The notes under the pieces: model-generated
Seen by the model: the letters and a program-made list of their open reading frames with translations, nothing else
The model's database searches: none
What the model was told of the DNA's origin: nothing
DNA from: Cladophialophora immunda
Lineage: Eukaryota > Ascomycota > Eurotiomycetes > Chaetothyriales > Herpotrichiellaceae
Direction: 5' to 3'
Length of the DNA: 64,000 bases
NCBI RefSeq assembly: GCF_000835495.1
Contig: NW_015622542.1
Span: forward strand, 766,485 to 830,484
Shown: positions 1 to 64,000 of the stretch, one piece after another
How the letters are laid out: each line of letters begins with the position of its first letter
Numbering within the stretch: position 1 is the stretch's first letter
Program-made: the position numbers and the translations under genes

Positions 1-775
1 GTTCGGTGGTTTCAGACTCTTTCGATTCCTGACCTACCTCCCAGAGACGTGTTCCTGAGCTGTCCAGTCCATCATTGTTACTTCCTATCTCGTCTCCATG
101 CTGCCTTTCCACTTCCTCAACCCGGGCCGGAACATGAAGGGTCATCGGCGAGGGTGTTCCATTTTCGCTCAATTCATGGACGATGGCGTCCTGCGGGTTA
201 TCGGTAGGGGCAGCCGTGTGTTCGTACACGGAAGCATTGGTTTCCAAGGCACGGATCTGCTCACGAGCCTGAACCAGGCCGATTTGCAGAAACGAGTTCT
301 GCTCCGTAAGATTCCTGGACCGGTCTTCAGACGCTTCCTCTCGACAATAAGCTGCCTCGGTCCGCTCATGGGCCACTCTGAGCTCTTCGTGTAGAGCAAT
401 GTTGTTCACAGTCATCTCATGCAACTCTTCGGTCCTGGAAATGAGTTCATCACGGGTGTCCGACAAAGACTTGTCTCCTGCGTTCTTCTGGGACCATAAT
501 GCTTGGAAGTTGTTCCACAGGGTGGCACCGGTTTCGTAGCACTCATGCTGGAGCCCGAGGACCAGATTATGATGCCTGGCGAGTTGTTGGTTCACGTATT
601 GATAACGTGACCAAACGGCATTCAGGCCATGAATATCCAATGTTGGCACGCGTGTTCTGCCGAGGCCAGGAGGATCCTACGCGATAGATAAGAGTCTGGA
701 AGGAAGATATTCGGCAGCACGTACTCTAGAGGGACCTTGGCCCATGGGGGACCTTTCATTTGTTCGAGAGTTCAT
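1..775 (-). CDS. Coiled-coil protein of unknown function, 3' end beyond window
   Basis: Two exons read on the minus strand: exon 1 from ATG at 775 to 725, a 48-nt intron (724-677, GTACGT...GTAG), then exon 2 from 676, which stays open to the window edge, so the C-terminus is missing. The visible ~240 residues start MNSRTNERSPMG. From about residue 85 they are rich in Glu, Arg, Leu and Gln in heptad-like spacing (for example RTEELHEMTVNNIALHEEL), which predicts a coiled coil. I recognise no family. The junction keeps the frame (51 nt before the intron). The start is inferred: the main exon has no upstream ATG of its own and its frame is closed by a TAG that coincides with the splice acceptor. 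No signal peptide or membrane segment is visible. It lies at the far-left end of the presumed Starship cargo. Confidence 0.6.
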
Positions 776-1422
776 TTTTGTGTCAAATTTTTGAATGGGT
801 GCTACTCAATGGACTTTGGCTGGCTGGCTGCCTTCTTTTAAAAAGAAAGGAAGTCCACACTGAATCAACAACCGTGACCTATAATTAGTCCAGAGCGAGC
901 CCACAAACATCTTTAACCCCTTGAAATAGAAGCATGGCCATTTCTTGCAGTCTCTCAGCGACTGCGTAGACAGCATTGTTTGTGTCTCGCGGTCAACTTT
1001 GGGTCTCTGCCAGCTAATGTTGCTGCGGGGCAGTGCAGCCAGAAGTGATCCCCAACTCTATTCCCCACTAGGCGTAGGGACCTGAATAGGCTCCGAAGAC
1101 CCTTGCCGCGGCAGTGACGCTTGGCAACTTGACGTCCAGGCAGGCGCCTGTTACAGGATCCAGAATTACGAATGATGGAGGCTGTACGGACTTGCATCCA
1201 TGAGGTCAGATGCGGCCTCCTAAGCAGTGCAGGCGCTTAGGTCTTCAACGAATCAATGTCGAAGGGGTGACCACCTCTTCCGTTCACCAAGAGCCCGGGT
1301 CTCCTAAAGCATGTCTCAAGAGTATATTTCCTGTTTGTGTTGGTCCTGTGTGACTTTCGCCTGGCAGTTGACTTCAGGAAAGTCAAAGGCAGCGTGGATT
1401 CACGTGTGCGTAATATTCATCA

Positions 1423-1893
1423 ATGGCTTTTCCGCAAAACAACCAAAATCCCGCGGGCGGGATTTCGTATGACGAAGCCTTTCAGATTCTTTTTGGCCAT
1501 CAGCCCATGCATAATGGATATGTCCAAGAAGCAGCAAACTACCTACCACAACAGTCGGCCACCACGTTTCCGCCACAGGAGAATGATTCAAACATCTGTC
1601 CGCACATGTGCCCAGAAGCTGACAAGCTAGAGGAGATCAACCAGGGCGTATCTTTTCTCCAAGCTCGATTCGATCAGCTCGAGGACTGGTATGGTCTTTC
1701 TCTGATGAACTTGAACCTAGGTGACTGACTACGGAACAGTGTGAAAAATTTTATGGACATGGTGAAGAAATATTTTGAAGATCATCGGCAATGGTCTTTG
1801 GCTTTGAAGAGGACGGTGGAAAGCCAGCTTCGTGATCGAAATTTGAGTAACGACGCATCTGAGGGATCTCCGCTCGAAATGCAAGGCACTTGA
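1423..1893 (+). CDS. Small orphan protein, Q/N-rich head and helical tail
   Basis: Two exons: 1423-1688 and 1740-1893, with a 51-nt intron (GTATGG donor, GACTGAC branch-like site, ACAG acceptor). The spliced frame gives 139 residues. The head is rich in Asn, Gln and Pro (MAFPQNNQNPAGG), followed by a helical, charged segment (KLEEINQGVSFLQARFDQLED) and a basic C-terminal helix. Without splicing the frame stops at 1728; with it the protein gains 51 residues in one open frame, which supports the intron. Its role is unknown. The layout (disordered head, coiled-coil tail) could fit a small DNA- or protein-binding factor, but no domain is recognisable. Confidence 0.55.
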
Positions 1894-2265
1894 GAACGGA
1901 AGATAAGCCTTCCCCTTTCCACTTTTCGTCATCGCCATCATAACTGCAACAACGGGCGCTTTTGCGAAAGGAATTACGCAAAATCTTTCACATATCGTTA
2001 AGCCTCAATGCTTTCATTATTTTGCATAAAATCATTGAAATCTGCAATGTTTGCTTTAGAATCCTTCCTGCTCAAACCATCCTTAGCGTACCGTGACGCT
2101 AGAAATTACCAATGCAAAGTATTCAAAAACTGCAATTTGAAGAAGGATCTACACTTGGATCATAAAACCCTCCATGATCGAGGCAAAAAAGTCATGGATT
2201 TCGGTGTGCCACCTCCCCCTGATACAGGCTCGCCGGCCGATTTAGTGGACTTACTTCAGTGGAAG

Positions 2266-2643
2266 TTAAATCCAATCTCGAGGCCATTCTATTGGTCGAT
2301 ACTCCAGAGCCGATGGCGTCTCGATATGAATCCCCCAGAAAGCTAGCCAATCCGCAGTAGCGAGTTCTTCTTCCTCTTCACATGCTTGAAGAGCCGTCTT
2401 AATAAGTACAGCCGCCTCAAATGCTTCTTTTAGCAGATTTAAAATGGCGTGTAGGCTTCTCTGCTGGCACGAGATCTGATATCGAAGGGCTGATATTTCT
2501 TTCTCTAGCCTCTCAACCGTCATTAGCTCTTCCATCTTCTGATAATCGTCTACCCTTCGTAGCAAAGCTTCCATAGATAGATCGTCGTCATAGTTGGAAA
2601 GGTTGCTCGTATCCTGCTCTTCTCTCGAAGAGAAATCGTCCAT
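2266..2643 (-). CDS. Small coiled-coil orphan protein
   Basis: Single-exon frame of 125 residues from ATG at 2643 (MDDFSSREEQD) to the stop at 2266. An acidic N-terminus is followed by an uninterrupted helical stretch around VERLEKEISALRYQISCQQ with heptad-like leucines, then an acidic EEEEE patch and an aromatic C-terminus ending PRDWI. The frame extends upstream to 2730, but that part is hydrophobic and unlike the rest, so the internal Met is preferred. Function is unknown. It probably self-associates through the coiled coil. The open plus-strand frame opposite looks like a shadow. Confidence 0.5.
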   Translation of the reverse strand: MDDFSSREEQDTSNLSNYDDDLSMEALLRRVDDYQKMEELMTVERLEKEISALRYQISCQQRSLHAILNLLKEAFEAAVLIKTALQACEEEEELATADWLAFWGIHIETPSALEYRPIEWPRDWI

Positions 2644-3019
2644 GCTGTTCGTTGGGAGAAGATATAGATACTTTTTAGGAAGGCTTTGTAAGAAGCACTT
2701 GGGTGGGAATGCGAGATGACCGGTCACCAAAAGATGGGTGAGATGCTCATTTTATCATTACTGGCTAATTTAGATCACTACATCGATTCCCGAAGAGGCC
2801 TCTGGAGCCCGATTCGGTTCCTCTCAGATGGTTCACCGCCTATCCATATCGGAGGTCGAATTGCTTAAATATCACCACATCAAATTCTTTCATCCTGTAA
2901 TTTTAAGGCGGTTATCATATTAGGGGTTATAACACTTTAGCTGCCCATCGAAGTGGCCCTCTTTTTCCATTGCACGAAGGGTGTGACTTGCCTTCCCGAA
3001 GCTAATAGATTCTAAAGTA

Positions 3020-3460
3020 TTGTCATATGAAGAACGATGTCGTGTGGTTGTGGTGTCTTCATCAAGTGGCCTCGATGGCTTTGTCGAAATCAAGATTCCG
3101 AGAAGGATTGCCGATCGAGTGACTCAACTGAGGGCCTCTCTATGCATGCCAGCGCAATTGAAGTGGACGTGGCTCGTATACACGAGATTAATCCTCAAGA
3201 TATGATCAACCGCCGTCGCAATGTGAGATCCGAGACTCCATCCCCCGAACCTATCAGGGGAATCAAACACGCCGAAGGAGAAAAAATCTCGAAGAGCTTC
3301 GAAGTTTAAGGACGTACGTTTCGGTGAATGGTCGATAGTTAGAAATGGACTACCTTCTCTACGGATATCAAGAGCTCCCATCAAGGGAATTTGTAAATTA
3401 GAGCGTTCTAGTTTCTGGGATCGCCTCCATTGGGAATTGAGATATGTATTTTTGAGATGA
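3020..3460 (+). pseudogene. Frame-broken coding fragment, unknown family
   Basis: Three consecutive plus-strand segments look coding but sit in different frames: about 3020-3135 (…GLDGFVEIKIPRRIADRV…), about 3115-3270 (…STEGLSMHASAIEVDVARIHEINPQDM…) and about 3235-3460 (…KFKDVRFGEWSIVRNGLPSLRI… ending RYVFLR and a stop). No GT-AG introns of normal length join them cleanly. Either this is an eroded gene with at least two frameshifts, or a gene with introns I could not resolve. I cannot assign a family. Low confidence. Confidence 0.25.
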
Positions 3461-3527
3461 GCTACGTAACTATCTAAAAATCCTTTGGTAGAGAAGGATC
3501 AGCTATGAGGTATCAGAACCAGTCGCT

Positions 3528-4100
3528 TCAGAAAGCCGCGGTTGGAAGTAGAGCCAGGAGAATCCATATGAGTACCGTTGTGAAAGACACGCTTGAGCGT
3601 TCTGCTATACCGGTGAAGAGGCTGGGGAATTCGCCACCGCTGGTTGATGTGGTGGTGGCTGGAGGAAGAGTCAGGCTTGTGCTCTGCTTAGGACCAAGAG
3701 AGGAGCTATCCACCGTAAATATCGACGATAGTGACACGAACGGACTGTCAGTCCTAAAAGGAGTGGTGTTCGCTGAGGGCGTCCCGGTAGTGGAGATGTT
3801 ATTGGGGGATGGGGACGGTACAGTTCCGGCCGGAGTAACATTGCTTGCGGCAGTGAGATCGACGATCGCAGAGTCGGAATTGCACGTCAGTGTGATGACA
3901 ACAGAGCCGACTAGACTATCAAACTGAACCTCGACGGTCTCCTCTGGTGGAGTGCTGAAAGTGTTACTCCAGATATAGCCCTTTCCCACATCAGGGGCCA
4001 ATGTCGGGAAGTCATTCTGAAATATGGTCGTGGAGGCCTTCGTCAGAAGAAAGGTAAGAGCGCCGAAGATAGAAGCCCGTGTGGCAGTGCACAATAACAT
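3528..4100 (-). CDS. Ser/Thr-rich secreted protein, likely GPI-anchored
   Basis: Single-exon frame of 190 residues. The N-terminus has a hydrophobic signal-like segment (MLLCTATRASIFGALTFLL). A short folded region with several aromatic residues follows (residues ~30-80), then a long Ser/Thr/Pro-rich stretch typical of O-glycosylated wall proteins. It ends with a hydrophobic C-terminal segment (SFTTVLIWIL LALLPTAAF) preceded by small residues, which fits a GPI-anchor signal. Known family behaviour: such proteins sit at the plasma membrane or cell wall. The exact family is not recognised. The start at 4100 is the first Met that exposes the signal segment; an upstream exon cannot be excluded. 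Confidence 0.6.
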   Translation of the reverse strand: MLLCTATRASIFGALTFLLTKASTTIFQNDFPTLAPDVGKGYIWSNTFSTPPEETVEVQFDSLVGSVVITLTCNSDSAIVDLTAASNVTPAGTVPSPSPNNISTTGTPSANTTPFRTDSPFVSLSSIFTVDSSSLGPKQSTSLTLPPATTTSTSGGEFPSLFTGIAERSSVSFTTVLIWILLALLPTAAF

Positions 4101-4340
4101 CGTTGAAGTTGTTCTGCGCAGAAGTGGCGACCGGCGGCAAGCATTTGTCCACTGCGAATTTTATCGGGAAAGCACCAGAATAGGATCCTAAAAAAGTAGC
4201 ACCTATTAATGGGGAAGGCTGTAAAGGGCGACCCTGAGGAAGAGGAGGAGCCAGAATGGGCTCCTCTTTGTATTGTACATATAAAACGTCCATGTTTTTA
4301 GTGAGTTCGGAACTAGTCAAGATCTAGACGCTAGAGAACA

Positions 4341-4559
4341 ATGGTCAAACAAAAAGAAGAGCAAACCAGGAAGGAAAGAACAACACAAAGACGAAAGAGA
4401 AAGAGAGGCTGGCTCAACAAAACAATCCTGCTCTGGGAGATCTGCGGTTTCGAATTCTCTGTCTGCCTCCGCAATCCCGACAGCGGGCAAGTGACATTTG
4501 TTCAGACCCCTAATGGAGGGCGTTTGCCGCGCAGCATCGAAGATCTTGTAAAGCACTAA
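4341..4559 (+). CDS. MADS-box-like mini-protein
   Basis: Single-exon frame of 72 residues. A very basic N-terminus (RRKRKRG) leads into LNKTILLWEICGFEFSVCLR, then RNPDSGQVTFVQTPNGG and a short acidic tail. The order 'basic arm, KR.. L.K...L...C......', then a beta-hairpin carrying a G-Q/Y-F turn, is that of a degenerate SRF/MADS DNA-binding domain; short MADS-like proteins of this sort are, from memory, present in Eurotiales. If correct it would bind DNA as a dimer in the nucleus. It lacks the I/K or C-terminal regions of true MADS regulators. The assignment rests on motif pattern only. Confidence 0.5.
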   Translation: MVKQKEEQTRKERTTQRRKRKRGWLNKTILLWEICGFEFSVCLRNPDSGQVTFVQTPNGGRLPRSIEDLVKH

Positions 4560-4626
4560 ACTGCCCAATCGTTTCTCATAGGTGCTAATTTTCATGCAGA
4601 AATCAACCGATCCCCAAGCAGAGATC

Positions 4627-5733
4627 CTACTGCTCGAGGATTTTGAGCGAACCAGGGGGAGGGGAGACGCTCAAGCACGGCCGGTTCCAATCGGAAAGGC
4701 GAGGCGGACCGAACGCGCCCATGACCGCGTGCAAGGCCGTGTGGAAGGCCACCATGCGCAGCACCATAGGCAGAACAGGGGTATGGTAAAAGCGAGTCAA
4801 ACGAGAGTTGCCCTCAACTTACCGGATCCCCCTGTCTTTGGAACTCCTGCTTGGATTGATACCAAAGATTCACTTGATATTGGGCACTTGAATCTCGTGG
4901 ATCTGGAGCTCCTGGGAGGATTCAATCTCATTTAGTCCCATAGATGTCGAAGGTCATCACCCTTGTTCCTGGACCCACTTTCTCCAATCATCCTCATTTT
5001 CTCGTGACGCTTTCAAAGCTGTCTGCCATTCTGCGACCTGGACCCATAGGTCGTACTTATAGCCAATGAGAGCGAGCTGCGCCCTGCGCTAGAGAATTCT
5101 TCATCTACGAATCAGCTGAAGCCATCAAGGGTCAAGCTCCCGACCTGTTAAGTGTGCATGAGCGTTTAAAGACCTGCACTCAGTGGTGCGATTCGGCCGA
5201 TGGTCCACATTATCTCCACTCATAGGTTTGCGGATACACATAGGCTACAGTATCTCCACCGAAAATTCGAACATAACACTCCAAGCCTGATATAGAATCT
5301 TCCAAGAGCAGACTTGAGAGAGTGTGATAGGATCCCCAGGACAAGTTGGACGTTACCGGTGATTGCGGGCAATTTCTCCTCTCACTAGCCATTGGCGTCG
5401 GATTTTCAAGCTCGACAGGCTGCCGATTCGTGTGCCTCGGTTTATTGTCGGAAGGCATCCTGATGATTTGATTCTTGCCCATGGTATTCCTCTGAATTTA
5501 CAAAACGACTATGATTCCTGAGGTTATCTGTGGAGTTATAAGGACGGTGTGAATCTCAACAAATCGCTGTGGGAAAGTCGCTCGCTCCGTTCGAGGAGCC
5601 AATATTGAGAACCGATTTCATCCTGGATCCAAATTCGGGCTCTAATTGTTTGGGCCATTTTCGAACCTTTTATTTGCCTCCTCCCCATTTCTTCGGCAGC
5701 CATTTCGAGGACTTGATCGGACTCTTCTCGTGG
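4627..5733 (-). pseudogene. Series of minus-strand coding fragments, eroded or multi-exon gene
   Basis: Four minus-strand stretches have strongly coding-like composition but no frame joins them all. (a) 5733-5536 follows a CTGACAG acceptor and contains MGRRQIKGSKMAQTIRARIW, ending FTPSL-stop. (b) 5482-5210 starts MGKNQIIRMPSDNKP and ends YPQTYEWR-stop. (c) 5088-4957 follows a CTCTAG acceptor and reads YKYDLWVQVAEWQTALKAS, ending VQEQG-stop. (d) About 4822-4627 reads VLRMVAFHTALHAVMGAFGP, ending LKILEQ-stop. They may be remnants of one or more genes, or exons with non-obvious junctions. Upstream of (a), an antisense frame continues under the neighbouring plus-strand pseudogene (HYAHWKSGREILDI before a GTGAGT donor). 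Function unknown. Confidence 0.35.
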
Positions 5734-5782
5734 CTGTCAGTTCACTGAAGATATCTTAAAAGCATTTGTCTCGCGACTCACA

Positions 5783-6454
5783 ATGTCGAGGATCTCGCGT
5801 CCGGATTTCCAGTGTGCGTAATGGCGCGATGCTGCCACAGCGATTTCCCTTCGTATTGAACGAAACGAAATCGTCTTGCTGGTTTCGGATCGGCTTCAAA
5901 CCCTCATCAACGAGATCCCCAATCCACATCTCACACAGCCTAGTCTATTAGTCTTTGTCGGCCATACAGCTAAACATTCAGTACTTCGATCACTCGTTGC
6001 AGCTAATAACAGTCGAAGGTCGACCTATAGGCGAAACTACGGCGGCGAGATACACCTTCATCATAGAGATCCTCGGGTTTTTCAGGACATCCCAGCGCTC
6101 CTTGCGGAGGGTAATCTTCCATACCGTGTCTCAAAGAGAAAGTCCACAGCCCAGTGCCACGAGACGAGCTAGTTACTCCTTCCCCGTATCCGCGAGGGCG
6201 GGAAAGGTCTTACGTTGGAAGATGCTGCCAATCATCTCTACTCTCGGCTCTTAGGCTCTTTCGCCGATATCTTTTGCTTCTTTTCCGCCGATTTTGGCAG
6301 GATCACGCCCATTGTGCATCGAATAGTATCGTGGCTCGAAAATAGCTTGCCGTTCACGCTCCCAAAAACAACATATCCATAGGTAGTCGTAGTGGTAGAA
6401 ACCACTAACGTAGGCCCTGAAAGCGACGGCCAGGCGAAATATCAAGCCATCTGA
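5783..6454 (+). pseudogene. Decayed P-loop-like fungal family member, three in-frame stops
   Basis: One reading frame runs from ATG 5783 to TGA 6452-6454 but is broken by TAA at 5819, TAG at 6170 and TAG at 6380. The frame keeps clear protein character on both sides of each stop: PSLLVFVGHTAKHSVLRSL (where a P-loop would sit, GxTxxxS but without the usual GKS), GGEIHLHHRDPRVF, KGLTLEDAANHLYSRLLGSF and VVVVVETTN. From memory this order matches a multicopy Eurotiales family of P-loop-like proteins; no search was possible. All three stops could have arisen from CAA/CAG codons by C-to-T change, as expected of RIP-type mutation. Not expected to yield a full protein. Confidence 0.7.
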
Positions 6455-6959
6455 CTCATGCTATGTGGAAATGAGTCTTTCCAGGTCACTAATAGCACAA
6501 GTCTTGACACCTTTTGTAATGCGTTCAACACAACATCCTCCTTTGACTGAAACCCTCAGTGCGACAGCTGATTACCGGCCAATGATCACAGCAATCATAG
6601 TCGGGTTATCCTCGAAACGAATATATTTCTTACGTGGAGGTTGAGCTGAAGGAGAGTCGGTGCCTCCGCATTCAAGATTCGTAAGAAGATATTGTAGGAA
6701 GGAGGAAAAATAGAACTTATGGGACCTAAAAGGCAAGTATCTCGGGATTCGAGAACTTTCGAACTGCATATCAATGCGTACATGATGGAGCCGCTTTGGG
6801 ACATTACAACAGAACAAAAGGGGCTTATAGTATTTCAACAAATATAAAGCAGCCACATTAAGACCCCTTAATCTAAAATACCTCATATATATTATTCACT
6901 CGTAAAGTCTCCTCTGAAGTAAGTACGGTGGCTGCTTAGAGAAGACCAACCTCTTGATC

Positions 6960-7394
6960 ATGAAGATAGCCAATATACTTCCCCTGGGGAGGCTGTTTTG
7001 GGTTATCCGGAGAGGTATGTAGAAGAAACCGGGGGTCTGCTGGATCAATCGACTTATTTCGGTAGTATGGCGCCACCGGCAAAATCATGAGCGACGGCCG
7101 TCGAAATTCACGACACGACGGAATCCTGCCCGGCGAACACCTCTAGAAGAAAAAATTTTCGACCAGGCATGGAATGTAAAAGCCGGCTGGAATTGGAAGG
7201 AAACTGATCATGGAAAGGTTTTCTTCAACAACGTGGGAAACCGTATTGGGGAGATGGAACTGTCGAAAGCGCGGTTGGAAATGGTCGGTGACACCGGACC
7301 GTGGCGGGATTTTCGAGGCAAAGCTCAGGCCATATTTAACAGGATGAGAGAGCCGATGGTAGAGGGAAATAAGCATGCCAACGCTTTGAATTGA
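6960..7394 (+). CDS. Small basic orphan protein, 127 aa, two exons
   Basis: Exons 6960-7014 and 7066-7394 flank a 51-nt intron (GTATGT donor, CGACT branch-like site, GGTAG acceptor). The spliced product starts MKIANILPLGRLFWVIRRVW, continues through a very Arg-rich linker (residues ~22-55) and ends with a Trp-rich helical region (FDQAWNVKAGWNWKE, then GDTGPWRDFRGKAQAIFNRM) and KHANALN-stop. The N-terminal hydrophobic/Arg pattern could be an organelle-targeting peptide, but this is a guess. No family recognised. The intron is supported by a frame change placed exactly at GT-AG and by an ATG in the resulting frame. Confidence 0.6.
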
Positions 7395-7958
7395 GGGCCC
7401 GGTCTGCCGAATTCAAATTGCTAAAGAGCGAGAGAGTAGACTTACTATAGTTATATACGTTAATGACTAAACTGCTTCTGCTCTATATGGCCTAGTATAT
7501 ACTTTGCGGTATCTCTATTCCCTTTCAAGTCGGGAAATACACGTTTATACTCCCTCCGTATTCCTTCCCTTTATAGAAGTCACATGTAGCTTTCAGCCTT
7601 GCTGGGGAGGCTACGCGCTCTCGCTTGACCTGCCGTGAATGCAGCCAAGACGCTGGTGACGCATGGTTGATCTGTCCCAGACACCCATCACAGCGCTAAT
7701 TAGCTAGCTCGGTTTACCGTTCTGGCTCCTTGAACTATCTGTTCTGGATCCCAAGGATCCATATTTGGTCCCCTCAAATGTCAACCTACATTCAGACCAT
7801 CAAATTCTATTTCGGTCAGGTAAAAGGTGCTGTTATAGCAGTATAAGAATGGTTAAATATGCGATGCCTTTCTGGAATGCTTCCATAATCACTTCTACAA
7901 CAAAAGGTTACACCGAGTTTAGAGGCCGTGAGCGCATCCTCTATAAAATTTACAACTA

Positions 7959-8567
7959 ATGATGAAGTCTATCACCGTCTCATCTCTCCTTACCAGCCTC
8001 ATTGGCGCCTCTACCGCTGCTTCTATAAGATTCGCGAAGCGCAACTCTCCGAACGGCTGTCCCAGCGGTGTCCCGAGCAAAGCTGCAATCGTAGGCGCAA
8101 TTAATCAGTGGAACCACGACGTCGTAACTGTCAATAATTTCCTCGACGTCGTGACCTCCCTACAAGGTGTCCAGTTAGAGTTACAGCTGCTAGGCTAGTC
8201 CTACAAACCTCTCTAGGCTTCGGAGCTAACCCCCTTGATAGTGGCCCTCAGAGCAGCCAACGACGAGCCTGATCAATTACAAATCCTGGCGTGTGCTTCA
8301 GATGTGATTCCCGGTACCGATGCGGAGGATGCTGCTAACAACTTATTCACCGGGTTCGGGCCGAACGTACTCTCGCCCCTGGACAACATCCTGAACAATC
8401 CGTCATCGATCACCCAGGATTTGCAGCAAATCAACCAGTTCCGCTGTTGTCATGTCTTGCCAGATCTTGACACCTTATGGAGCTTCAATGCTGAAGAGGA
8501 GGGTATCGCAAATCAGGTACCTGTGTCGGCTCCCAGGCCGGCAACCTGTGTATCTATCTTTTGCTGA
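7959..8567 (+). CDS. Small secreted cysteine-containing protein
   Basis: The first exon starts MMKSITVSSLLTSLIGASTA, a typical signal peptide. It is followed by a helical region (NQWNHDVVTVNNFLDVV), and a second exon gives LIVALRAANDEPDQLQILA, FGPNVLSPLDNILNNPSS, then RCCHVLPDLDTLW and a C-terminal pair of cysteines (CVSIFC-stop). Both parts are in the same frame, separated by two stops (8196-8198 and 8213-8215). A GTGACC...CTCTCTAG intron (~66 nt, phase 0) removes both, but its donor is weak. I recall a family of small secreted Aspergillus/Penicillium proteins with the RCC..LPD..LW motif. Role unknown. If the intron is wrong, the gene is broken. Confidence 0.6.
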
Positions 8568-8846
8568 GTGGAAATGAAATGCAGAGCGCCTGAGTGAACC
8601 TAAGCGGTACAGAAGGTGTAGAATCGGCGTCACCGAATATACATGTAACCTATTTGAATGATATCTGGATCTATAGTATCTTTTGCTTTGCTAGAAATAG
8701 TAAAGATGGAAAGAGGGAAGGCAGTCAATAAAATTGAAATATACACCGTAAGAATATTAGTGAATCTCTCGTCGCTGATATGCCGCGGAACGTTTGGCAC
8801 GAGATTCTCCCCATTTTGTGAATGGACAGGCTGAAATTGAGCTTTC

Positions 8847-9214
8847 CTACTGAAGACGAGGTTGAGTTCGTTTTCCTCTGGGCGTACCTACTACAGTTTC
8901 ACGCAGAGCTTCGGGAGGTCCTACTTCAGGGTCTGCGAAGGATATAGACAGAGGCGCATACGAAGCCATCTCCGGCTCGCTGAGTTGTTAGACTGAAGAC
9001 CGGGTGTGACATTCATGTAGGTTACTTCCTCTGTGCTGTGGAGCTCCCATTCTTGATTTTCAATACGGATTTCAGAGCTCTGGGCCAGTCGCTGCTCAAC
9101 GTTCTGTTTTTGCTCCAGTGTCGACAATTGAGTATTTGATGTCGGACCAGATTCATTTGAATAGGTACTAAGGCCATATCTGTCATTAATGCTTGAGCTG
9201 AGTATCTTATTCAT
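8847..9214 (-). CDS. Orphan protein fragment with a frame change
   Basis: The minus-strand frame starts at ATG 9214 (MNKILSSSINDRYGL) and is hydrophilic and Gln/Glu-rich to about 8995. Beyond that a second frame looks more coding (SEPEMASYAPLSISFADPE … PRGKRTQPRLQ-stop at 8847), while the first frame ends KLK-like at 8921. No convincing intron converts one frame into the other with the correct phase. It is either a one-base frameshift in a decaying gene or an unresolved splice. No family recognised. Confidence 0.3.
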
Positions 9215-10362
9215 GTGTTCGCTGTCTTTGGACAGCTTCGATGCCTGAGAGATTTCAGCATATTTACTCTTTCGTCAAGCTTGCAAGGGACCCGACTACA
9301 TACACCACAACTGTTTGTCGGGATGCGTCTTTTTCCCCCCGTTGATCGCCAAAGGAGCAGTAACCAACAAAATCATTCGATTCCTACTTGTACTCGTCCT
9401 GCACCGCATCACGAAATACTCGGATATCCTTTCCACGCTGAGAAGAGTTAAGGAAGAGAAGGAAACCCACTCGTCGCCGAACCTGTGGGCTCAGCACTAG
9501 GTGGCTCGGTGGCCATTATCCAAGCCACGATTTTCCCTTGCCAACAGCACTAGTGGCAGGAAAGCTCTCTTAACTAGGACGCTATAACTAGCACCTCCGA
9601 AGCTTGCTCACTCAGCGTTCCCTATAGGCCTCCAGAAGCACTCTCTTTGCCAGAAGGCCGTCCATACCTGTATTTAGTAGCTTCTGTTTGAGTTCTTCGC
9701 GATTTCCGCTTAGTAGGTATCATTTGAGTACCATCACCGCCTAGGGTGAGCCGGGTTAGCCAAGTATGACACATCATTTGTAGAGGAACTACTCGATGAA
9801 CACTTTCGAATGTCTGGTGGAGGCCGGTTTGGCAGGGCTGAGGGAAGAGCACTGGCACAACCCATGCCCAAAGGCAATCACCGCGACAAAGCTTCGGGAG
9901 CATAAGAAGGTTACTTCTTTCTTGCGATGCCATGGACAAAACTTGCCATGGATACCTAACAATCTTGTATATAGGGGGGGGGGATTTCAGCCATACTAAT
10001 GCTTAGGTTCAACCCGAAACATACTGGTGAGACATTTGGCGAGGCTCTCCTATGAACTTGTGAAAGGAATACGCGGAAATCTGTTGCTCCAATATTCAGG
10101 ATAGTATTCAAAATTATAAAACCTGGCACTACGCCGATTCGGCATGAAGTTCGTGCCTAGCTGACGGAATCATCAGTCAAAAATAACAACTGTTGATAAA
10201 CAACATAGTTATGTGAAGACTACGTATCACGAATCATTTCTTACAAGTCATGATTTACGGAGAATTCCTACTTGAGGTGTGAAGAAGGGCTGCCATGACC
10301 ACCCCCTTGTTTCAATGTTTCTATCTGCATCTTTGGTTCAGGTTTTGAGATAAGAGGCTGCT
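9215..10362. other. Intergenic, no supported gene; poly-G tract
   Basis: Open frames here are short and without protein character. A run of ten G lies at 9974-9983. The stretch from about 10080 to 10260 is A+T-rich. I see no RNA gene. Confidence 0.5.
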
Positions 10363-10644
10363 TTATTTATTTGCGAAAGGGTTGCAGAGTGCCGTCCTGC
10401 CCTGGATTGATGCCAGGAACGCCAAACACCTAGATCTTGAAGATCCGTCGTGCTCTTTCTGGTCAATCTGATCGGGTGTCCTTTGAGTGGGCTCTACCAA
10501 CGTAGGTTCTTCACGGGCTCGACCGATTCGCAGGGTGTCCTTAGAGTCGGAGTCGATTATGACTGTCGCTGCCAAAGGCGTAGACAGCAGTAATTCGTGC
10601 AGAGCTAAACAGAAAGATTCCATTCCAATGCGCGGATTTTGCAT
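10363..10644 (-). CDS. Possible small orphan protein or first exon
   Basis: A 93-residue frame starts MQNPRIGMESFCLALHELLL and continues through IIDSDSKDTLRIGRAREEPTLVEP, with a hydrophilic middle and a short hydrophobic end (CLAFLASIQGRTALCNP). Composition is plausible for protein. There is no recognisable domain, no good splice site is obvious, and the opposite strand is partly open as well. Kept as a weak call. Confidence 0.3.
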   Translation of the reverse strand: MQNPRIGMESFCLALHELLLSTPLAATVIIDSDSKDTLRIGRAREEPTLVEPTQRTPDQIDQKEHDGSSRSRCLAFLASIQGRTALCNPFANK

Positions 10645-10720
10645 TGCACTTCTTCACCTTCTTGTACACGTGACTTCTTGCTCGAGACTGAGGCCCCATA
10701 ATTTTCTGTTTTAGGCTGTT

Positions 10721-10772
10721 AAGACACCATGTGACATAACTCCGTCAAGGGAGTTATGTCACGTGGTGTCTT
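10721..10772. repeat. Long hairpin: 23-bp inverted repeat with 6-nt loop
   Basis: Left arm 10721-10743 and right arm 10750-10772 pair with a single mismatch; the arm core is GTGACATAACTCC / GGAGTTATGTCAC, and the loop is GTCAAG. The inverted repeat has TIR-like sequence character and may be the abutted ends of a small deleted DNA transposon or MITE; a cruciform or a transcription-terminating hairpin is also possible. It lies between two weakly supported minus-strand coding fragments. Confidence 0.75.
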
Positions 10773-10940
10773 GGACACGGACATTTTTCCTTTTCCCCAG
10801 AGCCCCTTGCCGGGACGATGCCATGGGCATCCTCAGGCCCACAAGGACACCGGCAGCACCCGCGGAGACCCCAAGGCAATCCATTCGGGCTGCAAATACT
10901 GCAGGAAGCCAGAAACAAAGGCTTCGTGGTCGTTCAGCAG

Positions 10941-11133
10941 CTAAGTGGGTGTCGAGTAGTCCTTCAATCCGGCGTCTGATTGACGCTGCCATTGGTGCAG
11001 AAAGTGCCGGTCACCAGATCCGGGAATCGAGGCCGGAAGGAAGAAGATGGTGGCTTGCGGATTTGGGTCACATCCAGACCCTCCCGTGAAACGTTCAACT
11101 TCGATTCTTTTGATGCTCGTATCCTCAAACCCT
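10941..11133 (-). CDS. Coding-like fragment, unknown
   Basis: An open minus-strand frame of about 64 codons reads GFEDTSIKRIEVERFTGGSG, then IFFLPASIPGSGDRHFLHQW, ending YSTPT-stop at 10941. Composition is clearly protein-like. The frame is closed upstream by TGA, beyond which a hydrophobic segment (11336-11133) is open in the same frame. There is no start codon in the fragment and no convincing acceptor, so it may be the 3' end of a decayed gene. Function unknown. Confidence 0.3.
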
Positions 11134-11828
11134 CACCCGTTCATCCTTGATAAATGTCGTCCCCAATGGCCGTATGTAACGAAGCTCAGGAGGTAGAAAA
11201 ATATCCCGGCACGGAACGCGAGAATCGCAACGTCGCTAACGTAACACACGGCTCGACATGCGGCATGTGCAAAGAAAAGGATTACGATGAATTGGCTTAA
11301 CCTCATGTCAGATGCACGGAGCAGGCTTTCTCTCAAGATCTTCTTCTGTACTACGGACTGCCGCTACTATACTGCAGATGTGAGATGTCAAAATAAGGCA
11401 AGAGTTTAGACGGACCTTCGACGGGACCTCGACACTCTCAACAGATGTTTGGTCGCGATTGCATCGCCCCTCCCATCTAGGGAGCCGAACTTGGACCTCA
11501 GGCGTCGAATGTTATGGCGCCCCAGAACCATTTTCGGCTCCTGGACCTGAGGGGGGGGGACAAAAACGTCACCAAACAGTGTGTGAGTGGGCAATGGCCG
11601 AGATGTGCTAGAGAAGCCCAATTCGAACACTTCCAAGGCTGCATTGTATATATCCCTGCCCAGGGACTCGCACTTCTGAATGCCTTCTTGGAGGTCGGTC
11701 TTTCCAGAGCCTCCATATCGGCGTTCGAGTGGGTATACATTGCACACGGCGAACCGATCTGGATTCTTTTTCTCTCGGAGACATCTGCGTTGTACAGTCT
11801 CGGCCGTGGCACATCTTTGCGTCAAAAC

Positions 11829-13577
11829 ATGGCGACAGCGAACGACTCTCCCTCCGAGCCTGTTGTCAGTGACAAGAATCCCGGGACGCAAGAAGTCCAT
11901 GGCCAGGCAACGCCAGAACAGACCCCAGAGCCTGAAGCTGCCCGCCTGGCCGAACATCAATCTAGTGTGGATGGTGGCACCGGGCCAGACAGTGGGAGTC
12001 CGCAGTCTCCCAGAGATGGATCCAGAGGTGCCATGGAAGGGAACAATGGCGCGACCCAGGAGCAGATTAATGCCGTGGAGAGAGTGATGAAATGCTCGGG
12101 TACGGAGTACCGGCAGGTTCTTGGCCTCCCAGATGAAAATCCAAATAAAGAAGAGGAGTCGAGAGAGGTAATGGCGGCCTTTAAGAAGCTTGGGTGCTTG
12201 ACGCATGAAAAATATAACAAGGCGAATCATGCTGCGGAGGCATTTCACAGTAAGTATGACCTCTTGAATTTCCGGGGACATGGAAAACTGCAGACTAACA
12301 ATGGCACGCCTGCTCGGGATGTAGGAGTTAACGATGCGGCAAAGCACCTCGGAATCAACGAAGCTGCGATAGCGACGATGAGAGATTGGGATGGTGTGGA
12401 GGATAATTTCACCCTGCCAGCAAATGACACAAGCCATGAGAGTTCTGGTAAGGCGCCATCGAACGGACAAGACACGGACATGGGAGGCTCCGACCAGCCC
12501 ACGATCCCACAAATGACCGGTGATCACCGCAAAGCGTTTGATGTCGCTGGGGGGCTGCTGCAAGTCCTCACGAACGATCCCGATAACGAGAGAGCGATCA
12601 ATGGCCTACAAGAGGTGAACCGAAAGATACTGGAGATTAACACGGCGATTGGCTTCCCTAACTCAACTCGATTCGTGGTCGATTTCCAGGCCTATCAAGG
12701 GGTGTTTAAGAAGGCGCTCCCTCTCCTAGCTCAATGGAAGCAAAACTCTGATAAAAAGGCTAAGGAAGAGCTCGAATTGATGAATCAGTGGCTTGACAGG
12801 CTCATTCAAGATCGCGGTTACCCTACACATTGGAAGATCGACATACCACGGCCGTCCACGCCGTCTATCCCAAACCCGCCTGTGCAGTCAACAGCCCCAA
12901 CAACAGCCCCAACAACAGCCCCAACAACAGCTCGATCTCGATTGGGGAGATTGCCGAAATCCCTAGCTTTCAACGAAAGGGACGGATATGTCCTCGAGGG
13001 AGGGGTCGAGAAGGAATTGTACGGTTACATGAAGGCGGGATACGGTCATCGAGTTCTACTTCGACGAGATGGTCGTAACGGGTACGACATCTTCGAGTTC
13101 GTCCGGGCGAGCAAATTCGGGAAAAGCTTCGTCGAGAGGAACCAGCATGTGCTAAGCGGGACAGCCATCAAGGCCGGGACTAAAGCCTCGCTACGGGGAA
13201 TGAGCTGGAAACGCGTGGAAATTTTTGGCGTCGCTCCCGTCAGAACCGACTTTAATGACGAGGCGATGTTGATGGCTTGGGTGGCATTTCCTCAGAGAGA
13301 ACCGACCTGGTACTGGCGGTCGTATCTAGGTGAAGAATTTGGAATAGATGCGGTGGACGAAAAGTTAGACAGCTTTAGGAGCAAGGCAGGGCAGCGCCCT
13401 CGAGCTGTTATAGATGAGGACGAAGCTGAAGAAAGCAATTATGATGAGGAAGAGGAAGACAAAGAAACCAGATTGCAATATCTGAAGGAGGAATTGAAAA
13501 GGTTGGAACAGGGAACAGCGAGAAGCAGACGTTCGTCGAGCGCCAAAAGGTCAAAACCGCGTCGAAGAGCCCGATAG
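11829..13577 (+). CDS. J-domain-like orphan protein, 582 aa
   Basis: Single exon from ATG 11829 (MATANDSPSEPVVSDKN); the frame is open further upstream, but that part lacks protein character. Residues 1-75 are disordered. Residues ~80-140 have a DnaJ-like layout (EYRQVLGLPDENPN, EVMAAFKKLGCLTHEKYNKA, AEAFHSKYDLL), but the diagnostic HPD is replaced by HEK, so Hsp70 stimulation is unlikely. Residues ~230-340 are helical, followed by a (PTTA)n linker. Residues ~370-540 form a compact region (LEGGVEKELYGYMKAGYGHRVLLRRDG … WVAFPQREPTWYWRSYLG). An acidic patch and an Arg/Lys/Ser-rich tail suggest nuclear or nucleic-acid contacts. Function unknown. Confidence 0.75.
   Translation: MATANDSPSEPVVSDKNPGTQEVHGQATPEQTPEPEAARLAEHQSSVDGGTGPDSGSPQSPRDGSRGAMEGNNGATQEQINAVERVMKCSGTEYRQVLGLPDENPNKEEESREVMAAFKKLGCLTHEKYNKANHAAEAFHSKYDLLNFRGHGKLQTNNGTPARDVGVNDAAKHLGINEAAIATMRDWDGVEDNFTLPANDTSHESSGKAPSNGQDTDMGGSDQPTIPQMTGDHRKAFDVAGGLLQVLTNDPDNERAINGLQEVNRKILEINTAIGFPNSTRFVVDFQAYQGVFKKALPLLAQWKQNSDKKAKEELELMNQWLDRLIQDRGYPTHWKIDIPRPSTPSIPNPPVQSTAPTTAPTTAPTTARSRLGRLPKSLAFNERDGYVLEGGVEKELYGYMKAGYGHRVLLRRDGRNGYDIFEFVRASKFGKSFVERNQHVLSGTAIKAGTKASLRGMSWKRVEIFGVAPVRTDFNDEAMLMAWVAFPQREPTWYWRSYLGEEFGIDAVDEKLDSFRSKAGQRPRAVIDEDEAEESNYDEEEEDKETRLQYLKEELKRLEQGTARSRRSSSAKRSKPRRRAR
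12890..12932 (+). repeat. 12-bp tandem repeat inside the J-like gene
   Basis: About 3.5 copies of a 12-bp unit (CCAACAACAGCC type) encode repeated Pro-Thr-Thr-Ala in the linker of the host gene. The copies are identical, suggesting recent slippage. Because the unit is a multiple of three, length changes would not disturb the frame. Confidence 0.8.
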
Positions 13578-15530
13578 GAAGGGCGGAGGGACGAAAGCTA
13601 AGAAGAATCTATGGAAATGGACCAACTTCGTCGAAATTTCGACCTGTGGATGACTACCTCTGTTCCCGGGCCACCTAGAGAGTGAGTAGTGGTTTGTCAC
13701 ACGAACCGTCGGTGGTCACGTCGCTCTTTTCATCGCCAACGCGTCTTCCAGACAATCAATCTTCCGGCTATCTATTTTTCAGCTTGCTGGTCAGTGCCCG
13801 GCGGGCAGCGGCGGGCACCGATTACCATGAGCAGGGCCAACGACAACGGGCTCTGATCCGCAAGCACACGCTCTTTTGGTTTATTGGTTGAATCCGCTCT
13901 CTTGATGAGTCCCTTTGTCAAAGGCAGCTGATATTTGTCATTCTTTCGCCTTCACTTCCGATAGTTACAGATAGTGATGAATAGATTCCGTTCGCTTCAC
14001 GCGTGCATCAGAGGTAAAGACAGTCACGATAGGCCCTTTCGAGCGTACCTTGGGCACGAAACTGAGATCGTGGGGTCGGAATGTGATTGTCGGCGGACAG
14101 AGGAGGAAATTTCGACGATCTGAAGGACCAGCTTGAGTGGGCAGGCCAAAAACACACAACGGACAACGGGGTGAGCAACAAGTCTCGAAAGTGAGCGTAC
14201 TGGCTTCTTAGCACGGGGGGCTGTGCACTGGGCCGCCACTCCCCCAAGATGGTTCATTAGCCGCTCGGGCAACGAAAAGGGAATGGTCCCGACGGAGCCG
14301 GAACCACCCTTGCCGCCCCTAGTTGGCTCATGCAATGCATAACTCAACAACGTTCCTTCGTGAACCCTTGTCGATCAATCGTTTCTGCTCTCGCGCTCAG
14401 TCTGGTATGGGACCAGAATGGGACTCTGATCATGCTATGAATAGTAGGCTTTGAAAGGGCCTTTTCGGTATTCCGACCCCATCATGGCTGGGTTTGGCAA
14501 GGGGGCCCATTTGGAAGCCTTCCCCTTTTCGTATCAACTTGGGCCAAGTTGATAAAGACAGTCGACCTTCACACGCTTTGCAAGGGTTATGATAGCCACG
14601 CCTGCATTGGATTTTTATTGCACTTCTTCCGATTTGCAAGCAAACACCTCACTTCGGCGTCCTCCCAGCAGAAACGAAACCGTGTATCCGCTGATTCCCA
14701 GGACGAGCCAACCCACGACACCCTCCTAACACACCTTATGGTCCCTGATTCCTGGACATCCTGAGACTAATGGCCCTGAAAATCCGAATTGGGTCCCTCC
14801 TGCAGGCAAGCCATCCGCAGTCAGATCTGTTCTTCAGCCTGGATGAGGTGAATCCCCTGTCCGCTCGTCGACCAATTGCAGAGTACTTAGTTCCATCTAT
14901 ACCTTCGTCTTTGGCTAGAATCTAACCCCAGTCACCATGATGCCATATTATCTGTGCTTCAAAGCGTTCTTACTCAGGATTGTGCTACCAACCGTGGCAA
15001 TGATCAAGAGCGAAGTTACGACACAAACGAGCATTTAACCACTGGGTCTCACTGTCAATTCGCCGATGGACCGCCCACTCCTCCAGAGAGCGTACGAGCT
15101 CTGCATCTACGAGGTTCAACGGCGGTGAAGTTGGCGACCGTTGAAGGCTGCCAGGAGAACCATGTCATAAAAGAGTCCACGATGGTACTTCATTTCTGAA
15201 GTAGGACTCGCCCAGTCACTTTGAGCGGGAACCCGTTCTTTCCAGCACCTTCTTTGAAAGTAATGACAATATGCCTCGTAGCGACCTTCCTTCTTGATCA
15301 TTGGCATATCACTCTAGACCCACCACTATTCTTAGGATCGCCTGAGGCTGTGAGAGATGTGAGACAAGAATAGCACCTAGGGAACAAGAATTGGTCCCTT
15401 CAGAACTAAGGATCGCACATTTCCAACCTAACACGAATTGATTTATATTCCATGGAGCTCGGAAGCTAGGAGGATGTGAACAATTTCTAACACTCAAGCA
15501 ATTTACAATTTTCGACTTTGTAGAGCAGTC
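13578..15530. other. Gene-poor stretch with a dispersed palindromic sequence
   Basis: No supported gene. Weak open frames (for example 14954-15199) lack start context or splice support. A 23-bp near-perfect palindrome (TATCAACTTGGGCCAAGTTGATA core) lies at 14532-14554. It is the end of a 32-bp segment (14512-14543) that recurs at 18423-18454 with two mismatches. Confidence 0.5.
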
Positions 15531-16660
15531 ATGCCGTCACCCCCGTGTTCCACGATTTTCTGTTTCGTCCTGCCCATCTTGACAAGGATGGCGACTACGG
15601 CAGCCGCACCACTCTGTTCAGACACTATTAACACGGCAGGAGGCGGGATTCCGGACAGCAACGAGCCTCCCATAGTGTCAGCGGAAGCGATAAAGGAATT
15701 CCAGCTAGCCCTCTTTCTCGAGAACCTGGAATCATCCTATCTTCAAAGCGGACTTCAAAATATTTCTACCTGGGGAACGGCGGGCTACCCAAATGACACG
15801 ATCGAAGTTCTTAGCAAGATTGCCGCCGTAAGTCGACCATCCTGGCTCTCTGTCTGTCTAACATCTTGTGCCTTCTTCAGCAGGAGGAAGTACACGTTGC
15901 AACAATTGCGAACCTGCTCAACGGCTATGGAGCCCCTGTGATTGCACCTTGCCAGTATTCCTTCCCGGTAGCGTCTATTGATGAGTTCATCGCCCTTGGC
16001 GATATCATCACCTCAGTGGGCATCAGCGCACTTATCGGGCTGGTCGATCGAGTCTCATACACTGATCCTGGGATTGTCAATACGGTGTCGTCGATCGTGA
16101 CAGTCGAGTCCCGCCATGACGCCTTCCTCCGCCATGTGGGTAGCAGAGTCCCTAACCCAGCTCCATTTGACACCGGGATTAGCAGTATCTGGGCATACAA
16201 TTTGGCTCTTCCATTTATCGTGCCTGGATCGTGTCCAGCGGAACTCCCACTACCAATTCTGCCCACGTTAACGGTGTCAGCCCCGACTACGGCTGATAAC
16301 AGATCCTCAGCGGCCACGGGAATAGCGTCGAGCATCGCACCATATCAAAATACCACCACGAGCCCCGCTACCGCTGCGAACACCACTGTGGTTCCGTCAG
16401 AAATGGCATTCTCGTGGGATCCGATGCAGATGCCATTCGTTTTCGAGCAGGGAAAACAGTTGTTTGTGGGCTGGACCAATCAGCTGAATGTGCCGGTGTA
16501 TACGGTATTATCGATCGTTGGTCAAGGCAGGGGAGTTGCGGATGTACCGCAAGGACTCAATGGGGCGGTGTTTGCAGCGATCACAAGTCAATTGCCTGAT
16601 AATGACTATGACCTGGCCCTCGCAACCATGGCGGGCCCGGTTGCGTTGTCACTCTCTTAG
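15531..16660 (+). CDS. rds1: Ferritin-like secreted protein, Rds1 family
   Basis: Two exons, 15531-15827 and 15881-16660, flank a 53-nt intron (GTAAGT donor, TCTTCAG acceptor; phase 0), giving 358 residues. A signal-like N-terminus (CSTIFCFVLPILTRM) precedes a Ferritin_2-type helical domain: EFQLALFLENLESSYL in helix 1, then EEVHVATIANLL after the splice, then SVGISALIGLVDRV and ESRHDAFLRHV. The E...E..H pattern of di-iron ferritin-like folds is visible (E/Y helix, EEVH, ESRH). The C-terminal third is Thr/Ser-rich with a small beta-rich end. Family knowledge: fungal Rds1-like stress-response proteins, usually extracellular; the activity is not established. Gene symbol by similarity only. Confidence 0.85.
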
Positions 16661-17050
16661 CTTTATGTTGGACAATTGTGTTGGAGTATCATTGATAAAT
16701 ACAGTAGACAGTCAAGAATGTCCAGTAATTTTTTTAATCAATATGAACCCTCGTCTGGCCCTGGGTGAGAGCAATCCCAGGGGATCATATCTATGATTCC
16801 GGCGGCTTGCTTCGTTAGTGATGCAAGTCTTCCCGAGTTCGGCGCATTTTGTACAGGTGCTGATGCCATCTTCTGGAGCGGCTGAACTCTAGTATCTTGT
16901 CAGTTTTCGGCTCCGTGCAACATGCGGGATGAGATGTTATACACAAAGGTAGGGGAGGGTGCGATGAAATGTCGACAACGAATTAGAACCCCCAATCGAT
17001 AATACAACTTTTTCAGGTCAAACGAAATCCTCCCACACAAAACACCAACC

Positions 17051-17784
17051 ATGAGGTTCAGGACACGGGAACTGGACTTGGTCAGGGCTCTCGATGAGAC
17101 CTTCCTGCGAATTGCCGAAATCGGCCTGCGTGTCCTGGAAGGCGCCTGGTCCATCATTATCATCGGCTTCGTCGCGGCCGTCATAAGCGGTCTCTCAGAC
17201 GCAGATGTAGACGTGCCGCGGAAAGCGACGGCGACGGTGGTCATCGCCTGCATCTGCACCGTCTACTCGGGTATCACAATCCTGCCCATATTCTTCGGCG
17301 GCGCGCTGTTCTTTTCGGTTTCGTTAGTTTTCGATATCCTCTTCGTGGCCGCCTGGGTCACTCTGATCGGCCTTTGGGATGGCGACGCCACGGACTCCTG
17401 CCGCGCCTTCAAGACTAAATACTTCGACGGCCAGCCGTCAAAGGCGCATTTCCAGACCGACTGCGAGCTGGTCAAAGCCATGTTTGCGTTCATGATTGTC
17501 AATCTGTGAGCACAACCCCTCCTTTCCCGGTGTTACTTTTTCCGCTGGCCTTTTTCTGTTACTAACCTGGCCAATGTAGCGTATCCTTTCTGGGATCTGC
17601 GGTGATCGCATTCTGTCTGCGCCTAATCGAGCTCGACTATGCCATGAGCTGGAGAGTGCCTCCTCTGGTGGACAAATTCGACAAGCGGGGAAGACAAGCA
17701 CACTATAGCTGCTGCACGCACAACGCGAACAATCCTTCGCCGCAGCGGACCTCCATAGCAGAGAGTACCGCACCATTGGTATAA
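17051..17784 (+). CDS. MARVEL-domain-type four-TM membrane protein
   Basis: Exons 17051-17505 and 17580-17784 flank a 74-nt intron (GTGAGC, TACTAAC branch, TGTAG), giving 219 residues. Four hydrophobic segments lie near residues 33-52 (WSIIIIGFVAAVISGL), 64-84, 86-112 (GGALFFSVSLVFDILFVAAW) and 146-166, with a cytosolic basic N-terminus and a ~50-residue hydrophilic tail ending with a stop at 17782-17784. The GLWDGDATDSCRAFK loop between TM3 and TM4 is typical of fungal MARVEL proteins. Family knowledge: MARVEL proteins act in membrane apposition and vesicle traffic. The exact role here is unknown. Confidence 0.8.
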
Positions 17785-18096
17785 TGATAAGGAAAGGCTC
17801 GGGCGTCTTTGACATTGCTTTTGTTTTGGCTTGGGTTGGCGAAGGGAAAAAGCATTGCTCTGCGCGGGAACAGTGGTTTGCTCATGGGTGGCAGAGGTGT
17901 GTAATTGGCGTTGGTGCAAACGAAACCAGACGGCGGCGGAAACCCTCCATTTTCCTCCCCATTGTGGCTGCCTAGTGTAGTAATACTGTAATACTATTGC
18001 TTTGGTCGTTTGCCTGGTCCAGGTGCCCACTGGGTCTCAATCTTGCTGCGAGAATAGTAATAATATCTTTAGGATACTCACTCAGGTCAGCGCTGA

Positions 18097-18255
18097 ATGG
18101 TTGAGGTTGACGGCGAGGACGAGAATGCTCACAAGAAGCTCAAGTCCACCCAGAAGCATCTGATTCCGAAAGGTGCTCCAAGTGATCCAAGTGGCTTGGC
18201 AATATCATCCGACGACTTTCGCCATCTTGACAAGCTCCTGTACGAATCAGACTAG
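18097..18255 (+). CDS. Short acidic ORF, 52 aa
   Basis: ATG 18097 to TAG 18253-18255. The peptide (MVEVDGEDENAHKKLKS … SSDDFRHLDKLLYESD) has strong protein-like composition and codon use for its length. An ORF this small could be a real mini-gene or the last exon of a lost gene: upstream, CTCAG could act as an acceptor, but no matching exon was found. No family recognised. Confidence 0.3.
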   Translation: MVEVDGEDENAHKKLKSTQKHLIPKGAPSDPSGLAISSDDFRHLDKLLYESD

Positions 18256-18422
18256 TGGGTCCATCCGCTTCCCACTAATCACCGTCGGGAATATCAAGGC
18301 GCACATTTTCCGAGACGCTTCCTGAAACTTAGAAGCGCGCGGCAAAGCAATGGCTCAGTAAGTCAGGTATAAAAACTAAAAATTGACTCTATTAACAGCA
18401 ACTTGTAGAAGGAGACGCACTA

Positions 18423-18454
18423 TGGAAGCCATCCCTTTTTCGTATCAACTTGGG
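18423..18454 (+). repeat. 32-bp dispersed repeat, second copy
   Basis: Matches 14512-14543 in 30 of 32 positions (TGGAAGCC … TTTCGTATCAACTTGGG). In the first copy the sequence continues as a palindrome; here it does not. It may be a fragment of a small repeated element or terminal repeat. Confidence 0.6.
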
Positions 18455-18682
18455 GCGACCGCTCTTGCCTTATATTTAGAACCAACTAGCTGCACTGCCA
18501 TTCTTCATTAGGCAGTCGCACAGTGGTGGTCACTGGGGCTGCAAATGCGAGTTTCTTTCTGGGTACTTAAATATCCTGCCCGCTGGCCCTGCCATGGAGA
18601 CTTCGGATGATCAGAAAGACGCCACAACTCACACGCCAGACGACACTGCACTTGAGAAAAAGCCAACGAAAGAGATCGTAAG

Positions 18683-19535
18683 ATGAGGCACCGCGAGAAA
18701 GGAAAGTTCGGCGCCATTAGAAAAAGCCACGAGTTGCACACAATATGGATCTATTCCGCGGCCCGCCACATAATCAATCCAAAGGCTAGAGAGGCCTATA
18801 CATACAGATCCTCTGGTCACGGACCATGGCAACCGGTGATCAAAAACATTGTAAGTCTTCCCCAAGTGATATCATACCTCACGCTAAAATGGCCAGGAAT
18901 TTGAAAGGCTGTTGCAGAGGATACTTTTCCTGAATGGTCTAGACGACGAAAAAGCAAGAGAAGATGGGGACAAAGCTTGTGAAGAAGCAGAACTGTCTCA
19001 ACCCCCGCCAGGCCGGCCACCGAACGAAGAGATCCAAAATCGCCACGGCTCGAACGCCCAGCAGACGGGATTGTCCGAAGATGGCATTGGTCATACAGCT
19101 TCACATTCAGTCAGCCAGTCCTCGCCCGAGCCAACAAACACAGCCACAGCAGTTAAATGCACAAGAGAACCCCTAGCAGAATTACACTCTGTCATCTCAA
19201 ACAACCGGCAGTTGACGTCGCGAATGCTCGTTCTTGCGTCTCTAACACGCGTCCCTTCCAAGGAGGCCATCGTACCGGAGCCACGGACTAGTTCATCGGC
19301 AGCTTCCATACGTGTTAACTCAATGGCAGAAGGACAGGTTGAAATGCGGAATCATCACAATCGCGTGGAAGCATCCTCTGCTGGCGCAAGACCTGCCATG
19401 AAGCAAGCGAGGCGTCATGGTGATCGAATCAGCCGCAAGAAACGGTATGCTCGTCTGGAAAAGGAGTTCAAGCGACTGTCACGGATACAGCAGATACATG
19501 AGCAATTGAACAGGACGAGGGCCCAAGTGAGGTAG
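18683..19535 (+). CDS. Basic orphan protein, 268 aa, two exons
   Basis: Exons 18683-18850 and 18897-19535 flank a 46-nt intron (GTAAGT, GCTAAAA branch, GCCAG), phase 0. Exon 1 starts MRHREKGKFGAIRKSHELHT. Exon 2 begins EFERLLQRILFLNGL, is then disordered (Pro/Ser/Gln-rich) and ends with a strongly basic helix (RHGDRISRKKRYARLEKEF … HEQLNRTRAQVR). The tail resembles a basic-leucine-type helix without a full zipper, hinting at nucleic-acid binding. An in-frame ATG peptide just upstream (18594, METSDDQKDATTH) is coding-like but ends near a GTAAGA, and its frame does not join exon 1; it may be an upstream ORF or evidence of a frameshift. No family recognised. Confidence 0.55.
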
Positions 19536-19849
19536 AAGAGAGTGACTTCGAAAGTGACTTTCGATCATGAGCGGGCAACGTGGTGGCCCTTAAACTCGAG
19601 CACTGCTCGATTGCACCATCACTCCATATCCGAGCCCTCAAGCAAACCAAACCCGCTCCTCCGAGTGCTGGGTGCGCTTCAGATGCTTCCGAGGGGACAA
19701 CTGTTCAGCTCCGATTTTGTCAAGCAGGTCACAAGTACGGTAAAGCTCAGGGACGTGATCTTGTGGGCTCCTATCCAAACATACGCCCTAATCACGCAAT
19801 TTTACTATCCAAGTTCCTCACTCTTAGTGTATGGTATCATCGGGTGTTA

Positions 19850-20733
19850 TTAGACCAAGATGTGAACAAACGTCGTCATTCCCGTCATTAGTAGAGCCGA
19901 AAAGAGAGTGCCCCAGCAGTAGCCGCCAACCGGGCCCTGATCAGCCCTAATCTCGGAAGAGAGGTCTTTGGACTTGGAGTAGAGAAGGTAAACAACAATT
20001 GTTGGAAGGAGGTAAGAGATGCAACAAAAGAGCCCAATAACCAATCTTGGCATTAATGGTAACGTCAGATCCTGCAATAGAGTACCAGCGCCGAAGGGCC
20101 AGCTGAACATAGAGGTGAAAAAGACGACAGCGATCACCAGGGCCGTCGCTATGCCGATAATGAAAGGATCCCGGATCCATCCAGGGGTAGCTTTTGCGAA
20201 GATGCTGCGCAGGTGATCCAAATCTTCCATCTGGTCGCTCAGAATATTTGTAACAACCTGGGGGACGATCCTAGAAATGTTCACAGGCAATTGATGACAT
20301 TCGACACGGTCGCTGAACCCCACGCAGTATTGTTTTGTGCCGATGGAGAGATTCCAGGGGATCGCCGTGCTGGCGCCATTGACGGCTGTCGCGGCGGCGC
20401 TTGCGAAGCTGTTGGCTTGGCTGAGAGCCCCGGAGGCTGCTGTTGCCACATTGCTTACGACGCTCCCAGCTTCGGTCACGGCCGTCGGGATCAGGCCCCT
20501 TGCACCGAGCGGTACCTGTGTGGGGGGCGCCTTAAACTGTGGAAGAATACATCAGCGATCTACCTCACCTAACATATTGAACAGTGAAAGGCCCTCACAG
20601 TGAAGGTAATGATACCAGCCTCCATGTCGTCCTTACTGCAAAGCACTTCAAAGCTCAAAACCGTGCAGCAGATTAGTGCGGCCACGAATGCGAGCGACAC
20701 ACCTACTTTGAGCCAAAGCTTTTCTCTGAGCAT
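19850..20733 (-). CDS. Four-TM SUR7/PalI-like membrane protein
   Basis: Exon 1 runs 20733-20599 and exon 2 20536-19850, with a 62-nt intron (GTGAGG … TTCCACAG, phase 0), giving 273 residues. TM1 is near the N-terminus (VGVSLAFVAALICCTVLSF). A ~130-residue extracytoplasmic loop with Ala/Ser-rich helices and the cysteine pair in YCVGFSDRVECHQLPVN follows, then TM2 (IIGIATALVIAVVFFTSMF), TM3 (LVIGLFCCISYLLPTIVV) and TM4 near the C-terminus. This topology (long first loop with conserved Cys, three clustered TMs) is that of the SUR7/PalI group, plasma-membrane proteins linked to eisosomes or pH sensing. The assignment is topological. Confidence 0.7.
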
Positions 20734-20805
20734 GGTGGTGTAAGTATGAATAATTCAACCCGTGGGACGATGAACACTTTGCCACCGATGGGCTGCGGAT
20801 ATCAT

Positions 20806-21114
20806 TTAATGAAGCTGCGTACCTCGCCATCGAGCTCTGTGGTACTCTCGAGTGATAGGGCTGTTCAGTATTTGGATCCAGAAGGGGCCCCTCAGTTTCT
20901 TAATCTCATATCGCTGAGCTCAGTATCAAGCTTGAACGGGCCCCCAAGGACCAGAATAAGCCCCTGGTGGTTGAAGGTAAACTTCTGACATGGGTGTGCG
21001 ATCGCTGCACATACCAGTTCTGACCGCTTTGTTCCTCACCCGCTTCGTAGTCAAGGTCGAACGTCGAATCTTTGTCTCCTGGCTCTTGGGACTAACTCTC
21101 GCCATTTTGTTCAA
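20806..21114 (-). CDS. Short upstream gene, or leader exons of the SUR7-like gene
   Basis: Exon 1 (ATG 21114, MNKMARVSPKSQETKIRRST … AVRT) ends at a GTATGT donor. A second coding-like stretch reads QRYEIKKLRGPFWIQILNSP then TREYHRARWRGTQLH-stop at 20806, reachable through an acceptor at …GATACTGAG in the correct phase (intron ~96 nt). The product would be a basic ~75-residue peptide. A GTACGC donor just before the stop could instead link it to the membrane protein that starts at 20733, giving that protein a basic cytosolic head. The phase of that link is not satisfying, so I leave them separate. Confidence 0.35.
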
Positions 21115-21183
21115 CCCTTACATACCTTACTTAAAAGAGTGTACCTTTGCCTAGTCTTCTCTTTACCCATCCATATCGTCAAG

Positions 21184-22266
21184 ATGCCTTCCAACTCATT
21201 AAATCGCCGGAAACGCATCGGCTTTGATGCTATCAGAGGGTCTATGGGGTCTTCTCAAAGCATAACCCGCCAGGATGATCACCTCGCGGATGATGAAACA
21301 CCCAGTCACCGTGGGGCTGAATTTGATCCAGCCCCAGGATTCTCGAGGGCCCTCTCGTCCGGAACGTACCGTACCAACTCAGCGACTGGTTCGAAGCGCC
21401 TGAATCCCCCAGTAGCACTCGGACATGGGACAGAGAACACATTGATTGTGAAGCACCAATCCCCGTGGGAAAAGTACCGGAAAAGCCATGGCATACGACT
21501 TGGCGAGGAAGACGACGACATGGTGGACGTGGCCGATGTTAGACACCCGTGGTCCGCCAACTTTATTGTCCCTCCTCAAAAGGAGGGTCCAACGCCGTAC
21601 GTCGTCGCGGTGAGGGCCTTCTCTATACATAACAGTGAAGAGAAATGTCGTATGTTGCAGCAGGTTGAACATGAGAATATCGTGTCTGTGAGAGACATCT
21701 TTCTTCATAACGAGTTATTCTACATTGTCTTCGAGCATATGCCGATGTCTCTGAGCCTTTTCACTGGTTTTCCGAAACATCTCGACGAGGATCAACTAGC
21801 GTCGATTTTAGGACAGGGATGTTTTCAATTTCACCTCTTTTGAGTGAATCCGACTAACCCTGGCAGATCCTGAATGGGCTAGTGTACCTCGCGAAAAAGG
21901 GACTCGAACATGGCTCCCTGACCACCTCGAGTATTCTCATCAATGTCGCTGGTGAGGTGAAGATAGGGAGGTAATCACTCTATAAATCTACGTCAAGCTG
22001 ACGTTAAGTTCACAGCGCACCAGGAACTCTGTCGGCCATATCCCCTGAGCAATCCTGGATCGAGAGATATTAGGGCTCTGAGCTTCATCACAATGGAGCT
22101 GATGCAAAAGTATGCTAAAGTTGATGGTGCCGTTGGAGTAGATGACTTGCGCCGGTGGCCCTCCGATTCTCTGGCGGTCGAATTCCTTTCTGAGACGACG
22201 TCTGCAACTTCGGCAGAGAGGTTGTTGAAGGCAAGTGAAGGACCTCAGATTTCTTCACGGGTTTGA
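21184..22266 (+). pseudogene. Eroded protein-kinase-like (pseudokinase) gene
   Basis: Reads MPSNSLNRRKRIGFDAIRG, a disordered N-terminal ~110 residues, then a kinase-fold N-lobe (PYVVAVRAFS, CRMLQQVEHENIVSVRD, LFYIVFEHM), a C-lobe start (LNGLVYLAKKGLEHGSLTTS) and a distal part (ALSFITMELMQKY, GVDDLRRWPSDSLAVEFLS). Catalytic signatures are absent: HRD is HGS and DFG is replaced by IGS, as in a fungal pseudokinase family I know. Two lesions are visible. The first intron keeps a GACTAAC branch and GGCAG acceptor, but its donor is GGATGT instead of GT. About 22060-22065 a frameshift separates …WIER from DIRALSF. The frame ends at 22264-22266, after a GCAAGT that would be a GC donor if spliced. 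Probably non-functional. Confidence 0.7.
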
Positions 22267-22469
22267 TTCTGACCTGTCTAGAATCCATTATTCAGCAGGC
22301 CATGGGGAAAGAGAAATCTCCAAGGGCTGGCGGACATTACTTCGATTGCCCCATTCAGGGGCTACAGATTGCCGCCAAGTTAGACGAGGATGGAGTTTGT
22401 CGTGTAGAGGATCCCATTCTGGCTCCAACGAGGTTTCTTTATTCCAAAGTTGCCCGCAACTGCTTATAG
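22263..22469 (+). CDS. Possible last exon or separate small ORF
   Basis: Open frame of 68 residues with coding-like composition (KSPRAGGHYFDCPIQGLQIA, then LDEDGVCRVEDPILAPTR), ending NCL-stop. It follows directly on the kinase-like gene, and a CTGTCTAG acceptor precedes it, so it may be the final exon of that gene after a GC-AG intron. It does not resemble a kinase C-lobe. Unassigned. Confidence 0.3.
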   Translation: MILTCLESIIQQAMGKEKSPRAGGHYFDCPIQGLQIAAKLDEDGVCRVEDPILAPTRFLYSKVARNCL

Positions 22470-22633
22470 TCGTTCCATTCTCGGCTCCCTCTCTAAGGGT
22501 TTGGCGTCTCAATCATCTACTATAGCTCATTATATTTCAGCTTCACTCTTCCCTATTTCTCAACCCTTGTGAAAACTCCCTTCCCCTTCGTCCATTATCG
22601 TTGTTCCGCTTCATATCATTTCTGACATTTAAT

Positions 22634-24444
22634 ATGGATATTACTCTAGCGTACGCGATCGGCTTGGGCGGCTTGCTATTTCTCCTCATTCTTATGAACT
22701 TCCGCCAGTGGCTTCTACTCGGTTGGAAGAAGGTCGTTCCACTTTCCCTCAAATATTTCGTGTATCCACAGATTCGTCACCGGTTGACGGGGGCGTGGCA
22801 CCCGGCTGGTGTCATTGCAGGGCTTCTGTACAGCGGAGTCAACGTCTTTTGTGTCTGCTTCAAAGTGCGCTCTGTCTCGGTGGCCGGTCTGCGAGCGGCC
22901 AATCTCTCGCTCATCAACCTGATCCCTCTCATGGCGGGCCCTCATCTGAGCTTTCCAGCCGATCTCTTGGGCGTCACATTACGCACGTACCGGCGATTTC
23001 ATCGCTCCTTAGGGCTAATGTCATCGGTCCTGTTGGGCTTCCACGTTCTCATTGTGCTTGTGGAGAAGAAACCATTTCCCCTGCGGATCTCGGAAAACCT
23101 CTTTGGATTGATCGTACGCTTCCTAAAAGGTTCATACACCCGGTCAACAGAATTGACAAAGATCAGGGGACAATATCATTGGGCATCCTCGTGCCTCTCT
23201 CACACCCATTTCTTCACCGTCCTTTCTACGAGTTCTTCCTTCGCCTGCATCAGATATTGGCGATCACTGCGACATACAGCATATGGAGCCACTTGCGGAA
23301 GAGCCCTTCTCTTCCACAAAAGTATATTTACATTACGATGGGTACATTCTTGCTGACCGTTCTAGTCCAATGCGGACTCATCATGTACCAAACCGCAGTG
23401 GTCGGGAATGGGTTTGCCAGAGTCAAGGTTACCAATATCAAAGAGATGCTGAGCAGAGAGCATGTCATCATCGAGCAAGAAGTGATGGCGCTCCAAGTCC
23501 GCCTCGCTTCGCCACTCCAGGTGAAGCCGGGGCAATACGTCTACTTATGGATTCCCTGGTTTGGCCGCCTGCAGAGCCATCCCTTCATGATAACTTCCTG
23601 GTCGGACGAAAGCCTAGAGTCCTTGGACATCTTCGTGGAACCACGTGACGGCCTGACCAGAAAACTTTTGCGATATTCGGACTCCAGCCGCGAGGGTGGT
23701 ACTTTATACAGAGCTTTGTTCAGTGGGCCTCATGGGACCACTGTCCCAGCTGGAACTTATGAGACGGTGCTAATGATGGTGGATGGCTTCGGTATCGTCT
23801 CGCACCTTCCTTACCTAAAGCAGCTCATTCATGAATATAATGCCTGCAAGATTCGCACTCGTCGAATCCATTTAGTGTGGCAATTGGAGACGAAAGGTAC
23901 GGAGACTATCAGATTCCACTTCTCTCGATGCATGACAACGCTCAACTGCATTAGATCTGGGGTATGCCGCAGCAGACCTGTTGAATGATGCGCTCGCCGG
24001 TGACACACTTAGTGTCGATAATAGCACCGGCGATATGAACGACGAGAAGTCAACCAAGGGGAAGGTAAGCTACAATTAACTATATCACGAAAATTCAACC
24101 TAACTTGGCGCATAGATTCTCAGCATTTCGATCTACATCCACTGGGCAAGCCGGGATAAAGTGCCATTCGGGAAACGTGCGATCGCATACAGCGGCCTGG
24201 CAGATGTGGAAACGATTTTCCAAGAAGAGGCGGCAGGAAAACATATCAAAAGGGTACAGGAGGAATCGGGTGAGAGGGGAGAGATGTTGGTGATGGGTAA
24301 GCCCACTTGACTGACTTAGGATCCCTACTTATTGATACAGTGTCTGGAAGCACCGACCTTCGAGATCGCTTGCGAAGTCTAGTCCGGCCCATGGCAGATA
24401 AGAAAGTGAGGCTGGAGGAACTAGAATATCAGCCTGGTGATTAG
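22634..24444 (+). CDS. Ferric reductase, FRE family (flavocytochrome)
   Basis: Five exons: 22634-23113, 23167-23896, 23955-24064, 24116-24296, 24341-24444; all junctions are GT-AG and in phase, giving 534 residues. The transmembrane ferric-reductase domain (about residues 5-240) carries two haem-ligand His pairs with the classic 13-residue spacing: H123/H137 and H188/H202. An FAD-binding segment follows with HPF at 298-300 (HPFMITSW), preceded by VKPGQYVYLWIP. The NADPH-binding part contains VDGFGIVSHLPYL and IHLVWQLET. Family role: electrons from cytosolic NADPH pass through FAD and two haems to reduce extracellular Fe(III) or Cu(II). FREs are recurrent Starship cargo. Convergent with the DUF3723 gene 228 bp away. 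Gene appears intact. Confidence 0.9.
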
Positions 24445-24671
24445 ACGGTTAACCACTTCTAGTTGGGCCCTTGGTTATGCATAGGAGACTACGTCTTTTG
24501 TCGGCCCCTACCTAGTCGGCCAGATCATTCCTCGCAATCATCCTTTACATAGGCCGTGCGGGAAGTAAACAGGACGAGTATAACAAGTATTAACCGGGTT
24601 TATCTAGCGGAGATATGTCGACAACTTAGACTGAATCAAGGACCAATGCTAGAAATTGATTTTCTATACAC

Positions 24672-27600
24672 TCAGTATCGATTTCTTTTGCTAGCAGGAG
24701 CATCAGGATGGAGTCTGGTGTCGATAATCTTCCCTCGGCTTATGTATAAGGTGTTGTTTCCACCTTTGATGATGTCTTCAAACTTTGTCAATGGGGTTAT
24801 CATGTGGGACCCAGCGAACACATTCCACGGCTTTTCGGCGTCTTTTCTGGTGTATTTCCTCAGGAATCGCATGAATTCTGCCGGTTCAGAGGGGTCAACG
24901 TCATGTGAGGGCAAATTTTTCCAGTCTCCGCCACCAACACTCCCATCGGACATTTTGAGATGGATACGAATCTTCTGAGGGTTGGGCGTTGCCGTGATCG
25001 AGTTAGCAGGGTCTGCTGGTTGTTGAGTGGTACTCGCAATGACAACCTCGGCTGGTCGGCGCACGGTTTCGTTTTCATCGACCTTCCCAATGTCGATCTT
25101 TGTTGTTCGTTTTCGACGCATTCCCTCGTCTTCGTTTACATTCCTCTCTTGCTGATCCCTTCCCAGTTCTCTCGTCATCTTTTGCTCCACTCTCAATTCG
25201 GGTTTCTCGTTCTTGAGTTGCCTTGCTCTCTCTAGTCTTGCAAGTCTTTCCCGTCTCCGACCTTCTTCTTTCGCGGCTTTCTTTCGTGTATCTCTCGCCG
25301 TCCTCTCTTCATTTTCTTGCTCCCTTAGTCGATCGTCTACATTCCTTTCGATGTTTTCCCATCTTGCCCGATCACCCCCGTCGGGGGGTGGCTCGTACCG
25401 CGCTTGTCCATCGCTTCTTAGCCCTTCCTGCACTTCTTGCAAACCCTCAACTTCGAAGGCAATCGGTTCTTCCCCGTCACGAACTCCATCCTGAGCGTGT
25501 GCGGGAGGCGAAGTCTCCTGCGCTCGTTCCAGGTCTTCCATTTCCTCTACCCTACCAAAGTCGATCTGAGTGTCGCGTTTTCGATCTACCTCTCGCATTC
25601 CCGATGATGAGCTCGGATCCTGTACCAGGCCGGGGTCTTCGATTGCTCGTCCGTGATCCAGGCTTGGTTTCTTTTGGTTTCCCTGCTGCAGTTCGACCTC
25701 GCCTCCGTCATTTTCCTGGTCCTGGCTCACACGTCTACCCAGCTCTTCGAGGCTCTCCTGCCCTCTCTCGAGTATCTCGGCCTGCGGAAGGGACGGAATG
25801 TTTTTTCGTTCGGCTGAGTCCCCCATATCCGCTGTGGAGATGCGTTCTACCTCCTCTGCAGCGGCGTTTGCCTGTTTGGCTGGTGACAGCTCGCGCTGCT
25901 GGTCGGTGATCAACATTGGCGGAGGCTCTTCGATATCGTTCACGGACCCATCCCTCCCTGGAATGCGTTCCTGTGGCTCCTTTTCGATCACGCGCTGTGG
26001 CGCCGACTTCTCTGCGTTCGTCGATTCGACTGTTGGCGACGGCGACTCGGGAGCGAATAGAGACTCTTCTCGATCCCGCCTTATCTGATCATCGATCACA
26101 ACCCGTTCTGCGTCATCCAGAAGGGCGTTATCTGTAGAAGGTGAAACCGGGCCCCGAGCCGTCTCTCGCTGCGCTGTTGTCAGTGCCTCATCAATCCTCT
26201 CCCATGCAGCCTGTGGGGCTCGTTCTTTATCAGTCGCGTCCTGCTCTCCCTGGTCGACATCTGGCCCTTTGTCTCCGTCTCTCCCGTTTGCGGTTCTCTC
26301 CATTGTCTGTCGCTCATCTAGTTCCCCGTGGGTTTGCTCTGTCATCTGCTGCTCTTGTATTATGAGACGACCCTGTGCTTCTGCCGGGGACACGAATTTC
26401 GGTGCAACCACCGCTTCGTAGCTTGTTGGAACTTCTGATGTGGTAGTCTCGTGAACAACGTTCTCGGTCGCTATCTCCGCGATGTCTTGATCCTCGTCTT
26501 GTCGTTCTGTTGCTGTGAACTGCCCCACTCCCACGATCTCGTTACGATCCGGGGTTGAAGATTGGTTCTGCAATAGCATAGGAATATTGCTTTCCTTGAG
26601 CCCATCAGGGTTGATTTGCGTGGTTTGGCTCGGACTTTCCGGTCCCTTAGGCACCTCTTGTTGTTTTGGTAGAACACTACTATCCTTAGCAACCCTCAGC
26701 AGCACTGCATCTAATATATCCTTCCTCTTTCTCACACCAATTGCCCCTTTCTTCTGAGAAGTCTTCCTTTGCTTATTTGCCGCCTTTTTCTTTTGAATTC
26801 GCCCATTTTCCCGACCGTCTCGCCTTCCAGTATGTCGGACCTTATCTATTTCATCAGCTATCTCTGCCTCGGATAGCCATTCCGACTCAGCTTGTTCCTC
26901 TATGGTAAGCATTTGCCGATCAAGCTGGGTCGCAGGAAAGTTTTCAGCCTCCCCCACGGTGTTACCAGCTTGCAAACCCTGCTGCGAGGTATCCTGGGCA
27001 TTGCGAGGACCTGAGAGATGTTCGACATGACGCTGCTCCAGACCCTGCTGATTTGGCCTCGGTGAAGGTTCTTTACCAATCATCCCTTGATCGGCCATAG
27101 GTTCGGAAGGATGAGACATCGCCTCGCTTAAGCATAGACTTGTTGGCTTCTCAAAAAAGGCAAGAATGACAGACCGCCGCACAAATGAAGATGTCATCTC
27201 TTCAAACTCTCCACTACGTACGGTGTACAAAGGTTCCAGAAAGAGGCATAGTTTGTCTTGTTCATGATGACAACTCCAAGGGATGCCGCATCGCCTGATA
27301 GGTGGATCAGAGTCTTCAGAACCCGATGACGGTGACTCCTTTTGCGGTGCTCGCGATGACGTTCTGAGTTCCGTCAGTTCACGAATCTCATCGGACTCAA
27401 AGCCTAGCTTATGGGCATGCGCGGCAAATTCGTGTAGGACCTCGGGGTCCGCTTTCATTGGTCTTGGCTTTGCAAGTAAATTCTTTTTCTTAGGTTCGGC
27501 CGGCATGCTAAGGTGATTACGCATGGCGATGAGAAATAGCTGTAAAACTCCCAGATTCATTTGATCGGCCTCAGTTCCTGGCTTAGAAACGAAAGTATGA

Positions 27601-28877
27601 TCGGTTTTCTGAATCAAGCACTGGCCGGTCCGCTGGTTAATACCGGTGAAAACGTGCTGTTCCAGTACGTAGAGGATCGTGTCGCCGGGTGATATAGGTA
27701 TTAACCGTTTGACGCAGTCCGCTGGGCCCTTTAGCCAGTTCAAATCCTCGAAGAAGGTGAAAAATGAGGGGACCAAGCGATCTTTTGTTCGACGACACAC
27801 TTCGGCCCAGATCTTTTCGCGATCTTGGTCATTGAAAGTTCCGAAGATTTTTCCAGCCTTCAACTTCCTATATAGATCCCGAGCATCCGCTTTGCAAGCC
27901 CCAGGGGCGGTACCCTCAAGTTCTTTGACGCTGTTTTCGTCGACTTTCTGCATCGCATTCCGTTCTACCCCAACGCTCTCGTACCAAAAATCTTTCATGA
28001 AATCGAGGCGGTATAGGATGCACTACAATAATTGGTGAGAACCGAAATGGCCCGCAAGGTGGAACTTACCTCGTCAACACCCATTGGAAGTATCTTGTGC
28101 CAGGTGCTTGTTCTCCAACCGCTCCAAAGCCCGACAACGTCCAGCAGGGCATCACAGGCCGCGGTTATTTCACGGTGGCGCAGGAGCTGCTTGACATTGC
28201 GGCGTCCATGAGCTGACAAACGTGCCCAGCACCGTTTTTCAAACCACCAATTGTCGATTCGCAAGTCCCTTTGGAGGTGATACAGCCGAAGTTTTCGATA
28301 GATCTCTCCAGGATGCAGACGGTCTTCATTCGAGTATTCCTCCACCAGAATCGTCCTGAGCTCTTCTGTGAGGTCTAACAATCATATATCAATGCAATGT
28401 CTCGCTATACGAGAGTAAGTATCTCATACCTGCAGCATATAAATCTACGATCCACCTCCGGTCCGCGACAGGAAGAACCTTTGCGGCAGCAAGAGCGCGG
28501 CTCTGTCCATCTAGGCATCTGAGCTGGTAACCTGGTGGAAATTCGAGCTCGGGATATTCAGCTCGAGGGCCAACAAAAAGTTCTTTGATCGAGCGCTGTG
28601 AATGTCGAAGGGCGGCATCGAGACTCTGCTTATCGATTTGGGCTGGAATATGATTCGGCAACGGCAGCGGCCAACAACCTTCATCCTGAAATGCTTTCTT
28701 CAGCCTCTCCACATTGCTCTTCAGCTTCGTGGGATCTTTCGTCTTAATCTCTGGAAACGACAGCACCTCAAGTCGGACACTGACCATGCCCTTACACTTG
28801 AGAACTTTTTCCGTTACGATGCTGCGTTCTTTCCCCAGAAGTCGAGCCCGTCGCATTTTGGTGTCCATACTGGACAT
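24672..28877 (-). CDS. DUF3723 protein, 1367 aa, three exons
   Basis: Exons 28877-28430, 28374-28070 and 28022-24672, with introns of 55 and 47 nt in correct phase. The conserved N-terminal ~500 residues show the DUF3723 pattern: LRCLDGQSRALAAAK, VEEYSNEDRLHPGEIYRKLR, DALLDVVGLWSG, ILYRLDFMKDFWYESVG, RDLYRKLKAGKIFGTFND, FFEDLNWLKGPADCVKRLIP and MNLGVLQLFLIAMRNHL. The middle ~600 residues are disordered and very rich in Glu, Arg, Gln and Ser. The C-terminus has the usual small domain (KIRIHLKMSDGS … DVDPSEPAEFMRFLRKY). Function is unknown; DUF3723 genes are among the most frequent Starship cargo. The start could also be the Met at 28868. No break was found over 4.1 kb. Confidence 0.9.
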
Positions 28878-28974
28878 GAATCTGCCTAGAGGTTCATCCT
28901 CTCTTAAATATCTCTGTAGGGGTCCTAAAATGGATTCTCAACTGAGGCGCTTGAATGGTCTCCCTCAGCAGAAC

Positions 28975-29317
28975 CTGCCCCCAGACGCAATCTGTCCTCA
29001 GCCATAACCTGTCCTCAGTCGAACCTGTCCCCGGACACAACCTGTCCCCAGCCATAACCTGTCCTCAGTCAAACCTGTCCCCGGACGCAACCTGTCCCCA
29101 GCCATAACCTGTCCTCNNNNNNNNNNNNNNNNNNNNNNNNNNNNNNNNNNNNNNNNNNNNNNNNNNNNNNNNNNNNNNNNNNNNNNNNNNNNNNNNNNNN
29201 NNNNNNNNNNNNNNNNGCAACCTGTCCCCAGCCATAACCTGTCCTCAGCACAACCTGTCCCCGGACACAACCTGTCCCCAGCCATAACCTGTCCTCAGCA
29301 CAACCTGTCCCAGATGC
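28975..29317. repeat. Minisatellite with ~17-bp subunits in a ~50-bp higher-order unit, spanning an assembly gap
   Basis: Tandem copies of a ~17-bp motif ending AACCTGTCC(C/T)C alternate in three flavours (CAGTCGAACCTGTCCCC; GGACACAACCTGTCCCC; AGCCATAACCTGTCCT), making a ~50-bp unit. At least eighteen motif copies are visible on both sides of the gap. The array starts about 100 bp upstream of the DUF3723 start codon, in its promoter or 5' leader. Confidence 0.9.
29117..29216. other. Assembly gap (100 N)
   Basis: Exactly 100 N within the tandem array, the conventional placeholder for a gap of unknown length. The true array is probably longer than shown. Confidence 0.98.
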
Positions 29318-29329
29318 AACCAGCAATCC

Positions 29330-30403
29330 AGCATGATCAGTGATTGGTTAGGACAGACGTCCATCCCAATAGTTCTGTCTACAGCCTGCAGGTAGAACAA
29401 TGTTTTCTGAGCTCACTTGAAAAAAGGACGATCCTGCCTGGGTTAAATTACGGAACTTCTTTCTACCCAAAGGTTTGTGACGATAATCTTCGAAATCCTC
29501 TACAGCTAAATTTTTAACCCTACGAACGCCACCTATCTCTGATAGCTGCTCGAAGCACCAACAATCCTAGTCCTGAAGGAGAGAGTTGTTTGTGTTGGTG
29601 TGACGAAAGCTTCTATATGGGGAAAGAAATAAACGGTGTGTCAAAAGGATGAATGACTGCCGATTGAGATAACAGGATAGTGAGGCAGGGAGAAGGAAAC
29701 TGAGGCGGCATCGCCAATACCGCTGAGTCTGCCATTGTCGAAAATCTTCCAGTTACGAGGTTGACTTTCTCTCACAATTTGGAATACCCAAGTCCGGCCC
29801 TGTTATTGCGCAACCTGAGATGTTTTACCTCTTAAGGCCACATAGCATCATTTTTGGTACCAACGCTTTGAAAATCCTTACTTCTTTTTATTGATATCTA
29901 GAGATCCATTCCGAGACTCTGTTCTAGCTTAGCGGGTAGAGAACGAATATGCAATGATCGCCGCCCTCCCTCTCAAGTTCACCGTTTCTACTATCTAAGC
30001 ATTAATGGGGACTTTCAAACTAAATATTTACGATTACACGGTTTGCACTATATCTCCGTTTTTGCTAGGAGTGATAACCTTTCTTCTCTGGATCACATCT
30101 CAGCATGCTCCGAAACCAGGTTCTTTGAGGCTACGCAGAATCTTCATTTAATACGATTCGAAACCTGCATAATCATTGACAGGTCAGATCAACTGACAAC
30201 TATTCTTCGCGCCGCGGACCGAATACAACGAAACGAGTGTGTATTAGCTCCTCGACCCCTTCACCTCTTTTTCCCTCTCCTTTCCTTCTCATATTCCCTC
30301 TCTCTGACCTTCAGGGTTGCAAAATTGGCCACTTCCTATTGGCAGCATTCCCTGCCTGAAATTTTCCTCGTGGTGTTCTACCTCACTGGCTGTGGAATCG
30401 GCC
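29330..30403. other. Intergenic, no supported gene
   Basis: A+T-rich sequence between the minisatellite and the next minus-strand gene. Open frames (for example 30043-30453) cross the 3' exon of the neighbouring gene on the other strand and look random. Confidence 0.5.
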
Positions 30404-31405
30404 CTACTTTGATCCTTTTACGGTTGTCTTTAATAGCGCATCGAGTTCTTTAAATACTTCGGCAGCTTCCACCTTCTGTCCACCCAGACGAGCTTTCTTA
30501 GAAGAACTCCCTGTTTGTCCGTCTAGAAATAGTTAGTCTAGCGCTGTGAGCGATCCAGCCGCAAACTTACCGTCACTAGAGTCTTCCATCATATTTCGAG
30601 TACGCTTTTTGGTCGTGTTCATTCGCACCTTTTTCGAAGGCTTTGAATTATCCTCGCCTAGAGCGAAGTTAGTTTTGAGAATGTAGGCCCACCGAACTGT
30701 CTATACCTTCACTGTCGGTGTTATTCCTTCGTGCACGTTTCTTGTTGACAGCCACGTCTGGGATTTTCGAGGTTAGGGTTGCACCGCCGCCTGAGAGTAA
30801 TCAGCTTCCGAGCATGGATGTTCGCGGTGAGCACTTACTGTCGCTGTCACCGTCGCTGAGAGTAATCACCTCATCTTGGGGACGCTTCGAGGTATGCTTG
30901 CCTTGGAGTTTATGGCAATACCGTACCAAGGCTAATCCGTAGTTCACGGCATCCCAGAGCATATCCTCGCATTCTTCAAAGTCTTTCGGACCCTTGCGAA
31001 GCGCACGAGAGATTCTGCTAAATTCTTGACCGCAATTGTCGACGTCCTCCGCGGTTTCAATTTCAAACTGAATCATGACTCGTAGTTGATTGATCCAATG
31101 CACAGAAGAGGAGAAACTTAATCTTCCAACAGAGTTCTGGGGAGATTGGTTTGAGTTGAATCTGACGAGTGGCCAAGATTCTGCATCGTTTACTCGCGGT
31201 CTTATATTCTCACAGTCCCTATGTAAGTACCACTTTGGAGCCGGAAGAGGCATCCAGCAGGAGCCTGAATTGGCATCTGCACCAGATTATCGAGATGGTC
31301 CCGTAGAGGAGCAGTTAGGAGGGGAGAGTCACGGGTGGCAATGGTACTTCGAGGCTTTCGGTTAGTCCTGCTGCCTTGAGCTGCACTTCTATGCGATAGG
31401 CTCTT
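30404..31405 (-). CDS. Basic nuclear-type protein with SUMO-interaction-like motif
   Basis: Six visible exons: about 31405-31231, 31180-30839, 30757-30707, 30657-30571 and 30522-30404 (stop), with small GT-AG introns of 48-81 nt, all in phase; the most 5' exon begins at a probable acceptor, so the true start may lie further upstream (Met also available at 31077). The protein has a helical region (FEIETAEDVDNCGQEFSRIS … DFEECEDMLWDAVNYGLALV), then DEVITLSDGDSD, which matches a SUMO-interacting motif (hydrophobic VITL followed by acidic residues). Several bipartite nuclear-localisation-type clusters follow (NKKRARRNN, KPSKKVRMNTTKKRTR, SSKKARLGG). No catalytic domain. It lies about 1 kb from the histone H3 variant, which suggests but does not prove a chromatin link. 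Confidence 0.6.
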
Positions 31406-31674
31406 CTATGAACTTTTAACCTACTGCCATATTCAATATCTCCAACCAGTGACAAACTCTCGCTCTTCGTTCCTAAATTTCTACATCTCTTGGTCAGTAT
31501 CGGACAATTCATGCCGGGATTTATGATACGATTTAGCTAGCAGATTTCATGTTCCCCTTTCTCCAGAAATCTACTTAACGCTTCGTCTCGTCGTGAGTGT
31601 TGGCACGTTTAGCCTCCTTCAACTACCTACGAACTCGAATTAACCTTCTACCACAAGCTTCTCCTCCTCTGTAT

Positions 31675-32116
31675 TTAACCATAAGAACCGGAGACGATAT
31701 TTTGCGGGGGAGTAACGTCTATGTACCCCTTATCATTGGCCGTAATTGTGATTTGGAACCCATCGATACCTATGAATGTACATAGTGCTGTTCCTGACGT
31801 GACATCAATCTGAGAGACACTAATATCGTTGCAGTTGCCGATGGAGTACGAAGGAAGTGCGAGACATTCGATGGAGCCCAAGTCGTGCGTCTGTCCATCT
31901 CGTGGGAGCTCAAAGCCAAGTGTCTGCGTGCTAGCGGTAAATACGACATCTAATGGCCAGTCTTCACTCCTCCGCTGAGACTCAAGACCTATTTGGGTAT
32001 TACTCGATACCAACCCGTGGATGTCGGGGTAGGGTGGGATAGCTCGTCCAACGGACATTCAACCAAAGAAGAACTACGACAGTCTTGCCAATAGAGTTAG
32101 AGAACACCATGTCCAT
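31675..32116 (-). CDS. Small secreted-type protein, frame of signal peptide uncertain
   Basis: The main frame (MSVGRAIPPYPDIHGLVSSN to stop at 31675) gives 127 residues with beta-type pattern and two cysteine-bearing segments (GSIECLALPSYSIGNCND and SGTALCTFIGIDGF). A signal-like peptide (MDMVFSNSIGKTVVVLLWL, ATG at 32116) lies directly upstream but one frame off. No intron of sensible length restores the phase, so either the signal peptide is coincidental, a frameshift has occurred, or there is an unusual splice. Small Cys-containing secreted proteins of this size are often effectors or surface proteins; nothing specific is recognised. Confidence 0.45.
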
Positions 32117-32439
32117 AAAAGAAGAAATTTTCGTAGAGAAGAGATCCGTAGGGGAGAGCTTGGGTGAGACACGAGGGACTTTCGGTTTAGACGAAATTCT
32201 TCCTAACCAAAAGATGAATGATGATTTACCTAGGGGTTCGGACATCGGAGTTGAGATGCTGACCTTTAACGTAAACAGTCAAGGAGGTAGAAAAAGGGTT
32301 CTTGGAGCTCAATTCGGTCCCAGAGGTCGAAAAAGGACGAAAAGGCTTAATGTCACACGAGGGAGCCAGATCAGGACCCTTTGGTTAAATAAATACTCAT
32401 CCTACAAATTGCGTTGCATCCAGCATCGAGTGTCCCCTC

Positions 32440-33072
32440 ATGGCGAGGACGAAACAGACCGCACGTATGATTAACCTCTTTCATTCATTGTCCCTAATTT
32501 ATATTGATGGTGACGTACAGGGAAGAGCACCGGAGGTGTCGCCCCGAGGAAAGACTTGAGAAGCCTTGCAAAAGGCCAGCTCTCAGGGAAACGCCTCCCT
32601 GACTCCACGGGCAGTGTAAAGAAACCGCATCGATACAAACCAGGTAGGCTTCTGCTGCTCTCCTCTATTATCTCTTTTTTGAGTGGGTGAAGTTATGATT
32701 AACGGTGACTAGGAACGGTTGCTCTAAGAGAGATTCGTCGCTATCAGAAATCCACAGAGTTACTCATTCGCAAGCGTCCCTTTCAACGGCTTGTCCGTGA
32801 AATTGCAGAAGATGTGAGAATTGGCCAATTGAAATGGCAAGGGGATGGTCTTCGGTTCCAGTCGACGGCAATTGAAGCTCTGCAAGAAGCTCTCGAGTTA
32901 TATCTTGCGAGCCTATTCGAAGATTCTAATCTCTGCGCTATCCACGCAAAACGAGTTACTATTCGTGAGCCAGTTTCTACTTCCTACGAGAGGACATTCT
33001 TGATTAACGTCTTTAGAATCAAAAGATATACAGCTCGCACGACGTTTGCGTGGAGAAAGAAACCCCGTTTGA
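32440..33072 (+). CDS. Divergent histone H3 variant, 151 aa, four exons
   Basis: Exons 32440-32464, 32521-32643, 32713-32964 and 33017-33072; introns of 56, 69 and 52 nt are GT-AG with consensus donors (GTATGA, GTAGGC, GTGAGC), and the last has a GATTAAC branch. The product starts [14 protein letters not shown] as canonical H3 and keeps [54 protein letters not shown] and [12 protein letters not shown]. Differences from canonical 136-residue H3: K14 is Val; the tail between residues 19 and 35 is rewritten with 5 extra residues, so the ARKS motif around K27 is lost; loop 1 gains 8 residues ([17 protein letters not shown]), including a Trp; and the end is ERNPV. K4, K9 and the K36-K37 pair are kept. 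Expected role: nucleosome component in the nucleus. Could be a CenH3-like or specialised replacement H3. Confidence 0.9.
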
Positions 33073-33464
33073 GGAAAGACTCAAGAGCTTGGGTGGCTTC
33101 AGATGCAAATAGTTGTCTATGAAATATCTTCCTTGGTTTCAAGGGCATCTCCAGTATGTATTCAACGATAGCTGAAGCAGGACGACGTATGAGCTAATGG
33201 GATGAGTTTTCTGGGGTCTTACAAAAGATTTCACACTTGGGAAGACTGTTGTATTCAATACTGTGAAGAATGATTTTTTGATCTATTTGTTCGGAGCTAC
33301 GGGATCTGAAGGCTATTCTCCCCTAAATAATTAAGATGCCTTGAGCAGTTCGACCATCTATACGCCAGGTACGTTTCAACTTTTCGAAACATGTCATAGT
33401 CCAAAAGTAGCCTCCGTCCTCCACCGTGCAGCATCGCTTTTAGATAATGAAGATTTCGAGCACA
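33073..33464. other. Intergenic, no supported gene
   Basis: Holds the H3-variant 3' region and the 3' region of the convergent membrane-protein gene. No other signal seen. Confidence 0.5.
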
Positions 33465-34297
33465 TTATCCCAGTCGTGATGACGCCTCTATTCCGCGCTC
33501 ATTACCTATCTGAGTATCGTGGTCCTTTTTGACTTTATACAATAACCAGTTATTGTAGACCAGAAATAAAATCAAGCTGATCCCTGCACACACACTCGTT
33601 ATTGTGACCGTAATGGCTGCAGTCACAGACCAGTTCCCGTCCTTTGCGGTGTACACATTGATCAATGAGTTGACGAGACCAAGAATGGCATTTAGCAAAG
33701 TTGGCCTGGAATCAAAATGTCAGTATCCGCTTTCAGCTGCAGGCCAAGTCCTCATTACAAGAATATTCGATTTACCAACCAAATGTAGTTCCTCTTCCAT
33801 CTTTTCCAGAGCAAAGCGATGCCAACGACCCCGAAGAGACAGCAAGCTCCTGCTATCCAGAGGAGCGAGGCATTCTGAACGGTGTCTAGAATAATTTCTC
33901 CTGCATGAGTCTTGCTTGCCGCTTCTTGCACCGAATTGGAGCTTTTGAGAGAGGTAAACGTGCCCGGGAATACAATGTATCCAGCCAGGATCAACCACGT
34001 AAACAGGCTGGCATAGAAGTTGTAGCGACGTGGAATCTCATCTAGCTCCAAGAGCATCGCCACATATCGAGATTGTGAGTGTAACGGATTCGTAGAAAGT
34101 GGCCTGGGAAGACGAGCTTCATTGCTCTGAGAGGAACGCTGTGGGAGAGGGGGCTTTGGAAACTTGGACTCCGGATGGAGGATTGTCACATATCTTCTTT
34201 GGGAATATGCTGTTTGTTGTATATGCTCTTGGGATACAGCATTCCGTTTGATCTCGGCAGCGGGAGTTGGAGATGGAGATTGTTTAGGAAAGTCCAT
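33465..34297 (-). CDS. Multi-TM membrane protein of a Eurotiales-type family, 259 aa
   Basis: Exon 1 34297-33759 and exon 2 33705-33465 flank a 53-nt intron (GTAATG … GATTCCAG, in phase). A ~85-residue disordered, Pro/Ser/Gln-rich cytosolic head (MDFPKQSPSPTPAAEIKRNA) precedes RRYNFYASLFTWLILAGYIV (TM1), LLWIAGACCLFGVVGIALLW (TM2), FLPTLLNAILGLVNSLINVY (TM3) and VTAAITVTITSVCAGISLIL (TM4), then a short basic tail (KVKKDHDTQIG). From memory, the signature RRYNFYASLFTW…WLVNRIF belongs to a multicopy Aspergillus/Penicillium family without known function. Confidence 0.75.
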
Positions 34298-34830
34298 AAG
34301 CGGCGGCTACAGTGTTGAGGAATGCTTTGCTTTCTTTGTTTGATTTGGACAGCCATCGAGATTGAAACAAGGCCTATATATTTTCAAGTTTCAGAGACTT
34401 AATGTGAAAAGGGATCCAGATCCGGCCCCTGAAATGCCGGATCCGGCTCTTTACATTTTTGGGAGCCGCATTTGGACTTGGAATTTGATTATTCAGGCGA
34501 AATCGGTGCTATTGTATAGTAATAATTAGCGACTGAACCTGTAATTCCAAACTGAGAAATGTCATGGGAAGATTTCTAAGCGAGAAAGCAAAGCAAGCAC
34601 ATTACGAGATGCTGTACCCTCTATTTGCATTATCGAAAGCTGCTAGGGAAGGCATATCTAATTAGATACTGTATACTTCCTCTTCGTCCCTATTGATAGT
34701 GGCATAGAAAACTTATCTACATTATCTACCTAGGTGATATCTTCTTAACGCCGATAAATTAGAAGTAGGCTTTCAATGCTTGCGCTGGAGATATCCGCTA
34801 TCAATTCCATGCAAAATACAACCTTTAAAA

Positions 34831-35814
34831 CTATCCGTCAATACTTGCGGTAAGCTCGCCGGCGGAGTCTGTTGTCTGCGTCAGTAGGACCCCAACGGTC
34901 ACCGAATTCCCTGTAGTTATGGTCACCACAGTAGTCTCTATCGTTTCTGTGGAGACTGATGTGAGAGTGGTTGTCCCCGTTATTGTAGTTGCTATTGGCC
35001 CGATCACCGTCGTCAGTGTAGTTGGAATAACTCCTCCGAACGGTAATGAGAGCGTTTTAGGCTCGACAGTAGTTTCCGAGCTTATAGTCTCTATGGTCGT
35101 AAACAAGGAGGTTTGTAAGTTTGTAAATGTTACGGTCTCTGGGGGCCCTTCTGAGCCTGTAGCCACCGCAGTCGTAGGAGAGCCATCCGAGCTTGTAGTT
35201 GCCACAGTTATAGGAGAGCTTTCGGAATCTGTGGCTATCGCGGTCGTGGGTATAGATTCTGAGTTTATAGTCGGTATAGCCGTTGGAGGACTTTCTGAGA
35301 CGCTGGTGACGGTTTGAGGAGGACACAATGTCAGAGTCAAGTCGACCGACACATCACAGTTTTGTATGGCAAAGTTATCGTTTGGTTGATTGAAAGCGTT
35401 TGGGCAGATGGCCACACCGGGGTCGCAGGTGATGTTAGAGCAGTCTCCAGAAGATGGTGAGAGATAGAGGCCCCAAGTTTCGAATGGATACCCATTAATA
35501 TTCGAGATGTCGTAATAGACTCTCGGATTGTCAGGGTGGTAGGTATACTCGAACTGGGTAATGAAGAGGTCATCGGGGACTGTGGCAATTTTTAATGAGA
35601 TGCCTCCGAGGGGGTCCGGGTTCATTCGATAAGTCTCATAGTAGTAACCACCATTTGGCTCCAGATAATTAATTGTGTCGTTAGGGACGTTTGCGACACT
35701 CCAAACAAAGACGTCGACATCACACTGGTTGTCGATGAAAGCAGTCCCCAGACAAGCAACGGAAGAGATGCAGAACAGTGCCACGGCAAAGATGAGTCGT
35801 GTCAAACCAGCCAT
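34831..35814 (-). CDS. Secreted BYS1-domain (thaumatin-like) protein with Thr-rich tail
   Basis: Single exon, 327 residues. The Met at 35814 (MAGLTRLIFAVALFCISSVA) exposes a clear signal peptide and is preferred over the longer frame to 35928. Residues ~20-175 match the BYS1/thaumatin-like layout: GTAFIDNQCDVDVFVWSV, NGGYYYETYRMNPD, GISLKIATVPDDLFITQFEY, YYDISNINGYPFETWGLYL, followed by cysteines in GDCSNITCDPGVAICPNAF and NCDVSVDLTLTLC. The C-terminal ~150 residues are Thr/Ser/Val repeats typical of O-mannosylated stalks. Family knowledge: BYS1-like proteins are abundant secreted fungal proteins; function mostly unknown. Confidence 0.8.
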   Translation of the reverse strand: MAGLTRLIFAVALFCISSVACLGTAFIDNQCDVDVFVWSVANVPNDTINYLEPNGGYYYETYRMNPDPLGGISLKIATVPDDLFITQFEYTYHPDNPRVYYDISNINGYPFETWGLYLSPSSGDCSNITCDPGVAICPNAFNQPNDNFAIQNCDVSVDLTLTLCPPQTVTSVSESPPTAIPTINSESIPTTAIATDSESSPITVATTSSDGSPTTAVATGSEGPPETVTFTNLQTSLFTTIETISSETTVEPKTLSLPFGGVIPTTLTTVIGPIATTITGTTTLTSVSTETIETTVVTITTGNSVTVGVLLTQTTDSAGELTASIDG

Positions 35815-36615
35815 GTTGAAGGCTGTGGTTTGCCTGAGAGCCTGTTGGTAAAGGCGGAGTCTGTTTGATGGAGACGCGGTGCTGTAGTGTCTTTTAACAC
35901 AGAAGAAGTGGAATGTCGAGTAAGACAACCGGCCTTCGGTGATCAGGTGAGATCATTGAGGGCGACAGCGTCCAGAAACAGCCCCTGAGTAATGGAGTAT
36001 GCGGAAGATCCAAATCAAGTAGGGAGCCCAAAATGGTCCCTTTTTCAAGTCGCTGAGCTTACAGAGAGTGATCACCCCGACCTGTTGCGTGGGCTACTAG
36101 GACGATGCAAACGTGGGCTTTGCAGATTATCACTTGGAACGCAACGAGGTCCCCAACCCATGGATTTTAAGGTTCGAAATAGGGCAAAATATCTGAAGCT
36201 GCTGAATTTCCATATTGTAGGACTCGGTTCAAGGCCAAAGGGCTTCGACTGAATAAGTTAATACAATTCCCAAGATACGTCATAATCTCCTTGAAGCCCG
36301 TACAGATACACCTTTTTCCCCTTTACCATTGCCTCGCTTGCTACATCTTTACCTATGGTTACAGATGTTTTCAATTGCGGCTTCCCTTTTGCAGACACAC
36401 TCAATTGTTTAGGCTCCATACTTCATTAGTAGGCTAGGCAAAATACGTTCAAGCGTTACTTCAAATTAGGCCAATCGGCGTGAACTTCAACTCGACCGAA
36501 TACATGCACTTACAAAATAATACACATGACGTTTACTGTACCCTTTGAAAATGTGGAAACTTGAAAGCGGCACTGAATAACTCCTGACCAATCAGGAGAA
36601 ACTGGCTTATGGGTG

Positions 36616-36731
36616 TTAGGCGGCCGAGGGGCGAATGTCGGAGCGCTACGCTTCGCCATCCAGTTGGCCCGTCAGGACGTGGTCGGCCACGTCATCTCAC
36701 CAGGCTGAAACCTTACACCACGGCCGCCTAA
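36616..36731. mobile_element. 116-bp MITE-like inverted-repeat element
   Basis: Perfect 11-bp terminal inverted repeats (TTAGGCGGCCG at 36616-36626 and its complement at 36721-36731) bound a G+C-rich, highly self-complementary core that includes a GACGTGG-loop-CCACGTC hairpin. Base composition differs sharply from the A+T-rich surroundings. No obvious target-site duplication flanks it. It ends 40 bp before the ATG of the next gene. Confidence 0.7.
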
Positions 36732-36771
36732 TTCTACATCTCGACCTCACGCTCGGACATCGAACGATTCT

Positions 36772-37956
36772 GTGGATGTGACCATATCTGTCCGTACACT
36801 ATTTACCCTCCAAGCTCCCAGACTCCAGTATCTCGTGGGGAGAGGTACAAATTTTCCCGTAAACAGCACGGTCACTCCGAGTGAAGTAGTTCAACCCCGG
36901 CGGTCAACAAAGTCTCAAACCCAGCGCTCAATGGAGAAAGGTACGGATGCTACGCCAGAGGAGACACATTCACTCCTACTAGAGCGGTTTCGAATTTTCG
37001 GCCCAGAAGATCTTGAATTTCGGCGTCTCGTGGAGGAAGGCGCGGGGTTTTCGCGAAAGGAAGCACACTCGCTCCTGGTGCACTATTTCGAAATGTCCGG
37101 CCCGGAAGAGCCTAGATTTCAATACCTCGCGGGGATGGGTATAGGTTTTACGTCAGCGGAGGCGCACTCACTCCTAGTGAACTTTTTCCGAAGTCTGGGT
37201 CCGGAAGATCTCAGATTTCGACATCTTGCGGAGAAAGGTGTAGACTTTACGCCAGGGGAGCACTATGCGTTATCACTGTACTTTCTTCTAAAAGGAGGAC
37301 CGGGAAGTGTCAGGTTTCAATACCTTGCTGGCCGATTTAATCACGACAAGCCGCTCCTCATACAACACCTCGATCCGAATCTCAACTATAGTGCCACTCG
37401 GAAAGATATTTTACAGCATATCAAGAAGCGATCTCCAGTATTTGTCATCGAACGAGGGGACGGCCCTCGCTTCCTCGGATCCCAAGCTTTATTTCAGGTT
37501 CAGTCCGAGCATTTCCGCCTCCTACTCTCCCCGAAGTTTGGATTCAAACGCAAGGTCCTTGACCCCGCCGACAACGATTTCCCCGGCTGTGACCCGGACC
37601 TGATGGCTGCTATGAAATGCATGAAAGAATCAAATATCGATGTCCCCGTCTTCAGCGACCTAGATTATGACGACTTCACAAACACCCTTGTCCTCAACTT
37701 TTGCCAAGGTGTCTCGGATCACTTCAGTTTCGTTGAACCGGCAGGGAAAACTCGGTTGGATTGTTTGTTGACCATTCTCAAAGCATCTAGCGTTTACAGC
37801 ATCTTTCTCCTTCATCAGGGCGTCCAGGATGAAATCATCTTAGAACTCTCAAGACTCGAGCGTCAGGGAGATATTTCCGAGTTAGTGGAGATGATTAAAG
37901 AGGATGCGCCGCCTGATGCGAATATTCTACATCGATGGGTTCAAGGCATTGCTTAG
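36772..37956 (+). CDS. Orphan protein with 33-residue tandem repeats, 394 aa
   Basis: Single exon. Residues ~63-190 hold four copies of a 33-residue repeat with core (E)EAHSLLVxYF-x3-GPEDLRFRxLAEKGxxFT, starting near residues 63, 96, 129 and 162, plus a partial copy near residue 15. The spacing predicts helix-turn-helix solenoid units. The second half is non-repetitive: FVIERGDGPRFLGSQALFQV then SEHFRLLLSPKFGF resembles the start of a BTB/POZ-type fold, and FSDLDYDDFTNTLVLNFCQG and a helical C-terminus (LELSRLERQGDISELVEMI) follow. Solenoid plus BTB-like would suggest a protein-interaction scaffold, but neither fold is confirmed. A MITE-like element lies in its immediate 5' region. Confidence 0.65.
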   Translation: MDVTISVRTLFTLQAPRLQYLVGRGTNFPVNSTVTPSEVVQPRRSTKSQTQRSMEKGTDATPEETHSLLLERFRIFGPEDLEFRRLVEEGAGFSRKEAHSLLVHYFEMSGPEEPRFQYLAGMGIGFTSAEAHSLLVNFFRSLGPEDLRFRHLAEKGVDFTPGEHYALSLYFLLKGGPGSVRFQYLAGRFNHDKPLLIQHLDPNLNYSATRKDILQHIKKRSPVFVIERGDGPRFLGSQALFQVQSEHFRLLLSPKFGFKRKVLDPADNDFPGCDPDLMAAMKCMKESNIDVPVFSDLDYDDFTNTLVLNFCQGVSDHFSFVEPAGKTRLDCLLTILKASSVYSIFLLHQGVQDEIILELSRLERQGDISELVEMIKEDAPPDANILHRWVQGIA

Positions 37957-39068
37957 GAGCTTAGTATAGGGTAATCTGGCAGTACCTTTAATACTTCAGC
38001 CACTGAGTTAAAGGCTTAACCGTAGTGTGTTGGGCTTAGTCTCCTTTGGGATTTTGTATAGCTTACGTACTTCGGGTCCTTTTAACTTGAGATTCGCGGT
38101 GCCAGTGGTAGAGGTCCTAGTGGATGTAAGCGGTGAAAAGAGATGACTCTAACTAGTGGCAGATAATCTGGCGCGGTAGAGGCGGGAAGGGAGATGGAGA
38201 GAGAAGCAGCGGACGCTCATCCATCCCTCCCAAACAATCGTAGGTCATCCAATATTCATCTTTAACCAGTGCCTCGATGCATTCTCGTGATGCCATATCA
38301 GCCATGGAGCGATTCGCAGTTTATTGCGCTATATTTCGATGTTTTCTTCGTTCCTGAGCCTGGGTACAGCCCTCGAAGGGTGGGCCAATAAGCTGTTGGA
38401 GCGAAATCTGACACTCACATAGCAATGATGCGGATTTTTATTTGGCTGAAGCGATTGGAACTGAATGGCTCGACGCGATGCAGCACTAGCGTAGGCTGAT
38501 AAATTGTCAAGCAGTTTGATTAATTAGAAGATCAATAGAGTTGCCGCTTTCAAATTTTTACACCTTCAAGTTCAAAAGTCAGAAGCCATCCGTATTGTCA
38601 TGTAAATTCAAGTATCTAGTGGAGACAAAGCTTAAACTACGCTTGGTCTTATTCAGACTAGACCAAATGAACCAGATGGGGCTTTCATAACTGAGAGTGT
38701 GTCTACAAATGTGAAGCCGCAACTGCAAACGACTGTACAGCATTGCACAATACGTAGTCAGTTGTGCGAGTCTCGTGTAGGGGATATATGTTTTATTCGG
38801 ATTACATTGCGCGACTTGTAGCACTAGTCCAGACCGCGATAATCACCTCCGCCTTCAATTAACAGACAAGCAACTTGGAGTCTGGTGTTAGTTGAGTCTA
38901 TTTAATGGCTTCCTTCTCCCACGATGGCGCGGAAGCTCTACTAGCCTTCCCAAGATAATTGCCGCGACATCAAACTTCGTGGGTCTTCCTCCTCAAGTCT
39001 ATTAACAAGAGCCCGCTTCATTCCACCCGCCTACAAGTGTCGGAGAACTGTGTACGGATGAGATGGCT
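37957..39068. other. Intergenic, no supported gene
   Basis: A+T-rich spacer between the repeat protein and the 3' end of the captain. Short open frames look random. Confidence 0.5.
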
Positions 39069-42000
39069 TTAATGAAGCTTATGTACAATACCTCCAAGGC
39101 CAGCACTCTCATGAAGAATTTCGCGCGCCTTCCCACCGTCCACTCCCATATCTTCCTCTATCAACTTGGCTGCTAGCTCCGGAACCAAAACCTTGCTGAC
39201 GAAGTCCGTGAACCCCGTGCGGCGCAAGGCCTGGTTTCGACGTCTTTGTCTCGGAAATTGAGACTCGAATTTTCGAATGATCTGGGTTCTCCTGGATAGT
39301 GTTAGCGAATCGTCGACCGCGTGGCTCAAATAAGTCAGGGTAATTCGGCTAGACGCATCTCTTGAATCGAATTCAGCATTCACTTACATGATTTGCGATC
39401 CCCGGGGCCCATAATAGCCAGCTTCACCGTTTCCGTTGCCATTTGTTCGAGGGACCTTTCGTTCTCTGTCCAACTTCACTCGAGAGAGAAACGGTGACGA
39501 GATCTCTCCGTCCAATATGCCGCCAAGAGCTGGAAGAAATTTGCGAATGCGCGCATCTAGTCTCCGCCAACCGATGCGAGGATATCCACGCCTGACCCAC
39601 TCCAGTTCCGCTGCATGCTGCAGCTCGGCTTGGTGCTTGTGTATCTCGGAGAAAGCATTTTGGTGCAGTATATTCCAACCCTCGAGCCGCCGTCGCGGCG
39701 GCAAAGATGCCTTGGCTTTGCGGTGGGGTCGTTGACACGACGTATTGACGCATCGTTCCAAGGTTGTAGTGGCTTCTGAATCACTGTCTGATACGAGAAT
39801 AGGTCCATGCGGACTATGGTAAATTGGCAGCTCCACCTTTGGCTCCAAGACTTTAGGGTCCAGACATTGAACGTCAGGACTGAGGTCCGATGATTCTTGT
39901 ACAGAAAAGGGAACATTGGGACCTGACCGATCAGCCTGGTCTGAGGTTAAAAGAGAATGCTCGCCCGAGCATTCTTGAGCTATTCTAGTGCGAAGGTTAG
40001 AGTGTGGCGTCGAACTCACAATCTTGGGCGATGTGAGTATTCGTAGTGTAACTGCATCAAACTCTTCAGTGGAGTCTCGAGTGACTTCGGTGTCCTTTGA
40101 ATGCGATAGGGTCGGCGAGCTGGACAAGGATCTTACCGGCGTGACGGGAGCTGACTCCACGGGAGCCGCAACGACCTCGGGACAGACCTTATTTGAGATC
40201 ATTGGCAGCGCGATATCATCTTTGACATATGTCGGACAGTTGGTAAGAGGCGGCAGAGAAACCACAGAGAGAATGAGGGAACTTGGCTGCTTAGTAGACC
40301 TCTGCTTCCTCCGCAGCTTTCCTATTGCGCGCGGACGGACCGCAGTCGAGTTTGCCGGTTTGCCGGTTTCCGGTGTCTCATCGATAAATTGATATTTCTC
40401 GGTAGGGATCGAAGGGTCGATAGGGCCGGCGGTGAGTTCGTTATTGAGAGTCTGACGGCCGCGTTTACAGGAGGGTACGCTGTCGATATCTTCTGCCATC
40501 ACATCCTGAGACGATCGCTTGAATCCCTTGTTGAACTGCGCGCAGTGGACGTCCTGGAGGTGATATCGCCGCCTCAGGGCATTCTCGCATGGGATATCAC
40601 ACCAAGGAATTGAGCAACCTACTGCGCTTCTCCGATCCAGCTCTTCGGTGCATTTGGTCACATGAGATATCCAATAATCCAGTCTTGAGAATTGTTGCAT
40701 TCGATCTCTCGCCGACAGCTCCGTGTTGCCTAGGCAGATCGGGCAATAACCGAAAGCGCCTAGGGTACCGCCATAAATGAGCGGATCGCACTGGACGGGG
40801 ATTGTCTGAGGCGCGACGAGGTGGCTTTGACAATGCTGCTCCCATGCATCCAACCCGACGATCCAGCGGTTACAGAGGGAGCACAACTCTGCAAAGCCGT
40901 TCGTTCCCGAAAGGTATTGCTTGTGACACGTATAGATGTGCTTCCAGCTCGGTGTGGCCGAATTGGGAGGCGAAGACAAAGCCACCCCTAAGCCAGCTTT
41001 ACTTGGCCAACGTCGAAACGCCCTGTGGGGGCCAGGTCTCTTGGGGGTGGCACACGCAGCTAGCTCCACGCTTAACTCAGTCGGGTGGCAATGACACTTG
41101 TCGGGCTCCAACCCCAGTCTGACGGTCACCTCCTTCTCCTGTTTGCAGAGGGCGATCATGTCTTGAAGGACCTGACGACCTTCGGAGCTTCTCAGACAGC
41201 CAACCTCGAACATGCTCGTCGCCAGGCGGCTTCGTTCGGGCATTAGGTGGCGGATACGCTGGAAGCGGGACCGGTAGCCCCCGATGGATCGGATTTCAGC
41301 CCTGGCTTCCCAGGGTCGTTCACATGGTTGAGTCTTCTGCGCGTGACGAAGTCCCTTTTTTCTCATTTTCTGCCTATTCCTGTAGATCTCACGGCGGCGT
41401 CGGTCGCGGTCCTGTGATGGAGGCTGCGTTTTCAAGAGTTTGAGTTCGTTGTCCATCGAGGTAAATTCGGGGCTCGCTTCCAACTCCGCCTTCTGCTCCG
41501 CCGGTAGACAGTGAAAGAGATCGGGATTGCGAGCTACCGTCATGCCACGAAACAGGTCAGCTACAATAGTCCGAATCTTCCCTCTGAGGTATGCATCTTG
41601 GCCATCGGTGCCAGGGTTATTAGGCTGGTAATGCTGGCGGTGAGTGCGTTCGTTCCATTGCCCCCCGTGGCCCATTCTCTGTGCTGCTGAATAAAGGGAA
41701 TCTAGGTGTTTCATTAGAAGTGGTCACAATAACGCTAATATGGTTCATATCGCAGCCCGGGAAAGGGGACCCACCGATGAGATGAAGCCCTTCAGCTCGA
41801 AAGTCATGGATCGTGGGTGGCTTCATATAGTCCGCACGGCGACCTAAATCGTTCAGTCGCGTACTATACGAGTTTGCCTTCTCAATCTCGGTTGTAGCGC
41901 CTTCATAGAAAGGACAGTTGCAAATGCCGGGTTCCCAGAAAAGTTGATAGACTTCCTTTTCGGGTGGCGCCGGAATATTGAAGACGTCGTCTATCGTTTT

Positions 42001-43160
42001 ATAGTCTCGAAAGGCACCTCGCGCTAGACACATTGCTAGTTTCGGGAGAATCGGGTTTAAGAGGAAAGGTCGTGGCTCCGAGCCTTCGTGGATCGCCTGT
42101 TCTGGCCTGTTTTGACGGTCCATGGTGTCAATCAAGACCCTAGTAGGACCATAGGGAGCCTTGGATCCTAGATGACTAGGAAACTTACCTTTTGTCTGGT
42201 GTCCACGTCATGCCCTTTGCGTCCCGCGTAAGCTGGGCAGCGAACTCGGGCTTTCCATGCTCGTTCCGGAAGACGATGAAGATAATATCCTAAGTATATG
42301 TTATAGTTAAGATATTGCAAATCTTACCAGAGGGGACGGGGCACGAGATGTCAAAACGCGCTCTAGAACAACTCACCCGATGGTATAGACCACGCCCGGA
42401 ATTGGCACGGGCAGTTGACTCGAGATACTCCCCCACCCGTGCAGAGGTAAAGCCGTAATCGAGGGTCTCAGACCATGTCGATACCCGGATCCCAGGACGC
42501 TTATATTCAAACCAATCGCGCTCCCAGAGCTGGGTCCCCAGATGAACCAAGTGGTTATCCGACGCGTAACGGCGAAGCCGCTTCGAAGCAGGCAGACCAC
42601 GTTTCTTGATTTGCTCTTTGATCCACTACACTTCATGAGTACTGCCCAGGTTGAGAGAGAATGAGGGAGAGAATGAGGGAGAGAACTTGTCTGGCGGGAC
42701 ATACGTTCGTAACAGAAAGCGTCGTATTGCGAGGAATGGGGTCATTCTGCCGGCGGAACTGGGCCGTAAAGTCTTTCCACACTTGTCTGACGGATTTTGC
42801 CGAGGGAAGATCATCTTCTCCCTCACAGCCATCGAGTCCCCAGACGATTCCCTTAGTAAAGTGTTTGAGAGTTTTTAGATCGTAAGCATCTTTAACGGGG
42901 TCTTTGTGGTTTTTAGTACAATAGCTGTGTATTCGTGGCGCGTACAGTTAGCATACGTAGAAGAATGAGCCCAGCAGAGCGGTGGTGAAAGGTGACACCG
43001 GAAGATCATACTCAGCCCATATGTTCATAGCATCTCTGTATCGTCTCTTTGTTCCGTCTTCAAGAGACTTGTGGACAGGTTTGCCATCGATCCCTGTCTT
43101 ATCCAACTCCGAACCTCGTTGTTCTGCTCGGTCGAAGAAGCCCTTCCGACCTTTCGCCAT
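39069..43160 (-). CDS. DUF3435 tyrosine recombinase (Starship captain), 1206 aa
   Basis: Seven exons read by hand: 43160-43012, 42924-42705, 42625-42377, 42289-42189, 42139-41775, 41701-39388, 39291-39069; all junctions are GT-AG and in phase. Family landmarks: KPVHKSLEDGTKRRYRDAMN, DLKTLKHFTKGIVWG, VWKDFTAQFRRQNDPIPRNT, GTQLWERDWFEYKRPGIRVS, EPRPFLLNPILPKLAMCLAR and GTDGQDAYLRGKIRTIVADL. The recombinase core is intact: Arg186 in FTSARVGE (box I), His351 and Arg354 in HDFR, the MGH motif (371-373) and nucleophile Tyr386 in RTHRQHY. C2H2-like zinc ligands follow (CSLCNRW…EQHCQSHL and a second finger). Role: site-specific integration and excision of the giant element. The Met at 43160 was chosen over 43232 because the extra residues are hydrophobic and atypical. 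Confidence 0.9.
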
Positions 43161-44713
43161 CGAGAGTGAAAGCAGTACGGCCGAGAGCAGAGGGAAACCC
43201 GTTAGGGAAAGCACGCTGAGGAAGGAGAACAATCGATGAGAGCCTTAAACCAGAGATACACAGGGCGTGAATGCTATAGTGACGGCTGCAAACCACGTTC
43301 TGGGCAAGGTTTCTAGCCTCAACTACCAAGTATAGCGAGGGAGGGGCGGCATACTTATAACCCAGAGGACCAACACAAGGCCGGCCTTCCACCAGGCGTC
43401 CGAATGAAGGGGGTAGAGATCCATCACTGCCACGCAAGAGAGCAGCACAGGAGGCGCCCAACTAAGCAGCTCGAGCACATTAGAGCGGGCGACGGAATGG
43501 GATCCCCTGGCATCTCGAACGGGCCCCGTCGTCTAAAGTTGACGAAAGTTGGTGTTGTGAATGAAAAGGAAGGACGAAGGACCAAGTGCTCAGGCAGTCC
43601 TCAGGGAGCGCTCAGGGAGCGGCAGGTGAGCCGAGGGTGAGCAAAGCGGCGAGCGGCTAATCAAAAAGAGAAGACGGACGACAGGTTTTTCGCCCGCGAC
43701 TACCTATGTAGCCAAGTAGCGTTCACGCAAGGGGCAAGCGGAAGCGCGGGCGCACAGCAGCAACCCAGAAGTTCCTCCTCGCCGCCAACGAGTTTCGCGA
43801 CGGGCATGGACAGGGAGGCGTCGCTATAGGCAGCTTGGTCGGGTGTCGGTGAGTAAGCTGGATACCTCCGTACGTAAGTTTCGGCCCTGCTCCCCTGGAA
43901 AATCGGGATTTGAGGGCGAGAACGTTGAGAGGGATACATGGACAAAAGATTCATTCCGACATGATCGTGTGTTGTGTCTAGATTCTAGAACCACGATCAT
44001 CGCCGATCTTGTCCCAACGATATCGAGATCTCGAAGGTCGGAGAGGGAGAGAGCAAAGGAAAACCTAGCCCAGATAGAGTCGAGCCCATATGTCCCAGGC
44101 ATTGCCTCTCCACTGTAGGCCAGATGGTTTAGCCTAGAGGGACATGCTCTAGCGGGGCGTGGGTTGTGGAGAGTATCTATCTACTAGGTAATAGGTATTC
44201 TATATGAAGCTGCCCTCGCGTGTTATATCCCATGCAGCCTCGTCAGAGCGGTTCGTTCTTCCCGTTGCCCAGATCGCCTTCGACGTCTAAAGCCTTCCGT
44301 GCCATATATGTGCTCGCTGAATTCGTCCCTCGCTATCAAACACTTGACAAAGCTGGTGTGGCTGGCCGGCCCCCGTCAGATGGGCCTCCTTTAGTTGTCC
44401 GCGGCGATGCTCCGCCAGCTAAACTCCAACGAGGCCTTATTAACGAGCCTCGCATATCTGAGCTACCGGGGCTGCATGGCCCCTAGCTTGGTTCAGAGCC
44501 TACAGGAACCCTGTCGACGTGTGCAGAGGACCCGTTCGACTCGGTGGCTCCGGGTCTCGATTCGGCGGAAAGGAAAGTCGTGGTTGTCTAGAACAATGCA
44601 TATATCCGTTTTACCAGGAGCCGTGATCGTTTTTCGTGCCTCTCGTTCTCCTCCGTTCACAGCCTCATCCCGCATCTCGCGCTGTCGTCCACATCTCCCA
44701 TCAACGCTTCGAT
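43161..44713. other. Candidate 5' end of the Starship and junction with host chromosome
   Basis: No supported gene. This 1.5-kb stretch separates the captain start from the 3' end of a host metabolic gene. Captains lie close to the 5' edge of their element, so the insertion junction and terminal repeat should be here. Composition changes from A+T-rich to G+C-rich around 43.3-43.7 kb. GTAA motifs (TTAC on the captain strand, a common Starship target core) occur near 43852 and 43873, but one end alone cannot define the junction. Confidence 0.45.
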
Positions 44714-46015
44714 TCACAGCCAAACTGCTGTCGCTGCTCCCGCACCGTTGGGGAGCTTCGTCCTCGCAACCTCTTTGAATTCCTCGCCATCCCAGCCCAA
44801 CACAAACACAAATCCTTCCTCGCTATCCGTCATGGCAAGATACTCGACTCCATCAACGGTTGGACCGGGTTGGATTGCATTCGCCCAGCCGCCACTCGTA
44901 GGTGTCTCCCACAAATACTGCAAGCCACGGAAGAACGGCTTCCATCCGCAGTCCGAGTCCTTGGTGGGGTGTCGGATTGGTATTCTCCAGGTGGAATGAG
45001 GTGGGAATGAATCGTCGATCACACCTTCATCGGTCAACTTATAAACTGCGACATATCCCTTGTCCCCCTTGTTCAGTGCTCGTGTACTGGCGTACAAATA
45101 CTTCGGTTTGTCCCCTGAGGAGAGACTCGTCCGTACTTCGTCAGCCCAGTATCCTATGCTTCCAGTCCCAGCAGGAACGATGTTAACACCATCTTCATGC
45201 ACTAGATTCACGCCGTGGTTCGTGGCAGAGAAGATATCCACCCTGAAACTGTGTTCTTGCAAGCAATAAACGATTTTCCCATTCGGGTGAGGCCAGGCGT
45301 GTCTCGGTCCATCGTGAGGGTCAGGCGAGATGTGTTTCTCTCCCAGCGCTAGTTTTCCCGTCTTAGGGTCAACCGAGAATGTCCAGATACAGTTTCGCCC
45401 AATGTCGGCAACGTAAAGAGCTCGGCCATCGGGCGAGAGATCTGCGGAGTGGGCGCCGTGGCGAAGTCCTCCAAAGTCCATGACACTGCCATCATCACGC
45501 TGTCCCTCTTCGTCCACAAAACTAAGAAGTTGCAGTGGTTGGATCTCGGAGGGATTCCCGCCCCGAACGCCATTCACTCGAACATGTTCGGACTTCACTT
45601 GAGCGTCCTCAGACTTTAGAGGGGCGATAATGTTCCCGGTTTTCGGATCCAGGCTAAACACTTCTCCTGTGCCTCCACCGGCCGAATACAGAGCTATGTC
45701 GCTCGCCGTGACGTAACCACTGCGAGATCGAGTCTGGGCACTCCCTAGGAGCTGGATGTCTGTCGGGGACTTGACGACATAAGCGGCCACGGCGGGGGGC
45801 TCTGTCCACGCCGTGGCGTAGAGATTCCGCGTCCCGTCCTCTTTGGGTGGGGAGAGATGAAGCCACGAGTGCGACCCGATGGCAGGGGTGCGGTGCAGTA
45901 TTTCGAGTTTGCCCGCCCCTTCACGGTCTTCCAAACGTCCGGGAGAGGTGAATCTCAGTGTGTAGAGCTCAGGAGTGTCGAACGTGCCGACGAGGAAGTC
46001 GAAAGTCTGGGGCAT
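44714..46015 (-). CDS. 3-carboxy-cis,cis-muconate cyclase (lactonase-type propeller)
   Basis: Single exon, 433 residues. The sequence fits the seven-bladed beta-propeller lactonase family: MPQTFDFLVGTFDTPELYTL at the start, DIALYSAGGGTGEVFSLDPK, RHGAHSADLSPDGRALYVAD, WTFSVDPKTGKLALGEKHIS, RHAWPHPNGKIVYCLQEHS and SGGWANAIQPGPTVDGVEYL. Family role: fungal carboxymuconate lactonizing enzyme, which closes 3-carboxy-cis,cis-muconate to the muconolactone in the beta-ketoadipate pathway for aromatic-acid catabolism, in the cytosol. Length is slightly above the usual ~370-400. I regard it as the first host gene to the right of the mobile element. Confidence 0.85.
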   Translation of the reverse strand: MPQTFDFLVGTFDTPELYTLRFTSPGRLEDREGAGKLEILHRTPAIGSHSWLHLSPPKEDGTRNLYATAWTEPPAVAAYVVKSPTDIQLLGSAQTRSRSGYVTASDIALYSAGGGTGEVFSLDPKTGNIIAPLKSEDAQVKSEHVRVNGVRGGNPSEIQPLQLLSFVDEEGQRDDGSVMDFGGLRHGAHSADLSPDGRALYVADIGRNCIWTFSVDPKTGKLALGEKHISPDPHDGPRHAWPHPNGKIVYCLQEHSFRVDIFSATNHGVNLVHEDGVNIVPAGTGSIGYWADEVRTSLSSGDKPKYLYASTRALNKGDKGYVAVYKLTDEGVIDDSFPPHSTWRIPIRHPTKDSDCGWKPFFRGLQYLWETPTSGGWANAIQPGPTVDGVEYLAMTDSEEGFVFVLGWDGEEFKEVARTKLPNGAGAATAVWL

Positions 46016-48002
46016 GTTTCGGGGTTTCGGGTTTTTGTATTGTTTGGTCAGATGTCCGATGAATCTGGGGGTATTGTTGTTTGTTTGGAGGTATCAGGGA
46101 GGCTTCGCACGGTTTTCTTAGCTTTCGATCTCCCGCCTCCCTTTTCCTGCACGCCGAAGCGCTCGGGTCCGCTTGGGCGGGATTGTTGGAAGTCAGCTTT
46201 TATGGATATTTGTCAATCGGATCAAGCCCTATTCGCGAGTGGGAGCCGCAACCGGGAGGTGGGCTACCTTGACTTCCGGCCGTCGGGATGAGTCTCTGTT
46301 GGCCGACGACAAGGACGAGCTTCCATCCCTTGGATCTATCGACCTAGGCCGCAGCTTTGGAGAGATGACAAGAGATAGAGATCCAAGTTGATGCCCCTAT
46401 AAGAAGGTCAACGACGTCCAGAAGGTAATGAGCTGGCCATGGAACGTCCTGCGCAGTTACACATTCGGATCGGGACCGGGTGCCGGACTTTAGTTTCTCC
46501 GAGACGCCTATCCGATGGTCTCCCCGCATTCCGACATTGTCAGCCTCGCGTGCCTCGTCAGCGGCGGGGGAACTTGAGGTATTTCATCTCTACTTAATAC
46601 CGCTCGAACTACAATCATGCTAGGCATTAGGTTGGAGAAGAGGTGATAACCAGAGAATGAACAGCCAGGCGTAGCCTGGATATTGCTTGTGGAGTCTGTT
46701 TGTCGCGATGCCCGCCAAGGTCATGCCGACTCACCTAGCAACTCGTCAGCCTCGCCAATGTCCCTAGCACTTCCCTCAGCAGAATCGACACATAGCGGCA
46801 GAATTTGCAGCGCTATCAGGCCAAGGCGAGTGAATCGCATCCCACAATTGACCACTTTTTATCACACACACAGAGATCAACAAAGACGCTAAAGAACGCT
46901 AAAAAGAACCCAGAGCAAGAAAGAAAAGGACAAAGCCCAAAAAACTTCCTCGCCGAGCCCGACAATCTCACTTACCAAGTGATGATCGAGGTTCAGAGCG
47001 AACAAGCGAAAACTCCTCCCGTTTCACCACCTACCCCCTATATCGATAGGGGGAGATTGTGCAATGGGACTGGCTTTACTTCTTCACATATCCGTTGATG
47101 GAATCGTTTGGGGAACGCCGCAGGCCACTTACAGGTGGATTCTACCCTCCTCCTCCTCCTCCTCCTCCTCCTCCTCCTGCCATCCCGCCATGGGCGGTGT
47201 TGGCCTGAGGGAGAGAGTGGAGGGAGCAACTATCCAACGCCGGATTGTAGGGAAAGAATGCGCGATGGAAAATGATGTAAATAAATTACACGGTGGGGAG
47301 GGCGAGGGGAAGAAAACAAGCATGTGATGATGATGTGAGTAGGTAGTGATTGTGGAGGAGAGTGAAGTAGCAGGGACACACAACTACAATCATACAAAGC
47401 TCGTGATATGCCACTTTCTTTACTTGAAATAGAATAGAAGAGCTCCTTGGTGACCCCGCTTATGGTGGCTTTCCTGGTCCACGGAGTCCATGTGGCGAGA
47501 CTTCAATTGTCCACAGATTGTCTGCGGCACTCTGCCCCAAATCGCCAGGGATGCAACGCCCCTATAATGGTGGCAGGACGAGTGAGAGGAAGTGTTCTCG
47601 GTCAAAAGTGGGTAAATCATTCGAGGTGACAAGAGCAAACGAGAGAAACTGGGCAACATCAGAATGCGACACAATCCACTCCTCAACGCGCGATGATAGA
47701 CATGAGATGCTTCTCGTGTTACCGCAAATATGGGGTGTTTCAGCCAAGCAGAGGTAAGCAAAGTCGTCGTTATACGAAGGTGTAGTCGTACGAAGTCGTG
47801 GTGGAAGTCTCTGTCCGGAGGCATCCCGACACAAATGCAATTCATGTTAGCGCAAATCAGTGTTGATGGGCCATACGTTTTCTGCAAAACCATTGAATTG
47901 CGGTCACTTCTCTAGGTTTACAACGCTCTTCCTGTACAGACTCCAGACACCCATCAAGCCGAATGGCGAGGCGTCTCAACCTCGAACGACGGCCATAATC
48001 CA
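46016..48002. other. Intergenic region with a CTC microsatellite
   Basis: No supported gene. A (TCC)n tract lies at about 47146-47178, and the sequence contains the promoter of the muconate cyclase (right side of 46015). The long open minus-strand frame at 47420-47893 has random composition. Confidence 0.5.
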
Positions 48003-48857
48003 TTACTTGGCTCCGTGGACAAACACTCGTTCCTCGAGCGGCTTGAAAGTCTTGGGGTAGGGTTCGGCAGCGGGTTTGCCAAAGACCAGCTGTGCTTTCA
48101 AGCTCCAGTTGTTGGGCACGTTCCAGGTCGCCGCAATCTTTTCGTCAATCAGGGGGTTATAGTGCTGCAGGTTTGCGCCAAAGCCTTCCTTCTCCAAAGC
48201 TGTCCACACTGTTTCCCACTTAGTCAGCCCAGAACGACGAAAGAGGGAGTGTCAGACGATGTAAGGGGGTTGCTTACAAACATATTGATGCATGGCATTC
48301 GTATGCTCACTCCATTGAGGGAACTTGTCGGCATAGAGGGGGAAGGATTCCTGCAGCTTGGCGACATCCTTGGGCTCCTCGTAGAACAGAATGGTGCCAT
48401 AGCCGGCCTTGAAGCCCTCGAGCTTCTTTTCCGAAGCAGGCCACGCCTCGGCTGGAGCGACCGACTTGACGACGGGGATAACAATATCCCCCCACAGTTT
48501 CTTGTGCTCCTCGTTCAGCAGGACAACCACACGGGTGGACTGCGAGTTGAAAGAGCTGGGCACGTGCGTGACGGCTGCATTGACAAGTTCGTGGATCTTG
48601 GAGTCGGGAATTGGAGACTCGCTCGAGAGAGCGTAGTAGGTGCGGCGGGACTTGACAGCGTCAAAGAAAGCGTCTGATGACATTTTGCTGGTCGTTGAGG
48701 TGAATGGGCGAGCCTGTGACGATGAGTTTGGGAGACGTGTAGCAATTGAAGGACCGTTGTTGAGGGAGTGTTTGTGAAGTGGAAGAAGGACGGATGCCGC
48801 GCGCAGTGGCCTGACTCTTAAATATCTGCAAGTCTGAGATGGCGCTGTAAGACGCAT
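48003..48857 (-). CDS. Mitochondrial nitroreductase, Frm2/Hbn1 type
   Basis: Exon 1 48857-48278 and exon 2 48208-48003 flank a 69-nt intron (GTAAGC … ACAG), giving 261 residues. The first ~58 residues (MRLTAPSQTCRYLRVRPLRA … ARPFTSTTSK) are Arg/Ser/Leu-rich without acids, a typical mitochondrial presequence; an internal start at MSSDAFFDAVKSRRTYYAL (48683) would give a cytosolic form. Domain features: FFDAVKSRRTYYALSSESPI, HVPSSFNSQSTRVVVLL (FMN binding), GYGTILFYEEPKDV, and GFGANLQHYNPLIDE with NWSLKAQLVFGKPA. Role: FMN-dependent NAD(P)H reductase of the nitroreductase superfamily, implicated in fatty-acid signalling and oxidative-stress response in yeast. Confidence 0.85.
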
Positions 48858-49938
48858 GCTGCTCTTTCTGGTCTTGTCTTTCCGATCTTTACGGATTGTA
48901 CCGATCCTGACACAATCCAGGTCCACGAGATGGAGCCAAACGCAGGGCGAAGGACAGGTGCTTTAAAAAGTGGAGGGGTTCGCTGAAGGGACAGATTGGA
49001 TCGGATACGAAGTGATGGAAGATTCGATGGCCACCTAAGTTAGTTAGCCAGTGGCATGCACAGTGGGTGATTCAATGGCTCCGTGGCTCCGTGGCTCCGT
49101 GGGCCCGTAGCAGCTTCTTGCAAGGCTGGAAGTCATTCCGCGCTTTGTCAGTTCTGGTTGGTGATGATGCCGTAAGCGGCGAGAATTGCGTCAAGATGAA
49201 TCGGGCGACGGTGGATGGAGAGGATGGCGATGCTGGCGAGGAGGCAGAAGCTGTGATTCGTGACTGCGCCCAAGATGGGAGAAATTTTGATTGACTCGAG
49301 AGCCACAATGTGGAGCTGTGCGTCGGTCGACGAGAGTGAGCGTTCGGCAGTTCAACCCTCCGCTGCTTGATTAACCGCCTGTTGTCAGCGAACTTGTTCT
49401 TTTCGTCAAGAGATGGTGTTTCTTCGTTTCATACGGCTGCGGTGAAGCTGCCTGGTCCAGCTGGTGTCCAGTCGCCAATGCTTCCCTACTCGGAGCGAGG
49501 AATTGGTCGCGACCGTCTAGGCATACCGATTCCTTGTATCAACTCCAATGCGTTGATGGGCCATGTCGATTGTTCGACTAGACCTGAGGAAACAGACAAA
49601 TGCAAGACCCTATATAGCTTCAAATCAGCCACACCCGTCTGCCCTCGGACTCTCGGGCCATGATTTTGGGCGAAATTCGTCCGACGCTTTCCCTGAACAT
49701 GCCAGATATCCACGATCTGCTACGGTGCCCCAGAGAGCAAGCGACATATCAGAGAACAATCTGCTATTTTGGAATCATATATAGTGCCAATAATGCCTCT
49801 CGCGATACCAATCGCGGGCATTCCACTTTCCGCTCTCTAAGGAGTCCCTTTTCGACGGCGCACCGAAGACTCCACCCAAAGATAAAGATTCCTTTTTCAT
49901 CCGTAGCTCAGGTTTGGTCTTGCTGAAGCAGTGGCGTC
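48858..49938. other. Intergenic region; 8-bp tandem repeat
   Basis: Contains the nitroreductase promoter and the 3' region of the MFS gene. Three exact copies of an 8-bp unit (GGCTCCGT) lie at 49077-49100. No supported gene. Confidence 0.5.
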
Positions 49939-52067
49939 CTATGCACTCTTCTCTGGATCACCAGCACCCGTGGTAGTCGTCACTAGACTACCGTTCGTGC
50001 GAGTTCTCCTCGACCGCACCTCCAAATCGTGGTGCGCACGACTGCGAGTAGCATGCAGAGCGGCCATGTTCGTTTCCTGTTCATCCTCTTCGCCGCTACT
50101 CTCTTCGTCCACGGGTTTCCGAATCGCCATGGTCGGTGCAAATTTGGATCTTTGGCGGAGCTTCTTGCCAAAGAAGTAGAAGCACACGGGGATCGGGACG
50201 CAGAGAGCAGCTATGCAACCAAGAAGCGTGCCGGCCCACTCAATACCGAGGTTGTCGAACATTTGGCGCGCGAAAAGCGGAAATCCTGCTGCGAGACACG
50301 ATCGCAGAAAGGTATTCGCCGCAATGGCAGAGGCAGCACTTAATATGGTCAGTGCGATCCGGAACAAGGAGACAATGGGGAACTTCAAACTTACAACATG
50401 AGGTACGAGTCGATAATGTAGTTGAAACAACAGATGAAAATAGCCAACAGACCAAACCCGGTGAACAGTCCAGACAGGGTCGGAACAATCCAATGGATCG
50501 ATGCCTTGTAGCCTGTCCAGCCAAACCAGAAAAGACCAGCGGCGAACAGCACTCCACCGATCATGACCGGTGGTAGGCGCCACTCTGGGACTGGAATTCC
50601 GCCATTGGCCGCAAGCTTCTTGTTATAGGCCTTGGAATCCCAAATGATATAACCTGCGACAATAAAGATTCCACAGACCATTCCAAAAAATGGTAAGCCC
50701 GCCACACCAGGAGTGATGTGGTGGACGCCCTGGAAAACTAGAGGGTAGGCCGTCAGGAAGCAGTACAACAGGCCATAAATGAATGACATGTAGCAGGTGA
50801 TGGCAAGAATGATGGGCTCCGAGATCAGCAGTCGAATCGGACGAGAAAAATTCTTAGTGATGAGTTCTTTGAAGTCCACCTCAACTTCTTCTTGCTTCGC
50901 ATGGATGCCCCAATTCTTAGTTCGGCGTCGCAGTTCGGCGGCTTTACCCACCAGGACGACTGGGGCGTAGGACTCGTGGATGAAGAGAAAGACCAGGCAT
51001 ACGGCCGCTGAGCCCATAATACCCGGAATGTAAAGGTTCCAGCGCCATCCGAGGTAAGATTTGTTGATAAAACCTCCAATGAATGGTCCTAGCATTGGTC
51101 CCATGAAAACCATCGAGGAGAAGATGACAATCGCGGTGCCTCTTTGCGTGTTGTCAAACATGTCGGCAAATACGGCGGCAACGACAGCCAATGGACACGA
51201 ACCGAAAAATCCGGTAAAGAACCTGGTGATCATGACCGTCTGGAGATCCTTGGCTGTCGCACAACCAAAGCAAAAGACTGAGAAGCCGAACATTGCGATC
51301 AGGATGGGGAGTTTTCGACCTATTCACGCCATGTCAGCTTTGTGGACCGTCTTCTCGCTTCCGACGCCCATTACCTTGCAATTCTGAGAAAGGACCCCAT
51401 ATCAGCGGACCGAACGCGTAACCCAGGACGTAGAGGGATGTGCTAAGGGTAGCCACTTCGGCACTGACTCCGAAATGAGCGGCCACACTGAAGGTGGATG
51501 CGGAGAAAATAGAGGAAGTGAAGGTGCTGCACAAGCAGACATAAGCCAGAATTGCGCCCATGTATAACCTGCAAACCACGTTAGCATGAGCATTTCCAGT
51601 GATCTCACGTCAAACTGCACTCACTTTCTCCGAAAGGGCCAATTTTGAGGATGGAGAGGATCGTCTTTGCCGTCGAACTCTACGACGTACTCTTCCTGCG
51701 CCGGTAGATCGGGAGGATATGGTTTTCCACCGCCGAATTCGGGGAGAGGTTTGGTGTCGGCCTTTGACTTTACACTTGCCCCCACAGTCTGAATTTGCTG
51801 CAAACGATGTGTTTCCGTCCTAAGGTCTTCGATGGGGTGTGTCCTCGTTCTTACAGCCCTCGCGGAAGGTACTGTCGCGCTTGAGGCTCCGGCAGTGGCT
51901 ATTCTGCCCATATCGGGGGCGGTGGATGTGCTGGAACCCGAAGAGCTGGAAATGACCGATTGCTGAGATCTCTGGCTGCGCAATGACCGGCGCTCTTTAC
52001 TTTCATGAGACCATTGGCGCGTGGCCTGGACCTCAGCCCGCTCCATGTCCCGATCGACGATATCCAT
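49939..52067 (-). CDS. MFS transporter, DHA1/polyamine-multidrug type, 653 aa
   Basis: Four exons: 52067-51625, 51568-51375, 51319-50395, 50338-49939, with introns of 55-56 nt, in phase. The N-terminal ~150 residues are disordered (Ser-rich) and end [20 protein letters not shown], the DPxNWP motif common to fungal DHA1 transporters. Twelve TM segments follow: [20 protein letters not shown] shows the antiporter GPLIWGPxSE motif A/C pattern, then [38 protein letters not shown] and [14 protein letters not shown]. The tail is acidic then basic. Family role: proton-driven efflux of polyamines or drugs at the plasma membrane. Substrate cannot be read from sequence. Start at [11 protein letters not shown] (52067). 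Confidence 0.85.
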
Positions 52068-53555
52068 GTTGGCAGATGCGCAAGTTGCCCTTCTCACGTG
52101 TATTCTTGTGTTCGATGCGTCTGAGGAAGCCTGGCCTATGGGGGCAGGTCCTTATGATCTCTGAGGATGTCTCGGTCTCAACGCACCGTACGCGTTTTGC
52201 ACGGTATGAGGTCAGAGGTGGCGATGCGGGTGTGGGGAAGAGTCAGCCAGGCATGTCAAATCGGCGCCGGATCGCGACAATGGAAGCACCGATATGTCGG
52301 GTATGAATGGATATGAACGGGATATGGGAAGCTCGGTGTCCGGCAAGGGTTCAAAAAGCAGCCAGAGAGCAGCCAGAGAGCAGAAACGAGGGTATGGCAG
52401 CCCAGCGTAACGGGTAAATATAATGGAGGGTTAGTCGAGACTGAGGGCGAGAGAGAGAAAGCGAGAACGAAAGAATACACAATTTATCTCAAGACCAAGG
52501 CGATCAGGGGGATAATGGGTAGCTCATGCAGACGATGCGACGGATTCGCCAACGGATACAAGCAAGAAGGATTGTGTGTGCTAAGTGAAGGTTGCAGTAG
52601 TTGGGGGAAAATCGAATTCAATAATGGCGATGATGATGGTGGTGGTGGTGGTTGTTGTTACAGTGGAGTGGGCACCTGTGGGCACCAAGGGTAATGATGA
52701 CACAGCTGCAGGCGTCTGGCGACTGGCCACGGGCGCCCATTGGGGCTTCGCCTGCGCAACAGGACCTGCGCCTCTTTTCTCCCCCGCGACAACCCTTTTT
52801 CCTTCCTCGGCACCTCGATTTGAGTTCCCTTGTAGCGACCACCACCACCTCTGCAGCTCCCGGCTTAGCTTTGAACATCCAGGTGAGATCTATGCTCTTC
52901 GAGGAATAGCCCGCCGAACTGTTGACCATGAATTGCGGCCGCAACAAGCGCACATCAAAAGAGCGAGAGGCCGGTGGGAGGCCCGAAGCCACCATCCTCA
53001 CCAGGTCCTCCCCTGTGCTCCTGGCGATCCCCTGCCACCGCCCGCACATACAGCCGAGTTATCGCGCATGAAGCTCTCTCGCAAGGGATCCCAAGCTCCC
53101 ACCCTGGTGTCAGGGTGGTGTCATGAATCGGTGGGCTTGCTGATTAAGAGCCGTCAACACCGATTAGACTGCGCGCCGGCGCCGACTTAATCTCTCCCTT
53201 CCTCAGACGCCTCAATCGAGTCAATCCTTCCCATCCCCATCCGCTGACAAAGTGACATGTGGAACACTGCGAGAAAGAGACTACCTCGAACTCTAAAAAT
53301 GCCTCTAAGTATCGCCTGTACGCGGCCTCTACCATCGGATTGAAATTACTCAGCGTGCAGCTACCAGCTTTGCCTTTGTACAAGTCTTCGCCGAAGCGAG
53401 TTGGGTCTTGACCCATCATCAGCGTTATGGCACGCCGAGTATCCTACTGGAGGCACCTATTTCTGTTATCTCCGAGTGGTGATAATCACAAGGATTGAAA
53501 ACGTCGGTGATGGTAGGTCTAGGTCTTTGTACCGAGTACAAATCTCAGTCAATGG
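52068..53555. other. Intergenic, promoter region
   Basis: Low-complexity GATGGTGGTGG / TTGTTG runs near 52625-52660. Open frames on both strands here consist of low-complexity residues and look random. Likely regulatory sequence of the MFS gene plus the 3' region of the next one. Confidence 0.5.
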
Positions 53556-56261
53556 CTATAGCTCACGCGCCCTAGGTTGAGTAGTCAATCGATTTCGTCG
53601 TCGAATCTCCGACCATCGAGTGTATTCGCCTGCCTCCAGGATATTGATCTTGCGTGTTAATCCGCTTGGCTCGCCTAGAATCACCGGGTCCCATACTTCT
53701 TCCCCTTCTCCCACTCCACGCTCCTGCCGACCTGGGATCATCTGGACATTCTTCCGTCTGAAGAGAACCACAGTGAGAAGTAGAGTCAGTGCCATGAGCA
53801 CACCGGCAACGATGCCAGCTGCTTGCATACCGCCATACCTTCGCTCAACTCGACCTCCAATGCCCGTGGCCACGGCGCCGAACACAAACTTCAGGAACTG
53901 GGTAACGGCCATGCCAGCACTAACTCGTGGATAGCAGGAGAAATTTGTGCGCAGTTTGCCTGTTCGCCCCGTCACTGATCTCCGCACTGGGCGTCCAGTC
54001 ATTCCTGGTTGCAAGTCCGACGTGTCAAAGGTTAGCATCATTTGAGCATAACACTCTGCGATCGCCAAGTTCGAGCCACACCCAACGAACGCTGCAAACA
54101 CACATGGCACAGCGACAGGGAAAGGAGGTTTTCTCGATGACAGGGCGTATCCAATAGCTGCCAGCGGAAGAAACACCATGAACAATGTCCGCCGAACCGT
54201 ATGTGACCGCCAGACCATGGCTCTTTGGAAGGTCATGCTGTCTGTACGAGGAGGATGATACCGCGCACGACTGAGCCAAGATGCTTTCTGAAAAGGTATT
54301 GCCAGGGCCGATCCAAGGGCCAGGGAAAGAACGCATAGTCCAACTTGATCTGGACGGTAACGATATTCAGTCGAGGCCAAAGCTCCGAGCAACTGTTGGT
54401 GTTAGCCCAATCCGGCCAACGACAGTCAATGACTCACCATCAACACCAAGGTAAATTGTGCGTACACCCAAGCAGCATAGATGGACAGCACCAGCAAGCC
54501 TGGCTGCTTGGCCATCCGCCAGCTTAGCCGCAGAGCTGCCATGATCTCTTCACCCCACCAGTACGGCCCATTCCCGGTAAGATGAAGTTTGACTTCCCCA
54601 CGAGCAACCCTGCTGAAGCTCCCACCCTCGCCAATGATTTCCGCCACTGTTCGTCGGAATGCCGATCGACGCACTTCTGGCGCAATGAGGTTGAGCAGGA
54701 TGACGACCAACAGCAGGAGCGACGAAATCCAAAAGCCCCAGTCGACCGAATTGTTGATTATGATGAGTGTTCCAACCAGGAATCCGATGCTGATCGAGGC
54801 AACAGTGCACCACGACCAGATTGCCAACCAAACTCCCATTCCGCCTCCATGCCGGCGGACGTCGTACGGGTCAGGAAGCTCATGCGAATCACTGCTCTGT
54901 AGCGATGCACCGAAGATATCCAACAGCGTCGCGAGGTTGTTGATGTCAACAAATCCAAGAACAAAACCTGATAGACCGCGAGACAGGAGCAGAATGGTCC
55001 GGTATCTCCCTAGATCTGGGGACCTGAAAGTTGTAACCATCAGGCCCTGAGGTATCTGCAAACACAACGCCAATGTGAGTGCTGCAAGAGTGTAGGGCTT
55101 CCGTCCGTGCAGCAGAGGGAGAGGCCAAAATACCAAAGTCGGGATAGCCAGTCCAAGATAAAGGAACAGATTTCCGAGAATAACCTGGCGGTTAAAGTCG
55201 ACAATGACGTACTGGATGGCCGGGACCTCTCCTGCGTATATCCCGAGAAGCAAACCTAGACAGGCGACATTGATGCAGCTCACCACCGCCGCGAATCGTT
55301 TTCGAGAGGCCGGCCAGTTGCGAGCTACGGGTGCATGATGACAAGTGGTATGAACGTCCACATCCTCTGCTCGCGCTGGGAGGTCGATATGCTGTACGCC
55401 ATTGAGGTCGACAGTGTAGGAAGGGCAGGGCGACGGATGTGCCATGTTGATACTCACATGTCGGGAAGGAATTCCAAACATCTGACTGAAATGCCTCTCA
55501 TGACCCGGCCGAGGGGTACCCAACAAGGGCTCCTTATCTTCGTCAAAATGCACAGCTTGATCCCCACTATTCAGTGTCAGGATAGGGGTTGGTCTCGAAG
55601 CGGAAGATCTGCTTCCGGCGATGCCTTTGGAAGATGCGATGCGAGGGCCAATTTGAGGAGGGGCTAGGAACCGGGCTGGTCGGCTTTCACGGTTCACAGG
55701 GAGTGTTGATCTATCTCTTGACAACTTTTTCTTCCTCTCCTCTAGAGAGTCAGCGACTGGTTCTGGGAGGAGAATTTGTAGGTCGTCGGCACTGCATGCG
55801 CCTCGGCAGCGAGGAATGATATCCCCCCTCTCAGTCTCATCCCTCTGGGAAGTCAATTCTCCTGCAGATGCTGCCGACCTGAGGGACTGGCCACTTTTTG
55901 GAGAGGGTGCGAAGTCATTCGTCTTCGAGGAGACTTCATCCAGGTATTTGCTGATCTTCTTTGCAAGGCCTAGCGGCGGCCGATGTGGTGGATCGAGTGC
56001 ACTTCCGAGCCGTTGCTCCAGCTCGTGGCCGTCATGTTGCCGCGACTCGCCACCTTCGGCAAGCCTGACGGCCTCTTCGACCAGTCGTTCTAGTTTTTGG
56101 ATAGTCTGGGTCATTGACGTTGACAATTCCTCCCCTGGATAGCCATCATCTTCACTCCGAGCTTCGTCGATGCTATCCTCGTGTGATATCTTTGGAGAGC
56201 CCCCATCTTTTGTAGGGCGACGTCCTGGGTCCTTGCCTGCTCGGCTTCTTTCTGCTCCCAT
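53556..56261 (-). CDS. Multi-TM transporter-like protein with 300-residue N-terminal extension, 886 aa
   Basis: Exon 1 56261-54438 and exon 2 54392-53556 flank a 45-nt intron (GTGAGT … AACAG, phase 0). The first ~300 residues are hydrophilic, charged and Ser/Pro-rich (MGAERSRAGKDPGRRPTKDG). Membrane segments start at ASRKRFAAVVSCINVACLGL, then FLYLGLAIPTLVFWPLPLLHGRKP (an MFS motif-A-like loop), GLSGFVLGFVDINNLATLLD, IWSWCTVASISIGFLVGTLI and SLLLLVVILLNLIAPEVRR; exon 2 adds six more segments. This matches the fungal MFS polytopic proteins of unknown substrate. The long N-terminal region may be regulatory (many Ser/Thr-Pro sites). Confidence 0.8.
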
Positions 56262-57264
56262 GCGCCGATCATTCCCAGGTTGAGATTAGGATGGGAGTAT
56301 TCAAGAGGCAACCCCAGCCCCAGCGCGCTTTGCGAGGTGGAATGGTCACGCTGGCAGAGTGAGGAATAACGGAAAAGGATAACTGAGGGACGATACAAGA
56401 TATCAAAGAAGGTGAGGGAAGCGAAAGAATAATAGCAAGCTTGATTGAGGAGTACGGTATCTGGGACATTGCGACGCTGGCGAACACGCGGGACGCAGGC
56501 CCTCTGCGGTCATTCTTGCAGGTGTTGAGCGCGATTCCAATCATTGAGATGGAAGGGTCGACCGCGGGCAATGCACATCATGGCTCGATGGGTGATGGGA
56601 TAGAGCCACCCTCGCCCATCCTCCGCGACCCAACCAAGCTTTTGCTGGGCGAAGCTTGTGCATGAGCTTGGCTCTGCTAAGATGGCACAAATAGGCAGGA
56701 GCGGCGGGCAGGCGGGGTACCTGGGAGCTGTGCTTCGGGGCGAGCCGATCGACTGATCCCTGGTGAATGCAACCATCTGGTCAGGTCCATGTTCTGCATG
56801 ATTGTGCAGGCGAGGAATTCTAAGAAATGATGATGGCATTAAGCGCTATGTAGGTAGGGGACACAGGATTGAACGGACACAGGAAGAATGAAGGTTTGAT
56901 GGGCGTGCAGTGGCTCGTCTTCGAGATTGGCCCTCCTGCCCCTCCCCTCCAATGCTGGCCCCTCCATCAGTAGCTGTCTGCCCGTCACCCCATGGTTTCA
57001 GGAATTCGATGGACCTGTCAGCGCTCGTTTCGTGCCGACGCCACGCGATCGTGTCATGCTCCCCTAGTTAGCACTGGTGGCACTGACACGGTCATCCTGT
57101 GTTTGTTTCCCCCTTGCCTCTCAGCTCAACTTTCCCTCACCACCACCACCCTCAACGCCTTGCCTTTCTGCTCTCCTCGACCTTACCTGCTTCTCCCTTG
57201 AAACCTGGTTACTCTCAGCGCCCAGTCCGACACCTTCACGACCAAGCACACTCGCAACCCCGCC
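56262..57264. other. Divergent promoter region
   Basis: Lies between the start of the transporter-like gene (minus) and the WW-domain gene (plus), so it should hold both promoters. A CT-rich tract (57110-57240) precedes the WW-gene start, as is common in fungal promoters. No gene supported. Confidence 0.5.
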
Positions 57265-58098
57265 ATGTCTTACTACAACGACCAACCCCAGGGCTCCTAC
57301 GGCCGGGATCCTTACAACCAACCTCCATCGTACGGCGGTCCCCCTCAAGTGCCCCATCCATGGGTTGCCGAGTGGGACGAACGGGACGGCCGCTGGTTCT
57401 TCGTCAACCGCGAGACCGGCGAACGCACCTTCCAACACCCGCAACCGTCCTATGGCGGCGGCGGCGGCGGCGGCTACGAAGAGCGAGGCTACGGGTCCGG
57501 TTACGGGGGACAGGAGCAGAGGGGAGGAGGCTACGAGCAAGAGCCGCAGAAGAAATCTCACACTGGTCGCAATGTTGCACTGGGTGCTGCTGCAGGACTC
57601 CTGGGGGGTGCTCTCTTGATGCACGAGGGAGAAAAAGTCGGTGAGTGATTGGAGTCGGGAGTCTGTGACCGGCATGCGAATATCCCGTGGGGCTGACACC
57701 TCACCAGAGGAGAAATGGGACGATGCCAAGTACGATGTCGAGAACGACGTGCGTGACGGCGTGCAAGACGTTGAGAACTTCCCGGACAATGCAGCACGCT
57801 GGACGGGAGAGAAAGTTCAAGAGGTCGAGGACATCCCGCAAGACGTTGACCGCAAATGGGACAATGCGGTGCAGGACGTTGAAGACGTGCCCGACGACGT
57901 TGCCGGCTGGGCGGGCCGAAAGGTCGGGGACGTTGAGAGTAAGCGTCCCTTCGAGCCTGTCTTGCTGGAATTTCACCCTGCTCTGTCCTCGCCTCAAGAC
58001 ATCGGGTTGGTGCTAACGACGACCTAGGATTCGACGACAACATCGACAACGCCTACGACCAAGGCCGTGATAATGCCCGATACGATGACAACTACTAG
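57265..58098 (+). CDS. WW-domain protein with glycine-rich and repeat acidic tail, 225 aa
   Basis: Exons 57265-57640, 57708-57938 and 58028-58098, introns of 67 and 89 nt, in phase. A Tyr/Pro/Gln/Gly-rich N-terminus (MSYYNDQPQGSYGRDPYNQP) precedes a WW domain at about residues 32-60 (PHPWVAEWDERDGRWFFVNR, with both signature Trp/Phe-type aromatics and HPQP). A Gly-rich linker, a single hydrophobic segment (NVALGAAAGLLGGALLMHEG, glycine-zipper type) and then repeated ENDVRDGVQDVENFPD-like units follow: V(E/D)xxPxD(V/A)xR/GW appears four times. The end is YDQGRDNARYDDNY. Known relatives: fungal WW-domain proteins with a glycine zipper 2TM motif; function uncertain. Confidence 0.8.
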
Positions 58099-59544
58099 GC
58101 TGCGTCGAGGTTCTCGACACTCCACTGCTCCGAGGGTTTCAGGGGCTTACACAGAGACGAGCGAATGGACGGAGCTCCGCCTCTTAGAACGTGATAGCGT
58201 TTCCATGGTTGATGCTTATGACCCCTGCTCTGCATCATGGCTTTGAAGCCACGGCACAGTTGCTCTGACCGGCAATAGGCCTCTCTCGCGATAGACAACG
58301 AGTCGGCTGAGACACTCGATCAATGAAAGATGACTATTAGTCTTGTGGATTTTCTTCCTTTACACTGTATCCACAACCTCGCCGAAGCCGTCTGTTGAAC
58401 CCATGTCAAGCGTACGTGAGAGGTCGCCCTGCCCACTCGAGATCCAGCGTAAAGGTGCGCGGGGCTAGTCTATCCCTTGTATACAGTCTTGAGGCGGATT
58501 CTCGATTGCGCAAACACGGCTAGCCTAAACGTACGGGTTTGGTGTCGGCTTCGCAATCGACGTTTCTACGGACTTGCCGAGTCTAATCGGGACAGTTGCA
58601 CTGGGCACGTCCAGCTCCTCCGTGGCACAGTGATGATTCTCGGCGAGCTGCTTCCTGGCGGCCGTGTGCCCGACGAGCATGTGCTGACTCTCTTTCCACG
58701 CCAAAGCGACAGCGTGCCTCGCCTTCTCGGCGCCCATTTTCATTTCTCACTGTCGACTTTCCTCCCCACACTTTTTGCGCCGGCGAGAATTCAATGCCTT
58801 TTCCTCCGGAGAAACGAGGGAGAGATACGCGCATTTGCTGCGTCTCTGGCGATGAGCAATCGATGCAAAATAGAGCCGGACTCGACGGGGACCTGCTTGT
58901 CCTGGACCATGTAGCAGATCATGCTTTTGTCATTGGGTACGAAGCGTATTGAAGGGGTTTTCGAACGAGACGATATTTCGAAAAGATTGAACGTCTGAAC
59001 AAATCATGGCCGTTTTGATTCGAGATTGGGGGGCGAATCTCTAGCCAAGTAGCCGTTTTATCTTGCTGTGCGATGGTCCAAACGTGGTCGACTCCCTTTA
59101 ACAACCCGCCCCCGTTATTGATCGTAAAAAGGGGGCGTGAAAGTCGATTATCTTGAGTCTTAGTATCTAAATTGATTCGATCTGCTTTTGTCCAAATTGT
59201 GCTGGATGGCCCTGCTTTAGGCCAGGACTCGCGGTAGCTTATTCTTGCGCGTGCAGAATTAATTACATGATGGTTCAATCCTGTCCTCTGTGCTGTCCGG
59301 ATCCCCAGAGACACCCTCTCACAAAATGATAGTTGGTCTTAATTGTGCAGCTGAGTTCAGTTGCTGCCCTAACGCAAGACCTGTTCTCATTGCGAGCACC
59401 ACCAGAGAATAGTCTCCTGCCGAGTGAAATTCCCCGAGAAACAATACATACCGACACGAACATCCACCAAACTTGTCGTCGAGCACTGATATATGACCTG
59501 TTGTCACTGGATCAACCACAACCACAGCTCCCTTCCGGACGGTA
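58099..59544. other. Intergenic, no supported gene
   Basis: Short open frames on both strands only. Presumed 3' regions of the WW gene and of the large minus-strand membrane protein. Confidence 0.5.
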
Positions 59545-61281
59545 CTATATCTTGGGTAAAGAATGTTGACCCGAAATCCTCTCTGCTTCGGTCCGCTTTC
59601 TGTACCTCGTACGCTCAATTTCCAGGTTGGCGCTAGTGCTGGCAAGATATTGTATAGTCCCATGTAGTTGCTGCAGAACAACATTCGGCCCCGACGTCGT
59701 CAAGGAATTGTGCATGCTGAGGAAGTTGACTCGAGCGCCGTGCAAGGACTGTTGATGCACCCAAAGGCTGTCCCGTGCTCTTCGAAGATGCTCCAGGATT
59801 TCCGGAAGTGGAAAGACAAACGCCGTAAGTGACTCTCTCATCTGGTGCTGCGGGCTGTTGACGTAAAACAGGTCAAACAGGATCCCCTTTTTGTCGATCT
59901 CGGCCTGCACGTATTGCCGCGCATCCCTGATCTGCTTCCCATACGTTGCACCATCCCGTTCGACCAGTTCGAATGTATCCCGGCACTGCTCAATTAATTG
60001 GATCAACTCCACCAACCGAGCGTCCAAGTCTGTAAGTAGCTGGCTAAGCATCCTTGTGACTTGATATGTTGTATGCCATGACCGAAGTGAGTAGGTCTTG
60101 ATCGAATGATCTCCAGAAACATATTTCAACCGGCGTTCGGCTTCGTTCAGATGAGCAAGCATCATAAACAAAATAAATTCCGTGTTGATGATGGTAGTGA
60201 AAATCTGCCTTCCCGCCATGAGGATTCCTTTGCCGTATGCCGTCATTGTTTGGTCGAGCGCATCTTTTTCCGGAAAAGCCATGGGGTTCAACTTGATGTA
60301 CAGCTGTTGCTTTGCAAGCGCGAGATCGGCATTCCTGAGGTAAGTGGAATGGGGCAGGATCAGACTTGAGACGTTGGCCCATTGACCAATCTCAATGGCG
60401 GTCTTGTTCAGCGTGTCGAAAATATCTTGTTCGGGACTCATTGGTTCGCAAGAGTAACCAAGCCACTGCACTGTCGTCTCACCGTCTGGATATGAACAAA
60501 GGATACTTTTGCTGACCATGCCTGCTACACTCACTGCGCCCGCTAAATAGTGGGCTCCGTCGAGTGTGCGGTGCTTTGCCCAAGCGAGGTAACGGTTTCC
60601 CACTGCTGCGCTACCCACGGTGATTGAGTATGCTCCATGCGCAAGCCCTTTCCCCACTGCGTAACTGTCTTGGACACCACTCACGAGGACGAAAATCGTT
60701 GCCAGAACCACCATGCAGATCAGTAAGATCAGGAACAGTACAACGGTAAATCCAAACCACGGGCTTGTTGTAACATTTCGAGAAGCTGCGAGGCAGATAT
60801 TAACAAAGTTGCCCAGTGTTTCGAGACCGATGCTAGCCCAGGTGCAAAGTCTCTCGAGGAAAGCAGCGTGAGGCGAAGATTTCTGGAGCAAGGTGGAACG
60901 GTTTCTGCGCCTCGCATGATCGGCGTGGGTCGAGGGCACTGCTGCACCAGAAGAGTTGAAGGACTTTTTCCTCTTGCGTGAAGCAAAAGGTTCCGGCGCA
61001 TCTAGTTGTTGATCTGACTGGTGCTCTTGAGGGCGTATCTGGAGGGGTTTCCTCTTTCTGGACGTTGACCTGCGCCGTTGCGGTTTCCTCGAGAGAGGAG
61101 GCATCTCATCTGAAACAGAAGCATTCAGTGCGTCATGGCTGCCGCCGCCAAAAGAGGCACCAGAGGCACCAGGATTTCCTGGATCTGTGTCAGACTGAGT
61201 ACGCTGCGGCCTGCTTCGTTCTTCGTTTATTCCGTTGCGTTGCTCTCGGAGAATCCGTTGCCCCTGGCGTGGCGGCAGCAT
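59545..61281 (-). CDS. Fungal membrane protein with basic head and helical lumenal region, 578 aa
   Basis: Single exon. Residues 1-135 are disordered and highly basic, with several nuclear-localisation-like KRKK/RKRK clusters. TM1 lies near residues 170-210 (WFGFTVVLFLILLICMVVLA … TIFVLVSG). A long region rich in helices follows (GDHSIKTYSLRSWHTTYQVT, LLTDLDARLVELIQLIEQCR, KRGTRYRKR-type basic end), with conserved-looking cysteines in SILCSYPDGETTVQWLGYSC. A second hydrophobic patch is at FTTIINTEFILFMMLAHL. The pattern suggests a type II protein of the nuclear envelope or ER, but no named domain is recognised. Orphan family common in Eurotiales, from memory. Confidence 0.7.
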   Translation of the reverse strand: MLPPRQGQRILREQRNGINEERSRPQRTQSDTDPGNPGASGASFGGGSHDALNASVSDEMPPLSRKPQRRRSTSRKRKPLQIRPQEHQSDQQLDAPEPFASRKRKKSFNSSGAAVPSTHADHARRRNRSTLLQKSSPHAAFLERLCTWASIGLETLGNFVNICLAASRNVTTSPWFGFTVVLFLILLICMVVLATIFVLVSGVQDSYAVGKGLAHGAYSITVGSAAVGNRYLAWAKHRTLDGAHYLAGAVSVAGMVSKSILCSYPDGETTVQWLGYSCEPMSPEQDIFDTLNKTAIEIGQWANVSSLILPHSTYLRNADLALAKQQLYIKLNPMAFPEKDALDQTMTAYGKGILMAGRQIFTTIINTEFILFMMLAHLNEAERRLKYVSGDHSIKTYSLRSWHTTYQVTRMLSQLLTDLDARLVELIQLIEQCRDTFELVERDGATYGKQIRDARQYVQAEIDKKGILFDLFYVNSPQHQMRESLTAFVFPLPEILEHLRRARDSLWVHQQSLHGARVNFLSMHNSLTTSGPNVVLQQLHGTIQYLASTSANLEIERTRYRKRTEAERISGQHSLPKI

Positions 61282-63344
61282 CTTGAATGGTTATTTAGAT
61301 ATTATCAGGTCTGTGGGACAACGGCTTGAGTTGAGAGGACGGAAAAGATGGACGCAGACTGCATTTCTGTGGAATTTAAGTTGGTGTGTAATGTAGGCGG
61401 TAGGGGATGAGTTCCCTAATTTCGGATTTTTGTGTCTTGGTTCTGTACCCAATCCTTCCCGAGAAATGTCTTAGGATCTGGAATAGTTTAGAGCATTCCT
61501 GGTGGTTGCCAGCGTGACAGGATACATCAGGGAGCGTGCACGGACATGATTGCCAAAAGTTCATTCCTGATTTCTGTGGTCAGTGTCTTAGTACTCCTGG
61601 AATGAGGGTTGGCCTCAGAGTTCCTGCGTTTAGTCTGCGGCGACGTTCGACCGTGGAAAAGAAAAGGTCCCAATGCCCAATTTGTATGCATTTCATTGGA
61701 TTGATGTCAATACTTATAAGACAGGACGACACGCAGGTCAAACCCAGGATTTGGCAGTCATTTGGTCTTCTCATGGCCATAGCTATACCATGGTTTGCCC
61801 TAGGGGAAATTACTTTCGTTCAGTTGTGCGCGTCTGCGACAGGGTCGTTTAAAATTCGGCAGGATGTCCCAGACATTGGATCAAAGGGAGATGAAGAGTC
61901 AACTAGGACTGCTCCAACGATCAGGAGGGGACGAATGTTGACCCTTTCACTAGCAAGGTTTGAAAGGGAGATCTCGTTCCTGACTGAATATGTAGCAACC
62001 CGCAGGGAGGAGAAAAGAGAGGTGGCCGCAATGGCAGAGGTGTGGCTTTGGCCGTTGAGTTCATTGTGTTTGTCTATATATAAGAGCGAGTCTGTGACGT
62101 GAAATAAAAGAGTGGCAGGCAGGAGATCTGGCTAGCCCTGATCTGGCTTAGCTCTATATGTGACACTGGCCTGGCTAGAAGGCCCTTCGTCAATTCTTGT
62201 CACTCGATGGAAGAACATGATGAATTCTACCGGGTCCCCCATTGAGCCACAAGAATCGAGACCATTTCATTCTGTATCGCATATCAAGAACGTTACCTAA
62301 CAGCTATATATCCTCACGGCAGCACCTTATAGAGCAACGACGCACCAGGCGTCCGTGCAACTCGCTGGGCTAAGGATGACCATCAGTGGGAGCGATGGCC
62401 CTGTGTCCTTGTTCAAAAGGCTCTATTAGAATGAGGCTAACCTTTTTCATGTGATATCGGAGGGAGCATTGTGGAGATATGAGACTTGTGCTATTGACGA
62501 CTATATACCGATTTCCGAGGGCTCAAGGAAATAATAAGTCATAGGAATGTCTCCGTTCGAAATGACCAATGAACTAATTAATATTAATTAACTATAAAGC
62601 CCAAAACCCTTCTTAGCAATATCTCCTAGAACCCGCGAGTCAACTCGTCTCCTCCAACGCATCCGGCCAGAGACTAGTAACTGCACAACACAATTCTATA
62701 CGGGTCTCCCTCTTACTTCTTTGTCCACTTCTGTTGGGAGGCAAGGCCTGAGTGGTGACAGGAATCCCGGGGGGGGGGGGGGGGGCAGGCTTTGTTCTCA
62801 CGCACCAGCTTTGAGCAACGCAGCGTAAAGCAAGCATCTCGTCCATTCACCTTTATCACTTGTTCTGTCCTCTTCCAGAGGCCTGCACAAGGGGAGTGCT
62901 TTTGTTCCTTACAAGAAAAAGCAAGCGCTTCCTCAAAGCATTGATCGCTTTATGTCGCCTCAGTCCATTTTCCCACGAGGACCGAGGATCGCTCATTCTC
63001 TTTGTCTGGCTCAGACAGTTGGACAAGAATGTCTTGTCTCGTCGCTGCGTCTGTCTCAGGCTGCAAAAGGCCGCTGCCTCTCCATCACGCAGTGCTGCCC
63101 AGGGGCACGATCGCCAACGTAGCTGGGTGTGTCTGTTATATAATGGCCTCACTTGCACGTCTCTCCTTCAGCTTTGCCCAAGTTCATCCGCCATTGCCAC
63201 TTTTCGAGGAGATAATAGCTAACCCACACAGAAGAAAAAACTCACTCATTGGCGCTGCTAACATCTCTAGGACACTACTCGACCGCAACTCTTGTCACTA
63301 GCAAGGAGGGACTTACCTTGGAGACTGCTCTACCCATCGAAAGA
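61282..63344. other. Divergent promoter / intergenic region with a 17-G tract
   Basis: Lies between the minus-strand membrane protein and the plus-strand gene at 63345. A run of 17 G occurs at 62769-62785. The 188-codon open frame at 61536-62102 has a mixed composition and no start context or domain, so it is not called. Confidence 0.45.
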
Positions 63345-64000
63345 ATGTCCATCCCATATCGTCCCGTGGGTGCCAGGCGTCCCCTCGCGGAACTGTACAG
63401 CTCAGGAGACGATCTTCCAGTCTCGTCGCGTGCTCGAAACCCGGGCGACGTGCTCATGGGCGGGCTAGACGCCGACGGCGATGACAGGAACAACACTTCT
63501 TCCGTCTGGGAAGGTGCTGCGCCTCCGACTTCCTCCCCCGAAGGTGAGAACAGTGATGATCAAGGCTACGAGTGGTTCCGACACCAACTCTACTTCGCCC
63601 AACAGGCTCGCCTGATCAACTTCGACAACGCTGCCGCTGGTCCCAGCTCGCTCCCTGCTAACCCCTCTGGAATGGATGATGACGATGACGCTGACGCTGG
63701 TGACAGTGACCCCGATGATAGTGATGAAGACTGGTTCTACAACGACGACAACGACGACGAGCTTGACGCCGAGGATGACGACGACGAAGAAGAACAGGTT
63801 GGACAAGAAGCTGAGAACCCCCCCGAAATCACGCCTCTCCCGCCCAGAGCAACTGGCCGCCGCCGCCGTCGCCGCCAAGTCCGCAATTGCAGACAGATCG
63901 CCCACGCGCACGACGGCGGCGCCCCGATGCTGGCGCTCGCGCTCAGCAACTGGCGCGTGAAGCGCGACGGGATGATCGCCGACAAGGTGAGAGCCGACAA
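63345..64000 (+). CDS. Acidic disordered (nuclear-type) protein, 5' part, runs off window
   Basis: ATG 63345 opens a frame that continues to the window edge (218 complete codons). The protein starts MSIPYRPVGARRPLAELYSS, then has a segment with aromatics (QGYEWFRHQLYFAQQARLIN), a very acidic stretch (DDDDDADAGDSDPDDSDEDW and EDDDDEEEQ) and an Arg-rich cluster (TGRRRRRRQVR). It ends in LSNWRVKRDGMIADKVRA, probably the start of a folded domain. Acidic plus Arg-rich segments suggest a nuclear or chromatin protein. No family can be named from this part. Confidence 0.6.
   Translation, partial: MSIPYRPVGARRPLAELYSSGDDLPVSSRARNPGDVLMGGLDADGDDRNNTSSVWEGAAPPTSSPEGENSDDQGYEWFRHQLYFAQQARLINFDNAAAGPSSLPANPSGMDDDDDADAGDSDPDDSDEDWFYNDDNDDELDAEDDDDEEEQVGQEAENPPEITPLPPRATGRRRRRRQVRNCRQIAHAHDGGAPMLALALSNWRVKRDGMIADKVRAD

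What the first reader, a model, noticed from the sequence alone, without database searches (positions are those of the whole stretch)
32440..33072. An intron-containing histone H3 variant carried as cargo
Seen: canonical head ([14 protein letters not shown]) and C-terminal helix ([12 protein letters not shown]), but K14 is Val, the K27 region is rewritten with 5 extra residues, and loop 1 gains 8 residues with a Trp ([13 protein letters not shown]). Known: CENP-A differs from H3 by a longer loop 1 with Trp and a divergent tail, but this protein keeps most canonical H3 helix residues. Inference: it is neither canonical H3 nor a standard CenH3. A mobile element carrying its own H3 could mark its chromatin, resist silencing through K9/K27, or act in centromere-like behaviour. 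I know of no described Starship with an H3 gene.
Basis: partly seen in the sequence, partly recalled or inferred. Interest (0 to 1): 0.93.

Follow-up and report, generated by a model that had tools for sequence, protein, structure and literature searches.

The report
Transposon-borne histone H3 variant
A black fungus carries, inside what looks like a giant mobile DNA element, an intact extra gene for the DNA-packaging protein histone H3 that has lost several key control sites and gained a surface loop, so the element may influence how its DNA or its host's DNA is packaged.

Summary
Window 32440-33072 encodes a 151-aa histone H3 with three GT-AG introns, K14V, a rewritten K27 region (+5 residues) and an 8-residue loop-1 insert. 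A separately annotated Exophiala dermatitidis protein, P0023, is 92% identical end to end and shares these features. The genome is Cladophialophora immunda (the adjacent DUF3723 protein is a 100% match), with separate canonical H3 and CENP-A genes.

The gene lies between a DUF3435 tyrosine-recombinase gene (39072-43160) and the Starship hallmarks DUF3723 and ferric reductase, so it is probably Starship cargo. Element ends and an empty site were not found. A second, different intact H3 variant lies 6 kb from another ferric reductase-DUF3723 pair on another contig: 2 of 3 strong DUF3723 loci have an extra H3 nearby (chance about 1e-5, post hoc).

Synonymous sites are saturated against canonical H3 while 111 of 136 residues are unchanged: purifying selection, not decay. 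Both orthologs keep K4, K9 and K36 but lose K14, K23, K79 and the K27 motif and replace G34. I infer a nucleosome-competent variant refractory to PRC2 and Dot1. Its use to the element is untested. No report of a Starship-borne H3 was found in the searches made.

The parts
32440..33072 (+). Histone H3 variant gene, 4 exons, 151 aa
   Evidence: ortholog P0023 92% over 100%
32465..32520 (+). Intron 1 (56 nt, GT-AG), inside the codon of H3 R8
32644..32712 (+). Intron 2 (69 nt, GT-AG), inside the codon of H3 G44
32965..33016 (+). Intron 3 (52 nt, GT-AG), inside the Gln codon of RVTIQSKD
39072..43160 (-). DUF3435 tyrosine-recombinase (captain-like) gene; aligns with all of P0124, stops only in stretches that P0124 lacks (read as introns); C-terminal RTC4-like part
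   Evidence: orthologs P0124, P0125, P0126
24672..28868 (-). DUF3723 gene (PV07_02626), Starship accessory kind
22601..23988 (+). Ferric reductase gene (FAD_binding_8 over, Ferric_reduct under the cut-off), Starship accessory kind
34831..35928 (-). Bys1-family gene between H3 variant and captain
   Evidence: PF04681 2.3e-35
31675..32058 (-). 127-aa ORF upstream of the H3 variant; a relative lies 5 kb from a degenerate H3 copy on contig C6
36007..36238 (.). Stretch 74% identical to DNA 5 kb from a degenerate H3 copy on contig C3

Best explanation
An old, functional, non-centromeric histone H3 variant carried as cargo of a Starship-like giant element in Cladophialophora immunda. SHOWN: intact gene; same protein in E. 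dermatitidis; saturated synonymous sites with conserved protein; position between a tyrosine-recombinase gene and DUF3723/ferric reductase; a second, different H3 variant near another DUF3723-ferric reductase pair. INFERRED: it pairs with H4 and is deposited by the normal H3 machinery, because the alpha2-alpha3 half that makes the H4, Asf1 and H3-H3 contacts (recalled structural knowledge) is nearly canonical. INFERRED: nucleosomes holding it can carry K4, K9 and K36 methylation but not K27me3 at the usual motif, K79 methylation or acetylation at K14 and K23; the changed G34 should impair K36me3; the loop-1 insert shows a new surface (KWQGDG) for a partner. INFERRED, weakest step: this favours the element, by keeping its chromatin out of PRC2 silencing or by shifting host gene expression.
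For: Gene model and ortholog. dN 0.19 with dS beyond correction against canonical H3; 82 of 111 unchanged residues use a different codon. K14V, K23L, K79R, L65R, G90E and loss of the ARKS motif around K27 are shared by both orthologs; G34 is S in one and R in the other. KMT6-like (SET+CXC) and KMT1-like (Pre-SET+SET) genes exist in the genome. The captain-like gene aligns over all 1195 residues of P0124; DUF3435 E 1.5e-9 and 1.4e-9 in orthologs P0124 and P0126. In E. xenobiotica the captain and a DUF3723 protein have locus tags 8 apart (LTR96_010859/010867; also LTR92_011133/011141, species name cut in the listing), with equal longest-contig length. 2 of 4 non-canonical, non-CENP-A H3 loci (the two intact ones) lie within 8 kb of one of three strong DUF3723 loci, against 0 of 5 other histone-fold genes within 100 kb. 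G34R reduces H3K36me3 and K36ac in fission yeast (PMC5515577, start of abstract in listing).
Against: No element ends: shared words no longer than in shuffles. DUF3435 below cut-off in the window ORF and not listed in the genome search. No expression data. Linkage of P0023 to a captain in E. dermatitidis is unknown. The loop changes fastest: 6 of the 12 differences between orthologs lie in residues 82-96, so its contact may be lax. The rewritten tail stretch does hold lysines, though not in the ARKS motif. The AlphaFold model was poor (pLDDT 51). The association test is post hoc, with the 8-kb distance chosen after the distances were known.
Confidence: 0.6

Rival explanations
1. Old chromosomal H3 paralogue of black yeasts, around which or beside which a mobile element happens to have inserted; it serves the host (for example stress or morphology genes, as the Candida H3 variant does).
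For: A variant H3 with a host role is known in CTG-clade yeasts (PMC6703697, abstract and passages). The E. dermatitidis copy's surroundings are unknown.
Against: It lies between captain and DUF3723, and a second H3 variant sits near a second DUF3723-ferric reductase pair. Among 120 listed hits the insert-bearing H3 occurs in one other species only.
Confidence: 0.22
2. Host-effect cargo: the variant acts in trans as a natural oncohistone-like H3, changing K36/K27 marking and host expression in a way that pays for the element.
For: G34 replaced (S or R), K27 motif and K14/K23/K79 lost, yet the core is deposition-competent by sequence. G34R phenotypes in S. pombe (PMC5515577 and PMC7872514, listings only). 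A Starship-type element of Zymoseptoria carries a sirtuin histone-deacetylase gene (PMC11231334, passage), so chromatin genes as cargo have a precedent.
Against: No expression or phenotype data; G34 differs between the two orthologs, so the exact residue is not constrained.
Confidence: 0.25
3. Captured H3 copy on its way to becoming a pseudogene.
For: Two other H3 copies in this genome are degenerate (C6:2844492-2844811 with 2 TGA and shifted frames; C3:4481026-4481238 with 4-5 stops).
Against: Open frame, all splice sites, saturated dS with conserved protein, and 92% identity to another species with no gap.
Confidence: 0.06
4. A second centromeric H3 (CenH3-like) used by the element for centromere-like behaviour.
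For: Longer loop 1 with a Trp; the tree cannot exclude grouping with CENP-A (p-AU 0.126).
Against: Canonical-like alpha2 and alpha3, F84 kept, H3-type N terminus; a separate CENP-A gene exists at C4:824650-825033.
Confidence: 0.05

Closest known systems
Canonical fungal histone H3
   Same: 111 of 136 aligned residues identical to this genome's H3; H4 and tetramer faces kept (inference)
   Different: +5 tail, +8 loop-1 and +2 C-terminal residues; K14, K23, K27 motif and K79 lost; G34 and G90 changed; different intron positions
CENP-A / CenH3
   Same: longer loop 1
   Different: H3-type N terminus, F84 kept, H3-type alpha2-alpha3; the genome has its own CENP-A
H3V-CTG of Candida (PMC6703697)
   Same: non-centromeric H3 variant in an ascomycete, a group in which that abstract calls H3 variants mostly absent
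   Different: no link to a mobile element was seen in the passages read; its sequence was not compared here
Starship giant transposons
   Same: DUF3435 recombinase gene, DUF3723, ferric reductase (hallmarks as listed in a passage of PMC10175614)
   Different: no H3 cargo in the Starship texts searched by term; ends not determined here
Swordfish element of Zymoseptoria with a sirtuin gene (PMC11231334, passage)
   Same: a giant mobile element that carries a chromatin gene
   Different: a histone-modifying enzyme, not a histone
Histones encoded by large DNA viruses (recalled)
   Same: a selfish element that carries a histone gene
   Different: there often whole or fused core sets (recalled), here a lone H3 of fungal type

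Membership tests
Starship | DUF3435 tyrosine recombinase (captain) | tested here: met
   Orthologs P0124 and P0126 hit PF11917 at 1.5e-9 and 1.4e-9; window gene aligns over all 1195 residues with R, HxxR, H, Y stretches (catalytic pattern recalled). The window ORF alone is below cut-off and one search did not list it.
Starship | captain is the first gene at one end, cargo downstream | tested here: inconclusive
   Captain is on the minus strand with H3, DUF3723 and FRE downstream, but the element ends are not known
Starship | flanking direct repeats / target site | tested here: inconclusive
   Longest shared direct words 11 bp; ten shuffles give 11-14 bp
Starship | recurrent accessory genes DUF3723, FRE | tested here: met
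   FRE within 4 kb of DUF3723 at 3 of 3 strong loci. These genes are common, not universal: absent from Gaeumannomyces Starships (PMC12134995, passage)
Starship | presence/absence polymorphism, empty site | not testable with these tools
   No second C. immunda genome or fungal relative could be fetched
CENP-A / CenH3 | single CenH3 of the genome | tested here: not met
   CENP-A gene at C4:824650-825033
CENP-A / CenH3 | CenH3-type tail, LRWQ and MQKD/RIRG core residues as in this genome's CENP-A | tested here: not met
   Variant has [23 protein letters not shown]
CENP-A / CenH3 | centromere localisation | not testable with these tools
   needs ChIP
functional H3 variant | intact fold-bearing frame under purifying selection | tested here: met
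functional H3 variant | incorporation into nucleosomes | not testable with these tools
   monomer AlphaFold model of P0023 uninformative (pLDDT 51)

The most novel reading that the evidence does not exclude
A class of fungal giant transposons carries its own H3 variants so that the element packages itself in nucleosomes that cannot be marked by PRC2 (K27), Dot1 (K79) or the main acetyltransferases, but can still carry K4/K9/K36 methylation; this would be a eukaryotic mobile element that brings its own chromatin. The two different H3 variants near DUF3723-ferric reductase pairs in one genome would be two cases of this class.
Probability: 0.2. Interest if true: 0.93.

Novelty: new variant of a known kind. 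Interest (0 to 1): 0.76.

Why it matters
H3 is among the slowest-changing eukaryotic proteins, and H3 variants are described as absent from most ascomycetes (PMC6703697, abstract). An H3 variant that travels with a giant transposon would mean that a mobile element can carry a histone, and possibly chromatin state, between genomes. It gives a concrete test of how large transposons live with heterochromatin: in Verticillium the plastic regions, Starships included, are enriched in genes with H3K27me3 (PMC12289983, passages), the mark this H3 cannot carry at the usual site.

Tried and rejected
CENP-A reading: rejected on sequence features and on the separate CENP-A gene; the tree alone does not reject it. 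Pseudogene: rejected (the second dN/dS method, YN00, failed on the saturated data). Loop insert as an unspliced intron: a GT...AG of about 28 nt can be drawn by eye there, but P0023 keeps the same length and the KWQGDG core, so it is protein. Close kinship of the C2 and C6 variants: not in the best tree, not rejected (p-AU 0.11). Element ends by shared words: nothing above shuffles. H3 or captain relatives in viral contigs: none for the captain; one locus with a 40%-identical H3-like stretch, of which I read 60 bases and no more. AlphaFold of P0023: low confidence. DUF3723 as a ParB-like fold (by eye, recalled motif): no support from Pfam at E<=10, PDB profile search or Foldseek; the N terminus was weakly modelled. 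Papers: the listings of searches (capped lists; one search showed 10 of 144) name no Starship-borne H3; the Starship texts that mention histone H3 were checked by term.

Full report
WHAT IS THERE. The stretch 32440-33072 (+) is a four-exon gene for a 151-residue histone H3. Pfam PF00125 finds the locus at 6.8e-28. The protein search scored 7990 candidates and listed 120; P0023 of Exophiala dermatitidis, 151 aa, matches at 92% over 100%, with 139 of 151 identical positions and no gap. The 22 entries ranked above it are 223-264 aa long and hold repeated H3 motifs, so they score on two copies. The next listed protein of 151 aa or less, P0062, scores 209 bits against 294 for P0023. Among the 120 listed, only P0023 has KWQG; a loop-1 pattern found 6 residues in 149 stretches, 14 in P0023, 9 in P0110, and did not match two rows (P0022, P0082). 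A lower-scoring or unannotated ortholog could exist: no protein identical to C. immunda's own variant was listed either.

ORGANISM. The neighbouring DUF3723 protein is 100% identical to PV07_02626 of Cladophialophora immunda, on a contig of 7,068,955 bases, the length of the window's contig C2.

OTHER HISTONES IN THE GENOME (11 PF00125 matches). Canonical H3 at C7:3142004-3142454 in two matches, with two introns at positions other than those of the variant. CENP-A at C4:824650-825033. The finding at C2. A second intact H3 variant at about C6:2799870-2800468, 146 aa with three introns of its own, ending in RGENIDYSR. Degenerate H3 copies at C6:2844492-2844811 and C3:4481026-4481238. The other four matches are an H2A-like, an H2B-like and a HAP5-like gene (names by eye) and C3:2470721-2470849, which was not identified.

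SELECTION. Against canonical H3, 111 of 136 aligned residues are identical, dN is 0.19 and dS is beyond correction (a second method failed); 82 of the 111 unchanged residues use a different codon. A gene that drifted freely for so long would not keep an H3. The tree (20 rows that I picked from the listing and this genome; degenerate copies left out) groups the variant with P0023 at 99/99, with a stem of 0.34 changes per column and tips of 0.024 and 0.063: most change is older than the split of the two copies. The tree cannot reject grouping with CENP-A (p-AU 0.126) or with the C6 variant (p-AU 0.11).

WHAT CHANGED. Of 14 lysines in canonical H3, ten are kept here: 4, 9, 18, 36, 37, 42, 56, 64, 115, 122. 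K14, K23 and K79 are replaced and the ARKS motif around K27 is gone, in both orthologs; K18 is R in E. dermatitidis. G34 is S here and R in E. dermatitidis; G90 is E in both; L65 is R in both. The rewritten tail stretch has lysines of its own, outside any ARKS motif. The loop keeps its length and the core KWQGDG, but residues 82-96 hold 6 of the 12 differences between the orthologs. The last third, from [10 protein letters not shown] to RRLRGER, is nearly canonical, so pairing with H4 and the H3-H3 contact should work (inference from known nucleosome structure). The genome has a SET+CXC (KMT6-like) and a Pre-SET+SET (KMT1-like) gene, so K27 and K9 methylation are plausible there. In fission yeast G34R lowers K36me3 and K36 acetylation (PMC5515577, abstract start seen).

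SURROUNDINGS. To the right, 43160-39072 (-), lies a DUF3435 gene that aligns over all 1195 residues of E. xenobiotica P0124; stops occur only in stretches that P0124 lacks, which I read as introns. R (SARVGE), HxxR (HDFR), H (MGH) and Y (HYQP) stretches are present; that these are the catalytic residues is recalled. The Pfam score is weak: 0.0024 for the window's largest exon, 1.5e-9 and 1.4e-9 for the orthologs P0124 and P0126, and the genome-wide Pfam search did not list it. To the left lie DUF3723 (28868-24672, -) and a ferric reductase (22601-23988, +). These are named among the characteristic genes of Starships in PMC10175614 (passage), though they were absent from Gaeumannomyces Starships (PMC12134995, passage). 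The H3 gene therefore lies between hallmark genes. In E. xenobiotica, captain and DUF3723 homologs carry locus tags 8 apart (LTR96_010859/010867; the same gap for LTR92_011133/011141) and share the longest-contig length 1,749,683, so that pair is likely one element there too; whether an H3 lies between could not be read.

RECURRENCE. The genome has three DUF3723 loci with strong scores and one weak match at C4:3276111; DNA matches to the DUF3723 start region at C3:4567614 and C4:3275635 look like remnants. All three strong loci have a ferric reductase within 4 kb; on C6 it is known by similarity only (E 1.1e-24), and the one piece scanned with Pfam gave no family. Two of three have an intact H3 variant within 8 kb: the window, and C6, where ferric reductase, DUF3723 and the second variant lie within about 10.5 kb. 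Of 4 non-canonical, non-CENP-A H3 loci, 2 are within 8 kb (binomial chance 9e-6, distance chosen post hoc), 3 within 60 kb, and 0 of 5 other histone-fold genes are within 100 kb; the unidentified C3 match was not in that control. Each degenerate copy also has, about 5 kb away, a stretch related to the window's element (C6:2838990-2839447; C3:4475973-4476205). Gene orientation differs between the two intact loci and the proteins are only distantly alike, so this is recurrent association and not one recent duplication.

WHAT WAS NOT SHOWN. No element ends: direct words of 11 bp are what shuffles give. No empty site, no expression, no protein data. The AlphaFold model of P0023 is poor (pLDDT 51), as expected for half of an obligate pair.

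MECHANISM. Most likely the protein enters nucleosomes by the ordinary route and makes nucleosomes that keep K4, K9 and K36 but cannot take K27me3 at the usual motif, K79 methylation or K14/K23 acetylation, with a new loop surface. Whether it acts on the element (self-packaging) or on the host (trans) is open. In Verticillium the plastic regions are enriched in genes with H3K27me3, and Starship regions did not differ from the other plastic regions in that mark (PMC12289983, passages), so an H3 without K27 has a plausible use, but nothing here tests it. A chromatin gene as cargo has a precedent: the Swordfish element of Zymoseptoria carries a sirtuin gene (PMC11231334, passage).

PRINT. The listings of searches of the open-licence library show no report of a Starship-borne H3. 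By term search, 'histone' does not occur in the main texts of PMC11623301, PMC12153272, PMC12134995 and PMC11905480; in PMC12289983 and PMC11231334 it occurs for marks, references and the sirtuin; in PMC13066641 the passage shown that holds 'histone H3' is a reference. Subscription papers and supplementary tables were not seen.

Noticed in passing
contig C6 of the same genome, about 2799870-2800468 (L003, L022-L023): A second intact H3 variant (146 aa, rewritten tail, C-terminal GENIDYSR) near a ferric reductase-DUF3723 pair.
   Followed up: partly
C6:2844492-2844811 and C3:4481026-4481238: Two degenerate H3 copies; the C3 one is 83% identical in DNA to the C6 variant over 218 bases.
   Followed up: partly
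window 22601-28868; C6:2789959-2793968; C3:284168-289997: A ferric reductase lies within 4 kb of DUF3723 at all three strong DUF3723 loci; the pair points inward at two and outward at one.
   Followed up: yes
window 39072-43160: The captain-like recombinase has a long C-terminal extension with Cys/His-rich (finger-like, by eye) stretches and an RTC4-like domain (in P0124).
   Followed up: partly
window 28070-28868 (DUF3723 N-terminal part): By eye the N-terminal stretch recalls ParB; Pfam, PDB profile and Foldseek searches gave no support.
   Followed up: yes
window 28963-29321: Short repeated units upstream of the DUF3723 gene.
   Followed up: no
window 11514-13577 and C2:763864-765199 (left of the window): Two related genes about 14 kb apart (41-46% identical).
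   Followed up: no
P0062 (Aspergillus keveii) and P0110: Other unusual H3s: P0062 has an altered tail and a C-terminal extension on a 7.7-kb contig; P0110 has a loop 1 longer by 3 residues.
   Followed up: no
window 34831-35928 and 15866-16660: A Bys1-family gene and a ferritin-like gene in or near the element.
   Followed up: no
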